From contig JAMXDE010000031.1 of assembly GCA_026770025.1 (NCBI GenBank), positions 62,001 through 126,000 of the forward strand: DNA of 64,000 nt. The letters are read 5' to 3'. The stretch comes from Craspedostauros australis. Its lineage: Eukaryota > Bacillariophyta > Bacillariophyceae > Mastogloiales > Achnanthaceae. The position numbers and the translations under genes were made by a program. Below are positions 1-64,000 of the stretch, piece by piece. The notes beneath the pieces were generated by a model that had not been told where the DNA came from, did not search any database, and saw only the letters and a list, made by a program, of their open reading frames with translations. The number at the start of each line of letters is the position of its first letter. Position 1 is the stretch's first letter.

Positions 1-316
1 AGCAACAGTGTCTGGTTGCCTAGTCCATCCTCTTTTCATCCAGGAAGCATGTCGCCCCATGGGGACGAACGTCCTTACCCGTTCTCCACACTGCACTGTC
101 AGTGGGTCCGAGATGCATTTTTTGACAAATAGTGTTCCCCACAGTAAAGCATAGCACTTACACGATGAACCAGTCAGTGTGATGCTGTGCTCGCGTTTTT
201 TCAAACCAGGACACCAAACACGAACTCACTACAACAGACAAGGGAGGACATCTACGATTATAATTTAATGCTCGTTAAATTCTGGCTATTTGTTTGTACT
301 AGGTGGGATGCGCTAA
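1..316. other. Non-coding edge of window next to the transposase
   Basis: No gene is supported here. The stretch holds the 3' flank of the transposase gene that ends at 317. A short palindrome with CCCCATGGGG at its centre lies near position 55-64. I looked for a terminal inverted repeat matching sequence right of the transposase and did not find a convincing one by eye. Confidence 0.4.
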
Positions 317-1330
317 TTAGTGTGTGTGTTGTGCATCTGCACGGGCGATGGCACGTTCGCGTGCTTCTTGCATCGCGACAACCACGTCAAACGAGGGGAA
401 GCCGTTGCTCAATTCAATTTGCGTCACGATGGCAACCGCGTTGAATGCAAGGCGATGCTTGTCCACGTGGTGCCGCCACTTCAGGTGCATGCATTGCCAG
501 TGCTTGATTCGCCTGTTGACCGTTTCGTGGCGGCACCGCATGATCCCATCCGCGCGAAAAGTTGGGGGGAACACACAAGGGTCCCCACGGTATCCGGCGT
601 CTGCGACGACGACTTCGTGTTGCACTAATTTCGGTTTCAGACCCAGACGGAAGATCGAAAGATCGTTCAACAGGCCACACGGGAAAGGACCATTCGCCCA
701 AACGATCTCACCAGTGGAAATCGCAACAGCCAACTCATAGCGCACACCAGAGGCGCGAAACTTGAACGAGTACCACTTCTGGCTAAACGGTTTGGGTTCG
801 GTGATTCGCATGTCAGTCCCGTCCACAGTGACAAGAGCTTTTGCATCGTGACTTGCGCCAACGAAACGACGGTTCCAGACAATCTGTCAATGGGAGCGGT
901 ACCAGGAAAAATCAGAACCATGTGTGAGTGAATGGAGTGAACAGAATTTTGTGTCGTAGTTCGGGTGTGCGAATTTATTAGTACTTACAATGCGATCCTT
1001 AACGGTTTCAACGGCTTCCATCATTAGCCACATCCATTTCCGAAGTGTTTTGGCAGAACACTTGCACATGGTGGCAAGGGCAGTCTCAGACACGTACAGA
1101 CGAAGAAACGCGCACGTCCACAGGAGATGTTTCGGTTTCGCCGTGAGTGGCAGAGCTCGCGCATGACAGAGCTCGTTCCACAAGATGTGCACGATGTCAG
1201 GATGCGTTCCGAACACGGATGCGAACTGTCGCAGTGACTCCCTGGAAAGGTTGTTTGTGTCCAAGCCTCTTGGGCGTGACCCAATCAGCCCGAACCCCAC
1301 GGTGGCAAAAGTTCCACTTGGTAGAAGCAT
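317..1330 (-). CDS. PIF/Harbinger-type DDE transposase (two exons)
   Basis: Catalyses cut-and-paste transposition of a DNA element. Two exons: 1330-989 and 883-317, with a 105-bp intron (988-884) that opens GTAAGT and ends CAG. Joining them in phase 0 restores a continuous protein of 302 residues. The DDE_4 signature is clear: VDGTDMRI (first Asp), then WYSFKF, ANGPFPCG with ND, then ADAGYRG (second Asp), and RHETVNRRIKHWQ carrying the Glu. The N-terminal exon has the LDTNNLS and FGTHPDIVHILWNEL region seen before the catalytic core in this family. No stop or frameshift interrupts the core, so the gene may be recent or still functional. Start at 1330 is the first ATG of the frame; an upstream exon cannot be excluded. 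Element ends and target-site duplications were not located. A divergent companion gene lies at 3195-5103. Confidence 0.85.
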
Positions 1331-2040
1331 TCTCGTGTTCCTTGCGAATTATGAGCTCTTGTGCAACTAGAAATGTCAAAATGAGGCGAAAAACAACAAT
1401 GCCAACAAGTAACCGTTGAGCTAGTACAAATTGTGCGCAAATCAACTGCAACTTGCCAATGACGAAACGAGCTTTTCTTGTGGGGCTTCGCATGCTCTCC
1501 AGCTACAGTGGTTGTTCCGCGCTTTGCTGTGGGGAAGCCAATCAAGCGAGGGCGTTCTTCCAGATTAATCGCAGAGAAGTTGAACAAAGTGTACGGTTGT
1601 CCTCCAATGCTTCGCCAACTTGTGCTTCGTTGTGACCAAGGTACCAAGCAAGGCAGGATTCAACGGACGAAACATCCAATGAATTCCTGCGTTGCCGTAT
1701 GTAGCGTAATGATCAGGGGCACATCCACGACTTCGTGGGAGGCTCTCTTGGACGAACGTGCGCGCTGCTCCGTTCGCCCGGCACTGCAAGCAAGCACGCT
1801 CTGGAGGGGAAGCAAACGAGTATCGAGCTGAATGCCCTCCAGTGTGCTGTATCATTCTTGCACGCGTGCTGTTGTGCTCTATCTGGGGAGCCCGCAGTTC
1901 ACCTTGCGCTCAACACGAACAATCATGGACATACAGCCATGGATAGACAACGTCGGACCGCGCACTGTGGTGGAGTCTTACCCTTGTCGTGAATCGGTCT
2001 TGTACTAGTCGTGCTCACGTCGTGCTCACGTCGTGCTGAA

Positions 2041-2119
2041 GTCGCGTCCCTTGCTCGTCTCCTTGCTCGTCACTTGCTCGTCTCCTTGCTTGTCACTTGC
2101 ACGTCCCCTTGCTCGTCGA
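2041..2119. repeat. Tandem repeat of a degenerate 23-bp unit, copy A
   Basis: About three degenerate units built on CACTTGCNCGTCYCCTTGCT followed by CGT. The array follows a short CGTGCTCA repeat at about 2008-2040 and ends in the same CCTTGCTCGTCGAT string as copy B at 2431-2482, 330 bp away. Confidence 0.7.
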
Positions 2120-2430
2120 TTTCTGAAAAATCGACACCTCCCTTACCGCACTTTACTTATAGAGAGATGTCGCAGTATCGTAGGTGATCAGTCTGGAGTC
2201 GCCGCGATGCAAATCTCTGTTATCAACTGTGTTTCAGAATGATGTTGCAATCAAGATCGAATACGTGTGCTACCATGGTATAGATCGTACGCTTACATTC
2301 ATGCATTCTAATCTTTGAAAAGTGCACTCTATCGCCCTTGAACATACAACTAGACTAGACATGGTAGTATGGCCCATTTCGCAGCATGTCGCACCGACAA
2401 AACCGCGGTAATTGCGAGAAATTTGGTTGT

Positions 2431-2482
2431 CACTTGCGCGTCCCCTTGCTCGTCACTTGCGCGTCCCCTTGCTCGTCGATCC
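2431..2482. repeat. Tandem repeat of a 23-bp unit, copy B
   Basis: Two perfect 23-bp units (2431-2453 and 2454-2476) starting CACTTGCGCGTCCCCTTGCT, then CGAT. It is the same unit as at 2041-2119. The two arrays sit between the transposase and its divergent neighbour, in a 1.8-kb gap (1331-3194) that holds no other gene I can support. Confidence 0.8.
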
Positions 2483-3194
2483 GGTCCTCTGTCGTGTCTG
2501 TCGCATGTCCATGTCGTGCTTGTCGCAGATCGATGTCATGTCGGTGTCTGTCCCGACGTGTTGCACATGGTGAAACACACGCCAGCCTCACGTCAATGTC
2601 CCGTTGGCTCCCCACAAACGAACTCCCCATGTCGTTCCTCACGAAACACATGGCAACGTGCCAACACGCCAGTGTACTTACATGTGTATACTCCGAGAGA
2701 GTGTCGCACACGACAGAAGACCCATGTTTCTCCACCATCGTCGACTAACAGGAGCAAATCAAATAGATACGTTGAGCGTTGAATCTAGACCAACGCTAGA
2801 TATACACTTATACTCGTAGGGGTATAGTTATTTATGCTTCTAGGAAACATCTATGTTTATTCAATGTATACATTCATTGCATTTTAAATAAATCAAAACG
2901 GATGTACTATTGGATATTCCAGGCAAAATGGATGCGTTGAACTATAGTAGAGCAGCGTAGACGTCTACGTATCCCGTGTTTTTGTGTTTCGCATTATCAC
3001 GCTGCAACGCGGTGATCGATTGCTCCACGGATCCTCCCAGCGTGCGTGCTCCACAGCGCAAGGCACCAGTTCATCACACGTCGCACACGAACTCCTCAGG
3101 TTGCCGCGGAATGGAGCGAAGTCTTCCTCTCACAAATGACGTTCATACTCCATCGATCACTCGTTCACGATTAAAAAGTAAGTGCCGATACAAC

Positions 3195-5103
3195 ATGCCA
3201 CGAAAAGCTGCTCCCACGAAGCACGACAGTTGTGATGGAGCGGAGTGGAACGAGCAGCTGTACTCCCAGATCCGCGAATTGAGGGCGAAGATCGAGAGCG
3301 GCGAAATTCCGATGGAAAAGACCGCGAGGAATGTGTGGAAAGAGAATCCCGATTTGGCATTCCTGTCCAGGCGCAACTTCGCTCGGAACCTTCGGAAATT
3401 GCGAAATTCAGTGAAGAGAAGCCGCGAGAAGGAGGCGACTGAGGCCGGTACGTGACTTGAAGTGCATGCCTGAAATTGTCGTTTGTTACTCGTTTATTCA
3501 CGACATCATTTCTCACCCTTCTCAGTGCGCATGGATACGAAATTCTCTCCCAACGTTTCCGATCTTGTCGCGAACGCAACTTCGTACAAAGATCAATTTG
3601 ACAAAGCGATCAAAAAAGTATCAACGCAGCAACCCGAAGACGCGAAGGAAACCATGGACGCTTTTTCGCGCATGGCCTACAGCCCGGCACCCACCGCTCC
3701 AACCGCGATGCCAACAACAGCCCGTCCCTCCGCCGAACCAAACACGGCGCACATGGCATCGCCCATCCCCACCCATCCATCACCAACACCAAGACCTCTC
3801 TACCACGCCATGGACACGATGACTGCTGCTCGTACTGAGCCCTCGTCTGTTCATGTCCCTCCACCGCATGTGGCTTCTCCTCCTGCTGCTCCTCCTGGCT
3901 TTGCTGCAAGTCGTGGCATGCTGGTGACGAACACTGTTACTGGGACACCCTTGCAAGAGGGCCCCAGTCGTGCGCGTGCGATCGAAACGTGGATGAACAA
4001 GAACACCGAAATTTTCTTGCCCGCTGTTCGCCACGTGTACTCCCCAGCCGGTCGTGGGGAGGTGTTCGAAATCACGTTCGAGCTGCCTGGCGGGACTTGC
4101 TACGGCGATGTGAACGTGCTCATCAAGGAGCACGGGCGCGTGTTGGAGGTGAGAATCACGCAAAACCAACAACTCGCATCATCCGCTGCCACGGACAACG
4201 AGCTGCTTGAGCGCCTGAACGAAACGGTTCCTTCGCTCCTCAAGATTCGTTCTTTCCGCGGGCAACGCGAACGCAGCGAATCATACGCGTTGGCAGTTCG
4301 CAACATGTGTCGTGGGCACCCGCAGCCTGCCCGTGTGCACAAGGAGTTCTTGCCAATCCAAGTCAGTGACCGGTTTGAAATGACCTCCGACCAAGCCATG
4401 CATGGGATTGATTTTATCAATCCTTCTGTTGGCATCAATGATCGGGAGAGCGATGTGCACACTGATGCGCCCCTGCTGATCGTGCGCATGGTGCCGGTTT
4501 ACAGCGCGAGCCCAGTCACCCATTGCGCCACCAACTTGGCGCGTTACAGGCGAACAGAGAGGCATAGCAAACTTAAGCTGAACTCTGGTGCTCACCTGAG
4601 AGAGGATGACTACAGTTCGTCCGATGACGAGTGCACATTTTCCCGTCCTGCTCCTGTTCGCATGACGATTGCTCGTGGTCGCAAAGCTACCGGATCAGGG
4701 CATTCTGCAAAGGTAAGTGTTGTCAATACCGGTTTCGTCTTCTGTTCTTCACAACTCCCACTTGTTCACTCACACATCCTTGCGTTGTTGCTTTTTCACT
4801 GCGCAGTACGCTCGTCAACCATCTCGTGTGACTGTTGGTTCGATGGACATGCCTGCTCGTGCTTCCCGCCGCGCGGCTGCTCGCAGACGTGCTCGTCACG
4901 CTGATATTCCTGACCCCGTCGTGGTGCCTTCCACTGTTCTCTCCAGCGCCAGCAACCAGCGTTGCACCAAAGTCAGGCGCAGGAAGCGTGTGCCCGAGTT
5001 GATTAAGATTGACTGCGAGTCAGACAGCGACGGCCAGGAGGAGGTCAACCTGCCATCGGCGAGCCTCAAGAGTGAGGGGGACGAGACCACACAGACTGAG
5101 TAA
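3195..5103 (+). CDS. Hypothetical protein of a diatom-type multigene family (three exons)
   Basis: Exons 3195-3447, 3526-4712 and 4807-5103. Introns open GTACGT and GTAAGT and end CTCAG and GCGCAG; phases 1 and 0 agree, giving 578 residues. Residues ~16-70 hold a segment with W at the front, an I-x-SGEIP loop and NFARNLRKLR at the end. This resembles a domain I recall from many diatom hypothetical proteins (inference from memory). A Pro/Ala/Thr-rich linker follows. A second conserved-looking block near residues 220-270 contains EITFELPGGTCYGD. The C-terminus is basic (RASRRAAARRRARH), then acidic. Function unknown; DNA binding is possible. An in-frame ATG at 3111 could add 28 residues. It may be the second gene of the adjacent Harbinger-like element, which often pairs the transposase with a small DNA-binding protein, or an independent family member. 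Confidence 0.7.
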
Positions 5104-6496
5104 GAGTGGAGCAAGTCCCATGCAGCACGAACAACCAACATAACATAACTAGTGACCAACCGTAATACCATGTTCACACTACGTCGATGAACTGTCTATG
5201 GGAGTACCTTCTAGATTGTGAACATGTTATACGATGACTACTTGGACTACCAATGGAGTCCCATCGGAAAACGACGCCGAAAACGTATTTACCGCGCTTC
5301 CCAAGGCGCGCAATCTTCCGTCCATCCATTCCTTTGCTCCTCTGCTCGTTCTTCTTGCTTCCGGCTCACCACCACGAGGGTGTTCGCGGCACAAATACGC
5401 GATCTTTCGATTTTGTTCTGTTCTTCTTCCTCCAACTGTTCTCGCGTCCATCCGCTGCCTCCTGCTCTTTGTCTGAGGGAGAAACCGAGCCAGAACATCC
5501 ATGTCAACGAAACTGCGCGCACTTTGGTATCCAAAGCAGCTGACACCAATCCCGCAACGTCTTCAATCACTTGCAACAAATTGACAGGTGGCCAGACGGA
5601 CGCTGCACATCAAATCGCATCAACCGACAACAGAACAAACAGGAGGAGGTAGAGCGCGAAGTACGATCTAGAGAAGTCTACTGCTACCATCCAAGCACCG
5701 TCTCATGCGAGCAGGTTGTACCCTCACCGACGTTCTTGCGCCAAGACGAGCAATCTCATGCGTTGGGACCTCGTGCGTATGAGCAGCGAGTGATGTGTCT
5801 GTTCCGATACCACCACCATCGCTGTTGTAGGATCGTTGTGTTGCCCGAATCCACTCTCCTCTATTCTAATAAAATATCATCGCTGTCACCAGCATCGCCG
5901 AACGATACCATTCTTCGGAACATGTACTTACTACGTGTATACGAGCCACGGTCCAAGGACACATCCATGCAATCATCATGTCACCACGGGATAGAGACAG
6001 AGATTGAAAGGACAAGTCCGGATAGAGAGCACGGTGCAATTGCGAGAATTCTGATGGATCCAATCTTGTGACACTTTTCTTGAAACTCTGTTCTTTGTGG
6101 CAACGCACGAAGGGAGCGTTCGCACGCAAAGTATCGAAGGGCTCCCCTCTTGACACACGATCTTTGGGATACCGCTTGCTGTTGGTGTCGACAGAGCAAC
6201 TCGCAGGTTGTTACGCCCCCCATACAACGTCAAAACATGAAGCCAGAGCATCGCGGACAGAATTTTTGGTGCAACTGCAACAGCATCTTTCAATTCTCAG
6301 ACGAGTTCGCAGAAGTGCTGATGGAAGCTTCACTACTCGACACCATTTGAGTGTTTGCCCATGTGTATGCCATGGTATGGATGGCGCGGTATGTTATTAT
6401 ACCCTGGAACCAGCGCGAGCATGAGCACAAAGTACCATACGGATGGAGTGAAGCGTTGTGCTCTGTGCCATTCTATCATCTCGCTTTTGCCCTCTC
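5104..6496. other. Intergenic region without a supported gene
   Basis: Open frames of up to about 165 codons occur on both strands, but they overlap one another, lack recognisable motifs and have skewed composition (Ser/Arg/Cys-rich). I see no gene, RNA or repeat here. It separates the hypothetical gene ending at 5103 from the 3' end of the fibrillin gene. Confidence 0.5.
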
Positions 6497-7351
6497 TCAT
6501 GCCTCGATGGCCGACGGATCTCTCGTGAGCAGGAACAGGGTGCCTGCATTACCACGTCCGACCCGAAAGTCGTCGTCAATGTACGACGTCTCCAACCAAC
6601 CGCTGTCGGTGGTTCCGCGGACCTTCGCAAGAATCGCAAACAACCAGCCCAGGTTGATCACGAATCCGTTGTTCAGCGTGATCTCGCAAGTGTCGAACGT
6701 GACGACCGCCCGGTTGTCCACGTTATCCGACACGCGGTACCTCCCGCCAACAACCACCTTGCCAAAGTCCAGATCGACCTTGTTGGTCACGCGGCTCTGC
6801 ACCACGTCAAATATCTGCTTCGTCTCCTTGTTGGACGTGTCCACCTTGAGGCCAGCGGCGCTCACAGCTCCCTTGTTGCTGTATGCTTTGCTCGGCACGG
6901 AGCCACCATCCGTGAAGTCTTCCACCTTGTACACGTCTTCTCCTTGCGCGATGGAGTACGGCGCCGTGTACTTGAGGTACCACGTGCCATCAAGGAATTG
7001 CATCGCCGTGGCTTCGTCGGTCAGCAGCTTGGGTGGGATGGGTGTTTTCGTCGCCTTCGTTTCCAGCTGTCGCACCAAGCTCAGCACCTTCTGTTGCGTT
7101 TCCATCGATGCATCCTTGCCGTTGTTGGTGAACGATGCTGCATCCCAGAGTTCTTGCTTCGTCTGCGAAAGGATCTTACTCTTGCCACCACCGACGACAC
7201 TTCGCCCAGCCATTGCATTCTGGAACGGATTGGGAATGTCGAATGCGGTCACAGGGCGGGACGCAAGAATCAATGCCAATGCCAACGGCAACAGTCGCAG
7301 TATCGTTACTTGTCGTCTCGTTGTCTTTGTCATTGTCGGTGTCGTGGTCAT
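6497..7351 (-). CDS. Plastid lipid-associated protein (PAP/fibrillin family)
   Basis: Fibrillins coat plastoglobules and thylakoid margins and bind lipids in plastids. This single-exon gene encodes 284 residues. The N-terminus has a basic stretch, a hydrophobic core (LLPLALALILASRP) and VTAF/DIPN at the predicted cleavage site, which fits a signal peptide plus plastid transit peptide. The C-terminal PAP motif is clear: WLETSYIDDDFRVGRGNAG followed by TLFLL. A central WYLKYTAPYS segment matches the family's W-x-L-x-Y-T-S start. The GTG-led extension to 7372 is less likely than the ATG at 7351, which directly precedes the n-region. The gene is divergent from the coiled-coil gene at 8314. Large open frames on the opposite strand are codon-bias shadows. 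Confidence 0.88.
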   Translation of the reverse strand: MTTTPTMTKTTRRQVTILRLLPLALALILASRPVTAFDIPNPFQNAMAGRSVVGGGKSKILSQTKQELWDAASFTNNGKDASMETQQKVLSLVRQLETKATKTPIPPKLLTDEATAMQFLDGTWYLKYTAPYSIAQGEDVYKVEDFTDGGSVPSKAYSNKGAVSAAGLKVDTSNKETKQIFDVVQSRVTNKVDLDFGKVVVGGRYRVSDNVDNRAVVTFDTCEITLNNGFVINLGWLFAILAKVRGTTDSGWLETSYIDDDFRVGRGNAGTLFLLTRDPSAIEA

Positions 7352-8313
7352 CGTCAGTACTTCCTCTTGCACTGTGTGGTCTCGTTGGATATTCTACAAT
7401 ACAAGCTATGGGGATTGCAGGAACGTATTACTATGAGCTAGTGCTGTGCGCACGAGCAAGCGTGTGCTGTTGCTGTTGCTGTTGTTGTTGCCATGACGAT
7501 CGGCATGTTGTTGTGCTGTGCTGTGCTGTGTTCTGTCGTTTTGGGTCCTTCTGTTACTGCTCGCTTCGTTGGCGCTTTGCGCGACGCAAATGATGCGTTG
7601 TTGTGATGGCGTGTCGCGACAAAGGAGGTCTGAAGAAGTCCTGTTGATTGTCTCAAACCATCTTTCCAATTCGATGTTGATGACGTCATAGCAAAGAAAC
7701 TCCAAACAAATGGCCTTCATAAAACCGTGAAACAACGTCAAATAACGTCCGCGCAACAACAACTGTTCGACTGAATCGATCTTTGATTAGTTCTTCAAAA
7801 GAACAGATAACTATTATATTACCGCAATGTGTGAAATACGTCGCATCATGGTTTTGGGCTTCTGTTGATGTCGTTGTGTGGCTTCAGTCGGATTCCCACC
7901 AGTCACCAATCCGTGGACTCGTGGTTCCAAAGGTTAAGTGTGACGGATGAGCGTTGTTCACCCAGAATCAGTCACAGTGCGGACAATTTCGCTGTGCTGT
8001 TTTCGCCACACCCGTTTTTGCGCAGCAACCGGCACGCACAAGTGTGGGTGTGTGACGGTGTGTGTTTGTCGGAGGCGAAAGTGAAAGTGCGTTGCGCGTG
8101 ATGGGGAGGAAGTCATTGATCCCTCATAAAATCAAGAAACAAACAAATCGACGACAACCACACCACAACAAGAACACTGCACAGCAGCACACGATCTCTC
8201 CAAACCAGTACCAGTCAATCCATCAACAAGCAAGCAACAAGCAAGCAACTCACCAGTACAAACCAACCAACCAACTGACTCTCCAGCGAACAGACAACAA
8301 AAATACAAACAGA
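7352..8313. promoter_or_regulatory. Divergent intergenic region with CAA-rich leader
   Basis: This 960-bp gap separates two divergently transcribed genes and should contain both promoters. A TGC/TGT-rich run lies at about 7465-7520. From about 8120 to 8313 the sequence is rich in CAA/AAC on the plus strand, typical of the 5' leaders in this window. That run is open in the downstream frame, which is why the frame extends far upstream of the chosen start. Confidence 0.5.
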
Positions 8314-9609
8314 ATGGCCATCGGAATGAAGAATCAGACATCCAACAACGATTCACCAGCAACCATGTCCAAGAGCCCCGCACAGAAGATTATCGCCAAG
8401 CTGGAGAACAGCACTGCCGGAATCGACGCGGATGCCGCGGCATCCACCCCGGCGCTGTTTGCTCCGTTCGTTGCGGATGCATCGGCGAAGCCGGTCACCT
8501 TCCAATCCATCCAGCGAAGACGTTCCCGTCGCAAGCGTCCCAGCCGCAAGAGCAGCAACCGCCAAGGCAAGGCCGAGTGCCAAAAGCGCAGCCTGTCGGA
8601 GCAGCTCCAGCTCATCATCAACCGACTCAATCCAACAGAAACAAACGCAAACAGCGGCGAAGGAGCGACGGACGAATACAACGAACTCATCAACTCCACC
8701 AAATCGCACTTGAAGACCTCGCATGTTCCAGCCGCGGCGCATGGAGCTGACGCCGATGACGACAATGTTACTGACGCTGCCGCCGCTGCATCGCCGGAAG
8801 AGGCAGAACCGGCCATCGATGCCCGCGCAGAGGAGATGCGCAACGCGGCAACCAAAATACAGAGTCTGGCCCGCCGATGCAAGGCCCAGCATCAGTACCA
8901 AACGCGCAAGCGCATCCAGCAAATTCAGGTGCAGCTCGATGATATGCCAAACAAAATTCAACAGGACCGCGACGAGCTGCGCCAATTCTTTAAAAGCAAA
9001 AAGGAGGAGCTCCTCAAGAGGATGCAGGCATCCGTCGCCGACATGCGCTGCAAACCAGCCGACAATTCCGCCACCATCATCGCGTATCTGAGGCGCAACA
9101 ACGCACAACTTCGAAATCTGCAGAGCGAACTAAAGAAGGGCATCGTGGCCCTCCGGGCGGAGCATGCGGCACTGAAACGTGAGAACGACGTTATCCGCAA
9201 CTGCTTCACCGAGGTCGAGGAGGTCGCCAAGAACCTGATGAAGGAGAACAAGTCTCTCAAGGCGACCGAAAAGAAGTTTCGCACTCAGCTGAGAAGGAAA
9301 TACAAGCAGCAGCTGTGGCGTCAGGAACTCCACCTGCGATCGGAAGAAACGCAGAACGCACTGTACAAGAAATGCCTGGGACGCATCGTGCACCACGTGA
9401 CCAGGCACGAGGCCATCGCCAACCGCAAGCCACGCAGAGCCAGCGATCAGCCTATCGTCTTTGAACTCAGCGATCTTGTCTCCGCCCAACCCAATCGCAC
9501 CACCCCTATCGCACCTCGTGACGACGATAGCAGAAGAATGAGCGACCGCAGCAGCTCCAGCAGCATATACGAATACGACTCGTGCACTGACGAATCGGAT
9601 GACGAGTAA
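8314..9609 (+). CDS. Coiled-coil protein with one IQ-like motif
   Basis: Single exon, 431 residues, function unknown. After a basic N-terminal region (QRRRSRRKRPSRKSS) comes an Ala/Asp-rich segment and then an IQ-like motif, AATKIQSLARRCKAQHQ, at about residues 184-200, a potential calmodulin or myosin-light-chain binding helix. It is followed by a long predicted coiled coil to about residue 370 (heptad-rich stretches such as LRNLQSELKKGIVALRAEH). The tail is Ser/Asp-rich and acidic. The ATG at 8314 is chosen because the in-frame sequence upstream is CAA-rich leader encoding mostly Gln, Asn, Thr and His. A possible polyadenylation signal AATAAA lies near 9746. It could be a cytoskeletal or basal-body associated protein; this is only inference. 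Confidence 0.75.
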   Translation: MAIGMKNQTSNNDSPATMSKSPAQKIIAKLENSTAGIDADAAASTPALFAPFVADASAKPVTFQSIQRRRSRRKRPSRKSSNRQGKAECQKRSLSEQLQLIINRLNPTETNANSGEGATDEYNELINSTKSHLKTSHVPAAAHGADADDDNVTDAAAAASPEEAEPAIDARAEEMRNAATKIQSLARRCKAQHQYQTRKRIQQIQVQLDDMPNKIQQDRDELRQFFKSKKEELLKRMQASVADMRCKPADNSATIIAYLRRNNAQLRNLQSELKKGIVALRAEHAALKRENDVIRNCFTEVEEVAKNLMKENKSLKATEKKFRTQLRRKYKQQLWRQELHLRSEETQNALYKKCLGRIVHHVTRHEAIANRKPRRASDQPIVFELSDLVSAQPNRTTPIAPRDDDSRRMSDRSSSSSIYEYDSCTDESDDE

Positions 9610-9989
9610 TTGCAGAATGAAATGAACTCGAATGGCGTGCAGGATGAGACGGCAACGAATGCCTCCGATCACTTGCAATGTATTCTATATTATTAGTAAT
9701 AGCACATATAGTACTGGAGTGCATCAACAAACTTGCATTGTGTACAATAAATGAAATCAATAGCCAACGCCAATGCAAAGTTGCACCCGTGCGCGGAGTC
9801 AAACTAGAATCAGTCGATGCTGGATCCACGAGCATGGACCATACATGTGCTGTAACATGCAAGCAAACTCATCCTTCACTCGTGCATCACCGTCGCCATC
9901 TCCATCCAACCGTCGAATGGATCAAACAATACAGTTTCATTGCATAGTGTTGTCGTGAATGCAGATACTATTACAATACTCTGTACGAG
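9610..9989. other. Convergent 3' intergenic region
   Basis: Only 380 bp separate the stop codons of the coiled-coil gene (plus) and tweety-like gene A (minus). The region is moderately AT-rich and should hold both 3' untranslated regions. No other feature is seen. Confidence 0.5.
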
Positions 9990-12900
9990 TTAGAAGTTCA
10001 AACGATTCTTTGAGGATGCCAGACGCCTGCGGCGACGTTGCGCGGGTGTTGAAGCTTCGCTGCGAGCGCTGTCCGGAGTACGGCCATTGCGCATTCGTCC
10101 TGCTGCGGCATGAGATTCTGACGGCGAAGAGAGCTGGAGTTGCCGTGGGGTTATCGGGGCTCTCCAAGCCCTCGTACGATCGGTGTGGCCGTCTCTGCTG
10201 CCGCTGCCGCTTCTGCTGCTGCGCGAGCTCGAGGGTGAAGCGAGCAGTGCCCTCATCTCAGAGCTGGTTCCTCGTGATGTCCTGGATATTGCTTTCTTCC
10301 TCTTCATGGGTGCGAAACCGTACTTCGTCGTGCGCCGAATGAGGTTGGACACAGACAGAACAGACTCCGGCGAAGAGTACTCCGAAGTTTTGAACAGCCC
10401 GTCGTCAGCAGCGTTACCGGCGTCGTCGTTGTCGTCATCTTCGTATTCGTCACCATCGTTGCCCTGTATACGCCGTTGGTCATAGACTGATGAATTGCGT
10501 GTTGCTGATGCGTACGGTGATTCCGCAGCTTGGAGGAGGACCACGCCGTCGCCATCCTCGTCGCCATCATCTGCTTCGGCGTAATGCTTGTGGCCATCAT
10601 CATAGGGTTGACCGCGGCCATCTTCCTCATCGTCATCGTCATCTTCATCTACGCCATCATCATTCTGACTATCGTAGCCGCCATAGTCGTTTTGTCCATC
10701 GCGACGAAGCTTTTTGAACAAGCTGGGCAGGCTGCGGATCGTCGTAGCGGTGCGCTTGGCGAAGGATGATGTCTCGGAGACAAATGATGAAAGCAGAGAC
10801 ACTTGATCGTTGCTGTTGTCCGAGGCCGAAGAATTGTCGGAGGATGAAGAGTAGTAGGAGGATGAATCGTCCGAGCTGGATGCATCGGACTGGACCATAT
10901 CATCGCAGTCGTCGCGGTCATCGTCCTTGTCAGAGTTGTCAAGACCGTCGCCGCCACTCGGTGCTTTCTCCTTGCCATGATGATTAAAGCCCGCCAGCCG
11001 GACTTCAACTCCGCTGGCGGCCGCATCGTCACTAGCAGCTTTGGCATCATACGCTTCGGCCATTTTATCAAACAAGGTCGATGGCGCCCCTTCTTTGCCT
11101 GATCCACTTGACGACGTTTCTCCGGATGACTCCGTCTCGAAGGTGTTTGGCGATTTCAAATGTGGTCCAAAGTCGATGGACACCTTGCCGTGCTCCTTCT
11201 TCTTGGCTTGGAGGGACCATTCGTCTGTGTCATCGTAGAACTCGGACATGTACTTCTTGTACTCCTCAAACTCCTTTGCCGTGTTTGCTGCCTTCGACTT
11301 CTTCTTCGTCACCAATCCGTTGTACAAGGCAGCTCGTGTGGACCACATGACGAATACACAGATGGTCATCGCCAGAAGGCAGACCCAGATGCATGTCAAA
11401 GCTGCCCCATTGCCGCCAGTGCAGAGGTCACCCAGTGACACCCTTCTCAGGAAAGGGCTTACCTCGTGGCATGCTGTCCAGTCGTTCATCTGCATCACCG
11501 CGCGATCGATATCTCGAAGCTGCTGCGCGGTGTCCTGAATGGAGGTTGGCAACGTCGCAAGGTCGGACTGGCAGAGAGCACCGAGAAGATTCAGCGTTGG
11601 ATTGTTTTCTCCTGCAAATCCATCTGACAGCGTGTCGGCAAGGACCAGAGTGTTCGAGATCTGTGCCCTCAATGGCCCATAGAGATGTTCTGTGGGATTT
11701 TCCGTGAGGCATGCCTGTATTATCGAAGGCCATGAAAATCGTTCGATCGTTTGATCGATCGATCGATCGAGAGAGAGAGAGAGAGAGAGAGACGAATAGG
11801 GCAGCAACGCAACGTTGAGTGCTTGGATCGTCGTTTCAACACAGTTCAACAATTGGTCCGACGCTGCAGAGTGCTATGCCTTCGAAGCGATTGTGTGATT
11901 CACATCCAATGGCAATCCGCACACGAGCACACGAGCACACAGATATATACATATACAGGCATACACGCACATGCACGTGACACTCACACTTGAAAAGTAC
12001 TGGAAGTACTCGAGCACTGCATCGCCATGGGCATCGACTTTGGACCTGTCGAGACTTCCGTAACGATTGAGGAGGATCGCATCCTCGATGGTACCGGCTG
12101 GGCTTCCGATCCCATCACCACCGGCGCAAAAGTCGGCATTGAGCGTGCTGCTGACACCGAAGAAGGTTGTTGCGCCGATCAGCATGACAGTGGTTCCCAT
12201 GAAGAGCGGGAGCAGCACGTACGATGTATACGCTCTGGTTGCGGCGTGCATGATGTTGTTCTTCGTGAAGACATAGCACACCCCCAGCAGAAGGAACGTG
12301 ATCACGTTCAAGACCATGAGGAAGAACTTGAGCTTCCAGTCATTGTCACGGCTCCAATCGATGGCATCGTTGACATGACCTGTAGCAGTGAGGATCATAT
12401 CCACCGGGGTGCGGGAGAATTGGTGGAGGGCCAGCAGTTCCTTGACCTCCTGCGTCTCGTGGACGAGGATGTCCAATTGGTGAAGGAGGGTGCGAAAGTT
12501 GGCAACACCATCGGTTCCATCGTCAGTATCGACTGCGGCAGCTGCCGTACACCACGCATCCGCATCGTTGAATTTCACATCGAATGTGTTCCTCGTCAGG
12601 AAAGTGTTGCTCTTCGAGGAAAGGCGCTTCAGTATGCTGACGCCTCTGAATGCCCAGGCCTCGATGTCATAGCTCAGGACTTCGATTTCGTCCCACGTGG
12701 ATGCCAGGCGGAATAGACCAAACCGCACAAGCAGCGTGGATGCCACGGGAACCATGAATGCTGCCACGAGGAACGCTGATTGAGTTCGCCAACTTCGCAG
12801 GATTCGCTTTTTTCGTTCGTTTCGCTTGATACCCGCCTTCGACAGCCGCATGATGTCTATGCGTCCTCCACCGGCGGCGCAGCCAGCTCGTTTGACTCCG

Positions 12901-13601
12901 CACGATTTGAATAAGATCAGGATGAGACCCCAGATCACAAACAACGTGAGCACGAAGGTGTGGAAGTCCTTGATCCCATTCGTGTATTCAAGTTGCACTG
13001 ACTTGTGCGAGGATGAGAGCTTCGCGATGCGATCGGAATGTCCGAAGCGTGGTACGTTGTGAATCTTCTTCATGTGCCATGCCTTTCATTTTCCGTTTGC
13101 ATTGATTGGTTTATTTTTGATTTCGTGCATCGCGTTGTATCGTAATTCATTGCAGTGCATTTCCATGATTGCGCATGTGCACGTGCGCGAGAGTACGGGA
13201 CGTCGGAACCAATTCCCCAACGCAACGAGATTGTGGTGAGGGGCACAAGCGAGCGAGCGTGGAAGTGATGACGGACGTAACAGTGATGAAAAATGCGTGA
13301 GTATCTGTGTATTCACCTCACCGCCTGAGCACATCGGTATCACACTTCATGTTTGTTTTCACGGATGAACTTGACAAGAATGGCGCCCACGCGATTGCGG
13401 CTGCTATTACGATTGCTCTCTCACAAAACTCACCAGCTCAAAATCCGCAGTCTCGTACGAGTCTGGCCCATTCCCGATGGCATGGCCATGTGCGGCGGAG
13501 ATATAGGTGATGGATGTATCCACAGGCATCGCTTCAATGACGTCATCGAAGCTGTTGCTGGTGAAACCATCATGCGTGCTCGTGGCTTCGTGGAGTGCCA
13601 T
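9990..13601 (-). CDS. Tweety-like five-span membrane protein A with long acidic tail
   Basis: Three exons: 13601-13434, 13082-11988 and 11714-9990, both introns phase 0 (351 bp, GTGAGT...AAAG; 273 bp, GTGAGT...ACAG). The protein has 995 residues. Five membrane spans are visible: FVLTLFVIWGLILILF, SAFLVAAFMVPVASTLLV, KFFLMVLNVITFLLLGVCYV, LLPLFMGTTVMLIGATTFFG and TCIWVCLLAMTICVFVMW. After span 4 comes NADFCAGG, like the (S)DFC motif of animal tweety (TTYH) proteins, which have the same five-span topology with a large loop between spans 4 and 5. The remaining ~440 residues are Asp/Ser/Glu-rich, low in complexity and presumably cytoplasmic, ending in a basic tail. The exon 1 and exon 2 boundaries were set by alignment with paralog B (SYETADFEL/A versus EYQTEYQP/A). 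Tweety assignment is by topology and motif only. Intron 2 contains GATC and CT microsatellites. Confidence 0.75.
11750..11791. repeat. GATC and GA microsatellite in an intron
   Basis: Four or so GATC/GATCGATC units are followed by a run of GA dinucleotides. The array lies inside intron 2 of tweety-like gene A, close to its acceptor on the minus strand, where it forms a CT-rich tract. Confidence 0.85.
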
Positions 13602-14822
13602 CTTTTCTGTACGAGTATGGTAGAGGTGTCACTTCGGACAGAATTGCTCCCGAGATGCCGTCTCTTCCGTACGTCGTTACTCGGCGCAGGATACGGTGTG
13701 GCTTGTGCTCTCTATCGTGTGCTCATCCGAATTGATGGGGAGATGAGTGACGATTTTGTCGATGGTTGCAAATCTGATAGTTTCGAGGTTGCGACGATGC
13801 CGCTCGTATGATTTCGCTGCGATGTTGTCACTCCGTTACCACCGTCGTTGTCGTCGTCGTTGTCGTCGTCGTCGATGCCGTTTGCAGTTGTCTTTCTCTT
13901 GATTCTGCTTGTTGGGAATACGTTTGCGTCAGCCTTGATGTATGATATGTGGTGTTTGGTGTTTGAAGGCGTTTGGGATCATTTCGATGGTGCACAACAG
14001 GTCGCTGCTGTTGTGATGCGATCGCCTCCTCGTTCCTTCGTTCGAACATGTTTGTGCTTGCTCCTCCCTGTGAACCACCGGCAACAGCACGAACCACATC
14101 GAGAACGACCAATCAACGAACTTGATGATGGTGGTGATGGGAATGGGTGTGGTCTGCATGTTTTGTTTTCATCCAAAAGGTGGCTGCAGTTTTGCCAATT
14201 CAAAATTCAAATCTTTTCGTGTCGAGTCCATCGAGTCAAATACATGTGTCGTTCTGCGATTATTACAGTTACTCCAGCTCTGAATACGGCATAATGATAG
14301 ATACGACGCACGGAATAACGGTCACAAATTGGGATCGCCATCTCGCCTCGTCTCACACAATAGTCGCCAAAATCTTCAACAACAACGAAACAACAAAACA
14401 ACAAAACAACAAGAAAGCAACAACCTCCAGCCACATGATGTCGCGGTGTTCATTGGAGATGTGCCTGTCCACGCAGTTCGGACGCAATCATCAACTTTAT
14501 CAACAAGGAACAACAGTCCGCAACGCACACAGCACGGCTAACACACGCATGAATTGCATGAAGGAAAGTCAATCAGAACACTCTGGAAGGGAGCCTGATC
14601 TTTGCTGATGCAATAATCGAGACTGCAAAGGAGAGATGGAGGACAGTCGAAGCGAGTCACAAAGCATCTCAATTGTAACGTAACAAGAGACATACAACAA
14701 CCACAGGGCACCACTTTCAAAGATACTCCGACACACCAACAAGAGACGCTGAACTTGAATGAATAGAAGAGGCAAGCATACAAACAAGCACAGACCGGAA
14801 GACAGAGGATAGAGGATATCGC

Positions 14823-14859
<37 letters not shown>

Positions 14860-14927
14860 ACCGCGATCGGAGCGTGCTGCATATCAAGGAATCAATTGGT
14901 CCATCGTCAACCAATCAAGCAAGCAAG
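13602..14927. promoter_or_regulatory. Shared upstream region of the two tweety-like paralogs
   Basis: The 1.33-kb interval lies between the two head-to-head start codons, so it presumably carries both promoters. It contains a GTC/GTT-rich run at about 13845-13875, AACAA-rich sequence at about 14380-14425, and a GA microsatellite at 14828-14852 just upstream of gene B. No gene is supported; the open frames here are low in complexity and overlap. Confidence 0.5.
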
Positions 14928-17074
14928 ATGGGGAGCTCAGCCAACGCAACTGCGTTTTACCAGAGCATCATCGGGAGCAACCCTGAGGAGTACCAGACGG
15001 AGTACCAGCCGGTACGTTGGAGCAGCATTTGCCTCGGTCTGCACAGCAACGTGAAGAGACGAGATCGTGACGACCACATCGTCGGTGCACCACGAACTGA
15101 TAGTTTGTGTCGATAATGCCACGATGCAGGAGTGAAAAGGACCGTGCGCCGTGCTTCATGCTCGCCCCCTGTCGCAAATTCTCACACCACGTGATCCCCT
15201 CAAACCGCTGACATTGCTGGCATCAACACTTTCCACACTCCCCCACAACCTCACACACCCCGCAGGCCGACCTCATCGCGTCACTTCACGTCCTGCCGAG
15301 ATTCAGCCACACCGATGACTTCTCCCAGCTTTTCTCTAGCATGAGAACGGAGCAGAAGCATTACGGCCTGAGCCTCCTCTTCGTCGGTGTCTTGATTGTC
15401 AGCTTCTTCTTCGTATGGGGCTTCCTCATCTCGCTGTTCAAATGCCTGGGGAGAAAACGTGTGGGCGTCTTCAGCGGTCACCCATACGCGCGCGAAGGCT
15501 GCTTCTCCACAACGGGCCGAGCGATCTACCTGTTCAGCGCTCTCTGCGTTTTCGTCTTCTCCATCCTCATCACGACGCAGGGAGTTGCCGATCTCGATTT
15601 TGCGACGGACACCATCGACGCCACCAATCAGGACGTTGCCACAATCAGACTGAACCTGCTGGAGATCTCCACCAACCTCCAATCGGTGTCGCGCGACGCG
15701 TACCCGGTGCGAGATGAACTCGTCGACTTCTTGGAGATGGATGTCTGCCCGCTGCAACCCAACAGCCAGCTCGAGAGCGACATCCGTCAGATCAGCGCCT
15801 CCACATTGGCCGCCATGATCGATCTGGATAACTTCATCAACAATGAGCTCCTCGAGCTGGACAGCACGATGGAGGTGGTTGAAAGGGCCAACGAGGACAT
15901 CCAGAAGGGACTCGATCACACAAAGTTCACCGGCGGTGCCAGCGCTGCCATCCTCATCCCATACACCGTGATTCCATGCTTCTTCCTCGTCGCTCTCGCC
16001 TTGGGATGGTGCGGCTACTACTCCATCGGATTCTACGTCTTCCTGCAATGGGTGATTCTGCCGCTGTTCGTACTGATGGTGATATTCGCAGTTGGCGCGA
16101 CAGGCTTCTCTGCCGCCGCCGCCGAGGCCAACGCCGACTTTTGTTCTGGAGGACAGCATAATACGCCTGAGGGCAGCATCCAGAGAATCTTGTCCCAACA
16201 TGGCATCTCCACCAGTTCGTTCTACCACAAGATCGTCACGTTCTACTCCAACCAATGCCAAACGGATGAGGACCCATGGAACTTCCTCCAGGTGTACTAC
16301 GAACAATTGGTAAGTTCCCAAGCGCTTTGATACGATGGTGCCGATGACGATGGTGGGTTGCCACGCCTGGATGAGTGATTGTGTCACTACTGTTTCTCAC
16401 ATTTTGCTTCCATTCCCTTCTTCTCTGCTTCACCAATGATTCGTGACATATTCATGACATCAAATCCACAAACGACAAACACACACCACACACAATCCTT
16501 TGCATACCATCCTTGTGCACCATAGAACACCGCCAAGGCCAGGCTCGACTCTTTCACAGCGACCATCAACGACGCCACCGTCGAGCAGGTCTCGCAGGAA
16601 TGTGGACTGGACTACGACACCACGGTGCAGCTGATGAACCAGATGCAAGCCTACACAGAGATCCTGCTGGATTCATCCGGCCGCAGCCTTAGCTTGATGA
16701 GCTGCCAAAACATCGTCCCTCTGTACACGTCAACGGTGCATGACGGCGTGTGCGATCATGCTGTGCGCGGCGCCACGTGGGTCTTCTCCGGATTCTTCGT
16801 CATGGCATTCTTCGGCACAGTTATCTTGATGCTGCGAGGTGCCTACTACCCCATTTATTATTATGACTTTGATGAGAAGAGCCTCGGATACACGTCGTCC
16901 GAAGACGAGCAGATGAGGATGAGAGAAAGCCGCGATGATGTCGATGTCGATGACGATGGCATGTACGCTGGCAACGGCCAATCCGCGGGAGACGGACGTG
17001 GGTTCGTCGTGGAGGATGCCAGCGAGGAATACTTGGTCGAGGAGGAATCCATGACAACTGGCAATGAGAAGTAG
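14928..17074 (+). CDS. Tweety-like five-span membrane protein B
   Basis: Three exons: 14928-15011, 15266-16309 and 16526-17074, with phase-0 introns (GTACGT...CGCAG and GTAAGT...ATAG). The protein has 558 residues. Topology matches paralog A: spans at LLFVGVLIVSFFFVWGFLIS, IYLFSALCVFVFSILIT, VIPCFFLVALALGWCGYY, VILPLFVLMVIFAVGATGFS and WVFSGFFVMAFFGTVILML. NADFCSGG follows span 4, as in gene A. A shared juxtamembrane string (VLPRFSHTDDFSQLFSS here, NVPRFGHSDRIAKLSSS in A) shows clear common descent. The C-terminal tail is short (about 75 residues) and acidic, unlike the long tail of A. Function in this lineage is unknown; animal relatives are plasma-membrane proteins. A 368-codon open frame on the opposite strand is a shadow. 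Confidence 0.78.
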
Positions 17075-17539
17075 GCCCGTTGCGTTGAGTTGCGTTGCGT
17101 CGAGTGGAGTCGTCACAGCAGTGACGACGACAACCACGACAGTCAGTGAACTGGATACATCGCGCAAGAAGAACAATACATTACATGTACTATTAGTTAT
17201 CATCAGTATTTTGTGATCAAGCACCTTCTTCAATTGCACTATCTCGATGACTCTGTTGATGTTTGTTGTTGCTTCACTTTGTCTCCATTCAATGCCTGTT
17301 GATTCGCCGATGGTCTACATTCAATGTCGATGGGCAATCGCGAACACATTTTAGTCCAACGAATCGTAAGTCGGTCTTCGCGCCATTTTTCCACCATTGC
17401 CAAAACAACACAACACAAAACCAAATAGAGCCACACAAAAATGCAACAACACAAAAACCAAATAGAGCGACACACAACACAACGCAACAAGCACCGGCTT
17501 GCATTCATCCCAGGAAACAACCGACACGACAGACGCATC

Positions 17540-18280
17540 ATGGCGACGTTCGTGGGGTCGACGGGCAGAGACCTGCTGCTGGAGCTGCAGCGCGGTGATC
17601 GCAGCAGTGGCAACAACAACAACAACGGTTCTCGTGGTGGCCAAGCCGTGGACCTGCCAACGTACAACAACAAGCTTGTGCGTGCAGCATTCGAGGAGCT
17701 GCAGGATGCCGTGCGCGGATTGTCGGCCGAAGTGCAAGCAGCCGAGCAGATCGCGGCCTTTCGAGAGCAGCAGGACGGCAATGATGACGCATCCAGTGGC
17801 AAGCAACCACCGAAACTGGAGATGCACGTGCGACCCTCGTTGCTTCTGCACAATGCGACGATCCAACGACAAAAGCGATGTCTGCTGACGTATCACAAGG
17901 TCCGCATGGACCGCATCCGACATCAGATCGTGATGGGCGACGGAATGCCAAGCAACCCAACCAATTCCAAATCTACCGATGCTTCCACCGCCGTCTCCGA
18001 ACAACCGCTTTCGGAGGCCGAGCTGCAGTTCGCCCAGAATTACCAGCAGCTGCGCATGCAGTACGCGGCCGCCATGGACGTGGAGCTCGACATGCTGCCA
18101 CCCACGTCGCACATGATCCAGGTGCGCGTGATCATCGATCAGGGCGACATCGTTCTGGAGAGCGGACGCACGGTGCGTCTGTCGCGCGGCAGCATCCACT
18201 TCGTGCCGCGGTCCGATGTGCTGCCATTCCTGCGGGCGGGGACGTTGGAGTTGGTGGATGGGGAAGAGGTGGATATGTAA
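17540..18280 (+). CDS. PSF1: GINS complex subunit PSF1
   Basis: PSF1 is one of four GINS subunits; GINS joins Cdc45 and MCM2-7 to form the replicative helicase. The single-exon product has 246 residues, a little longer than the roughly 200 of animals and fungi because of an Asn/Gly-rich insert near residues 30-40 and another low-complexity insert near 140-155. The signature LLLHNATIQRQKRCLLTYHK (residues ~99-118) matches the conserved N-R/Q-x-K-R-C-L-L-A/T-Y motif. The C-terminal domain, from about residue 195, reads VRVIIDQGDIVLESGRTVRL and ends with a short beta-rich module as expected for the PSF1 B domain. The ATG at 17540 is chosen because MATFVG...DLLLELQR fits the family N-terminus and the upstream sequence is CAA-rich leader. 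It is convergent with RTF2, another replication gene. Confidence 0.85.
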   Translation: MATFVGSTGRDLLLELQRGDRSSGNNNNNGSRGGQAVDLPTYNNKLVRAAFEELQDAVRGLSAEVQAAEQIAAFREQQDGNDDASSGKQPPKLEMHVRPSLLLHNATIQRQKRCLLTYHKVRMDRIRHQIVMGDGMPSNPTNSKSTDASTAVSEQPLSEAELQFAQNYQQLRMQYAAAMDVELDMLPPTSHMIQVRVIIDQGDIVLESGRTVRLSRGSIHFVPRSDVLPFLRAGTLELVDGEEVDM

Positions 18281-18783
18281 AGGACGCTATTGCTCCAATC
18301 AATGCTTTGGTGCTTCGTTGGTGTTGAGGGTTTGGAATTCTGCGTTCCATGAATACAAGTAATGGAAGGTGGCGAAACCACTCCAGAGAGGCTTCGGAAA
18401 CCGTGAATTCTTCGGCGCAACAAATGGCGAATCCGCTCTACTTGGTGGACTGCGCGGGGATGTTGTACAGTGCGACGAACGGAAACAATCATGTATGTGA
18501 GTACATGCGCCATGCAATTTGGCTACTTCCAACTCCGTTCACTCTCACTGCATAATCTACCACGCAGATAATCTCCAGAGTTGAGTATAGCACGATATGG
18601 ACCAGCATGTATGGTACGCCAACACAAGTGAGGAGTTGGTATCATCCCACACTCTAGAGAATCCAATAAAAGTCTCCATGACAAACACCATTCCTCTCTC
18701 CAGAGAGAGAGAGAGAGAGAGAATACGATATTGTGTCAATGCTACAGTGCCCTCTCCATGTCAATATAGTGAACAAACACCCT
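18281..18783. other. Convergent 3' region with GA microsatellite
   Basis: This 500-bp stretch holds the 3' flanks of PSF1 and RTF2. A GA dinucleotide run lies at about 18704-18722. No gene is seen. Confidence 0.5.
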
Positions 18784-19635
18784 TCATCCTCTAGCAACGA
18801 GTCTGTCCTTCTTCTCCTTGTCCGACAATTTTCGATCGTTGGTTGTGAACAGACTGTCCAGCACGGAATTCGACTTGGCGGCAGCGCCAACCTTCGACCT
18901 GGCCGCATTGGCAGCGGTGATGCTGTTCGGCTTGTGCTTGCTGCTGTTGGTACTGCTCTGTTTCTGCTGCTGTTTCTGCTGCCGCTTGCTGTCCTTGTCA
19001 CCCTTCCCATCCTTTTGGTCACCCCGTTTCCTCTTCTTGTCCTTCTTCTTATCCTTCTTGGCCTTGCGTCTGGCGGCCTCCTCCGCGTGCTCCTTCTCCA
19101 CGCGGGCCTCCACCTCCTTGAGAATCTGCGGCGGCGGTGCCAGCCTGACCTTGCGCTGGATGGGACCGTACTCGGCCTCCATCTCGTCACCCGGCAGCTG
19201 CGCAAACGCGCTCTCGCTCAGCACGTTGTTGGCGTCGGCGTTGCCCGGCACGATGAGCACGGCCGGCACCGACCCCTTGAGTGCCTTGCCCGTGACGGGA
19301 CACACGGCATGGCCTGCCTCCAGCTGAAAGCGCACGCTGTACAGATCCGACATGCCGCGAATGTGCGCGCCCAGCTCATCGGTTCCGTGCGTCTTGCGGC
19401 GCAGCAATGCCTGCACGGCCGCCTCCTTGACGTAGAGACGGCCGTAGGGACATGCCACGATGGGGACGTCCTGCGCATGCAGCTGCACCTTCGTGAGGCA
19501 GCACGTGGACATGACCTCCTCTGCATTCTCCGCCGCCTTCTTCTTGCGATTGCCGTAATCTGCCGTCTGGTCCGCGGATCCCGCGCCGCGCATGTATTTG
19601 CGGTTCGATGCGATCACTCCACCATCGCCACCCAT
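18784..19635 (-). CDS. RTF2: Replication termination factor 2 (RTF2)
   Basis: Rtf2 acts at stalled replication forks and, in plants and fungi, in splicing. The protein has 283 residues. It opens MGGDGGVIASNRKYM, matching the family's MG(C/G)DGG start. Its C2HC2 RING-like fold follows: CCLTKVQL, then PIVACPYGRLYVKEAAV and later GHAVCPVTGKALKG, with the family's spacing. The C-terminal third is very Lys/Glu-rich with a Gln-rich run (KKDKKKDKKRKRGDQKDG, then QQKQQQKQ), then NSVLDSLFTT near the end, a motif typical of Rtf2 tails. Single exon. It shares a 246-bp divergent promoter with the fucosyltransferase and is convergent with PSF1. Confidence 0.88.
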   Translation of the reverse strand: MGGDGGVIASNRKYMRGAGSADQTADYGNRKKKAAENAEEVMSTCCLTKVQLHAQDVPIVACPYGRLYVKEAAVQALLRRKTHGTDELGAHIRGMSDLYSVRFQLEAGHAVCPVTGKALKGSVPAVLIVPGNADANNVLSESAFAQLPGDEMEAEYGPIQRKVRLAPPPQILKEVEARVEKEHAEEAARRKAKKDKKKDKKRKRGDQKDGKGDKDSKRQQKQQQKQSSTNSSKHKPNSITAANAARSKVGAAAKSNSVLDSLFTTNDRKLSDKEKKDRLVARG

Positions 19636-19902
19636 GGTTGCTGTTGCTGTTGTTGTGACTGGATGCTCACAGGGTTGATGCCTTCTCTCTTTCTCCTTTG
19701 AGAGTTGTGTAGGGTATCTGTCTCCTCGTCATCAACTGTTGCCACCAACGTCGTGTGTTCACGATGTTCTTGTTCACGTGTGTGTTGTGGTGAGCAGTTT
19801 TCTTCGTTTTCTTTCGTGTTGTTTTGGGTGGATGGAATAGCGTGATTTACTTTAGTCATATGAGTCGAATGTTGTGTTTCAATGTTGACTCAAATGAGTC
19901 GA
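19636..19902. promoter_or_regulatory. Short bidirectional promoter with bZIP-like sites
   Basis: Only 246 bp separate the RTF2 and fucosyltransferase start codons. Two copies of ATGAGTCGA occur at about 19860-19868 and 19894-19902, and between them lies a perfect TGACTCA, the palindrome recognised by AP-1/GCN4-type bZIP factors in other eukaryotes. These sites overlap the first codons of the fucosyltransferase frame, so its real start may lie further downstream. The regulatory role is inference. Confidence 0.35.
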
Positions 19903-21705
19903 GGGTCCATTTCGCGCGCAAAAACACGGAATCGTGATGTCTCTCGCTGTGCTGTGGTGATTGTGTTCATCCTGGCACAGCAAACAGGTGACAGACATCG
20001 TGGCACCAACCTCCCTCCTCTTGGTGATGGTCTGCTCATGAACGATGGCAGATCAACGATGCCGAATAGCAAGTTCCCGTTCATCGGAGCGATCTCAAGA
20101 CCTCGGAATGCAGGTGCAAACACTTCCTCGTCACAGCAACGGCAATTGGTCAGCACGGATGCGGCATCGTCACGTGCCAAACTGGGTGCTGCCAACTCAG
20201 CAGTTGCACACGATCGGCGCAGGACTCTGATCTTCCTGTCCTTCTTCTTGGCTTGCCTCCTCACATGGACTTCGTTCATCGTTTCCAAACGAGTGTTCGA
20301 AAATGCGATCAGTCCCGACCAATTCAACGATGGTGTGCGACCGTCCATCGTGGAAGTTCCGTCGCAGCACGAGTATGGCATCAATGGCAACGACAGAAGC
20401 AATCCCATTGACACTGCCAAACAGCAACCCATTGATCATGGAGACTCTGCCATCGCGGTTGCTGAAGATCAGAAAGGAGGGAATGAGGCAACCGCGCATC
20501 GCAGACTGTACGTCTGTGGGTGGCCGCTGCCAAAGACGATGGAAGCATTGTTCGGCGTGGCGTCCAACGCAACGGTGTCGGAAGCACTGTCAGCATCGTC
20601 AGCTTCAGCATCGATATCATCACCATCCAATCCGCCCGCAACTTCGTCAGTGAAGAACTTCATCTACGCCGGGGAGTACCATCGCGGTGCTCCGTCCTCA
20701 GCGCGGGATGTCCTGCTGTTTGGAATGCACGGCTCATGCAACGGTACAACCAAAGAGGATAAGATCAAGCCGGATTACGTGGAGTCCAATTTTGCCGGCA
20801 ACGCCCTCTTCGTCAACGGCGAACCGTACGGCAATCTCTTCCCCCTCTCCAACTACCCCTGCGGTCCTCGATTCGGCTGCCCGCGATCGACGCAACACCT
20901 TTACCAGATTGGCAGCGTCATGGACTCGCAGGATCCGCACGCGATGCGCGTCTTCTATGCTGCCGTGGTGCTCCTCGAACGGTTTTCCATCGACCAGCAC
21001 CGCTGGATATTTGAGCACGACCGCAAGCGTCACGCGCAGCAACCAGCGGCACCGTTGCCACAGAAAGATGTTGTCGGACGCAACCTCGCAACCACACCAC
21101 ATGGCGTCTACAACGCCGTCATTTACATGTCGCGGCGTTGCGTGGAGCATCGGCAGACGGCGGCGTTGAAGATCTCTGCGATCGTTCCGCTGCATTTTGG
21201 ATCGCATTGCAAGCCAGATGTGCAGAAGGCTACCGTCAAGGCAGCCAAGACGGCGCAACCACGTCGCGACCGACCAAGGATAATGAAGGCGCCGGATCGG
21301 TCATTCACGGGCATCAACGGACGCGAGAATTACTGGGACAACTACAAGCTCTATTCCACCTACAAGTACTGTCTCTGCATGGAAAACACCAATCGGAAAG
21401 GATACATCTCGGAAAAGATACTGTTGGCTTTTCTGGGCGGTTGCCTTCCGATCTATTGGGGCACGCAAGAAGTGTTCGAAGTCTTCAACAGGCATTCCTT
21501 CATCTACTACGACGTCGATGACCCGATGGCTGCGCTGGATCAGATCCGGTACTTGGAATCCAACTACACGGCCTACCAGGAGATGATGGTGTCGCAACCG
21601 ATCCTGAAAGATGGACTCAAGACGATCGAGAACTTCTTTTCATTAACGGATTCCATTGGGGAAGGCACCTTGAAGCGGCGCGTCCGCGACATGCTCGGAG
21701 TGTGA
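19882..21705 (+). CDS. GT10-family alpha-1,3/4-fucosyltransferase-like type II Golgi protein
   Basis: Predicted to transfer fucose from GDP-fucose to glycans in the Golgi. Single exon, up to 607 residues. A short cytoplasmic segment precedes one membrane anchor (LIFLSFFLACLLTWTSFIV, residues ~116-134), then a luminal stem and catalytic region. The GT10 core is recognisable near residues 490-560: YKYCLCMENTNRKGYISEKI, then LLAFLGGCLPIYWGTQEVFE, matching the family's F/C-E-N-x(2-3)-Y-x-(T/S)-E-K and G-x-x-P-I/V-x-x-G motifs. The stretch between the anchor and the catalytic core is long and Ser/Ala-rich. In-frame ATGs at 19897 and 20038 are alternative starts; the first ATG at 19882 overlaps a probable promoter element. 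Acceptor and linkage specificity cannot be inferred. Confidence 0.82.
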   Translation: MLTQMSRGSISRAKTRNRDVSRCAVVIVFILAQQTGDRHRGTNLPPLGDGLLMNDGRSTMPNSKFPFIGAISRPRNAGANTSSSQQRQLVSTDAASSRAKLGAANSAVAHDRRRTLIFLSFFLACLLTWTSFIVSKRVFENAISPDQFNDGVRPSIVEVPSQHEYGINGNDRSNPIDTAKQQPIDHGDSAIAVAEDQKGGNEATAHRRLYVCGWPLPKTMEALFGVASNATVSEALSASSASASISSPSNPPATSSVKNFIYAGEYHRGAPSSARDVLLFGMHGSCNGTTKEDKIKPDYVESNFAGNALFVNGEPYGNLFPLSNYPCGPRFGCPRSTQHLYQIGSVMDSQDPHAMRVFYAAVVLLERFSIDQHRWIFEHDRKRHAQQPAAPLPQKDVVGRNLATTPHGVYNAVIYMSRRCVEHRQTAALKISAIVPLHFGSHCKPDVQKATVKAAKTAQPRRDRPRIMKAPDRSFTGINGRENYWDNYKLYSTYKYCLCMENTNRKGYISEKILLAFLGGCLPIYWGTQEVFEVFNRHSFIYYDVDDPMAALDQIRYLESNYTAYQEMMVSQPILKDGLKTIENFFSLTDSIGEGTLKRRVRDMLGV

Positions 21706-23498
21706 ATGGATGTGAACGCGGCAGTCGAAGGTGGCGTTGGGTGAGACAAATTCTGCAGCGCGCGCTACCTCTGCCTCAGCTGTCGTGTATTGTACTACGT
21801 ATTGTATCCACACGCACGATGACGCCTCCAGTCACGACCGCAGCGTTTGTGGTGGTGGCAGTGGGAATGATAACGAAACTGTTCCGCAGCAGCAGCAGCA
21901 GACAATTAACATGCAAGGACGCGTCCCGATACGATCGACTTGTCCCAACACTCCTGCGAACGCTTGGTCCATGTCCGTCCGCACATGACGAGGTAAAAGA
22001 CACAGAGCAGCTGATCAAAGCCAGACATGTCGACAGGTCTGGAGTGAACAGAGGCACGAAGCGAACGGCAAGACCATTACAACACGCGGCATGTCTTCGA
22101 GCGCCTCCAACGCCTCCCAGTGATCGTGTCACGAAATCCCACCAGGCGCCGCCACAATAGGAAACGCTACTTCCTCGTTTGAATAGCCACGGCAACTCCG
22201 CTCTTCCTCTTCTGCGAATCTTGGGACGACAAAAGCAAACATCTATCGTGCGTGGCCACATCGCAATGACCCTTGCAGTGTTGTGCCAATGGAATGCTCT
22301 TGCGTGACGGTATCAGGTTGATAGTCGTAGCTTGTGGGAGCAATCACAACATGAAAGTGCCGGACTGGTCCAAAAGTACGGTTCGCCCTTCTCCCAAAGG
22401 TGCGCCACTTGCGTCATCGTGTAGTGAGGTACAGGCACTCCCCATCAGGATGATTGTGGACGGCGCTTCGCGATCACGGCCGAGAACCATTTGATGGCTG
22501 GTCGGAATGCTCACACGGTTCGTACGAGTGCTCACAGATCAGATCACATCAAACCCAGTGTTGCAATTGCTTTAGGCGGAGTTTCCTCCCTGTGATTTCT
22601 TGGTTCGTGAATGCCGATTCTGTGAGATGTGCAAGCTGTAGCAGTTCGAAATCAACAGGCAAGAACGAACAATCGGAACAGCCCCGGGAGTGAGAATGAG
22701 AAACAACAGAAGGGAGAACGATTGGCCTGTATGTGTTGGTGATGTATTACACGAGCTCTGCGTGCGTCGCGTTGATTTCTGTTGTATGGCATGTTCTTTA
22801 TTGAGTGCTGCTGCGCCACACGATTGTATGCATACGCACGCACAATGAACTACCACACACATCCAAACTCTTGCAAGCCAATACTTCAACCAGCCAGCAT
22901 CAAACCCTCCCAAACAAAGTATCAACCCAGACCGTTCGTTAGTCGTGTTGAAGTCTCTGCTGCGCAAGACAACAAGCCTGTTCATCCCAGCAGATAACTG
23001 GTGTGGATGGACATCCTTCGAATTCTGATCACCTCTGCGTTCCGGTTCCTGGAGTCTCATCACCGTCGCTGTCGTGGCAGACAACAATTCATACCTCGCA
23101 TGAGAGGTGGCACGAAGAAACACTACTGGGAGATGGTGGTACCGCCCGTGATGTTGTTTGTGCGGTTGTTGCAGCGACTGTCGAGGAACGAGGACCGGAG
23201 CGAGACGGCATCACAAGGAGTCTGAGAATCACTGCGAAACCTTCGCAAGAGCTCATGCATGCCATGTTGCGATCGCCCAAAGAGCGAATCAGGATGGAAG
23301 TCAGAGAGACGAGATTGGTGTTGCTGTCTATGCCATGCGCACTCTATTGGTACTCCCATGCATGATCGCACTGCAACCTCCCCCCCCTCCTCGTTCCGTT
23401 TCTACCTGATCCTAATAGAATAATTTCGATCTAATCTGAAAATCTATTGTATACTGTTCTACGTACTGCTTCCAAAATGAACAGAGCCACAAGCCTGC
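21706..23498. other. Intergenic region without a supported gene
   Basis: About 1.8 kb between the fucosyltransferase stop and the TPR-like gene stop. Overlapping open frames on both strands lack motifs and show Cys/Ser/Arg-rich composition. No repeat or RNA gene is visible. Confidence 0.45.
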
Positions 23499-24575
23499 TT
23501 ATGCTGCTGGAGCAACCTTTGGTGTTTTCAAAAACAGCGCATTCATCAGAATGCCCTGCAGCTGTGGCTCATGCATGATCTCGACGGATGTTGTGACGTC
23601 GAGGCGATGCCTCTGCTGCGCGAACGACTCTTCGTCAGCCATCGTGGCTGCAGGGTCGTCTTCTTCCATGCACGCAGACGTCTGCTGCGAAGGTTCATAC
23701 TGGCGCTGTTCGCCCATGCATGATTGCTCGTACTCAGCAGCCTCCAGAGCACACGCTCTGACCAAGTGGGAGAGATCGGCCAGGATGTGCCTCGCGGCTT
23801 CGAATCTGCCCTGGGTGTAGTAGAGCTGTGCGAGGTTGTTGTGCGCTGCCAGGTTGACGAGGAGCGACACCTGCGACAGCGCCATGCTCGATGTGAAGGC
23901 AGCAGCGTGATCAGCCAGGAGCTTGAGCACCATGCCGTACAGCTTCTCCGCCTTGATGTAGCACACGCGCTGGTTTTGCCGCGATGGTTGTTGTTCCGGG
24001 CAGTGCGGATCTTGGTGCTTCTTGGGGCAGGCCTGCTGCAACAGCGAGGACTCGGCGCAGATTGCGCCGCGATGGTGCTCCAACGCCAAGTTGAAGATCA
24101 CAGCAGCCGAGCAAGCTTGGACGTCGCCGTCTTCTGGGCAGTGTTGGTCCGCAAAGGCCGGCGACGATTCTGCCTCCTGGTTCAAAGCTGACAGCGGGAT
24201 CGTGACAGCATGATTGAAGATGTACTCATGCTGCACACCAGAGTCGTTCATTCCGGAGATTTCCGTCAACGTGGCTGCGCAAATGGCAGATGCCGCGGTC
24301 GGGGACCATGAGCATGCGCCTGCGTCGGCTTGTCGTGCGTCTTGCTGCTGATGGCCGCATCCATCAAGATTCTTCTGGTGCGATCCTGCGGCGGTGCTTG
24401 TCAGATTGGTGGACATGCTTACTTGCTGCTGTCTCATTGCATCGATCCTGCCATTCTCCATCTTCAGCATCTTGATGGATGAAGTGAGGGATTGGAGGCC
24501 GGCGGCGCTCGAACCATCAGCGAGCTGCTTCACTCCCTGGTTGTTGAGGTTGATTGCATCGATGAAGGATGTCAT
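23499..24575 (-). CDS. TPR-like hypothetical protein
   Basis: Single exon, 358 residues, function unknown. The N-terminus reads INLNNQGVKQLADGSSAAGL with a following LTSSIKML helix, the form of a degenerate first TPR. A central AVIFNLALEHHRG and later SLLVNLAAHNNLAQLYYTQG with FEAARHILADLSHLV are TPR-type helix pairs. Between them lie a Gln/Ala-rich linker and Cys/His-containing segment (ICAESSLLQQACPKKHQDPH). Similar N-L-A-L-x-H-H proteins are, to my recollection, abundant in diatom genomes. TPRs suggest a protein-protein interaction role only. The start is the first ATG and fits the TPR register. Confidence 0.7.
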   Translation of the reverse strand: MTSFIDAINLNNQGVKQLADGSSAAGLQSLTSSIKMLKMENGRIDAMRQQQVSMSTNLTSTAAGSHQKNLDGCGHQQQDARQADAGACSWSPTAASAICAATLTEISGMNDSGVQHEYIFNHAVTIPLSALNQEAESSPAFADQHCPEDGDVQACSAAVIFNLALEHHRGAICAESSLLQQACPKKHQDPHCPEQQPSRQNQRVCYIKAEKLYGMVLKLLADHAAAFTSSMALSQVSLLVNLAAHNNLAQLYYTQGRFEAARHILADLSHLVRACALEAAEYEQSCMGEQRQYEPSQQTSACMEEDDPAATMADEESFAQQRHRLDVTTSVEIMHEPQLQGILMNALFLKTPKVAPAA

Positions 24576-27500
24576 ATTTGCAGTGGGTTCAATTTGTGAT
24601 TGTGATTGTGGTTGCGATTATGATTTCGTTTGCGCCTTTGGCGAGATTGTGGATGCCTGATTGTGGTTGTGTCTTTGATCTGTGTTGTGGCAGGTACATG
24701 TACGAGTACGTTGGGGAAATCACTTGCGGTGGGTTGCGGTGGTTGTTTCGTTCTGGTGTTGGTGCTGGATCAGGATTTATGAGATGAACCAGAACCTGTT
24801 CGGCGAGTACGGGCGAATGTGCGAGGGCGAGCGTGCGGATCGACGAGCGACTTCGACGATGGCACAAAAAGGAGAAATCAGAAGAGTCATGGTTGACTGG
24901 GGTGTCTTGTGAAATGCGTCGTGCAAGGCAACAGCGGGACAGTCCCCAGTTCGTCGCCAGCACAACAACGCTCTGCCCACCTCATCGTGGTACCTGCCTC
25001 GTGTATGTTAAAGGGTACGAGAATGGTGCCGGTCTCTTCCATCAGCGCGTTTTGAAGTCTCTCGTGTGGAACCCAAAGTTGGGCCATGATTGAAACGCGC
25101 TCCCCAGAGTTGCCAAAAGACTGTCACCTGCGAAGGCAGAGGTAGAATACACTTCGTTGGTGTCAATCTGTCGATGTCATCGATGACCCTTGCGTTCGGC
25201 GCATTCCCTGCCCAGTTCCATCATTCTTCGATTGTTTGTTCGGTGCTCATCATGTCCAGCAAAGAGGATTGTCAAGACCATGGACATCAAACTATGAAGA
25301 GTATCCTTCTTGTGCGCTTTCTCGCATCTTGTTGGGCACGAACAGGTTAGTTGTGAGACAACAAGTTGGTGAACAAGCGTTCGTCGCGCTTCAAGTAGGG
25401 AATGTATCTGGACGCTTTGCTACGTACGGACAACTTGAAGTCTCAAACGTGACATACGCCTCTATGAACCGCAAGTTTGGTCCCTCTCCCGGCGACGTTG
25501 CCGTGGTGAACATAACCTCGAACTTCGAGACGTTCTTGTGAGCTGCGGCACCACAAGATGACCACCAAGAAAACGCATTTCCTCACGCAGACTAACAACA
25601 GTCGTTTTGGGACAGTCACAATAGGATGCTCGTCGCGAGCAAGAGACAACGCAGAGACATTGATTCTTCCAAATCCACAAGCAAGTCACGAGAACGTCCA
25701 GCACAGACCACACAAAGCATCAATCCAACAAGCACATGAAAGCAAGGTGAAAGTGAGGCTGCGGGATGACACGTCATGACAAGAATGCATGGTTGAGTTC
25801 GAAGCACGTTCCTGCACAACCGACATGTGGAACCGGACCAGAGGTGGCCTACAAATGTCGCTGGCCGTTCTCTTGCCGTACGATGCATTGTATAGGTAGT
25901 ACGATTCAACATGGTCTTGCTGCAAGACAGTGCAAGATCAAGAACCAACGCAGTTGATACAGCAGAAACGAAGGAACGGATGACGGAAGCCCAACATCCT
26001 TGGGCCAACACCGAGCGCTGTCTTTGCAATGATCGAGAAGGTTTGTCGCTTTACTGCGGTTCTCCTGCCTCAACTCCCTGCCGACGATCGACCTACCTGC
26101 TTGAATGGTGCAGGCAATAATACAGAGGAATCTAGAGAGAGAGAGAGCATCTCTGCAACCAACGGGCGTGCTGACTCAAACCAACTGCGAGACTGGACAG
26201 CTTGAGCGGCGGTTGTCGAAGATGCGGCGCATAAATACTCGCAGTCTACGATCTTCTACAATCGTTGGTAACTGGTATTGATGTGCAGATGGATCATGGT
26301 GGACCATGGACATGGACAAACGCAGGCCTTCGTGGAGTGCTCGTACCTGGGCCATTGCATCACGTACCCGGACGAATTGTGCCTGGCCGAGCGTGAACTG
26401 CGTGAGGACTGCGTTTGCCTTCACTGCACCACAACACTCGCGAAACAGCGTGGATGGAGAGGGGCATATCGTGCGCGTCCTTCCACGCTCCTTCCACCAC
26501 GATCGTCGGCCACCATCGCGCGTAAACGCACAAGTACCTATCTTGTCCCCCATCCTCCCGAGCAGAAAACGCAAACTCCATCTGGAGGTTCTCTCTCCCA
26601 AAGAGCACATTGCATTAGTCTGCAGTATGCTGCGAGTAGTAGTCATGATGTGCTGTCCACAACTCCCTGAACAAGAGGAGCAGCGGTTTCGCAAGACGTG
26701 CACCCTCCACTTATTCTTATGATTGGGCCCACACGCCCCCTGCGGCATGTCGCTGCCGATGTTTTGGCCCCACCAATGTTTCCACCAGAAATTCCTCCTC
26801 CTCCATACGTCTGGTGTTTGGTCGTCACAGCAGGCAGCGAGCAACAGGCAACAGGCAGCAAGACGAACCAACTGACCCAACATTCGGTTTCACCTTGCCA
26901 CGTTCGGCTTTGCCCTGTGACCATCTTCCTATCAAGGCGAGCCTTGCAACGATTGTGCCATGTCAAGAGCATGAGGATGATTGCTGCGATTGCTGATTCG
27001 GGTAGCGACGATACGTCCAAGACCGACAGAGTCCATGTCATCCACGGACGATCCCGGAGTGCCGACTTGATCGGTGCGTGGCGGGGCGGTTGCTCCTGAG
27101 GATGCTTGCAGGGCTCTCCACTTGCATGTGATCGCGAACATGGAACATTCTGTGAGAATTTCTTGCGCTCCGCACACCTCCAGCAACAAGCGACACTTGG
27201 AGGTGGGCCAAATCGTCGCAGCAGGTCTGGCTTCATGGGGAGGGGCCTCAAGTCTCCAGTCTCCGTTCTCTGCCATGTGGCGAGGGACAAGACGTCTCCA
27301 GCGTCACCAACCGCTACCTTCGACTTATCCTTTCGATCCATGCCACAAGGTGTACGTGGCATTCACGATCACACGGATGAGAGCAACCAGCATGATTCTA
27401 GAGTAGTACGAGCACCCTCGTTGTTTTACTCCGAACGAAATGAGATTTCCGAGAACTTTGTTGCCTTCATTCCTGTTCGTGATCCTTGAACCGAGTTGCT

Positions 27501-29235
27501 GTGATCAGGGAGGTTGAAAGGTGGTTGCCGCAGAACCGATGCCCTCTTTCTGTGTTGGGATGGGCCGTGTTGGTGATGTCCGTGGGCAGAAAACAGAACA
27601 AGAAAGGAACCAAAAACGTGGAGGCTTCCTGGTGGATAGCAGTGTCGACCAAGACGAACGAATCACGCGCTTCGATCGTGGAAATACGCGACTCAGGTGA
27701 ACGCAATCAGACAAGAGCAAAAATGGCGCGTGAGATCACCAAATCCGCGGTTTCCCTTCCTGCCTCGCAGAATGAGAAAGGCGAGATCAGACAAGACAAC
27801 AGCTACGGCGAAGGAATGAAGTGGAGGGAAGATGGTGCTGCAATGTGGCATGGGATGGAGGTGGGCAGATGAAGGTGGAATCAACAATCAATACAATTGA
27901 CGAGCGTTGATGAAGTGCGGAGTTCACAATGATGACTATTGGTATGGCATCAGTGATGGCTGGCAGAGATCCATCCGTGTGGCGAAGAGAAGAGACGAGG
28001 CGAAACGTATCAGCACACGACATGATCGAAAGCAACGGCCCGTGATCAAGAGAAGAAGATGATGGAAGATGCGAGATGGAAAGATGTAGAGAGACGAAAA
28101 ACAGCATTGCTCCTCGAAGTATGCCATCAAGATCGGCGGCATCGCCAATGCCAGCTCCTACAACATGCGGATCGATGGTTGGGGTACCATCGCGGGAGAT
28201 GACCTGCAGCCGACATCGCAATACTGGGGAGGGCCACGCCTGCACAATACCCACATACCAGACATGTTGGTCGTCGACGAAACTCCGACAAGCGCAGTTG
28301 CTCGAAGTTCTCCAAAGTAAGATACCCAGCATGCACGCGACACGACAAACCACTACAAACATGCATGCTTGCACGCCAAGCATCCGGGAAGAGAGCATGC
28401 TCTCGCGTTGCGCACGCAATCTGCCCATCCCTCTTGGTGAGCGCCTGCGCAGCGTCCAAGCGATTGTGCCAAGGTGCTCCCATGTATAATAGCCAATCGG
28501 ACAGACACTACGTTCGCCTGTGTTACTTGCGTGAAGTGCCGTCAATCACTGCCAAATGGGACACCACAGATCATGACGATTCTATCATCTTCCTCACGAC
28601 CAATCAAGCATGATCAAGTCTCCACACTACACAACGCCATATATAATAGGTCGCACGAGTACCATGTTCGATCAGGCTCCCCCAGACGCAAAGAAAGGAT
28701 ACACGTTGGCAAAAGGATCCTACCAACAAGGGCCAGGTGACAGACCTGCCAGCTGTTGCGATTGACTACGAGGAGTTGACAGGAACAGCCATTCTGCTAT
28801 GTGGAAGTTTAGCATGGATGCATGGATATACACATCACTCGTTTTATTTTTATATAGTTTGATATTATATGAGGTTATCGTTTTTCTTCAGATTCGAAGT
28901 CTACGACCTATTCTGGAAAAGAATATGATGGTTGGACTCATATGATCGGATAAAGCGGGACTAAATGGTTGTTTTCGTCACGCACGATTCCGAGCTGTGT
29001 GATCAATCGGATGGACGGAACTTCAACAACCAACGCCATTTCGTTGGGTGGCTGTTCTGCCTTCTGTCGTTCCTCCTTCGCCAGATACCAACCAGATTGG
29101 CGCAGCGCCAAACAACCTCAACAACCTCGACAACCTCCACAACCTCAACAACAGCGCCTTCCACTCACATACTCGCGTCGAATTGCACATCCTACCACAC
29201 CATCGCACACTCGCACTACGATAGGACGGAGCACG
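24576..29235. other. Gene-poor region of about 4.7 kb
   Basis: No gene is supported. Open frames reach 252 codons on the minus strand (27787-28545) and 239 (26643-27362), but they overlap frames of similar length on the other strand, have high Cys/Trp/Arg/Ser content and show no family motif. A markedly AT-rich patch lies at about 28840-28900. A tandem CAACCTCAA-type repeat at about 29108-29155 belongs to the leader of the PPR gene. The region may be intergenic spacer, a decayed mobile element or a non-coding transcript. Confidence 0.4.
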
Positions 29236-32200
29236 ATGAAGGTCCAACAATCCGCTCTATTGCTATTTCTGTGCCTTTCTCTGCAGCAGCGCCAATGCTT
29301 CGCCTTCCAACCAGCGCTACGGCGATCGGTGGTTCCATCGGTGGTCCCATCGGTGGTGCCATCGCGAGCATCCCTGACGCTGTCGTCGAACATCGTCACA
29401 TCTTCGGAGGTGGGTGCCGCGACGTTGAACGTGGCCGATGAGACGGGCGACTTTCCGTATGACGACGCAAGCCTGGGCGGAGATGAGATCATGGAAGCCG
29501 ACATCGAAGTCGAAGTGGATGTTGTTGACAAGGACGATGAAGAGGATGAAGAGGATGAAGAAGATCGGGAGCACATCACTCATGTCATGAACAAGGCGCT
29601 GCACCACTTGGACGACTACACGCACAGTGTGATGGAAGCCGAACCAGGAACGCTGTCACGTGAGCTCGTGGACATGGCGTTCCCTCTCATCTTCACGTGG
29701 GCCAAGAAGAAGACTGTGAAGAGCGCGATGATGGCAGAACGCCTCGTCGAACGCATGGAAGCAGAACAAGCAGCCGGCAACCAAAAGGTCTATCTCAAGA
29801 ACAAGTACTTCGGCGTCCTTGTCAACGCTTGGGGGAAGGCCGGGCGTCCGGAAGAGGCCGAACGCATAATTCAGAGGATGAAGGACCTTTCCGAGGAAGA
29901 CATCACGTTCGGGCCAACCCGCGTCTCCTACAACTCCCTCATGAATGCCTACGCCTCCCAAGACGACTTGGACCGCGTCGTGGAGATACTGACTTTCTTG
30001 GAGGACAACGCCAACGATCCCTTCCTACGACCCAACACCAAGGATTACAACGTCCTGCTCAGTGCCCACGCCCGAAAAGGCGATGCGCGCGGCGCAGAAA
30101 GTATCCTCAAGCGCATGGTGGACCAATGCCACATGGAGGAGGCTCAGGCGCAAGCAAACGAAGATACGGCCAGCAGCAGCACTGGTGCCAACGAGCCTGT
30201 GGTGTGCTCGTGTCAGCCAGACTTGATATCGTACAACACGCTCATGTCAGCGTGGGCCCGTTCGACAGAGACCGGGAAGGAGCAGCGGTCGATGGAGATT
30301 TTGAGCGCCCTCATCGAGCAGGCAGACAGCGGCGATCCGAGCATGGAACCGTCAGCGCGCACGTACTCCGAGGCCATCCGAACGATATCAAGCGGCGACA
30401 TCGACGACAAGACGCAGAAAGCCCAGGAGATATGGAAGGTATGCCGGGAACGCAACTGCGCGGTCGACAGCTACATGTTCGGCACCTTCCTCAATGTCTT
30501 CGCCTCGCACGACAACGACCGTGGCGCCGCTGAGGCGGCCGAAGACATTCTGGATCAGATGGAGTCGGAAGGTTTCGCCAACAACGTGTCCTACAACGTC
30601 GTCCTGAAGGCATGGAAGTCGTGCAAAGGCGACGATGCCGCCGCCAGGGCGGAACGGATCCTGGAACGCATGGAGGCTCGCAAATGCGCCGACACCGTCA
30701 GCTACGGCACCGTCATCGCATCGTACGCCGCCCAGCACACCAAGCTCGCAGCCGCCAAGGTCGATGCCTTGTTGGAGCGCATGGACGCGAACGGGCATCC
30801 CAGGAACACCCTCATCATGAACAGCGTCCTCAACGCTTGGGCCAAAGCCGGCCAGATCGATCGCGCGGAAGCCATCCTGACGGAGATGGAACAATCGTAC
30901 TACGACAGAAAGGCCAACGGCGACGATGACGACTACGACCACAGCGACGGCGAAACCACCGCCAGAATCAGCCCCAGCGCGATCTCGTACTCCACGATTA
31001 TCAATGGTTACACCCGCATGCGAACACCGGAGCATGCTCGCAAGGCCGAGGAACTCTTCGAACGCATGCGGCGCATGTACAAGGCCGGAAATGTGCGTGC
31101 GCGGCCCAATTTCGTCGCTTACGTCTCGCTCGTCGACGGCATCGTCAAGTCGGGCGCGGAGGATGCCGCAGCCAAGGCCGAAGCCATTCTGTACGAGATG
31201 CACAACGAATACAAGCAGCGTGGGTCCGAGGAAATGCTGCCAAACGTGCAAATCGTCACCAGCGTCGTTTCCTGCTGGCAAGTCACGAACAGCCTTGAAG
31301 GCGCAGAACGAGCCGAAGGCTTGCTGAACTGGCTGCTGAAAATTTGCGAGGAGGAGCAGAAGCCGGAATTGTGCCCGAACGAGTTCACCTTCTCTGCTGG
31401 TACGTGCATATGACACCTACATGCGGATGTGTGTGTGTGTGTGCGTATGCGTCTGCGTGTACAATCATGTATGATGATATGCACGAATGTAGCGACACGG
31501 TGGTGGATACAGAGACAGATACTATCCCACGATGCCCATGTGATGACGTGGTCATGCCATCGAATGTGCGATTTCATCGAACCTGTTGGCGGCTTTGGGG
31601 TCGAGTACTATGGCGTATGCTTTGTTCTAACACTCCAGTGCAACTTCTTCCGGTCATTGCCCTATCCTCGTTCCTTGAGCATTCCTCACTGATCTCTGCT
31701 CTCTGCTTGTCCTCAGCAATCCGCGCATGGGGCAGATCGCGTTCATTCGGCAATGCCGAGCGTGCCTATGCTCTCTTGTCGCAAATGAAGCGATTGCGTG
31801 CGGAAGGCAAGATCGAGGCACGCCCAAACATATTCTGTTACAATGCCGCTCTGAATGCCTGTGCTTTCTCTCACTTCGACGAGAACAAGAAGACTGCCAA
31901 CCTGAACCTCGCCATCACGGTGTTCAAGGAGATGCAAGCTTCGTCGGATTGCGCACCTGATGAAATGTCATACGTCAACTTGATCGCTGCGCTGAGAAAC
32001 CTGATGCCGCCATCTCCAGAGAGAGTGGCTGCTGTGTCGAACGTGTTCCACCTGTGTGCGAAGAATAGGCAGCTAGACAAAACGGTGATCCAGCGTGTCC
32101 AAACAGCATTGACCATCGAACAACGCAAGGAGTTGGTCGGCTCAGACAAAGTCAATGAGAAGGGGTGGATCATGGCGAACAGGCTCCCGAAGGAATGGTT

Positions 32201-32261
32201 CTCCGAAGCAGAACCAACTGACGAGGCTGACCGCCGCAAGAGGAGGAATAACGGAAGATGA
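29236..32261 (+). CDS. Plastid-targeted pentatricopeptide repeat (PPR) protein
   Basis: PPR proteins bind organelle RNA and control its processing, stability or translation. Two exons, 29236-31399 and 31717-32261, phase-1 intron of 317 bp (GTACGT...CTCAG) containing a GT microsatellite; 902 residues. The N-terminus is a signal peptide (ALLLFLCLSLQQRQ) ending in CFAFQP, the plastid-import motif of diatoms. It continues with three VVPS repeats and an acidic segment (DKDDEEDEEDEEDRE). At least nine PPR units follow from about residue 190, recognised by strings such as VSYNSLMNAYASQ, KDYNVLLSAHARKG, LISYNTLMSAWARS, VSYNVVLKAWKSC, VSYGTVIASYAAQ and ISYSTIINGYTRM. The last units lie in exon 2 (FCYNAALNACAFS). 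No E, DYW or SMR domain is seen. The start at 29236 is chosen because it begins the signal peptide; the frame is open upstream. Confidence 0.88.
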
Positions 32262-32667
32262 TCCTGCGCATCACGCCCAAGAACGTTGGTGCATGGATGC
32301 GCATTACCGGAGATCTCTCCTCTAATCGCACGCATGCCACACATCACGTGTCCCCCATGACACGGAGTGCAATGTGAACAAAACATGGCAGAAGCAGAGT
32401 AGCCACTAATAATGCCCTGCACGGAAGGAAAATGAAGATAATCATCGTTCTATTCAATTGCAATCCTTCGTGGTTCGGCCCATGTCGTTGTGCGCGGCGT
32501 GGTACGAGAATGGTGTTGCTTGTTCTCCTCGGTCTTGCCTTGCCGTATTGCTTCTTGGATTGCGATCCCTGAAGATCACTGCGCTGATATCGTGCGCATC
32601 GTCCTTGTTCGCAAAGGCGCGAATGGAAACTGCACGCTAGCATTGACAGGGGACCATTTAGAGCCGC
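32262..32667. other. Convergent 3' intergenic region
   Basis: This 400-bp gap between the PPR gene stop and the last cullin exon should hold both 3' untranslated regions. No other feature is seen. Confidence 0.4.
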
Positions 32668-35600
32668 TTATGCAAGGTACTGTTCGATCATGACGGAGAT
32701 TGAGGGGAAGCCAACGGTAGATAGGGTGGATGTGCATGCACGAGAGAGTGAAAGCCAATTCGAATAACATTTCAACGTAGGCATACCGCAGGAGTAGGAA
32801 ATATTCGTGAGAAATTGATTTGAGCATGGTCGATATGATCCGTGCGCAAGTGAACGTCCTGTGTATCAAAGGGCATGCAATCCGTGCCACATGACAAACA
32901 ATAAGCAAAGAGCAATTGCCGACACGCATCGTCACGACCATCACATTGCCGATGTGGTATACTTACATTGTAGACATGGGCGTTGTCCTTGCTACGCTCC
33001 AGGTATTCACGCTCGATCAAGGCTTCGATGCGCTTTTTGACAACACGGGGGTTGGGATTGAAGAAGGCCAGCTGCGCCAGCACTTCCGACAGTAACTGCT
33101 GGTGCTGCAAAGTCTTTCGCGCCTTCATGATACGCACGATCGCAGCTTCGATGGCGATGGAACGGTCTTCCTCGACCTTCTTCGTGTTGATGGAGGAATC
33201 GAGGGAGGCCATTGGGATGCGGACCTTGCGCATGTTGCTGGAGAACTTGGCATTGGCCTTGAATTTGTCGGCGGTGTTGATCTTGTTGCCAGCCGGTGAC
33301 TTGGTCAGCACCTTGTGTTTGCCACAGGACAAGGAATGCATCAGCGGCTTCAGGATGCTATCCTCCAGGTTGAGCTGCTGGCCGAGCTCGGCGAAGGTTC
33401 TCGTCACACCGTCGTTCATGACGCCCATGGCGATCGCCTGGAGAGTGGTGACCTGGAAATCGTATGACTTCTTGCCGAACACACCACGGACAGATGCGTT
33501 TCCTTGCGAGAAGATCCACTTCAGCTTTCTCTTTTGGTGCTTCTGGTCGTGCCACTCCTTGAACACCTCCAAACAGCTCGACATGTCTGGCGTGAGGGTG
33601 ACTTCTGGGCTCTTGTAGGTTGGCCAGAAGCCGGTTGTGAGAACCTGGACGGAAAAGTCCAGCTTGGTATCCATCTGCTCCCGTCGCTGTTCGAACTCCG
33701 ATCGCTGTTCGCTGCCAACGGCGAGATCCGCCAGCATACCCTCCATCTTGGAAGTGAATTGGGTTCCGCACTGCATCTTGAGCTTGGCGATCATGAGCTT
33801 CTCCGAATCATCGCTTGTCGATCGCTGACTCAGCAGTCGCTTGGCGAGCTGGTTGCGATAGATCTCCGCGAACATGTCCTTGTCGGTGAGGTAGGAAAAG
33901 AGCTGGACGATCTTATCCAGCGAATCCTCCACCTCGGCCTCGCTCAGCTTCTCGCCGCCGCTCTTCAGGATGCGGTCACAGAATGTCGACATCAGCTCGG
34001 CGTTCGTGTACTGCCCCACGTTCTTGTTCACGATTTCCACGAAGGCGTCCTTCAGAGCGCGCTGGAAGAGAGAGTGTCCCGCGAAGTCGTTGCGGACGAC
34101 GCCCAGGTACTTGTCATGCAGCTCGATCAAGGTTCGGACGAATTTGGGATCGTCGTTCTTGTCCTTCTCGCCACCGTCCAGACGCGCCTGACGACGGTTG
34201 ACAATGTCCGCGCCCATGGATGCGATGAAACCCTGCACGATGTGCGCCATGGGGTTGAGCCCATTCTCCAAGCGCCCGAAGAGGCGGAACATACGCTGAA
34301 GGTCCTCCGACTTGTCATTCTGCAACAAGGCGCGGCATCCCGACGATTCCTTCTCCAGCAGCACCAGCTCCACCTTCTCCAGAACTTCCTCGTCAAGGAC
34401 CTTGAGGATCTTGCTCTCCGATGACGGGTTGAGGTAGTCAGCGACACGAGTTCTTTCCGAAGTGAGTGCCTTCTCAGCCTTGATGAGATAGTCCGGTGTG
34501 GAGTCGTTGATCCATTCCTCGCGCTTCTTCGCGTAGAAGTCGCGGGTGGAAACCAGCAAGGGCTCCTCCAGATGCGCATCGTACGTCTCCAGGGTTCCCA
34601 TCCCCATGCCTTCGTACAGCTCGACGACACTCTTGATGAGGGACTTGTCGACGATGCGACCCTCGCGCTCTTCGTTGATGAGATCGAGGATTGCCGAAGT
34701 CGTCTCTGCCTTCATCTCCTCGTACACGTAAGTTCGGAAGCAGCGCAGTCCGGCCTCGCTGAGGGTTGGGAGCGAATGATGCTTGACGTAGTACCGATCG
34801 AGGTATGTGAAGAATTTCTTGAGCCATTTGTTCATGATCTGGTGATTCGCCCAGCGGTGCTGCAGCTCGGTGAGGAGGATGGTCCCGCCTTGTCCATTCT
34901 TGTTCCGCAAGGCTGGGACTACGTGGTTGGTCAGGTACTGCTCGATCGTCTCTCCATGTCGCTGGTACAGCTCGCGAGACCAGTTGTACGGTGTTCTCTG
35001 CGTGCACATGTCGTAGCAAACACTGCACGAATAGTGTATGTGCGCGCGTTGTGCGTGTGAGAGTGATTGAAGCATGTGGAATGCAGTATGTGGTATTGCG
35101 TGAGTGCGGATCATCATCGAGCACCACGGACGGTGATACGATGCGGATTTGTTCGCAGCACACAGATGATTCCATGGTTGACGACATCCATGTCGATGTT
35201 GAGTCGGTACAGATGCAAGCGAAGAAGCATGCGAGCAAAGAGATGATAATTGTGAGAATACTCGTGGAGAGTTTAAGAGTTTTGGATGTTCGGCTGGTTG
35301 CGGTTTGACCGTTGCTTTGCCCCATCTTGCCTGGCAGCGTCATCCATCACCCTGCCTTCGCAGGATGCTGCAGGCCTCGAGAATCGCTGTTCATGAACTC
35401 ACGTGTAAATGGCAACATATTCGCGTGGGCCGAACATGCTGGCCTGGCCGGTCTTCATGCCACCGTTCAGCATGTCCTCCAACTTGTCGATGGCCTGCAG
35501 TTGGTGAGGTTTTGCATGTTTGTGAGGAAAGGGCATCAACATCGCAAATGAACAAATGAACATGGCAGATTTGGTTGCGTTGTCGTTGAGCCGAGTTGAT

Positions 35601-36178
35601 ATGAGTTGTATTGTAATGTGTTGAATCGGTTTGGATGGAAGGAAAGCAGCAGAGCAAAGATATCCGAGGTAGATGTGTGAGATGCCAGACCAGCACGACT
35701 GAAGTATTGGATGCAGAAAGCAAGGCTGCCGCGAACATGGCAGTGTCCTCGTGTGATGGCTGGACGCACATAACAGCTGATGCCTTTCTCGCTGACATGT
35801 TCTCCTCATGCTGGTTAAATCGAGGGTGGCTGGACCCTCTTGGACTTGGCGGTCTTGGAGTCGGCGCTGTTGCCCCAGCAGCATTGTCATTGTTGCCATT
35901 GTTGCGATTGTTGCCACCACATGGTGTCTCTCGCGCAGCACGAAAAAGATCACGAAAGAAGAAACTCTGCGTTCTTTCCCACAGACGGGGAGATCCACCA
36001 AGGAAATCACGTGCGATCAAGAGAGACAGACAACCAACATGACCGCAGGTTTGCTCGTAACCATGTGCCGTTCGGCTCATAACCATCTCTCATCTTGCAT
36101 CTTCCATACCTTGGCCTTGATCTCGTTCGTCCACCCATCATCGAGAGAGATGAGCTGTGGTGGGTTGTTGCCTGCCAT
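32668..36178 (-). CDS. CUL1: Cullin-1, scaffold of SCF ubiquitin ligases
   Basis: Cullin-1 bridges SKP1/F-box receptors and the RBX1 RING protein in SCF E3 ligases. Four coding exons: 36178-36110, 35494-35403, 35022-32967 and 32679-32668; 742 residues. Introns are 615, 380 and 287 bp with GTATGG, GTGAGT and GTAAGT donors and consistent phases (0, 2, 0). Exon 1 gives ISLDDGWTNEIKAK, matching the cullin N-terminus. The exon 2/3 junction rebuilds YVAIYTVCYDMCTQRTPYNW, close to the plant CUL1 LYTxxYNMCTQ motif. The cullin-homology domain and winged helices follow. The NEDD8 acceptor is Lys687 in IVRIMKARK, about 55 residues from the end as in other cullins. Exon 4 is just 12 nt, TACCTTGCATAA, supplying the conserved C-terminal YLA. 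CUL1 rather than CUL3/4 is preferred from the N-terminus and the YLA end. Confidence 0.9.
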
Positions 36179-38656
36179 GGTTGCTCTCTGTTCTCCTTGT
36201 GTTTCTCTTATTATGTGTTCCTGAAGTTCTGCGTCGTTGTTTTCGTTGTGGCTGTTGTTGTTGTCGTTGCCCTTGTCGTTGCTGTGTCTGTTTCGCCTCG
36301 TGCGAGCAACTCGCCTCCTGTTCTTGCAGCGCAAATCGTCTTCTTTGTCTCCTTCGATTTGATTCAGTGTCCACGATGTTCGCTGTTCCATCCACGTTCT
36401 CGTGGTTGTGCCCGCATCCACTGCGTGGATCGCGCAGAGTGCGATCTTCCACGCCTGGCAAAAACTCGAGTAAACACGGCGTCTTGTTCGTTGTGCCGAA
36501 GTTCACCGCACAAGTCTTGGCAAAACACGACACGATTATTCGATGGTTGGATTCATTCGACTCGTACACAGATGCCTATGTCGTGCACGTTTGGATCGAT
36601 AGATCGGCCACCACACATCATTGTGTGAATTTCACAGACAAAGCAACAACCGGAATGACATTGTGTCAATTATTATGGATCTATATGTAACATGCCGCGC
36701 CTCCCAACTATCGCCTTCAAATTGCATCATGATTTGACTTGCTGTTGTTGTTGTTGTTGTTGTTGTTGTACTGGTCAGTGTTGTGCTTAGGATAGCGTTG
36801 TCTATTGCCATGGCCTGCTGTGTCTCTATCTCTCCTGGAAGATGAACACATTGCTCTTATTTTCTGGGGCATGAGAGTTGGTTAAGGTTTGCTTGTCTAA
36901 GTTTCCATTCAGCTACGCATCCTTTGGTCTCAAACATCCTCGCAGCGAAGAATTGGTTTTCAATGTTCGTCCAGTGCCATGGTACAAGAATTGCACTTTT
37001 GGCATTTCTGTTTTGTTGACGCAACCATCCGGAGCAGAACAGAGGACAGTAGAGCATGGAGTAGCGCTCTTGCAACGTTCCTGAAGACGATTCAACGATG
37101 CTGTCGTATTCATGGATTGAACGATCGCATTCAAATGGGCTCTGTTCATTTTGGTAATGCTATGCCATGAGAGTGCATAACAATATCAGTGTTGATTTTG
37201 GTTGTTCATACCATGCTTCAATTCTCTTGGCACTTGTAGGTTACACTACCTGTCGAAGCCGTTCAGGTTGACGTCAAGGTTTGAGTGGACATCCAGGTTT
37301 GAGGGAATGCCAAGTGATCTTGCAAAGGTCACCAAATCAAGTGAAAGCCAATACAATAGCTTGGCTGTACTAAGCGTGGTTGTGTACTGTTTCTTGAATG
37401 TGATTTGTGCCAATCTGCAGTATTGCTATCTCTGTTCAGTACAATCTCCATAGAGTAGCTTGCTCTGAGGCCATGAGCCTATCTCTTCATTTTGAAGGTT
37501 GAGATGAGGATCATTGTTGCAATTTGTATGCATGCTCATATGCATGGATGCAAGAATGCATTGCTGGCTTGTTTGAGTTGGCTTGTGATATGGGATGTGC
37601 TCACCCGTTGGCAGCCGACATCGAATAAAGGAGGTTGAGGATCATGTGGGCCAGACTTCACTGAGCTGATGCGCCATTGCCATGATTTCATGAAGATGTT
37701 GGCAAGGTTGGATTGGATCTTGTTGTTGTTGGCAGTGTTGTTGTTCTTTTTCTTGAGTGCTTTGTTTGTTCTTCTCTTGATGGTCTTGTTCTTTGGTTGG
37801 GAGGTTGCTGACCAATGACCTTTGCCACCAGCAGTGGCAGTACGAGCAACAGTCTGTGTGTGGTGGTGGATGCAGTTCAGTGATGGATTCTGTCTTGATG
37901 TCGCCAAACTCCTGTGCCAGGGAAAGGCATGGAATTGAAAGGAAACATTGGATTATGAGCTCACAGCACAAGCCATTTACTTCTGATGTGGTCTCTGCTC
38001 TGCTGCGTACGATTCAGCTGCAAGTGTCCTATCTAACGCTCAAATAACTGTTAATAACGTCTGCATCTCCTTGTCACCATCGCACGAGCCGTTCGTTTGT
38101 GGGAGTGACTTCCGAAGAGTCAAATCCAAACACCGCGTGAAGAAACAGAACCCGAAGTGTTCTGATTCGCATCATCTGCTGAGTGGAGGTCTGCCCTTTT
38201 GTGATTGGATGTTTGGCAGATTGATTTCTCTGAGCTGGACCGTACGTGGAAACCCTACCAAGATCTTAGTTGCCCTGACGTCACGGCGCGGAGGATCTTC
38301 CACCTTTCTCTTCTTTTGACTTCGACGCGCGACGGTGCGCAGCAACAGACAGAGAGACAGAAGGCAGAGAGAGAAAGAGACATCACATCAACAGCGAATG
38401 ACAGCCACCAACAACACCACGTAACTCGCCGCCAACATCATCAACAACGCCAACACAGATCCCCCGCATCTCCTCCCGTCGAGTCTCGTTTCCGCAACAC
38501 TTTTCGCCTTTGGATCTCGCCCGCACACATCCACAAAGTGACATCAACAGCATCAGGCCGACAAGAACTTTTATTGTTATACAACCTTCCCTGTCTGCCC
38601 ATTCCCCACAACACCGCAACACCGCAACACCACCACAGCAAAGAAGTAAGAACACA
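36179..38656. other. Gene-free 2.5-kb region with CAA-rich leaders and lower GC
   Basis: It lies between the divergent starts of CUL1 and the plastid protein gene. Next to each gene is a CAA-rich leader: read on the minus strand at about 36180-36420 for CUL1, on the plus strand at about 38380-38650 for the plastid gene. A GTT microsatellite occurs at about 36740-36768. From about 36850 to 38050 the sequence is more AT-rich than its surroundings. No gene is supported; short open frames on both strands lack motifs. Confidence 0.45.
36740..36769. repeat. GTT trinucleotide microsatellite
   Basis: About nine GTT/TGT triplets in a row, in intergenic DNA upstream of CUL1. Confidence 0.85.
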
Positions 38657-40624
38657 ATGAAGTACTGCGCTGCGATCATCCCAGCGGCCGTCGCGGCTGC
38701 CACCATCACCACTGCCGCCGCCTTCGCACCAGCCACCTTCGTGAGAAGCGCAGGCAGCGCCCAGAGCGCCTCCGAGACGTCCTCCTCCGCTCTCTTCATC
38801 TCCTCGTGGGGCAAGAAGGGACCACCAACCCGCGGGGCCGATTCCGGCCTCGGCAAGCAGAGCCCCGCGGACAACATCCAGGCCTACCTGCCCCAGCCAG
38901 ACTCCGTGGAGGCCCGCAACACCCTCGACGGCAAGGTCCTCGTGAGCGGCCTGGTGCAGACCAAGGAACGCACGGACCAGCTCCTCTTCGACTTCTGCAA
39001 CGACGCGGAATCCGCCTTCGAATTCGACAAGATCGTCGCCTTCGTTCCTGACGTCAAGTTCGCCAAGAAGCGCCTTCTCAGCCGATCGGCGCGCTACGGA
39101 GGACTGCTCAACAAGCTCGAGTTCGAAGAGCAGACCCGCGACGAGGAGGGCACCGTCACCACCACCGTCCCCACCCTGGACCAGATGAAGGGCGTCAAGA
39201 GCTGGATCGTCTACCTCGATGATCCTGCCACCATGGTCGATCAGCTGGCGCAGACAGTCGCCGTGGCCAGGGACTCCAGCGAGCTCGAGAACCTCGCCAT
39301 CCTCCTCGCCAACTCCCAAGGCCTCGACCTCGCCTCCAGCCAGACCATCCTGGAATCCCTCAAGGCGGACAACGGCACTTCCTACACCCTCTGCGCCGTC
39401 GGCAAATTGACGGACACCGAGGAAGGCAAGGCACCGTACAAGTACGCAGAATTCGCCACCGAGGAGGGCGTGTTGCCACAGAACGCCAAATACTCACGCA
39501 ACGAGGCCTACCGTCTCATCACCGAATGTCTGCAGCTCGAGTGCGGCGTCAACAAGGCGCTCACCTTCTCCGAGGTCACCGATGAGGACGAGCCCGAGTA
39601 CAAGCTCGTCAAGGGACTCCGCGAGGGAGGTTACGTGCGCATGCAAGAAATTGATCACATGATCCGCAACGGTCCAGAGGTGAGCCACCCATCATGGACA
39701 ATCCCGTACTGCCTCGTATTGCCGTTTGCTCTATTCCACGGCCTTGCCTTGTCTGATGGTTGCTGCACACACATTTGGCCGCAGCAGCTCTGCACCAATT
39801 GCGGTTTCACGTTGAGTTCATGTCATATTTGCGCAATTGTTGTTGATGGTATCTTCGCAATACTCCATCCTGCTCTACTCGAACTGCTATTTATTGTCAC
39901 ATTCGCCTCACCATTTCCACATCGCGTCTTGTCTCTCGAATTCTCCAACATCGCTCGCCAAATACTGTTGCTCTATCAACAAACGACGCCGACAACGATG
40001 ACAATTACAATACAATTACAACCCCGATACATTGCAATTGACGAAATGAAAAAACAAAACAAACACTGCTCAACTCCATTTTGAACACGAATGCAGGCCT
40101 ACAAGAAGGCCATCGAGGAATTCGATGAGAAGAACCCAGACTACAAGAGCGGCGTCTACACAACGGAAGCCTGGTGGGAGGAGCCAAGATTCAAGGAACA
40201 GCTGGCGCAGCTCCGCGCCGAGCAGGGACAGACCGACAAGGACAATGGCGTCGAGGAAGAGGTTGTCAAGGACGAGAGGACGTTGAAGATCGAAGAGATC
40301 GCCACTGACTGGGCAAAGCGTGAGTACTTCAAGCAAAACATGGACGGAACCATCGATGAGAGCATGACCGAGGAGGAGTACACCAAGTCCGTCTGGGACC
40401 GCGCCCTCTTCGAGGGTGACCTCAAGTACAGACAGATGAATGGCGAGACCCCGGACGCTGAGGCCGAGCTGGCAGACTTCAAGGTGCGCCAGGAACGCAA
40501 AGAGCAGACCATGCTGGAACGTGCCAAGGCCGAGCTCACCGAGATACTGGAGGAGGAGAACTTGGGTGGAAAGGACTTGGAGGAAACGTTGTCGAAGATC
40601 GAGCCAAGGAGCAGCAGCGACTAA
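38657..40624 (+). CDS. Plastid-targeted protein of unknown function
   Basis: Two exons, 38657-39679 and 40097-40624, phase-0 intron of 417 bp (GTGAGC...TGCAG); 516 residues. The N-terminus is a textbook diatom bipartite presequence: hydrophobic signal (AAIIPAAVAAATITT) and AAAFAP at the cleavage site, followed by Ser/Arg-rich transit sequence. The mature part includes EFDKIVAFVPDVKFAKKRLL, then WIVYLDDPATMVDQLAQTV and ANGCT-free acidic segments; its alternation of strands and helices could be a Rossmann-like fold, but no nucleotide-binding glycine motif is clear. The C-terminal exon is highly charged and helical (YKKAIEEFDEKNPDYKSGVY and later long Glu/Lys-rich helices). No family recognised with confidence. 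Codon use is strongly C-ending, which in this window hints at high expression. Confidence 0.75.
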
Positions 40625-41508
40625 ACCATCGGGGAGTGAGGGACCGCAATCGATGTTCCACCTGCAAAGCTTGCCTGTGCATCGCGGCTGTGCGTCGCGG
40701 CTCCCATGCCCCATCTCCACCTTCCTTCACACTCATGATGCATTGCATGATGTTTCGCAAAACATGATATTTGTATCACCAAATACCTATACCAAACCTG
40801 CATACCATACTTCTGCAATGCTCCTGCAAATACACGATACTCGCAACGCAGCGGAATGAGCCAATTGGGCAATAGGCATCTCCCTCGTGCCATTCTGATT
40901 CGTTCGGGTTGATGGCAATCATATCGAGTTCTGTCAGCACTTGTGGCTGAGAGATTGCGTGGCACTCACTCCTTGATCCGTTGTCACACAAACGCAACGA
41001 TCGAGATCAAAATGCAGGAGGCCTGCGAATACTCCTCGGCGCAATACGATACCACACTCTCTAGAGATCAGCATACTTTTCAACAGCGCCGCGAGTCCCA
41101 TCGTATGTAGCATGGTATGCATATTCTAAAACGAGCTTCGCATGTGTGCGGAATAGTCGTTGGACAGTAGTGATTCCACTCGTAGCCAATCAAGTTCCAT
41201 GTTGCGACACTGCGTACTTGTGGGTGTGGTCTGACTATGGCATGAAGCAAGCATGATAAACTTCACAGTATCGGATGATCTAATCAATGATGCCCATGTT
41301 GTCCTCTCGAAACACGCATTCGAATTGGTGCTGCGTTGACTTCGACACTGCCTTGTGCTGCGTCAGATTGGGGAACGCTGCTTGGTCGTTCATTGCGGAC
41401 CAAGCGCGCACTCATCGTCATTCCAGCACTGGCGGCGTATTAATACTTGTAGGTGTATCCGGAGCATCAACCGGCAACCAACCAATGCCATCTGATAGCG
41501 TCCATGTC
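40625..41508. other. Convergent 3' region; MsrA 3' untranslated region
   Basis: The interval lies between two convergent stop codons. On the minus strand it contains the probable 3' untranslated region of MsrA, where a SECIS element would be expected. A perfect 8-bp hairpin is at 41380-41405. No gene is supported. Confidence 0.4.
41380..41405 (-). other. 8-bp hairpin in the MsrA 3' region (weak SECIS candidate)
   Basis: On the minus strand GCTTGGTC pairs perfectly with GACCAAGC around a 10-nt loop that contains AA. An ATGA lies just 5' of the stem (41412-41415). The required GA of the opposing SECIS quartet is not found at the expected place on the 3' side, so this does not meet the eukaryotic SECIS consensus as I can judge it. 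Confidence 0.2.
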
Positions 41509-42336
41509 TTAGCGCCGCCCCTTGCTATTGCGACTCAAAAAGTCTTGATGCCGTGCTTCTGCCATGTAAAAACGCGCCGCCAACTCCACGTCCACAAAGT
41601 CCGGACTCCAATTGCGCACCGCAGCTTTCGCAATCGTTTCCTGCTGCGCGTTCAGTACAAACGCGGCCGTCCGGTACTGCGTCTTGGTTTGGTACGGCGT
41701 GCCAACGAGCTGCATCCACTTGTCCAAGATGCGTTCGTACGACATGGATTTGGCATCGTACTCGATGAGAAGAGATTCCGTGTGATCCTTCATGTCAAAG
41801 TACGTGGGGTTGGCTTCGTTGCCACCAGAGTACCCGACGATGCAGCGCTGATGTTCATGTACATTGATGGAAGTATAAAATAATAATTGATGCCAGACGT
41901 ACGAAATTGAAGATGCGTACGAATACGTGTATGGATGGAGATGATGGGCGGTGGGTGATGATTTGCACATATGTCAGTGGTCCGAACGCTGATAAATCAC
42001 TGACATACGACCTCGTCGTAGGGCACAGCCGCATCAACAGGATGCGGTTCTGTGGACTTGCAATGGCAGCTGCCTGTCACTCGGTCTCACCTTCACACCT
42101 GACATCGCCTTGAATTCTGGCTGCGGCGTCCAGAATCACCCGCATGCAACGATGGCGATTTCATTGCCAGGTCTCGGTCGAAGAGGCACCTCAGGGCATG
42201 ATGCCGACGCTAATGCCGATGCCGAATTGCGTTGTGGTACGACTATTGATCTCGGCGTCAACGCCGTTCTTGGTGGCGAAGGCGAAAAGGCGCAGATCGA
42301 AGCAATGCCCACCAGCAGGAGGGAACACCGGACCAT
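41509..42336 (-). CDS. MSRA: Plastid MsrA, probable selenoprotein (in-frame TGA at active site)
   Basis: MsrA reduces methionine-S-sulfoxide in proteins. Two exons, 42336-42091 and 41847-41509, phase-0 intron of 243 bp (GTGAGA...ATCAG); 194 residues if TGA is read through. The N-terminus is a signal peptide (CSLLLVGIASICAFSP) with a plastid-type cleavage motif. The catalytic motif, normally GCFW, reads G-TGA-FW at codon 67 (42138-42136), preceded by NEIAIVAC and followed by TPQPEFKAMSGVK. Across the intron it continues RCIVGYSGGNEANPTY, DHTESLLIEYD and TQYRTAAF, all standard MsrA features. Homology on both sides of the TGA, exactly where catalytic Cys belongs, points to selenocysteine, as known for green-algal MsrA. 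Alternatives are a nonsense mutation or sequencing error. No convincing SECIS was found. It is divergent from the methyltransferase at 43027. Confidence 0.8.
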
Positions 42337-43026
42337 CCTCAGGCAGAGAGTTTCGGATTCGGATTTGATCATTGTCATCATCATTGATGTTGCAGTCACC
42401 TCCACCCTCCCATTGTACTACTACTCTCGCCAGGAGGTCCGAATAGTGACAAAGATACCATCCTGTTTGGAGATGACGATTGTATTTCATTTTGTTAGCA
42501 ACTCCTCCAAATATCACTATTGAAAAATGACGCAAAATCAGGATGCCCTGATGACGTCCAGACTTACTGTGTGTTGCATCATATTTGGTCAGAAATAGAA
42601 AATCAATATTTGGGCAATATGTACACGATGACGGGACCATCGGAAAAATGATACAGGTATTCGCCTTGCAATCTTCTTTGATTCGTTCGGCATTTGGTGA
42701 AACCTGACCCAAACCTGTGTGAAGGTGTTTGCGGACGACGAATTGGCGGATGCGATTTGTTGTGGAGTCAACAGGTCCGAAGGGATGCGACAAATCGGTA
42801 CAGTGGAGACAAGATCTGGCGCTTTCGCACCTCCGCTCTCTTTCGGCAACGATCAAGAACACGAATAGCCCTTGACCAGCGTGCCCTCAGCATGTGCAAG
42901 GCCACGACAACCGTTTGGAAGACGTTCCCGGCGATGACGACGACAGGGAAAAGAACACAACCGACGCCACGGAAAGTGCGTCTTTCCAGTCCAACCCAGC
43001 CTCCGACGTGTTTCGAGTCATCGTCC
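42337..43026. promoter_or_regulatory. Divergent promoter region, MsrA and methyltransferase
   Basis: This 690-bp region separates two divergent genes for plastid-targeted proteins. The methyltransferase frame is open upstream through part of it, but that sequence reads as basic, low-similarity peptide ahead of the signal peptide. No specific site can be named. Confidence 0.4.
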
Positions 43027-44100
43027 ATGCTGGCGCAAACAATCGTAGTCGCCGTCACCCTCGCTGTGATCGCGCATGCCTTCGACGCTGCACCATCGAC
43101 AGGCTTCTGGGTGCACGTGCCCTGCAACATCCCAGGTGCGCAGGCTCTGTCCGACAATGCGACACCCCGAAGGACACCATCATCTTTGTCATCGCCCGTG
43201 ACCGACTTTGCCGAGTTCTTTCAGCCTCGGCACCAGCAGGGAAGAGCGCTGGAAAGAATAGGATGGCCCAACATCATCGAGCTGATGCCAACAGGATCAG
43301 ACGAAGCACCAGGATCCCCCAGCGCTCTCAAATCAGATGCAACAAGTCCAACAGGAAAGAGTCGGGATGACGGCAATGGCAACGGGAAGACAAGATCATA
43401 CGAGAACAGAAAGCCGCTGCGGCAGCAGCTGTTCACGTCACCGCTGATCTCAGTTCTGTACGAACGCATCTTGCCACCTCTTTGGGAAGCAGGTCTGCGC
43501 ATCGGCGGCCCGGATGCCGAATATGATGCGGCGACATCGCACCTCACTGGTGACGGCACGGGCATTCTTCTGGACTTATCCTGCGGCACCGGCTTCGTGG
43601 CGAGGCGATTTGCCAAGGCGGGCAGATACCAGCATGTGTTTGCTCTGGACTACTCCTTGCAAATGCTGGGCGAATGCAAGGCAACGATCCAACGCGATGT
43701 CGCCGAAACATCACAACGATCATCCATCGGAAGCAACACCGATGGCGCATACTGGAACGACCTCTCCCTCATTCGCGGCGATGCGTGCAAGCTCCCTTTC
43801 CGCGATGCCACTTTGGATGCGGTGCATTGGGGTGCTGCAATGCATTGCGTTCCCGATGCGGAGATGGCCATGTGCGAGATCTATCGCGTGCTGAAGCCCG
43901 GTGGTAAGCTCTACGCGACGACCTTCCTGCGTCCATTTCCGGACGTCGTCTTCCGCTTCTTCGAACTGCACGAGATCGAGCAGCTGGCTCGCGACGCTGG
44001 TTTCGGTGAACGGAGCGGCAGAAACAATGCCGGAGAGGCGCTGTCTGTGTCAAGAGTTGGTGTGTACGGTGTTCTGAAAGCGAAGAAAGGTATGGAGTAA
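43027..44100 (+). CDS. Plastid SAM-dependent methyltransferase (At2g41040/At1g78140-like)
   Basis: Predicted class I methyltransferase using S-adenosylmethionine; 357 residues, single exon. The ATG at 43027 starts a signal peptide (TIVVAVTLAVIAHAF) with HAFDAAP at the cleavage site. The SAM-binding motif I is ILLDLSCGTGFVARRFAK (residues ~180-197), then FALDYSLQML with the acidic residue after strand 2. RGDACKLPFRDATLDAVHWG with AAMHCVPD, then EIYRVLKPGGKLYATTFL, closely follow the plant chloroplast proteins annotated as uncharacterised methyltransferases At2g41040 and At1g78140, which sit in plastoglobules. A substrate cannot be assigned. The upstream open frame to 42694 is not used because it buries the signal peptide. 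The neighbour MsrA is also plastid-targeted and divergent. Confidence 0.85.
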   Translation: MLAQTIVVAVTLAVIAHAFDAAPSTGFWVHVPCNIPGAQALSDNATPRRTPSSLSSPVTDFAEFFQPRHQQGRALERIGWPNIIELMPTGSDEAPGSPSALKSDATSPTGKSRDDGNGNGKTRSYENRKPLRQQLFTSPLISVLYERILPPLWEAGLRIGGPDAEYDAATSHLTGDGTGILLDLSCGTGFVARRFAKAGRYQHVFALDYSLQMLGECKATIQRDVAETSQRSSIGSNTDGAYWNDLSLIRGDACKLPFRDATLDAVHWGAAMHCVPDAEMAMCEIYRVLKPGGKLYATTFLRPFPDVVFRFFELHEIEQLARDAGFGERSGRNNAGEALSVSRVGVYGVLKAKKGME

Positions 44101-44584
44101 CCGTATCGCAGAGTACAACAATTCTTCCTCCTCGCAGCCGACACTGCGGCGGCATCCTCCTGTTCGTCGATAACTGTACTAGTACGAGCTATCAGATTGG
44201 AAGATGCAATATCCAGCACAGGCCGCGTCTTGAGATGCACGAGTAGAGACGCTGGCAACCGAGAGATCGTACACGTTGTACGGGGAAAATGAGGCAATAG
44301 ACCCAAGCGGAATGGTAACGACAAGCCATTTCGAAGCATGGTGTGGAATGACATGGCATGGTGTGATACGACACTCTATGACAACTGTTAACACTGCACA
44401 GACGGTTCCAGAGTTAGGCATATTCTTCCTTGTGTCAAAATTGATGTGTTGTCGAAGCACAGCCCACAGCCCATAGTATCGGTGGTTCCGTATGGTACTC
44501 TCTCGCATACCCCGTGTGGCCATGGCCAAATCGATCGCCTGTGACCTACCACACCTCCCGTACTCGTACCATATTTGTATTTCA
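44101..44584. other. Convergent 3' intergenic region
   Basis: Nearly 500 bp between the stop codons of the methyltransferase and the HMG-box gene. No gene, repeat or RNA is visible. Confidence 0.4.
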
Positions 44585-47500
44585 CTACATGCGTCCGCTT
44601 TGATCATTGAAGTCGTTTCCGAGATGTCCGTTGGGGTGAATATAGGATGAGGCATTGGCGTTGTTGCCAACCCCCATAGTTAATTGGCTGTTGCTGGTGT
44701 TTGCGTTTGTAACATTTGTTGATGCATTTGGATCCAGTTGAGCCGATAGCGGGCCTCGATGAACTTGCGTACCTGCGAACGAGGCTAATTGATTCAACGA
44801 GGCTTGATTCAGAAGTTGAGGTTGTTGCTCCTGCTGCTGCTGTTGCTGCTGAGATTGTTGCTGTGGCTGGAATAGCTGAGGTTGAAGATGCTGTAGTGTG
44901 TGTTGCATTGCTTGCTGCATGTCTCGAATCGGATGGTTGTCCCGGAGCGGTGTGGGTTGCAAGTGCGACTGACCAAGACCCTGCATTGAGTGTTGAGCTT
45001 GGACCCGTGCCTGCTGCTGCATCGATTGTGCGTTGGAATCTAAATGCATCGATGTGATCAGGATACAATTTCATGTGACGAAGTGAATTTGATTTGAGTA
45101 TAGAATGGCACCATGGTCCAGAAAGTATCGACGATCAATCCGAGATGAGATACGCACGTGGATAATGATAACGGAACGAAGTCATGGGTAGCAAAGAGCA
45201 GCGGTAGACACAGCGACGACAATTGACAAGTGAGCTCATCGAAGACCGACATGAGGAACCAGCAGTGTAAGGGCAGAACATGTTTGCTTCGTCCCGGCTG
45301 TTGATTTCTCGCACAAGGCATTGCGCTTGCTGCGCAATGGAGACAAAGAGCTGCAGGTACACTCGGATCACTTACTCATCCCGTACATGTTCATGTTCAG
45401 CCCGGTGAGCTGAGTGTTCCTCGGAAGCTGGTGCCCGAAACTCTGTGGTGCCGTCATGGCAGCTGCTGAAGTTTGTGGCGTTGCTGCGGCTGACGCCGCT
45501 GTGGAGACGACAGCCATAGGCTGGGTTTGCATCTGAAATCCCTGGTAGGGGAAACCGAGTGCTCCAATCGCTTCAAGCATCTGTGCGTTTTGTTGCATTC
45601 CAATCGGGAGCTGCGCACCACTGGCATTGCCATGCCCGGCCGGCTGCTGCTGCGATTGCTGTTGTTGTGACTGCGGCTGCTGTTGTCGTTGCTGTCGTTG
45701 TTGTTGCTGCTGCTGCTGCGGTACTCCGGCTGCATCCTGCTGAAGCTGACTGGCTATTGCATTGCCCTGCACATTTTGGAGGAAGGGAGACATGTCAATG
45801 AGATTCCCGCCACCGGCCACTGCTGCGGCTGCTCCCAACAGTCCTTGGTGAAGGTGCATCTGGAAATCGGATGCCGTGGGTAGACTACCTCCAGTTGCTG
45901 CGCTTGCTGTTGGTACCGCCCCTGCTGTTCTTGCTCCCGTTGACGTTGACGTTGACGGTGCTGGTGTTGCTGAGCCTGAGCCTGTGGATGGAGCTGTTCC
46001 TGCTGGTGGTGCGGATGCGACACCAAATGGGTAAGTTGATGGTGCGCCCCGGACCCCGCTAAGCGCCGATGCTGCCATCATTTCGTCTGTGTTTGGCCCG
46101 CCGTATCCATGTGCTATGAGCTCGTTGGCCGCGGTCAAAGTTGTCATCTGTCGATGCGCCTGTTGCTGTGCCTGTTGTTGCGTTTGTGCGGCGAGCGCGG
46201 TAGCTGCAGCCATCGTGAATCCCGATTGAAGTGCCGATTGCATCGGGTCGATGATCCCAGCGGATACTGCTGGGGTGTTCCCCATACCCCGCAGCGCCTT
46301 GTTCGCTTGAGAATTGCGTTTCTTCCTACCGTCATTCTCTTTCTTCCACTTCACCATCTTCGCCTTGTATTCAGCCCACATGGATGCCTCTTCTGCGCGA
46401 AACCTCTGCTTATCAGCTGCATCCGCCTCCTTCCACATGTTGCTGAGGATCTTGCTGATCTCTCCGTTGGTGCAATCCGGATTCTTCGCCTTCACAGCCC
46501 CCCTCCTGCTGTTGGCGTATGACAGATATGCTGACATGGGTCGTTTCGGAGCATTCGGGTTTCGCATTTTACGCGATCCGGGGCCACCGATCGAACCAGG
46601 GTACGCTGCCTTTTCCCGCTCGTACCGTTGCTTGTCCACACGGGCCATCTCTTCGTACACCGCCCGATCTTCAGGTTTCATGCCCCTCCATGCCTGTGCA
46701 ACCATCTTCGTGATGTTCGAGTGCTGCTTCGTTTGTGTTCATTCGATTCCATTCGAGTTCATTCGATCCCCACGGCATGACATGGTACGCCATGTTTCAT
46801 TTTGTGTTGGTGGGATGCAACGTGGTTGGTGCATTGGTAGTTTGCGTGTGATTGGTGAGTATGATCCATATATTGTGTTGCGTGCATTGTATAACATAAT
46901 AGTAATAGTACGAGCACGTGCGTGTTGTTTGGTGATGTTGGTTTGTGTACGTATTGCCCATCCACACGAAATGGCGTGTTTGAGAGGATTCAATGAAATT
47001 TGTTGTTTGTTGCGTTTCCAATCGCGCCCAGGGGGAAGTATTCGCAGCAGACAACAGGAATGACAAGGAGGGCGTGTGGTGAGGTCGTCGGTATCAGCGG
47101 GGCTTGGTTGGTCTTGGACTTTTCTGTGGCAAATAACAATCCCAACGCGCACGGGCTGATGACACATTTCTGCTGCCACTGCCACTGCTACATCATGATT
47201 CGCACGTTATGCACCATCACTCGCACAGATGCTTACCTGAACTCCATCCGCTTGTTTCGCAATTTCTTCTCTAACTTCTTTGTGCTTTTGCATGGAGAAG
47301 AAGATGAAAGAACTGCTCACAAAGTATGCGAACCAAGGGATGTTGAGGTTGTTGTTGCGGTTGGTGTAGTTGCCATATTCACAGAGTTGTGTTATTCATT
47401 TCCAGACAACGAACAGATGGAGTGGATGAGAATGACAATATGCATTCGAGACTCTAGAACACGAGTGCAAGTAGAAGTCCTCCACATTCGAATCTACCGG

Positions 47501-48989
47501 GGCAACTCCTGGTAGAGCCTTTCTGAGATTGGTTGGTGGCACGGCATAGCGCGGCATGCCGGAATTGAAACCAGCAACTGAGACATGGTCACAGCATGAA
47601 ACAAGGGAGATGTGCAGCCCCCACCATGAGGTAGATGATGTCACGTGCTTCCGTCCTCGATATCCATGTTCCGGCTTACCTTTTGAAACGCTTTGGGACG
47701 CTGGGTAGCTTGCCATCTACTGTGGGCGGCCCCTTGGCAGGACTACGTGGCTTCGAACCTTGTGGTGTCCAGGAAGGTGGAGATGACGCGTAAGCAGTAG
47801 CCGGCGGGTTAGATAACGATCGGCCACAAGTAATCTGGAATAGAGTACTCTACTCTCATGCCATCCCTATGCAAATACCAAATAGGCACTTACCTGGGTG
47901 TAGCGTGTTGTTGCGTGCGACGTTGCCCATTCTGCTGCTGCCAGCTCTGCTGGGTTTGTTGGCACGAGCACCTGGTTGCGACGTAAGTGTGCAGTGTTGG
48001 GATAGAGAAATGGAAACGCGGTGGAGGAGGAAAAGGCACAAGTGGTTTGGATGATGCAATGTGTTCGTGAGCGTGTGGATGTGCGGGTATGTCAGTGTAT
48101 CAGCGTATCAAATTATGATGCACGGATTCAAACGAGTATGTGAGTACGATGTCAGAAGGCGTGTGGGCAGATTTGCAGTTGGCCAGATGCAGCAATTGAT
48201 CGTTGCGTCGGCAGATGAGTCTGGAATAACGAAGGGTGTTGGACAAGGCAGAACACAAGACATGGAGACGAATTGGACCATGTGCGATGTATCTCTCGTC
48301 AAGACTGCAAGAAACGCCAAAAGGTACCACGAAATTCGTCAGCTGGCTACGACCGACGTCAATGGTGCATCATGGTCTGCCCTCGCGCTGATCATGGATT
48401 TGATACCATGACATGCCATGGCATGAGTCAGGGCCAGCATCATCAACGGCCAGATTGGGAACAGAAAGTCAGACTGGAAGCAAGAGAGCTTCACTGCTCC
48501 GCTGCTGACCCTCCGACTCCAATTCCTCAGTCGATCGTCACTTTGCGGATAAGGACGATGCCGGTGGTGGCGGTGAAGACCGTGCCTGCAATGTGGCTGC
48601 GCCGTCTCCATGTTGCTCCAGTTTGCCTGGGGCAACCAATGAGAAAGACAATTGAATGCATGTGGGTTGATATGACTCCGACAGTGCCACACTGCATGCC
48701 GTGTGAAACTGCAGAGCTCAACGGCGAAGATTCGAAGGAGCACCAACGTGCCCTCCCTCCATGTCCATCACCTGACCACCTAGTGAACTTGACAAAATGG
48801 CCAACATGATCCCCGCACTTTGTTTGATTGCTTACCAATTGTGCCTCCGACTCTTCCTGTGCCTCTACTTGCAACGCCGTTGCCGTTGCCGTTGCCAGTG
48901 GAATGGCCTTCGTTGGCGGGACCCCGAGCTCTATCGTCTATGTCATCGTCATTTGTGGTGGATCTTGGACCGTTAGCTGAACTGTCCAT
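44585..48989 (-). CDS. Protein with two HMG boxes and a Gln-rich tail (six exons)
   Basis: HMG boxes bind and bend DNA; this is probably a nuclear chromatin or transcription factor. Exons: 48989-48836, 47949-47894, 47834-47680, 47312-47237, 46723-45376 and 45039-44585; 747 residues. All six join in phase with GTAAG(T/C)-type donors. The first HMG box is rebuilt across three exons: VPKRFKSSFIFFSMQKHKEV, then KMVAQAWRGMKPEDRAVYEE and VDKQRYEREKAAY (residues ~116-188). The second is contiguous: NAPKRPMSAYLSYANSRRGA to MWAEYKAKMVKWKKE (~204-275). The rest is Gln/Ala/Met-rich with long CAG-encoded Gln tracts, like an activation domain. Exon 5 has a tandem acceptor (GAAGCAG), so one Gln may be included or skipped. 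Exons 1-2 are the least certain, being supported by phase and splice motifs only. Confidence 0.75.
45640..45722. repeat. CAG/CTG-rich tract coding for polyglutamine
   Basis: CTG and TTG triplets on the plus strand encode runs of Gln (minus strand) in the HMG-box protein. The longest pure stretch is near 45699-45719. A second Gln-coding tract lies at about 44828-44870 in the last exon. Confidence 0.8.
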
Positions 48990-51900
48990 CGCCTCTCCTT
49001 TGACAGTCCAGCCACCGAGTCTCGCTCAGCTAGAGCCTGGAGTGACAGTGTCGTAGTCGTCAAGTGCGGATCGCACGACGCCAGGAGGCAGCGGTGCTGT
49101 GCCGTTGTTGGTATGGATGCTGCTGGTACAGATACGGTCCTCTGTTTGTGTTCTTACAGGTATGCGGGTTTGCGCGTGTGCTTTTGCCTCGACGGTTGCG
49201 GAAGTGACAACCAAAGGTGGCCACTGTTGTTGCGTGATGTGGATTCGTGACCAACTGGTGGATGGAGAGAGTGGATGGCTTCCCCCCGTTTTTGCCTCGA
49301 ATGAATGTACGCGTGATACTCTGTGTCCTCGTCTGTTTGTTGTGATTGTCTGCTTGTTTGCTCGTTTGCTTTGCTCGTTTGCTCTGCTCGTTTGCTCGTT
49401 GCTCTGCTCGTTTGATGCCAATAGGCCAAAGTGGCGGGCGAATGCAATCACGCCAACAAATGCTGAAAGAGTTGTTGCTGTGATCAGGCTGTCCTTGATT
49501 GTGGGTTCACTCTTTTGAATGATTCACTTCCTGGTTCAATTCCTGGTGCAATTCCTGGTGCAATGCTTGGTGTGTACGAGCTAACCGTCTGTATTGATGG
49601 TATGGTATTGTCGGTGACGCTGGCGCTGGCGCCAATGGCGGACGTGATGTTGCTCTTCCGGTTTGTTCAGATTCGGTTGCCGATTTGTCGAGGACTGTGG
49701 CAAGAGTGACTGAAACGGATGACGCTGACGAAAATGACCTTGCTTGTTGCCGCGTGTGCGAGCTATGGTGAGGGAGCACCGCTGATCTTCGAGATTGTGT
49801 AGTGGATCCCCTGCGCGGTGAGCAAGGGACGTCTATTCGACCGAGAGTGATTGAGAGAGAAACACGCAGAGCGGAATTGCGACGATGCTCGCACCGATAG
49901 TCGACTGTAGTTGATCAGCTGTTCCTCAGTGGCCAGCCAACGCAACGAGCCGGCTGTTTGTGCTGTCTTTTTGTGTTGGCCTTTCTGGTTGTCTCTTTCA
50001 TCACAAACTCTCCGCTGCTCAGAGAGCAAGAAAACAACACAGTGTTTGTACTCCACCTTTGGGTGGATTGCGCGAATGATGGGTTCGACTATTTCTGCTC
50101 CAGCACAAAGTGGCTCTCTCGTGGATCCGATTGTGATTGGGGACGTGAAACGCATTCGGAGAATATCCTGACGCAGGCATCCAATTAAGAGTTTCGTGTT
50201 TCCAAATATGTCTGGTCCTGCCTGCTGGCGACACCCAACACTAACGTCACTATTTTTCACATTGGTCGCCATCGACGCCTGCCATCTGACAATTGGCACG
50301 TCGTCATGTTTCGCCACCAACCAACTGGAACAAACCACCTGCGACAACACATCATCGTCATGGACATCATCAACATCATGATATCTTCGGAATCTGTTGG
50401 GCACATCCAGAGCATAAGTGGAGTGTACACAAGTTCGGTATTCCGCAGAGCAGTTCGCATTTGTGTTGCAATTGTGTTTGCTTGCTGACGAGTGTGAGGA
50501 TCTCTTCCTCTCCTTGACGCTGACATGACACGCACTGGATGGCATCCATCTGTCTACAACAGTTGCCTCTTGGGTACCGGTCTGACTCATCATCTTCGAG
50601 AAATGATCGACAACAACAGTGCCGGTTGCACCTGCAGAAGCTGCCAGGCTGACGAATCACGCGCGTGCGGTCAAAGTGAAGTCGGGCGTCTCAACCTTTG
50701 GCCCAGGCGATGATTGTGAAGCTGGCGACAAACGTACACACACTGTGCCATCAGGATGAATGAGATTCCTTCGAGTCTGCTCACACACACACACACACAT
50801 GTTGCGCAGGCCTTCGATGTGTGGTGGTTGAAGTATTCTACTATATTCCCACCGTACCGCAATTGCGTGTGGCGAGGCAATCGCAAAATGCAAAGAGAGA
50901 GAGAGAGAGAGTGCTCCAAATACTCCTACACCAAGTATCGGTACTGGTACGCAACAGTGATCAAAGGAATGGACAAAGCCGAGAATCGGTGTGAGAGTTT
51001 GGTGGTTGAGTGATTGTATGGATGAAATAGGCTTCAGGAAGTGTGGTTTCTCCCTTGCCTCGTGCGTCACGGTCAAAAGCGCCACGTCCACTACGCATCT
51101 TGCAATTCCAATTGCAAAAGGAAGGGGGTAGGCATCCGTGGATGTAGGAATAAAGCCAGGCAACATGAGAAGAGAGGCAGGGCAACAGAGCAACACGAAG
51201 CCGTTCGGCTTCCGATGCCCAGGTTCGGACCCGAGTGGGAACGCGTGTCCTGGGCTGAGCAGTCCGTATGATACGAGCTGCAACAAGGACATCAGAAGAT
51301 CGGGTTGGGAGGAATACTCTGCATTGGTTGTACTCTCCCCGTATAGAGAATACCCTCTTCATACTACTCTGAACTATTATATTCTCTGCTCTTGTGCGAC
51401 TTCCTTGGGCATCTATCTTGTGGATACTAACCATTTCTTGCAACATAGGTGATCCAAAAAATCCCACAAAAACACTCTCCAAAGAGGTGGTCTCAATTTT
51501 AAATCAGCGCCCCACACCACACGCATCTTCTTCCGGTATTGGAAGGTGGCTGGCATAGAACATGTCGCAGAGTAAGAGAGCAGGGCGCCGCACCCTCGCA
51601 GAGTTACGGTTTCGCATGCGCTTCCACAGTTTGTTTACGAAAGCGCATCGAGCTCCCCCACACCGAAGGTAGCAACAGCGATGTTGGCAATGCATGTACT
51701 AGCTCGTATTGGGGAGGGGAAACGTGAGGATGGCGCGAATGTATCCTCCCTTGAGATCCTTTGTGCTCTTCTATTCTTCTGATCCAATCAGTGTAGCAAA
51801 GGAGGAGAAGCACGCGCAGAGCGGAGTAGTTGCATGTGTGATGAAGCAGAGCACAACAGCATGCTACTGGTATTGATGCGTACAAGGGTGAGCTACCAGC

Positions 51901-52813
51901 GCAGACACTGCTGTAGAGCAGAGCGGAGTTGGTCGTAAAGAAGAGTGCGCGGAGAACTGGACACACTCTCCCCACCCACAAGAAGACAGTCACAAACAGA
52001 CATCCGACACCGCTTCCCAAACAAGTGGCGGAATTCGCTCAATTGGGAGGGCACAAGAGATGCGGACCAAAAGCCTTCTCCCTGCGCGTTCTCCCTCTTT
52101 TTCTTTTCGCCACGTCGCGGGTTCGGACTTTTTTGACCACACCAGAGTAGTTCCATTGAAAAGGCTTTATGCGTCAGTGGACGCCACCGTTTTCGGCCAG
52201 CCGGGTTCTGCACAAGTGACGTCGATGTGGACGTCAGTGATAATTCCGGTCAGAAGGCGCCATTGAAGCGGTTTACGATCGACTCGCTTGACTTTATCAC
52301 GAAAACACGTTCTTCACAAGACTCATTGCGAAGTGACTGACGAGGTCGTATGACATGTTTCATGGAGCTCTTGGTCGTGTAGATCGGACTCGATTCGAGA
52401 TGCTTCCGATTGTGTCGAATCAACGGACTGCGAATTTGAAGGAAGCACGAACGAAACGACCATGGCGGAAAAAAGAGCAGCAACGGGCGTTGCAGAGCGC
52501 GTACATGGTACTGTGACACTGCAATGGTTGTGACCGGTAACAACAAGACCAAAAACGCGCCAACGAGCACTGTGCGAAGCATGGCAGCACGATGGTAACA
52601 ACAGGAGCACGATCGAATTGAATCCCAATTTCGCCTCTGCCGCCATGCCTCAAAGAAGAAGAGCAAGAAGACGAACGAGAAGAGTCCTGCGCAGCCAAAG
52701 CAAACTAAACCAGATCAAACGGAGCAGAGGAGCAAGAAGGGAAGGACACGTTTGCCAGATACAGACCGACACAAGCAAAAGCAGTTAATATCTGAAGCAG
52801 CAAAGACAGCAAG
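48990..52813. other. 3.8-kb region without a convincing gene
   Basis: It lies between the start of the HMG-box gene and the probable 5' end of the SNARE gene. It contains tandem GCTCGTTT-type repeats (about 49345-49410), CCTGGTGCAATT repeats (about 49528-49572), a CA run (50783-50800) and a GA run (50896-50912). The longest open frame is 276 codons on the minus strand (49763-50593), with no recognisable domain; I do not call it a gene. Confidence 0.4.
49528..49572. repeat. Tandem 12-bp repeat
   Basis: About three and a half copies of CCTGGTKCAATT. The first copy happens to match a tRNA B-box consensus, but no tRNA cloverleaf can be drawn around it. Confidence 0.7.
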
Positions 52814-52816
52814 ATG
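52814..52816 (+). other. Possible split start: ATG exon of the SNARE gene
   Basis: An A-rich leader ends in ACAGCAAGATG and is followed at once by GTGAGT, a strong donor. Splicing from 52816 to an acceptor at 53451 (CAACAG) would join ATG in frame to AACGACATTG of the SNARE coding sequence. The first exon would then contribute only the start codon. The alternative is the ATG at 53443 without this intron. Confidence 0.45.
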
Positions 52817-53220
52817 GTGAGTGCAGGCATTGCCCGCCAAAAAAGGGTTGGCGTTGAGAATTCAAATTGGCGCGCAGAGGGAACAAAGACCGACGATGAG
52901 TGCTGATCAGTGGGTAGCGCAACTCATGCAGCCCATGCAGCGTACGATGCTTCTATTGTAGTGCTCTGAGTTCAGTCGTCGCCTTTGGTGCGATGAAGCT
53001 TTGGCTTCAACATTGGGCATTGCGCATGGAGCATGGAACATGGAACATGGAGCATCAACTTTGATCTTCGCTCTTGCAACACCATGGCCCACGGACACGT
53101 ATTATACCAAATAGAGTTAGAGTACTCACAGTCACCATTACGCGCCTCCATCTTTTGTTCTCAATCGCGTTGCGACTGTTGTCACGAACATACGATGACC
53201 GGCCATGCTACCAAACCTAA

Positions 53221-53272
53221 ACCATGATACTGTACCATGATACTGTACCATGATGCTACGCCGTGATACTAC
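53221..53272. repeat. Tandem 13-bp repeat (ACCATGATACTGT)
   Basis: Two perfect units and two degenerate ones. A separate 7-bp repeat (RCATGGA, four units) lies just upstream at about 53027-53058. Both fall in the proposed first intron or leader of the SNARE gene. Confidence 0.8.
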
Positions 53273-53403
53273 ACCATACTCGTACTGACGTGCAACGACC
53301 TGTGCTGGACTTCACTTCTTTGGATGCGACTGGATCAATTCGTATGGTGTGACATATACCACTCCAAACACCATGACGACAAACTGATGCGGTGTACAAC
53401 GTG

Positions 53404-53443
53404 ACTGCTCGACTGCTCGACTGCTCAACTACTCGACTACTCA
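53404..53443. repeat. Tandem 8-bp repeat (ACTGCTCG) at the SNARE 5' end
   Basis: Five units of ACTGCTCG/ACTACTCA immediately before the coding sequence. If the first intron exists, this forms its pyrimidine-rich 3' end and supplies possible branch points (CTCAAC, CTCGAC). Confidence 0.8.
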
Positions 53444-54159
53444 TGCAACAGAACGACATTGAATACTGGGATGACATGCTCACGGAGCAAATTGCTGAAA
53501 TTCAGCAAGGTCTGGATAGAATCCCGTCCATCTCCGATCCAGTGGAAGTGGCGGCGGCGCTGGATGAGGTGGAGGACAGCATTAAGTCAGCGCAGGGCAC
53601 CAAGCGGTCGTTCAAGATGGAAACACGTCTCGTGCAGGATGTGCAACAGCGGAGACAGCTTGAGGGGCGGCTGCAGAACTTGGATCAGCAGCTGCGCACG
53701 CTGAAGGCTGATTTGGTGGCCCTGAAGGCTGACCAGGAACGCGGCCAGCTGTTTGTAAGCGCCGGTGGAAATGGTGACGTTGAGGAAGGTCAGGACGCGA
53801 CACGGGCCGGCAACAACATGCTCGGCGAAGCGTCAAGACTGCAGGACAAGACGCAGGATTCGTTGGCCAACACCAGGAACATGATCGCGGCGTCCAAGGA
53901 GGTCGGAGTCTCGACGTTGGAAGAGCTGCAACGACAGCGCGAGGTCATTGAGAACATCGACAGGGAGGCAGACAGAATGGATGACAACCTCGCGAGAGCG
54001 GAGGCGCTGATCAAGACATTCGGAAAGCGCATGGCGACGGACTCCTTCATCCAGTGCATGGCTTTGCTCAATTGTCTGCTGCTGCTGGGTGTTGCTTTGT
54101 ACGCTATCCTTCGCAACGGGTCTCTCCAAACCAATGACTCGACTCCTCCAGAACCATAA
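53443..54159 (+). CDS. NPSN-type Qb-SNARE
   Basis: Qb-SNAREs of the novel plant SNARE type act in fusion at the plasma membrane and cell plate. This gene gives 238 residues from the ATG at 53443, or 236 if the split start at 52814 is used. The N-terminal half is helical (MLTEQIAEIQQGLDRI and later QQRRQLEGRLQNLDQQLRTL), as in the NPSN N-terminal bundle. The SNARE motif spans residues ~145-205: LQDKTQDSLANTRNMIAASK, GVSTLEELQRQREVIENIDR, with the zero-layer Gln in QRQRE. FGKRMATDSFIQC leads into a C-terminal anchor (MALLNCLLLLGVALYAIL), matching the GRQVATDKC-anchor end of plant NPSN11. The short tail after the anchor is typical of tail-anchored SNAREs. Vti1 is the nearest alternative, but the (K/R)-(M/V)-ATD junction favours NPSN. 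Confidence 0.85.
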   Translation: MQQNDIEYWDDMLTEQIAEIQQGLDRIPSISDPVEVAAALDEVEDSIKSAQGTKRSFKMETRLVQDVQQRRQLEGRLQNLDQQLRTLKADLVALKADQERGQLFVSAGGNGDVEEGQDATRAGNNMLGEASRLQDKTQDSLANTRNMIAASKEVGVSTLEELQRQREVIENIDREADRMDDNLARAEALIKTFGKRMATDSFIQCMALLNCLLLLGVALYAILRNGSLQTNDSTPPEP

Positions 54160-54906
54160 TGCATGTGCACATCCAGTCGCATTACGTTTTACTGCGGAGA
54201 CAATCGGGCACACAAACAATCAAAGAAGCAAACAGAGGCAGGGCGAGAAGGCTGCCCATTCTACACAATAATGCAAGCGAGCAACGGAAGCTCTTGGCAC
54301 TCCATCGCGCTGGATGATGGCCAGTTCTACTATCAATCTCAACAGACAGCAAGAACACACAGACGCGTCTATGGCCTCCCAAATTCGACTGTGAGTCCTA
54401 ATACCGTACTCTTACATACATCAATGTACTCCACTCTGCTCCTACCATCATGATACTTGTGCCATGCACTTGGATGCGACGCCTCTGCCTGCGCGAATGG
54501 CGTTCGCCTCGTTGTCCCTGCGTCTCGACACCTTCTCGTGCCTTTTAATTGCAAGTGTGAGCTCTTCGGTCATGAATCTATCCTGATGAAGCAGAGGCAA
54601 ATAGAAATGCATCAGGCATCACATCCATTGAATGAATGGTTGATTGATTGAGATGCGGAGACCAAGACGACAACTCCGCTCTCTATCAGACGCATCTTGC
54701 ACCGGTCAGCAGGCATCACATACATTCCCCATGCAACACTCTACTCCACTCCACCACAACTTGTGAGCATCGTGTTCCTAAATGTTTGTGTCATCACGCG
54801 AAAATAGTATTATTTTATTGAATATAATAGTATATGGTGCGCCATGGTATGCTGGTTGAAGTATGTACTGGTTTGATGGGTGCCTCATTGTTTGTTGCTT
54901 CCTTGC
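54160..54906. other. Convergent 3' intergenic region
   Basis: About 750 bp between the SNARE stop and the P-protein stop. An AT-rich patch (about 54805-54835) may hold polyadenylation signals. No gene is seen. Confidence 0.4.
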
Positions 54907-57162
54907 CTAGGCAACCTTCTTGACCTCATCATCGTCTTCGTATGCCTCGAGAGGTGGGCACGTGCAGACGAGGTTGCGGTCGCCGTACACGTTGTCGACA
55001 CGGCCGCAAGTTGGCCAGAACTTGTTCGCTCTGATCCATGGCGCCGGGTAGCACGCGACCTCCTTCGAGTACCCTCTGTCCCAGGTCTCCGACACCAGGT
55101 CTTCCATCGTGTGGGGGGCATGGTGCAGTGGCGAGTCCTCGTATTCGACACGGCCGCTGCCGACATCGTCGATCTCCTTGCGGATGGCAAGCATGGCGTC
55201 GCAGAAACGGTTCAGCTCCTCCAGATCCTCAGATTCGGTTGGCTCCACCATCAGCGTTCCGGCCACTGGCCACGACATGGTGGGTGAGTGGAATCCAAAG
55301 TCCTGCAGGCGCTTGGCCACGTCCTCCTCCGTCACGCCGGTGGATGCCTTGAGCGGCCGCAGATCGAGGATGAACTCGTGTGCGCACTGCCCGTTGGTGC
55401 CGACGAACAAGACATCGTAGGCACCGTTCAGTCTGGCTGCCATGTAGTTGGCGTTCAAAATTGCCTGACCGGTGGCCCACTTCAAACCTGGCTCGCCAAG
55501 CATCTTGATGTACATCCACGAGATTGGAAGGATTGCAGCGGATCCGAATGGAGCACCGGCGACGGCGCCGCTTGTCTTTGGCATGCAGACATCGTTTCCG
55601 CACAGCTTGCCGGATGCTTCCGGATCGGCAACGTGGCCAGGCAGATGTGGAGCAAGGTGCTCGGCAACACCAATGGATCCAACACCTGGACCACCACCTC
55701 CGTGTGGGATGCTGCACAAAGATAAAGACAAAGCAACGGTGTCGCCGTGTGTGTGCGTGGTTTGTTAAAGGTGTAGATTTGCAGTGTGAGAGATGGATGA
55801 AAAGGCGACGGGAGTGTTGGAGTGTGAGCATGCGTGCATGTGGTGCAGGGGAATACACGAGTAGCACGGCAAGTGTATGGCGCAGTATCGATTGATAGCA
55901 CCGTGCACACCAGTATTCATCGAAATCACACAATCACAGATCGCGTAACCGCAACATAGGTGACACAGAGTGCGTAGTGATGCAATATCATGCAATCGCA
56001 AGCACAACTTTGAACGTACCAGAATGTCTTGTGCAGATTCAAGTGACAGACATCGGCACCGATGAGGCCTGGGCTGGTGAGGCCAACCTGAGCGTTCATG
56101 TTAGCTCCGTCCATGTACACCTGTCCGCCGGCGTTGTGCACAGCGTCCATGATCTCGACGATGCCTTCCTCGAACACGCCGAATGTAGATGGGTAGGTGA
56201 CCATGAATGCAGCGAGGTTGGATTCGTGCTTGGCAATCTTGGCATTGAGGTCATCGATGTCGATGTTTCCCTTGTCGTCGTTGTCGACAACGACCACCTT
56301 CATGCCTGCCATAACGGCGCTGGCTGGATTGGTGCCGTGGGCGCTCTTTGGGATGAGGCAGATATTACGGTGCCCCTCGCCCTTTGAGGTGAGGTAGCCC
56401 TTGATGGCCATGAGTCCAGCGTATTCGCCTGTGGCACCGGAGTTGGGTTGCGCGCTGACCGCGGCAAAGCCGGTGATCTCTGCAAGGTCCTTGTTCAGAT
56501 CTTCGATGAGCTCGTGGTATCCCGTGACCTGATCATGTGGTGCGAAAGGGTGAATGTCGCAAAGCTCAGGCCACGTGACTGGAATCATCTCGCTGGTGGC
56601 ATTGAGCTTCATTGTGCACGATCCAAGCGAGATCATGGAGTGGTTCAAAGACAGATCCTTGTTCTCCAACGTTTTCAGGTACCGCAGCATCTGGGTCTCT
56701 GAATGGTGCTGGCGGAAGATGGGGTGGGTGAGGATCTCGCCTTCGCGGGCGAACTTGGACTCGATCTCAGTCAACGAAATATCGGCGGACACATCTGGCG
56801 ACTCGATCTTGAATGCTCCCGAAAGCAGCGCGGAAATATCATCGCGGGTGATGCCCTCTCCCATGGAGATACCGACGGTGTTCTCGCCGAGGATGCGGAC
56901 GTTGGCGCCGACGGAGACGGCACCGGCCTGCACTTGGGCGGCTGTCATTCCCTTGGAGGAAACATCAACGGTGAAGGTATCGAAGTACTCGGTCTCGTTG
57001 ATCTTGAAACCAGCCTTGGTGATCTCGCGATTGGCGACACGGGCCAGGGCGTGGATGCGTCCGGCGATGTCCTTGAGGCCTTCCGGTCCGTGGTAGATGG
57101 CGTACGATGCCGCCATGTTGGCCAGCAAAGCCTGCGCAGTGCAGATGTTGGAGGTGGCCTTG

Positions 57163-57193
<31 letters not shown>

Positions 57194-58970
57194 TGGCCAT
57201 GCGGAGGCATGGCTTACCCGCCGAATCGACCGTGACACCGATGATGCGTCCTGGCATCTTGCGCGAATAGCGATCGGAGGTGGCGAGGAATCCAGCATGC
57301 GGTCCACCGAAGCCCATGGGCACGCCGAATCGCTGGGCGGATCCGACGGCGATATCCGCGCCCCAGGTGGAGGGAGCAGCGAGCTTGGTCAGGGCCATGA
57401 GGTCGGTGGCGGCGATGACCATGGCGTCGGCCTCGTGCGCGCGGGCCGTGAAGGACTCGTAGGTCTCTCCGGAGGATTCCAAGGCGCCGTAGGTGTTGGG
57501 GTACTGCAGGATGGCTCCGCAGAAGTCCTTGGCGGAGAAGTCCGCCTTGGAGTGATCACCGATGAGCACCTCGATGCCGATGGCGGCGGCACGTGTTTGG
57601 ATGAGACCGATGGTCTGCGGATGGACGTCCTGGGAGACGAAGAACTTGTTCTTCTTACCCTTCTTGCCCTTGAGCGCGAATGCCATCTGCATGGCCTCGG
57701 CGGCTGCGGAGGATTCGTCCAGCAGGGATGCCACGGCCATGGGGAGGCCGGTGAGGTCCACAACGAGGGTTTGGAAGTTGAGGAGCATCTCAAGACGTCC
57801 CTGGGAGATCTCGGCCTGGTACGGGGTGTAGGCGGTGTACCATCCTGGATTCTCCAGCACATTGCGCAGGATGACGCCTGGCACAGTGGTGTCGTAGTAG
57901 CCCTGTCCGATGTAGGACTTCATGACCTGATTCTTGTTGGCCATGCCCTTGATGCGTGTGAGAGCCTCAGTTTCTGACATGGCTGGCTCAAGGTTCAGCG
58001 GCTTCTCAGCAAGGATGCTGGCTGGCACTGTGGACTCCACGAGCTCATCGAACGTGTTGAAACCGATGGTCTTCAGCATCTGCGTGGTTTCTTCCATTCG
58101 CGGTCCCACTGTGGTCGTTTGTTTTTGTTTTTGTTTTTGCAGAGCACAGCACAGCATGGTAGTGCAGTGCAATGGGCCATCCATTTGTGATGTTTCAACG
58201 AATTGGTTGAAATGAGTTGAGTTGAGTTGGATTGATTTGCGTTGCGTTGCAATGTGTAGAGAATCATCAGTACAGCGCGGAACGACGCATGTCGGTTCCA
58301 CCATCGTGACGATGAACACAAATGTTTCGATTTATGTGATGGAATTGCGTTCCATTTGTTTTGATTTGATACGTTTCCATTTCACAGTTGCAATGGTGTG
58401 GTAGTATCGTATCGCATTGCAGCGGTGAATACGACAACAAAGAGGTGCGGCATGAGAAGAACGAACGTGAATAGAGTGCGAGGACATAAATTCTGTGTGA
58501 GATGACTGCAATCGTTGGGTGGTGCGAAGAGCATGTACCGACAAGACAGGACCAGCCGAAACGGCGACTTCGAAGTGCACATTGGTGGATGAAGCAAGGT
58601 GCATGTTCCGTCGGAGGAGGAACAGTAAGTGCCTTCGCCTCTCGTGCATGCATGCCATGCATCCATGAGTGCCATGCAGGGTCAACTTGACGCACCGACT
58701 TTCCACAATATGACGTCATGATTCAGCCTCAAATCCGATCATCTGCCTCTCTCTCTTTTGCACGAGATGCCATGAAGATCACGGCAATCCTTCACCAATT
58801 GATGATGATCATCGACGAAGATGGAACTCACTGTGGCGACGGTCGAAAGTGTCGACCAGATCCAAGGCATCGCTGCCGAGCTTGGCGCTGGCATGGTAGC
58901 TGCGTGCATTCTTGAGGGTCTGGATCTTGGAGCGCAAGATCCTTTGGAGGACGGGGTTTCGTCGCATCAT
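54907..58970 (-). CDS. GLDC: Glycine decarboxylase P-protein (mitochondrial)
   Basis: The PLP-dependent P-protein decarboxylates glycine and passes the aminomethyl group to H-protein; in algae it serves photorespiration and one-carbon supply. Three exons: 58970-58832, 58108-56020 and 55711-54907; 1010 residues, the usual size. Introns of 723 and 308 bp (GTGAGT...ACAG; GTACGT...GCAG) are in phases 1 and 2. Exon 1 encodes a basic, Arg-rich mitochondrial presequence ([20 protein letters not shown]) running into [12 protein letters not shown], the conserved start of the mature protein. Exon 2 carries [27 protein letters not shown] and ends HLNLHKTF with the PLP lysine (Lys740). Exon 3 completes [10 protein letters not shown] and closes with [20 protein letters not shown]. 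It is a single fused P-protein, not the bacterial split form. Long plus-strand frames over it are shadows. Confidence 0.95.
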
Positions 58971-59787
58971 GGTTCTACAAGTATTGGATGCGATTGCTCT
59001 GTTTATGATACCCTAAGTATGAAGCCGCTGCCGCTGCGTCGTCCTGTTGTTGATGATGTTGTGCAATGTGTCTTCCTTTCTGTTTGCTATTGCAATTGTG
59101 GTTGTGATGAAAGATCTTGTCTTCTTGTTCGTTGTGTTGCGTTGCGTTCCGTCGTCGGAGTTGTGGGAACGACGCTGACGCTGCATTCTTCGCGCAGATC
59201 TGGGATCGTCACGAAACTCACGCGGCTCGTACCGTGTTGGGCCGTGTTTGACGTGTACTTCAACCATCGTGACGTACCAGGTGTCGTCATCGTGACGTCA
59301 TTTATGGCAACAAAGAAGGCAGAGTCATTTCGATCTTCAACACGTCATCACAACTTGGAACGTTCACGCATGTCCTTTCAGACATTCGGGAGACATGAAT
59401 CATCCAATCATCAACCTTTCTGATCGGCACGTTTCCCGCCAAAATTGACAAAAACACGAACAACAATGAAGAAGAAAAGTGAAACTTCGCGTCAGAACAC
59501 AGTCGAACGTCCACGCTGTGGTAGTCGTAGTACCACAACCAATGATGACGTTGACCTCTTCATGGTCGTGTTGATGGTTTGTGGTGTCGATGTTCCGGTT
59601 GGTGTTGGAGATGGCATCGATGTGAACGCAAGGAAGCACAACTATGGCGTTGTGAATCGATCATCAAGAGACACGAGACGAGCAAAGACCTGAAACCACC
59701 ACAGCATCATCTCATTCCGTAGAGACAGCAAGAGAGAAGAAGATAGAACAGGGAACATTCCAAGAATAGCAGAGTACTTGTACAGAG
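58971..59787. promoter_or_regulatory. Divergent upstream region, P-protein and small membrane protein
   Basis: About 820 bp between two divergent start codons. GTCGTC/GACGTCA-like strings occur (for example CGTGACGTCA near 59291-59300, a CRE-type bZIP site in other eukaryotes). The end near 59790 is CAA-rich. No gene is supported. Confidence 0.35.
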
Positions 59788-60228
59788 ATGTCGCCCAACA
59801 ACAACAACAACAACAATAGCATCAACGGCAGAGCGCAGGAATTCCGACCAGATTCCACTGCGGACATTGACAACCGGGACAGCGAGGCTTGGATGTACAG
59901 CTTCGGAGCCGCCATGATCCCTTTCACGGCCTTCTGCTACGGCCATTCGTTGGGCATGACAGCGCGCGTCGTCGAAGGCGTGGCGCGATCGCCCGTGGGT
60001 GTCTACGGACTTTTGGCGCTTCCCTTCTGCACGTTGGCCATGGAGAAGTCCATCTACGATACCGTGCAGGCGTGGCAAGGCATCAATCCCAACGTGCGAC
60101 CGAAGGACCGAGGCGGCTTTCCCAGCGGCGGTGCCAACCTCCCGTCCTTCAGTCTCATTCCCATTCAGAACAGACATCGCGAGTTGGTCAAGCGCTTCAC
60201 ATCGCAGACTGGTTCGACGACGAGTTGA
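59788..60228 (+). CDS. Small hypothetical protein with two hydrophobic segments
   Basis: Single exon, 146 residues, not assigned to a family. An Asn-rich start (SPNNNNNNNS) is followed by WMYSFGAAMIPFTAFCYGHS and then GVYGLLALPFCTLAMEKSIY, two possibly membrane-embedded segments separated by about 20 residues. The C-terminal part is Pro/Gly-rich and basic (GFPSGGANLPSF, then NRHRELVKRF). C-ending codon preference and the compact sequence suggest a real gene. The hairpin topology would suit a small organelle inner-membrane protein, which is only a guess. It is divergent from the P-protein gene and convergent with the HEAT-like gene. Confidence 0.65.
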   Translation: MSPNNNNNNNSINGRAQEFRPDSTADIDNRDSEAWMYSFGAAMIPFTAFCYGHSLGMTARVVEGVARSPVGVYGLLALPFCTLAMEKSIYDTVQAWQGINPNVRPKDRGGFPSGGANLPSFSLIPIQNRHRELVKRFTSQTGSTTS

Positions 60229-60681
60229 GTTGGGCTGAGCTGAGTTGGTGGATGATTGATCGAGGAGTACACGACAGCACACATCGAATGATGTCTGGTT
60301 ACCTACACACGAGGCCTTGATATGGCACTGGCATTGGCTCTTGCGCATTCAATGGATGCAGCGCAAGTAACAAGCAGAGGCAGAAGAAAATCAAAGGAGT
60401 TGGGAGCGATGGCGACGACGACGCAGATGCGGAAAGGTGCATGACGTTGCTCCCCCCAATTTGTGGCTGAGAACGGCAAAGAGCATCAGTAGAGTTGAGT
60501 ATTCTATGAGTTTGCAACGAAGGTTTCCTCCATACCGACAGCAGCAATGATGACAGAAACAACGGATACTCGTGAACATACTTGCACGGCAGCAACAATG
60601 ATTGGGACGATCCTTTATCAGACACGTACATACGATAGAGTCAATACTACTACTTCTCTCTCTCTCTCCATGGAGAGTAGT
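60229..60681. other. Convergent 3' intergenic region with CT microsatellite
   Basis: 450 bp between two stop codons. A short CT run lies at about 60653-60668. No gene is seen. Confidence 0.4.
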
Positions 60682-62880
60682 TTAGTCGTCGTCTATTGTG
60701 ATAGAGAATGATGGCTGCCTCGCCAGAATGTCATCCAATGTCTCAAACATCGCATTTCTAGAACTACTGTTCGCTTGCATAGAACCCACGACCTCCAACA
60801 CATCTTTGGCTCGGTTCTTACCATTCGGAAGCTCGCAGATTCTCAATGTTATGGAAGCTGCATGCAGGATCATGTTGTGCAACGCTTTTCCCTCGTTCGT
60901 CGTCGTCATCTGCGATCGCGACTGTGTGCGCTTTATCTCCGCGCCTGTCGTTAGCAACGTCAGCATGAGTTTTCTGCCGTGATAGGGCATGGCGGGATAG
61001 GCGCCCACGAAGAGATTGATCAGCGCGATGGTTGCGGCGAGCCGGGTGGAGACATCCATGCAGTTGCCTTTCACCAACGGCAGCAGCGTCGTCAGACCGA
61101 CTCCACCCAGTTCCATGGCGTCCGCGGTGGATGAGAGTTGTCCATGTTGATGCAGCAACGGAATGATGCCGCCAATGAGCAGCTCCTTCAGCTTCGTTTT
61201 GGATGACGTATACTCCAGCGATAGGAACCATGCATGTGTCATTTGGCGCCGTCGTTGTTTCCACTTCTGTTGCTGCCGCGCATCGCAATGTCGCATTACA
61301 AGGAAGAGTTCGCAGAGGGTGCGCCCCAGCAACGCTTTGACTGAGGCATCGTCTGCAACTTTAGCCGCCCTGTCGAGCACGCTGAAACATGTATCTGCAA
61401 ATTCGAGCCAACCATTGAGCGCGGAAGGCCGCATGCACTGCAATATCCGCAGGATGCCGCAGGTTCCCAACGCGATATGAGTTGCTGCTGTGGAGTCGAC
61501 CAGCTGGTAGAACACCGGCAGCAACGATTCCAAGATGCGCTTTAGCGAATCGTTGTCGTTGGGAGTGTCATACGCGTAGAGAGACATGGACATGCATCGG
61601 ATGTACGTTGCGACGACATGCACACGCGATGGGATGGTTTTGCAGGGCTTGTCATCGATGATGCTGCGTTGCGGTCTCGTGACTGTGCGGCCCAAGATCA
61701 TGCGCGTTTCCTGTGTAGCTGCTGCTTCCTGGATCATGGACATGTCGCGTCCAAAGAAATGGGCCCGAATTGCTTGCGCCAGCTGGACGGCATCGAACTT
61801 GGATATGATCTGCTGCATTGCTTCTTGATTTTTGTTGGGCTGCTCCAGAGGCGAGTTTTGCTGGGACTTGCCAATATCATGTTGTTGGTCGTCTGCTTCA
61901 AGTTGCATCATGACGTCGATTTGGGATAGCAGGTCTCGCATGATCAGTTGGGAGCTTCCGGTCTCCGCATCATTGCAACTTTGGCTTGAATCGAGCTTCA
62001 GATGATCCCAACTTAACGAGCTCAACTTCGAACATGATCCGATGACATCATTGAGCATGGCCGTATCAGCTGCATCAGCTTCTGGGCGCACGCCATCGTC
62101 CATGTGTGGTGGGCACAGACACATGGATGCCATTGATTTCTTCCGGCCGACATGAAAATCGAGATGTTCGTCGGTGAGGATGGATGCTGGAGTTGGACTG
62201 TCATTCACACCGAAAGCCATCAACGAAATGAAGCATCGCTGGATGGCTTGTTTTGGCAACTGATCCGGGCCATCGCCGGACGCGAATCGAAGCGCGCGTT
62301 GGAGGAGCCGCAACAAAGCAGGGATGACCACGTCCGATGCCATGTTGACGTTGTTGTACACCATGGATCTGCGTCGTCCAGAAGCAGTCGTGATGTCTGT
62401 CGCCAAGACGTTGAGAAGTGTTGACATTGCTGTTTGTGTTGCTGCTGATGCCGACATTGATGACTCGTTGGAAAGCACCCAATGACGCAGAAGCAGTTCG
62501 AAATGCACGAGCACGGCAACACCGCAGAGTCCTGTTTGGACGAGATCCACGGTTTCGCCATCATCGGCAGAGCTGTGATCGCTGGAGGGTAGTGTCGTTG
62601 GTTGATCGAACGTCAGCACGGGACGCACGTGAGTGATGTATCCCTGCATCCAATCCGCCATGCGCTGTGCGTGTCCTTGCTGCTTCTCGTTGAGGTTGGA
62701 AAGCCAGTGATGCAGCATTGATGGCAATGCCCCATCATCATGTGCAGTGGCACGGGGCGTGGCACGGGACGTGGAAGCATCATTGAGATGGATGGGCTGA
62801 TTGTAATGATCCACCAGCTGCTGGAGGATGGAGCTGGTGTCCATCGATCCTGCGCCATCATCTTCGACGATCTCGATCAT
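60682..62880 (-). CDS. Helical-repeat (HEAT/ARM-like) protein, possibly TTI2-like
   Basis: Single exon, 732 residues. No sequence motif settles its family. The C-terminal half is a succession of amphipathic helices typical of HEAT/ARM repeats (HIALGTCGILRILQCMRPSA, LLGRTLCELFLVM, LKELLIGGIIPLLHQHGQ, LAATIALINLFVGAYPAM). The overall size and the placement of this solenoid resemble TELO2-interacting protein 2 (TTI2) of the TTT complex that matures PIKK kinases, but I hold this at low confidence. The N-terminal half is Ser/Ala/Gln-rich with disordered stretches. The start at 62880 is chosen because in-frame sequence upstream encodes a poly-Asn run from a GTT/AAC microsatellite (62974-62999), typical of the CAA-rich leaders here. 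Confidence 0.65.
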   Translation of the reverse strand: MIEIVEDDGAGSMDTSSILQQLVDHYNQPIHLNDASTSRATPRATAHDDGALPSMLHHWLSNLNEKQQGHAQRMADWMQGYITHVRPVLTFDQPTTLPSSDHSSADDGETVDLVQTGLCGVAVLVHFELLLRHWVLSNESSMSASAATQTAMSTLLNVLATDITTASGRRRSMVYNNVNMASDVVIPALLRLLQRALRFASGDGPDQLPKQAIQRCFISLMAFGVNDSPTPASILTDEHLDFHVGRKKSMASMCLCPPHMDDGVRPEADAADTAMLNDVIGSCSKLSSLSWDHLKLDSSQSCNDAETGSSQLIMRDLLSQIDVMMQLEADDQQHDIGKSQQNSPLEQPNKNQEAMQQIISKFDAVQLAQAIRAHFFGRDMSMIQEAAATQETRMILGRTVTRPQRSIIDDKPCKTIPSRVHVVATYIRCMSMSLYAYDTPNDNDSLKRILESLLPVFYQLVDSTAATHIALGTCGILRILQCMRPSALNGWLEFADTCFSVLDRAAKVADDASVKALLGRTLCELFLVMRHCDARQQQKWKQRRRQMTHAWFLSLEYTSSKTKLKELLIGGIIPLLHQHGQLSSTADAMELGGVGLTTLLPLVKGNCMDVSTRLAATIALINLFVGAYPAMPYHGRKLMLTLLTTGAEIKRTQSRSQMTTTNEGKALHNMILHAASITLRICELPNGKNRAKDVLEVVGSMQANSSSRNAMFETLDDILARQPSFSITIDDD

Positions 62881-62969
62881 CTCCAAGCGGTCTTGTGCGC
62901 ACGATGGACGTAGAATGTAATGTAATGGCTCCGAATAGGGAATAGCGATGACGATAGCGAAGGTGGCAT

Positions 62970-63000
62970 CGCTGTTGTTGTTGTTGTTGTTGTTGTTGTG
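62970..63000. repeat. GTT/AAC microsatellite in a leader
   Basis: About nine GTT triplets on the plus strand (AAC on the minus strand), upstream of the HEAT-like gene start. It lies in a 400-bp gap (62881-63283) that holds no other feature. Confidence 0.85.
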
Positions 63001-63283
63001 GGAGTAGCAGTGGTTCACACAAGTCTGGGTGTTGTTTGTGATCTGTGTGGACGAAAGATTTCGGTTCCGAATCTGTCCACAAACATCCTCCACCAGCAGC
63101 AGTCTACATGTGTGAATGTAGACCAACATCAAAGCGCAACAACATGTGGAATAGTACATCTCATCTCATCGATTCAACGTGAATCCTATTCTATTACTCG
63201 TAGAGTATTTGTTGCCTCACTCCCTGCAGCCTCCATGTATGTATCTGTGACAATACACCACCACAGCGTATCGCCACAGTGCA

Positions 63284-64000
63284 TCACCACTCCGCAACGA
63301 TGTTGGCATCGGCATCGCCCCAGATCTTGGCAATCATACGACCCACGCTGCTGTAGGTGCGCGCCTTCTCTGCCAGCATCTCCCACCGATCGTCGACGCA
63401 GTTGGATTGATCGCCGACGTAGGACTGCACGAGCAGGACGGATTGTATGTGGCGCGCCTTGTAGCGCTTGACGCTGTCGAGGACGAGGCTCTCGACGCCG
63501 CGGATCTTGTGATCGCAGAGACGCTGCGCTATGCCCGATAGAAAGAGGGGGTCGTCGATGTGCTCGTCGCCTGTGCCGCGCAGGCAGGTGTCGTACAAGA
63601 TGCGCAGGTCGTCCATGTAGGCGCCGTCGTGGCAGTGGTCATCCGCGTCGCGCAGGACGTTGGCGTAGATGCGATCGAACTCGCTTGACGTCCACCACAG
63701 ATCGCGCTTTTGGTGTTCCAGGAGCTGGTAGGGAGATTCGTTGTCGCATTCCTCCACCAGGATGAAGCCGTCGTCATCGGAGGCGAAGCGGAGCTGTTTG
63801 CGCGGTTTTGCGTCCTGCCCCGCGCGGGTGTCCAGCGGTTTGTTGGACTTGTCCATCTCGTCGCTGCTTTGCGTGAGATCCACCGTCATGTCATCGTCGG
63901 TGCAGGTCCATCGGAAGTCGTCGTACGATGACACAGATTTGTGATCATCGTTGTGATCATCGTCGCGGCCATCCTGTTCGCGAAGTTGCTGGTATTCCAC
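63284..64000 (-). CDS. Hypothetical protein of a diatom-type family, 5' end outside window
   Basis: The frame runs off the window edge without an ATG, so at least the N-terminus is missing; 238 residues are present. After an acidic, His/Asp-rich region comes LWWTSSEFDRIYANVLRDAD, then RGVESLVLDSVKRYKARHIQ and VLLVQSYVG, ending VGRMIAKIWGDADANIVAEW. The order W-(Y/W)-(T/S)-x-x-(E/D)-(Y/F), RG(L/V)E, R-x-R-x-x-x-(V/L)-L-x-x-Q is one I associate with a large family of uncharacterised diatom proteins (recollection, not a search). Function unknown. Confidence 0.65.
   Translation of the reverse strand: MEYQQLREQDGRDDDHNDDHKSVSSYDDFRWTCTDDDMTVDLTQSSDEMDKSNKPLDTRAGQDAKPRKQLRFASDDDGFILVEECDNESPYQLLEHQKRDLWWTSSEFDRIYANVLRDADDHCHDGAYMDDLRILYDTCLRGTGDEHIDDPLFLSGIAQRLCDHKIRGVESLVLDSVKRYKARHIQSVLLVQSYVGDQSNCVDDRWEMLAEKARTYSSVGRMIAKIWGDADANIVAEW

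Follow-up and report, generated by a model that had tools for sequence, protein, structure and literature searches.

A probable selenocysteine-containing methionine-S-sulfoxide reductase with a plastid-like leader in the diatom Craspedostauros australis

Methionine-S-sulfoxide reductases (MsrA) work through a catalytic residue that attacks the sulfoxide and is recycled by a resolving Cys or by a reductant (PMC4333827). Selenocysteine (Sec) forms of the enzyme have been described in several groups. For example, the selenoprotein MsrA of Clostridium oremlandii (CoMsrA, structure entry 4lwj) has one Sec and is free of Cys; glutaredoxin, but not thioredoxin, reduces it, and its Sec form is 20-fold more active than its Cys form (PMC4333827). 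In algae, MSRA has been reported as one of the Sec proteins with the widest distribution, and diatoms have been credited with 20-44 selenoprotein genes (PMC7539508). Another example is the Sec-containing MsrA of the diatom Thalassiosira pseudonana, an organism that has a tRNA-Sec, which was published in 2007 (PMC2375036). A diatom Sec-MsrA is thus already in print, and the gene described here adds one more; what is less expected, and looks new, is the presence in one genome of three such genes, two of them with leaders, together with a common GAATGAC core 3' of the selenoprotein genes, in most cases lacking the apical AA of the canonical element, and the way in which the same genes avoid TGA as a terminator. 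The comparison with the T. pseudonana enzyme is one of published description, and implies no orthology to any of the three genes.

The window (the whole 64-kb stretch of DNA that was analysed) contains on its minus strand an MsrA gene of two exons, 42336..42091 and 41847..41509, and this is very probably a working nuclear gene that encodes a Sec-containing MsrA of 194 residues, or about 150 once the leader is removed. Its features are the following.

42091..42336, minus strand: MsrA exon 1, codons 1-82; the proteins P0002-P0005 align on either side of the TGA
42136..42138, minus strand: TGA in frame at codon 67, in place of the catalytic Cys of GCFW; read from the sequence
41848..42090, minus strand: phase-0 GT-AG intron of 243 nt; the junction agrees with protein P0001
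41509..41847, minus strand: MsrA exon 2, with TAA end; match to PF01625
42199..42336, minus strand: N-terminal leader, MVRCSLLLVGIASICA/FSPSPP...; read by eye, resembling a bipartite plastid presequence

The open frame of exon 1 starts at ATG 42336 (an additional in-frame ATG lies at 42384) and reads ...NEIAIVACG-TGA-FWTPQPEFKAMSGVK as far as 42091; the intron is bounded by GTGAGA and CAG, and exon 2 runs from RCIVGYSGG through NPTYFDMKDHTE and QYRTA to a TAA whose final base is 41509. Counted from ATG 42336, the TGA at 42138-42136 is indeed codon 67, at the catalytic Cys, as a sequence-only reading of this DNA had proposed, and the continuation of the frame across the phase-0 intron into RCIVGYSGG and QYRTA was confirmed as well. 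No other in-frame stop precedes the TAA. When codon 67 is taken as Cys, the product matches the PMSR domain PF01625 with 92.8 bits (cut-off 23.7), and the NCBIfam msrA model gives 85 bits, under its cut-off of 108.1; when the TGA is taken as Sec, the catalytic G-C/U-F-W motif reads GUFW.

Protein sets derived from transcripts and from other genomes bear on this gene model. P0001 (MMETSP and JGI), of 117 aa, is 100% identical to the product of the window gene, and it supports the intron because it joins MSGVK to RCIVGYSGG. Its first residue is a Met 11 codons past the TGA; this is the output expected of an ORF caller if the transcript carries the TGA stop, though a 5'-truncated transcript could yield it as well. 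In a first search for relatives (12 proteins), four showed W at the catalytic site and eight started past it. Among the best 120 of 4557 relatives from a profile search, the site reads GWFW in 19 and GCFW in three (P0016, P0018, and P0058, where Cys aligns to the window TGA), 70 start past the site (that is, their first residue lies at most 16 aa ahead of GYxGG), and the other 28 include gene models that skip or distort it. The sequence-only reading had suggested looking in relatives for U or C aligned to this codon; C was found in the three just named, and the W of the 19 is probably TGA under another code, since a gene finder set to translate TGA as Trp would produce it. Since 70 of the best 120 listed begin past the site, public protein sets probably often hold truncated or wrongly modelled versions of such genes. 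Named relatives include proteins from Cylindrotheca closterium, Entomoneis paludosa, Seminavis robusta, Epithemia clementina, and one 'Thalas...' entry, which, together with a Rubisco large subunit encoded on a plastid contig (C90), agree best with a diatom; the five best solved matches of this subunit, probably diatom Rubiscos, score 1049-1072 bits, well ahead of the sixth at 926. Viral contigs also yielded two distant matches to the MsrA profile, at 29 and 32% identity.

In the genome (74.8 Mb searched, in 90 contigs), the window MsrA is accompanied by ten other genes with an in-frame TGA at a Sec site, the sites of all 11 having been placed by knowledge of the families and by Cys homologues rather than by a dedicated program.

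G000:C8:2268150-2268554 (L006/L028): TGA MsrA, leader present
G000:C9:886029-886406 (L021): TGA MsrA, leader absent
L023, L024, L025, L026, L037, L038, L039, L040: SPS2, SelT, two SelM, two GPx, two SelU; TGA at Sec sites

Two more MsrA genes thus have TGA at the same catalytic codon, which places that of the window gene beyond chance and bears out the earlier argument that a random nonsense mutation would be unlikely to fall there. The use of terminators is also distinctive. In the ten Sec genes whose end is resolved, TAA is found five times, TAG five times and TGA never (one SelM, L026, was left out of the count, its gene end not being settled), vs. eight TGA, three TAA, and two TAG in 13 other genes checked (0/10 vs. 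8/13 for TGA, Fisher p 0.0027). Sec genes therefore seem to avoid TGA as terminator; in the same genome TGA is a working stop, which argues against its reassignment to Trp.

The same genome encodes the machinery for Sec insertion, whose absence had been named beforehand as an observation that would speak against a selenoprotein. A tRNA-Sec gene is found at C19:1132677-1132762, scoring 76.6 bits against a gathering score of 47, and ARAGORN calls it as tRNA-SeC with anticodon TCA. Its neighbour on the same strand, some 60 bases away, is an RNase MRP RNA gene (L009, 1501-1586 and 1649-1940). SepSecS is matched with 306.3 bits (cut-off 224.85), and SPS2, itself with one TGA inside, matches TIGR00476 with 211.9 bits (cut-off 125). 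The elongation factor L054 is of the eEFSec type, its best solved chains being 5izk and 7zjw (382 bits), with a SelB chain far lower (171) and the bacterial selB model at 182, below its cut-off of 242. The SBP2-like protein L062 has an L7Ae domain and one distinct solved match, the SBP2 of 7zjw/7zjx (E 6.7e-17). For PSTK, only a weak PSTK-like locus (L064) was found. As a separate observation, a pair of elongation-factor-like loci (G000:C18:774498-775310 and G000:C32:320805-321617) have identical scores of 122.3 bits and are perhaps a recent duplicate. The proposal of a probable selenoprotein has thus gained support from the machinery genes, the other Sec-site TGA genes, the usage of stops, and the GAATGAC motif described below.

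Other readings of the in-frame TGA have to be set against these data. One mutation would be enough to make a pseudogene, the TGA being the sole in-frame stop; nevertheless, a chance nonsense mutation is very improbable, given that three MsrA genes of the genome have TGA at precisely their catalytic codon, that the remaining frame is intact with an identical P0001, that relatives keep Cys or a W that is probably TGA, and that GAATGAC lies 3' of the TGA genes and of none of 11 Cys homologues. The pseudogene that the earlier reading had foreseen as a refutation is therefore not what the homologues show. An equally slight chance attaches to a Cys codon hidden by an assembly error or by RNA editing: TGA is a single base away from TGC and TGT, but P0001 begins at a Met past the TGA, as if the transcript had its stop there, and the two paralogues have TGA as well. 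The least probable of all is that TGA is a reassigned sense codon of the nuclear genome, for example for Trp. The W found at the catalytic site of relatives in public protein sets would fit such a code; however, it could be explained by gene finders reading TGA as Trp, TGA terminates most of the other genes checked, and the 11 in-frame TGAs studied are Sec sites of known selenoprotein families. We consequently keep to a functional Sec-MsrA gene, in which UGA codon 67 would be decoded as Sec by the tRNA-Sec, eEFSec, SBP2, SepSecS, and SPS2 of the organism itself.

Catalytic TGA codons are also common in prokaryotic relatives of this enzyme. In the nearest 80 of 533 confirmed prokaryotic loci (L065-L144), the catalytic codon is TGA in 25, TGT in 30, and TGC in 25, the TGA loci among those 80 belonging to Chloroflexota, Nitrospirota, Myxococcota, Bacillota, and others. 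The bacterial TGA genes (L065, L066, L068, and others) have their TGA at the codon that matches that of the diatom, with 32-40% identity for the closest three listed, whereas their Sec insertion signals would differ from those of the diatom. In a tree of 57 rows, which used 34 of the 80 prokaryotic loci, the three TGA MsrAs of the genome and their relatives cluster with bacterial Sec-MsrA, CoMsrA included (support 96/89), and stand apart from seven Cys MsrAs of the genome. The eighth Cys MsrA (L008) was kept out of this tree after showing a long branch in an earlier one, where it fell beside L028 at an unresolved fork.

The best solved matches to the family of the window MsrA are entries of the CoMsrA type (4u66, 4w8c, and 7c13, with residues identical to those of 4lwj). 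Like the window MsrA, CoMsrA has Sec at this position and lacks a C-terminal resolving Cys; unlike it, the clostridial enzyme depends on bacterial Sec insertion, has an extra C-terminal helical domain, and contains no Cys at all. After its leader the window MsrA has Cys47, Cys65, and Cys84, and none beyond Cys84, so the C-terminal resolving Cys is absent, as in the 1-Cys/1-Sec type. Sec67 would attack methionine-S-sulfoxide and, in an enzyme of this type, would then be regenerated by an outside thiol or with the help of Cys84, the two likely recycling partners as judged from the residues present. Cys84 is invariant in an alignment of 13 rows, but several relatives (L028, P0017, P0036, P0039, P0055, and P0058) lack it, which makes an outside thiol the more cautious choice.

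The location of the enzyme is suggested by its N-terminus. In diatoms, plastid leaders carry an AF-type cleavage motif, with Phe at the signal-peptide cleavage site. The window MsrA has a hydrophobic leader followed by ICA/FSPSPP, the leader of L006 is similar (SAAAFSPSLP), and those of P0002, P0019, and P0020 likewise end ahead of a Phe. From the look of this leader the protein is probably sent to the plastid. A product working elsewhere, in the secretory pathway, another organelle or the cytosol, is unlikely in comparison but carries real weight, as the look of the leader is what points to the plastid and the third TGA MsrA (L021) is leaderless; against it stand the hydrophobic stretch and Phe junction of the window gene, the similar junction in L006, and the leader ends of the three relatives. 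Among the papers searched, none contained phrases such as 'plastid-targeted selenoprotein', and the main text of PMC7539508, which deals with algal MSRA selenoproteins, never mentions plastid or chloroplast; this is weak evidence that plastid selenoproteins are hitherto undescribed. Two points are weaker here than in the sequence-only reading: the plastid targeting claimed there is made plausible by the look of the leader, and the novelty attached there to a diatom version is reduced by the Sec-MsrA known since 2007.

Decoding of UGA as Sec would need a SECIS element, and the best candidate in the 3' UTR of the window gene is a hairpin, 41438..41345, which would direct Sec insertion at codon 67. 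We regard it as a candidate only.

41345..41438, minus strand: putative SECIS hairpin of the 3' flank; fold prediction
41417..41423, minus strand: GAATGAC, 5' core of the candidate, 85 nt past the stop
41362..41365, minus strand: TGAC, 3' core of the candidate; read from the sequence and the fold

In the predicted fold, a 13-bp lower helix, made up of three runs (4+3+6), and an inner hairpin of 12 bp enclose a large open loop in which the TGAC/TGAC quartet sits. The candidate shares the TGA...GA quartet and the lower helix with the canonical eukaryotic SECIS (Rfam RF00031; SECISearch pattern). On the other hand, no AA/CC occurs 10-13 nt past the quartet, and helix II, for which at most three contiguous bp are possible above the quartet, is unformed in the predicted fold. 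The published search pattern NTGA N10-13 AA/CC N15-39 GA (PMC2375036) is accordingly unmatched. A search for a SECIS past 41509, as earlier proposed, has therefore yielded a GAATGAC and a strong lower helix, and neither the canonical pattern nor an apical AA nor helix II.

What sets this genome apart from the canonical SECIS is the GAATGAC core common to its TGA genes. The core emerged from a comparison of the SPS2 element with those of L028, SelT, and SelM L026; it was first noticed in these four of the 11 TGA genes and sought afterwards in the other seven, the window MsrA included. Within 1100 nt 3' of the stop it is present in 11/11 TGA genes (the stretch of SelM L026 beginning at an assumed position) and in 0/11 Cys homologues (eight MsrA, two SelU, and one GPx, one of them with 990 nt only). 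Past the stop of the window MsrA it occurs once in 1100 nt. The background is 12 occurrences in 262,358 nt of other nuclear loci, or 4.9% per 1100 nt, and the window itself holds 11 in 128,000 nt (both strands), about twice that rate. Lineage-specific conservation of sequence at the SECIS core has a precedent in Dictyostelium and Ostreococcus (PMC2375036).

The lower helix of the window candidate reaches -19.2 kcal/mol. In 3000 dinucleotide shuffles of the 885-nt flank, GAATGAC appeared in 326, a loose structural rule was satisfied in 17, and a helix of -15 kcal/mol or lower was reached in three, this threshold having been picked once the window value was known. When GAATGAC was replaced by a bare ATGA core, 12/300 shuffles reached -15 and 2/300 reached -19; the same structural rule then gave five sites at or below -15 in the window, the candidate included, and seven in the controls, so that the discriminating power comes from the GAATGAC core. 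In the window and 21 control loci (141,242 nt, both strands), the GAATGAC sites reaching -15 were those of the window MsrA and L021 only, and the control locus in question turned out to be itself a TGA MsrA. Chance probably accounts for the weaker hits seen in control L043 (-12.6) and at another window position (-8.5). The structural rule (GAATGAC with adjacent helices) is not sensitive, 4/8 tested TGA genes passing it (the window MsrA, SPS2, and both GPx). In a listing of elements for six of eight genes, SPS2 has the strongest lower helix (-23.7) and the window MsrA the second. An AA/CC at +10-13 of at least one GAATGAC is found in 4/11 genes (L028, SPS2, SelM L026, and L021, there at the second copy), the element of L006 being near-canonical (ATGA-N10-AA...TGA); SelM L025 has the GAATGAC and no convincing helix.

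Standard searches add little to this picture. No match to the Rfam SECIS_1 model came from window positions 38000..45000, from the entire genome, or from the surroundings of five other Sec loci; the model is uninformative here because it misses SPS2 with its strong element. Canonical scans of 1300-2500 nt 3' of the window MsrA gave nothing but one weak candidate (-10.5 kcal/mol in the 2500-nt scan, about 1.9 kb off, within the stretch of the neighbouring gene), and relaxed scans of the 3' flank gave many weak alternatives. That the true SECIS is another element of the 3' UTR is a minority possibility, a little weightier than a location outside the plastid: the hairpin's missing apical AA and the lack of a helix II beside the quartet speak for it, but the hairpin holds the sole GAATGAC within 1100 nt past the stop, its lower helix is surpassed only by that of SPS2 among the six listed elements, and the canonical scans offer no better rival. 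The hairpin 41438..41345 thus stays the preferred candidate.

Should the enzyme act in the plastid, the repair of oxidised plastid proteins under light stress would be directly affected by selenium status in a major group of primary producers. GAATGAC is a simple handle for selenoproteins of this lineage that are missed by Rfam SECIS_1. A wider proposal joins both aspects, namely Sec-dependent methionine repair in the plastid by the window gene and L006, together with a lineage form of SECIS in which GAATGAC is invariant and the apical AA dispensable, so that standard searches miss many; we advance it tentatively, with somewhat less than even confidence. Finally, the window MsrA is flanked by two genes on the plus strand. 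The convergent neighbour (38270..40624), whose 3' end bounds the MsrA 3' flank analysed, has a plastid-like leader (AAAFAPATF), and the divergent neighbour (42520..44100) is an open frame, by eye methyltransferase-like, with a hydrophobic leader.
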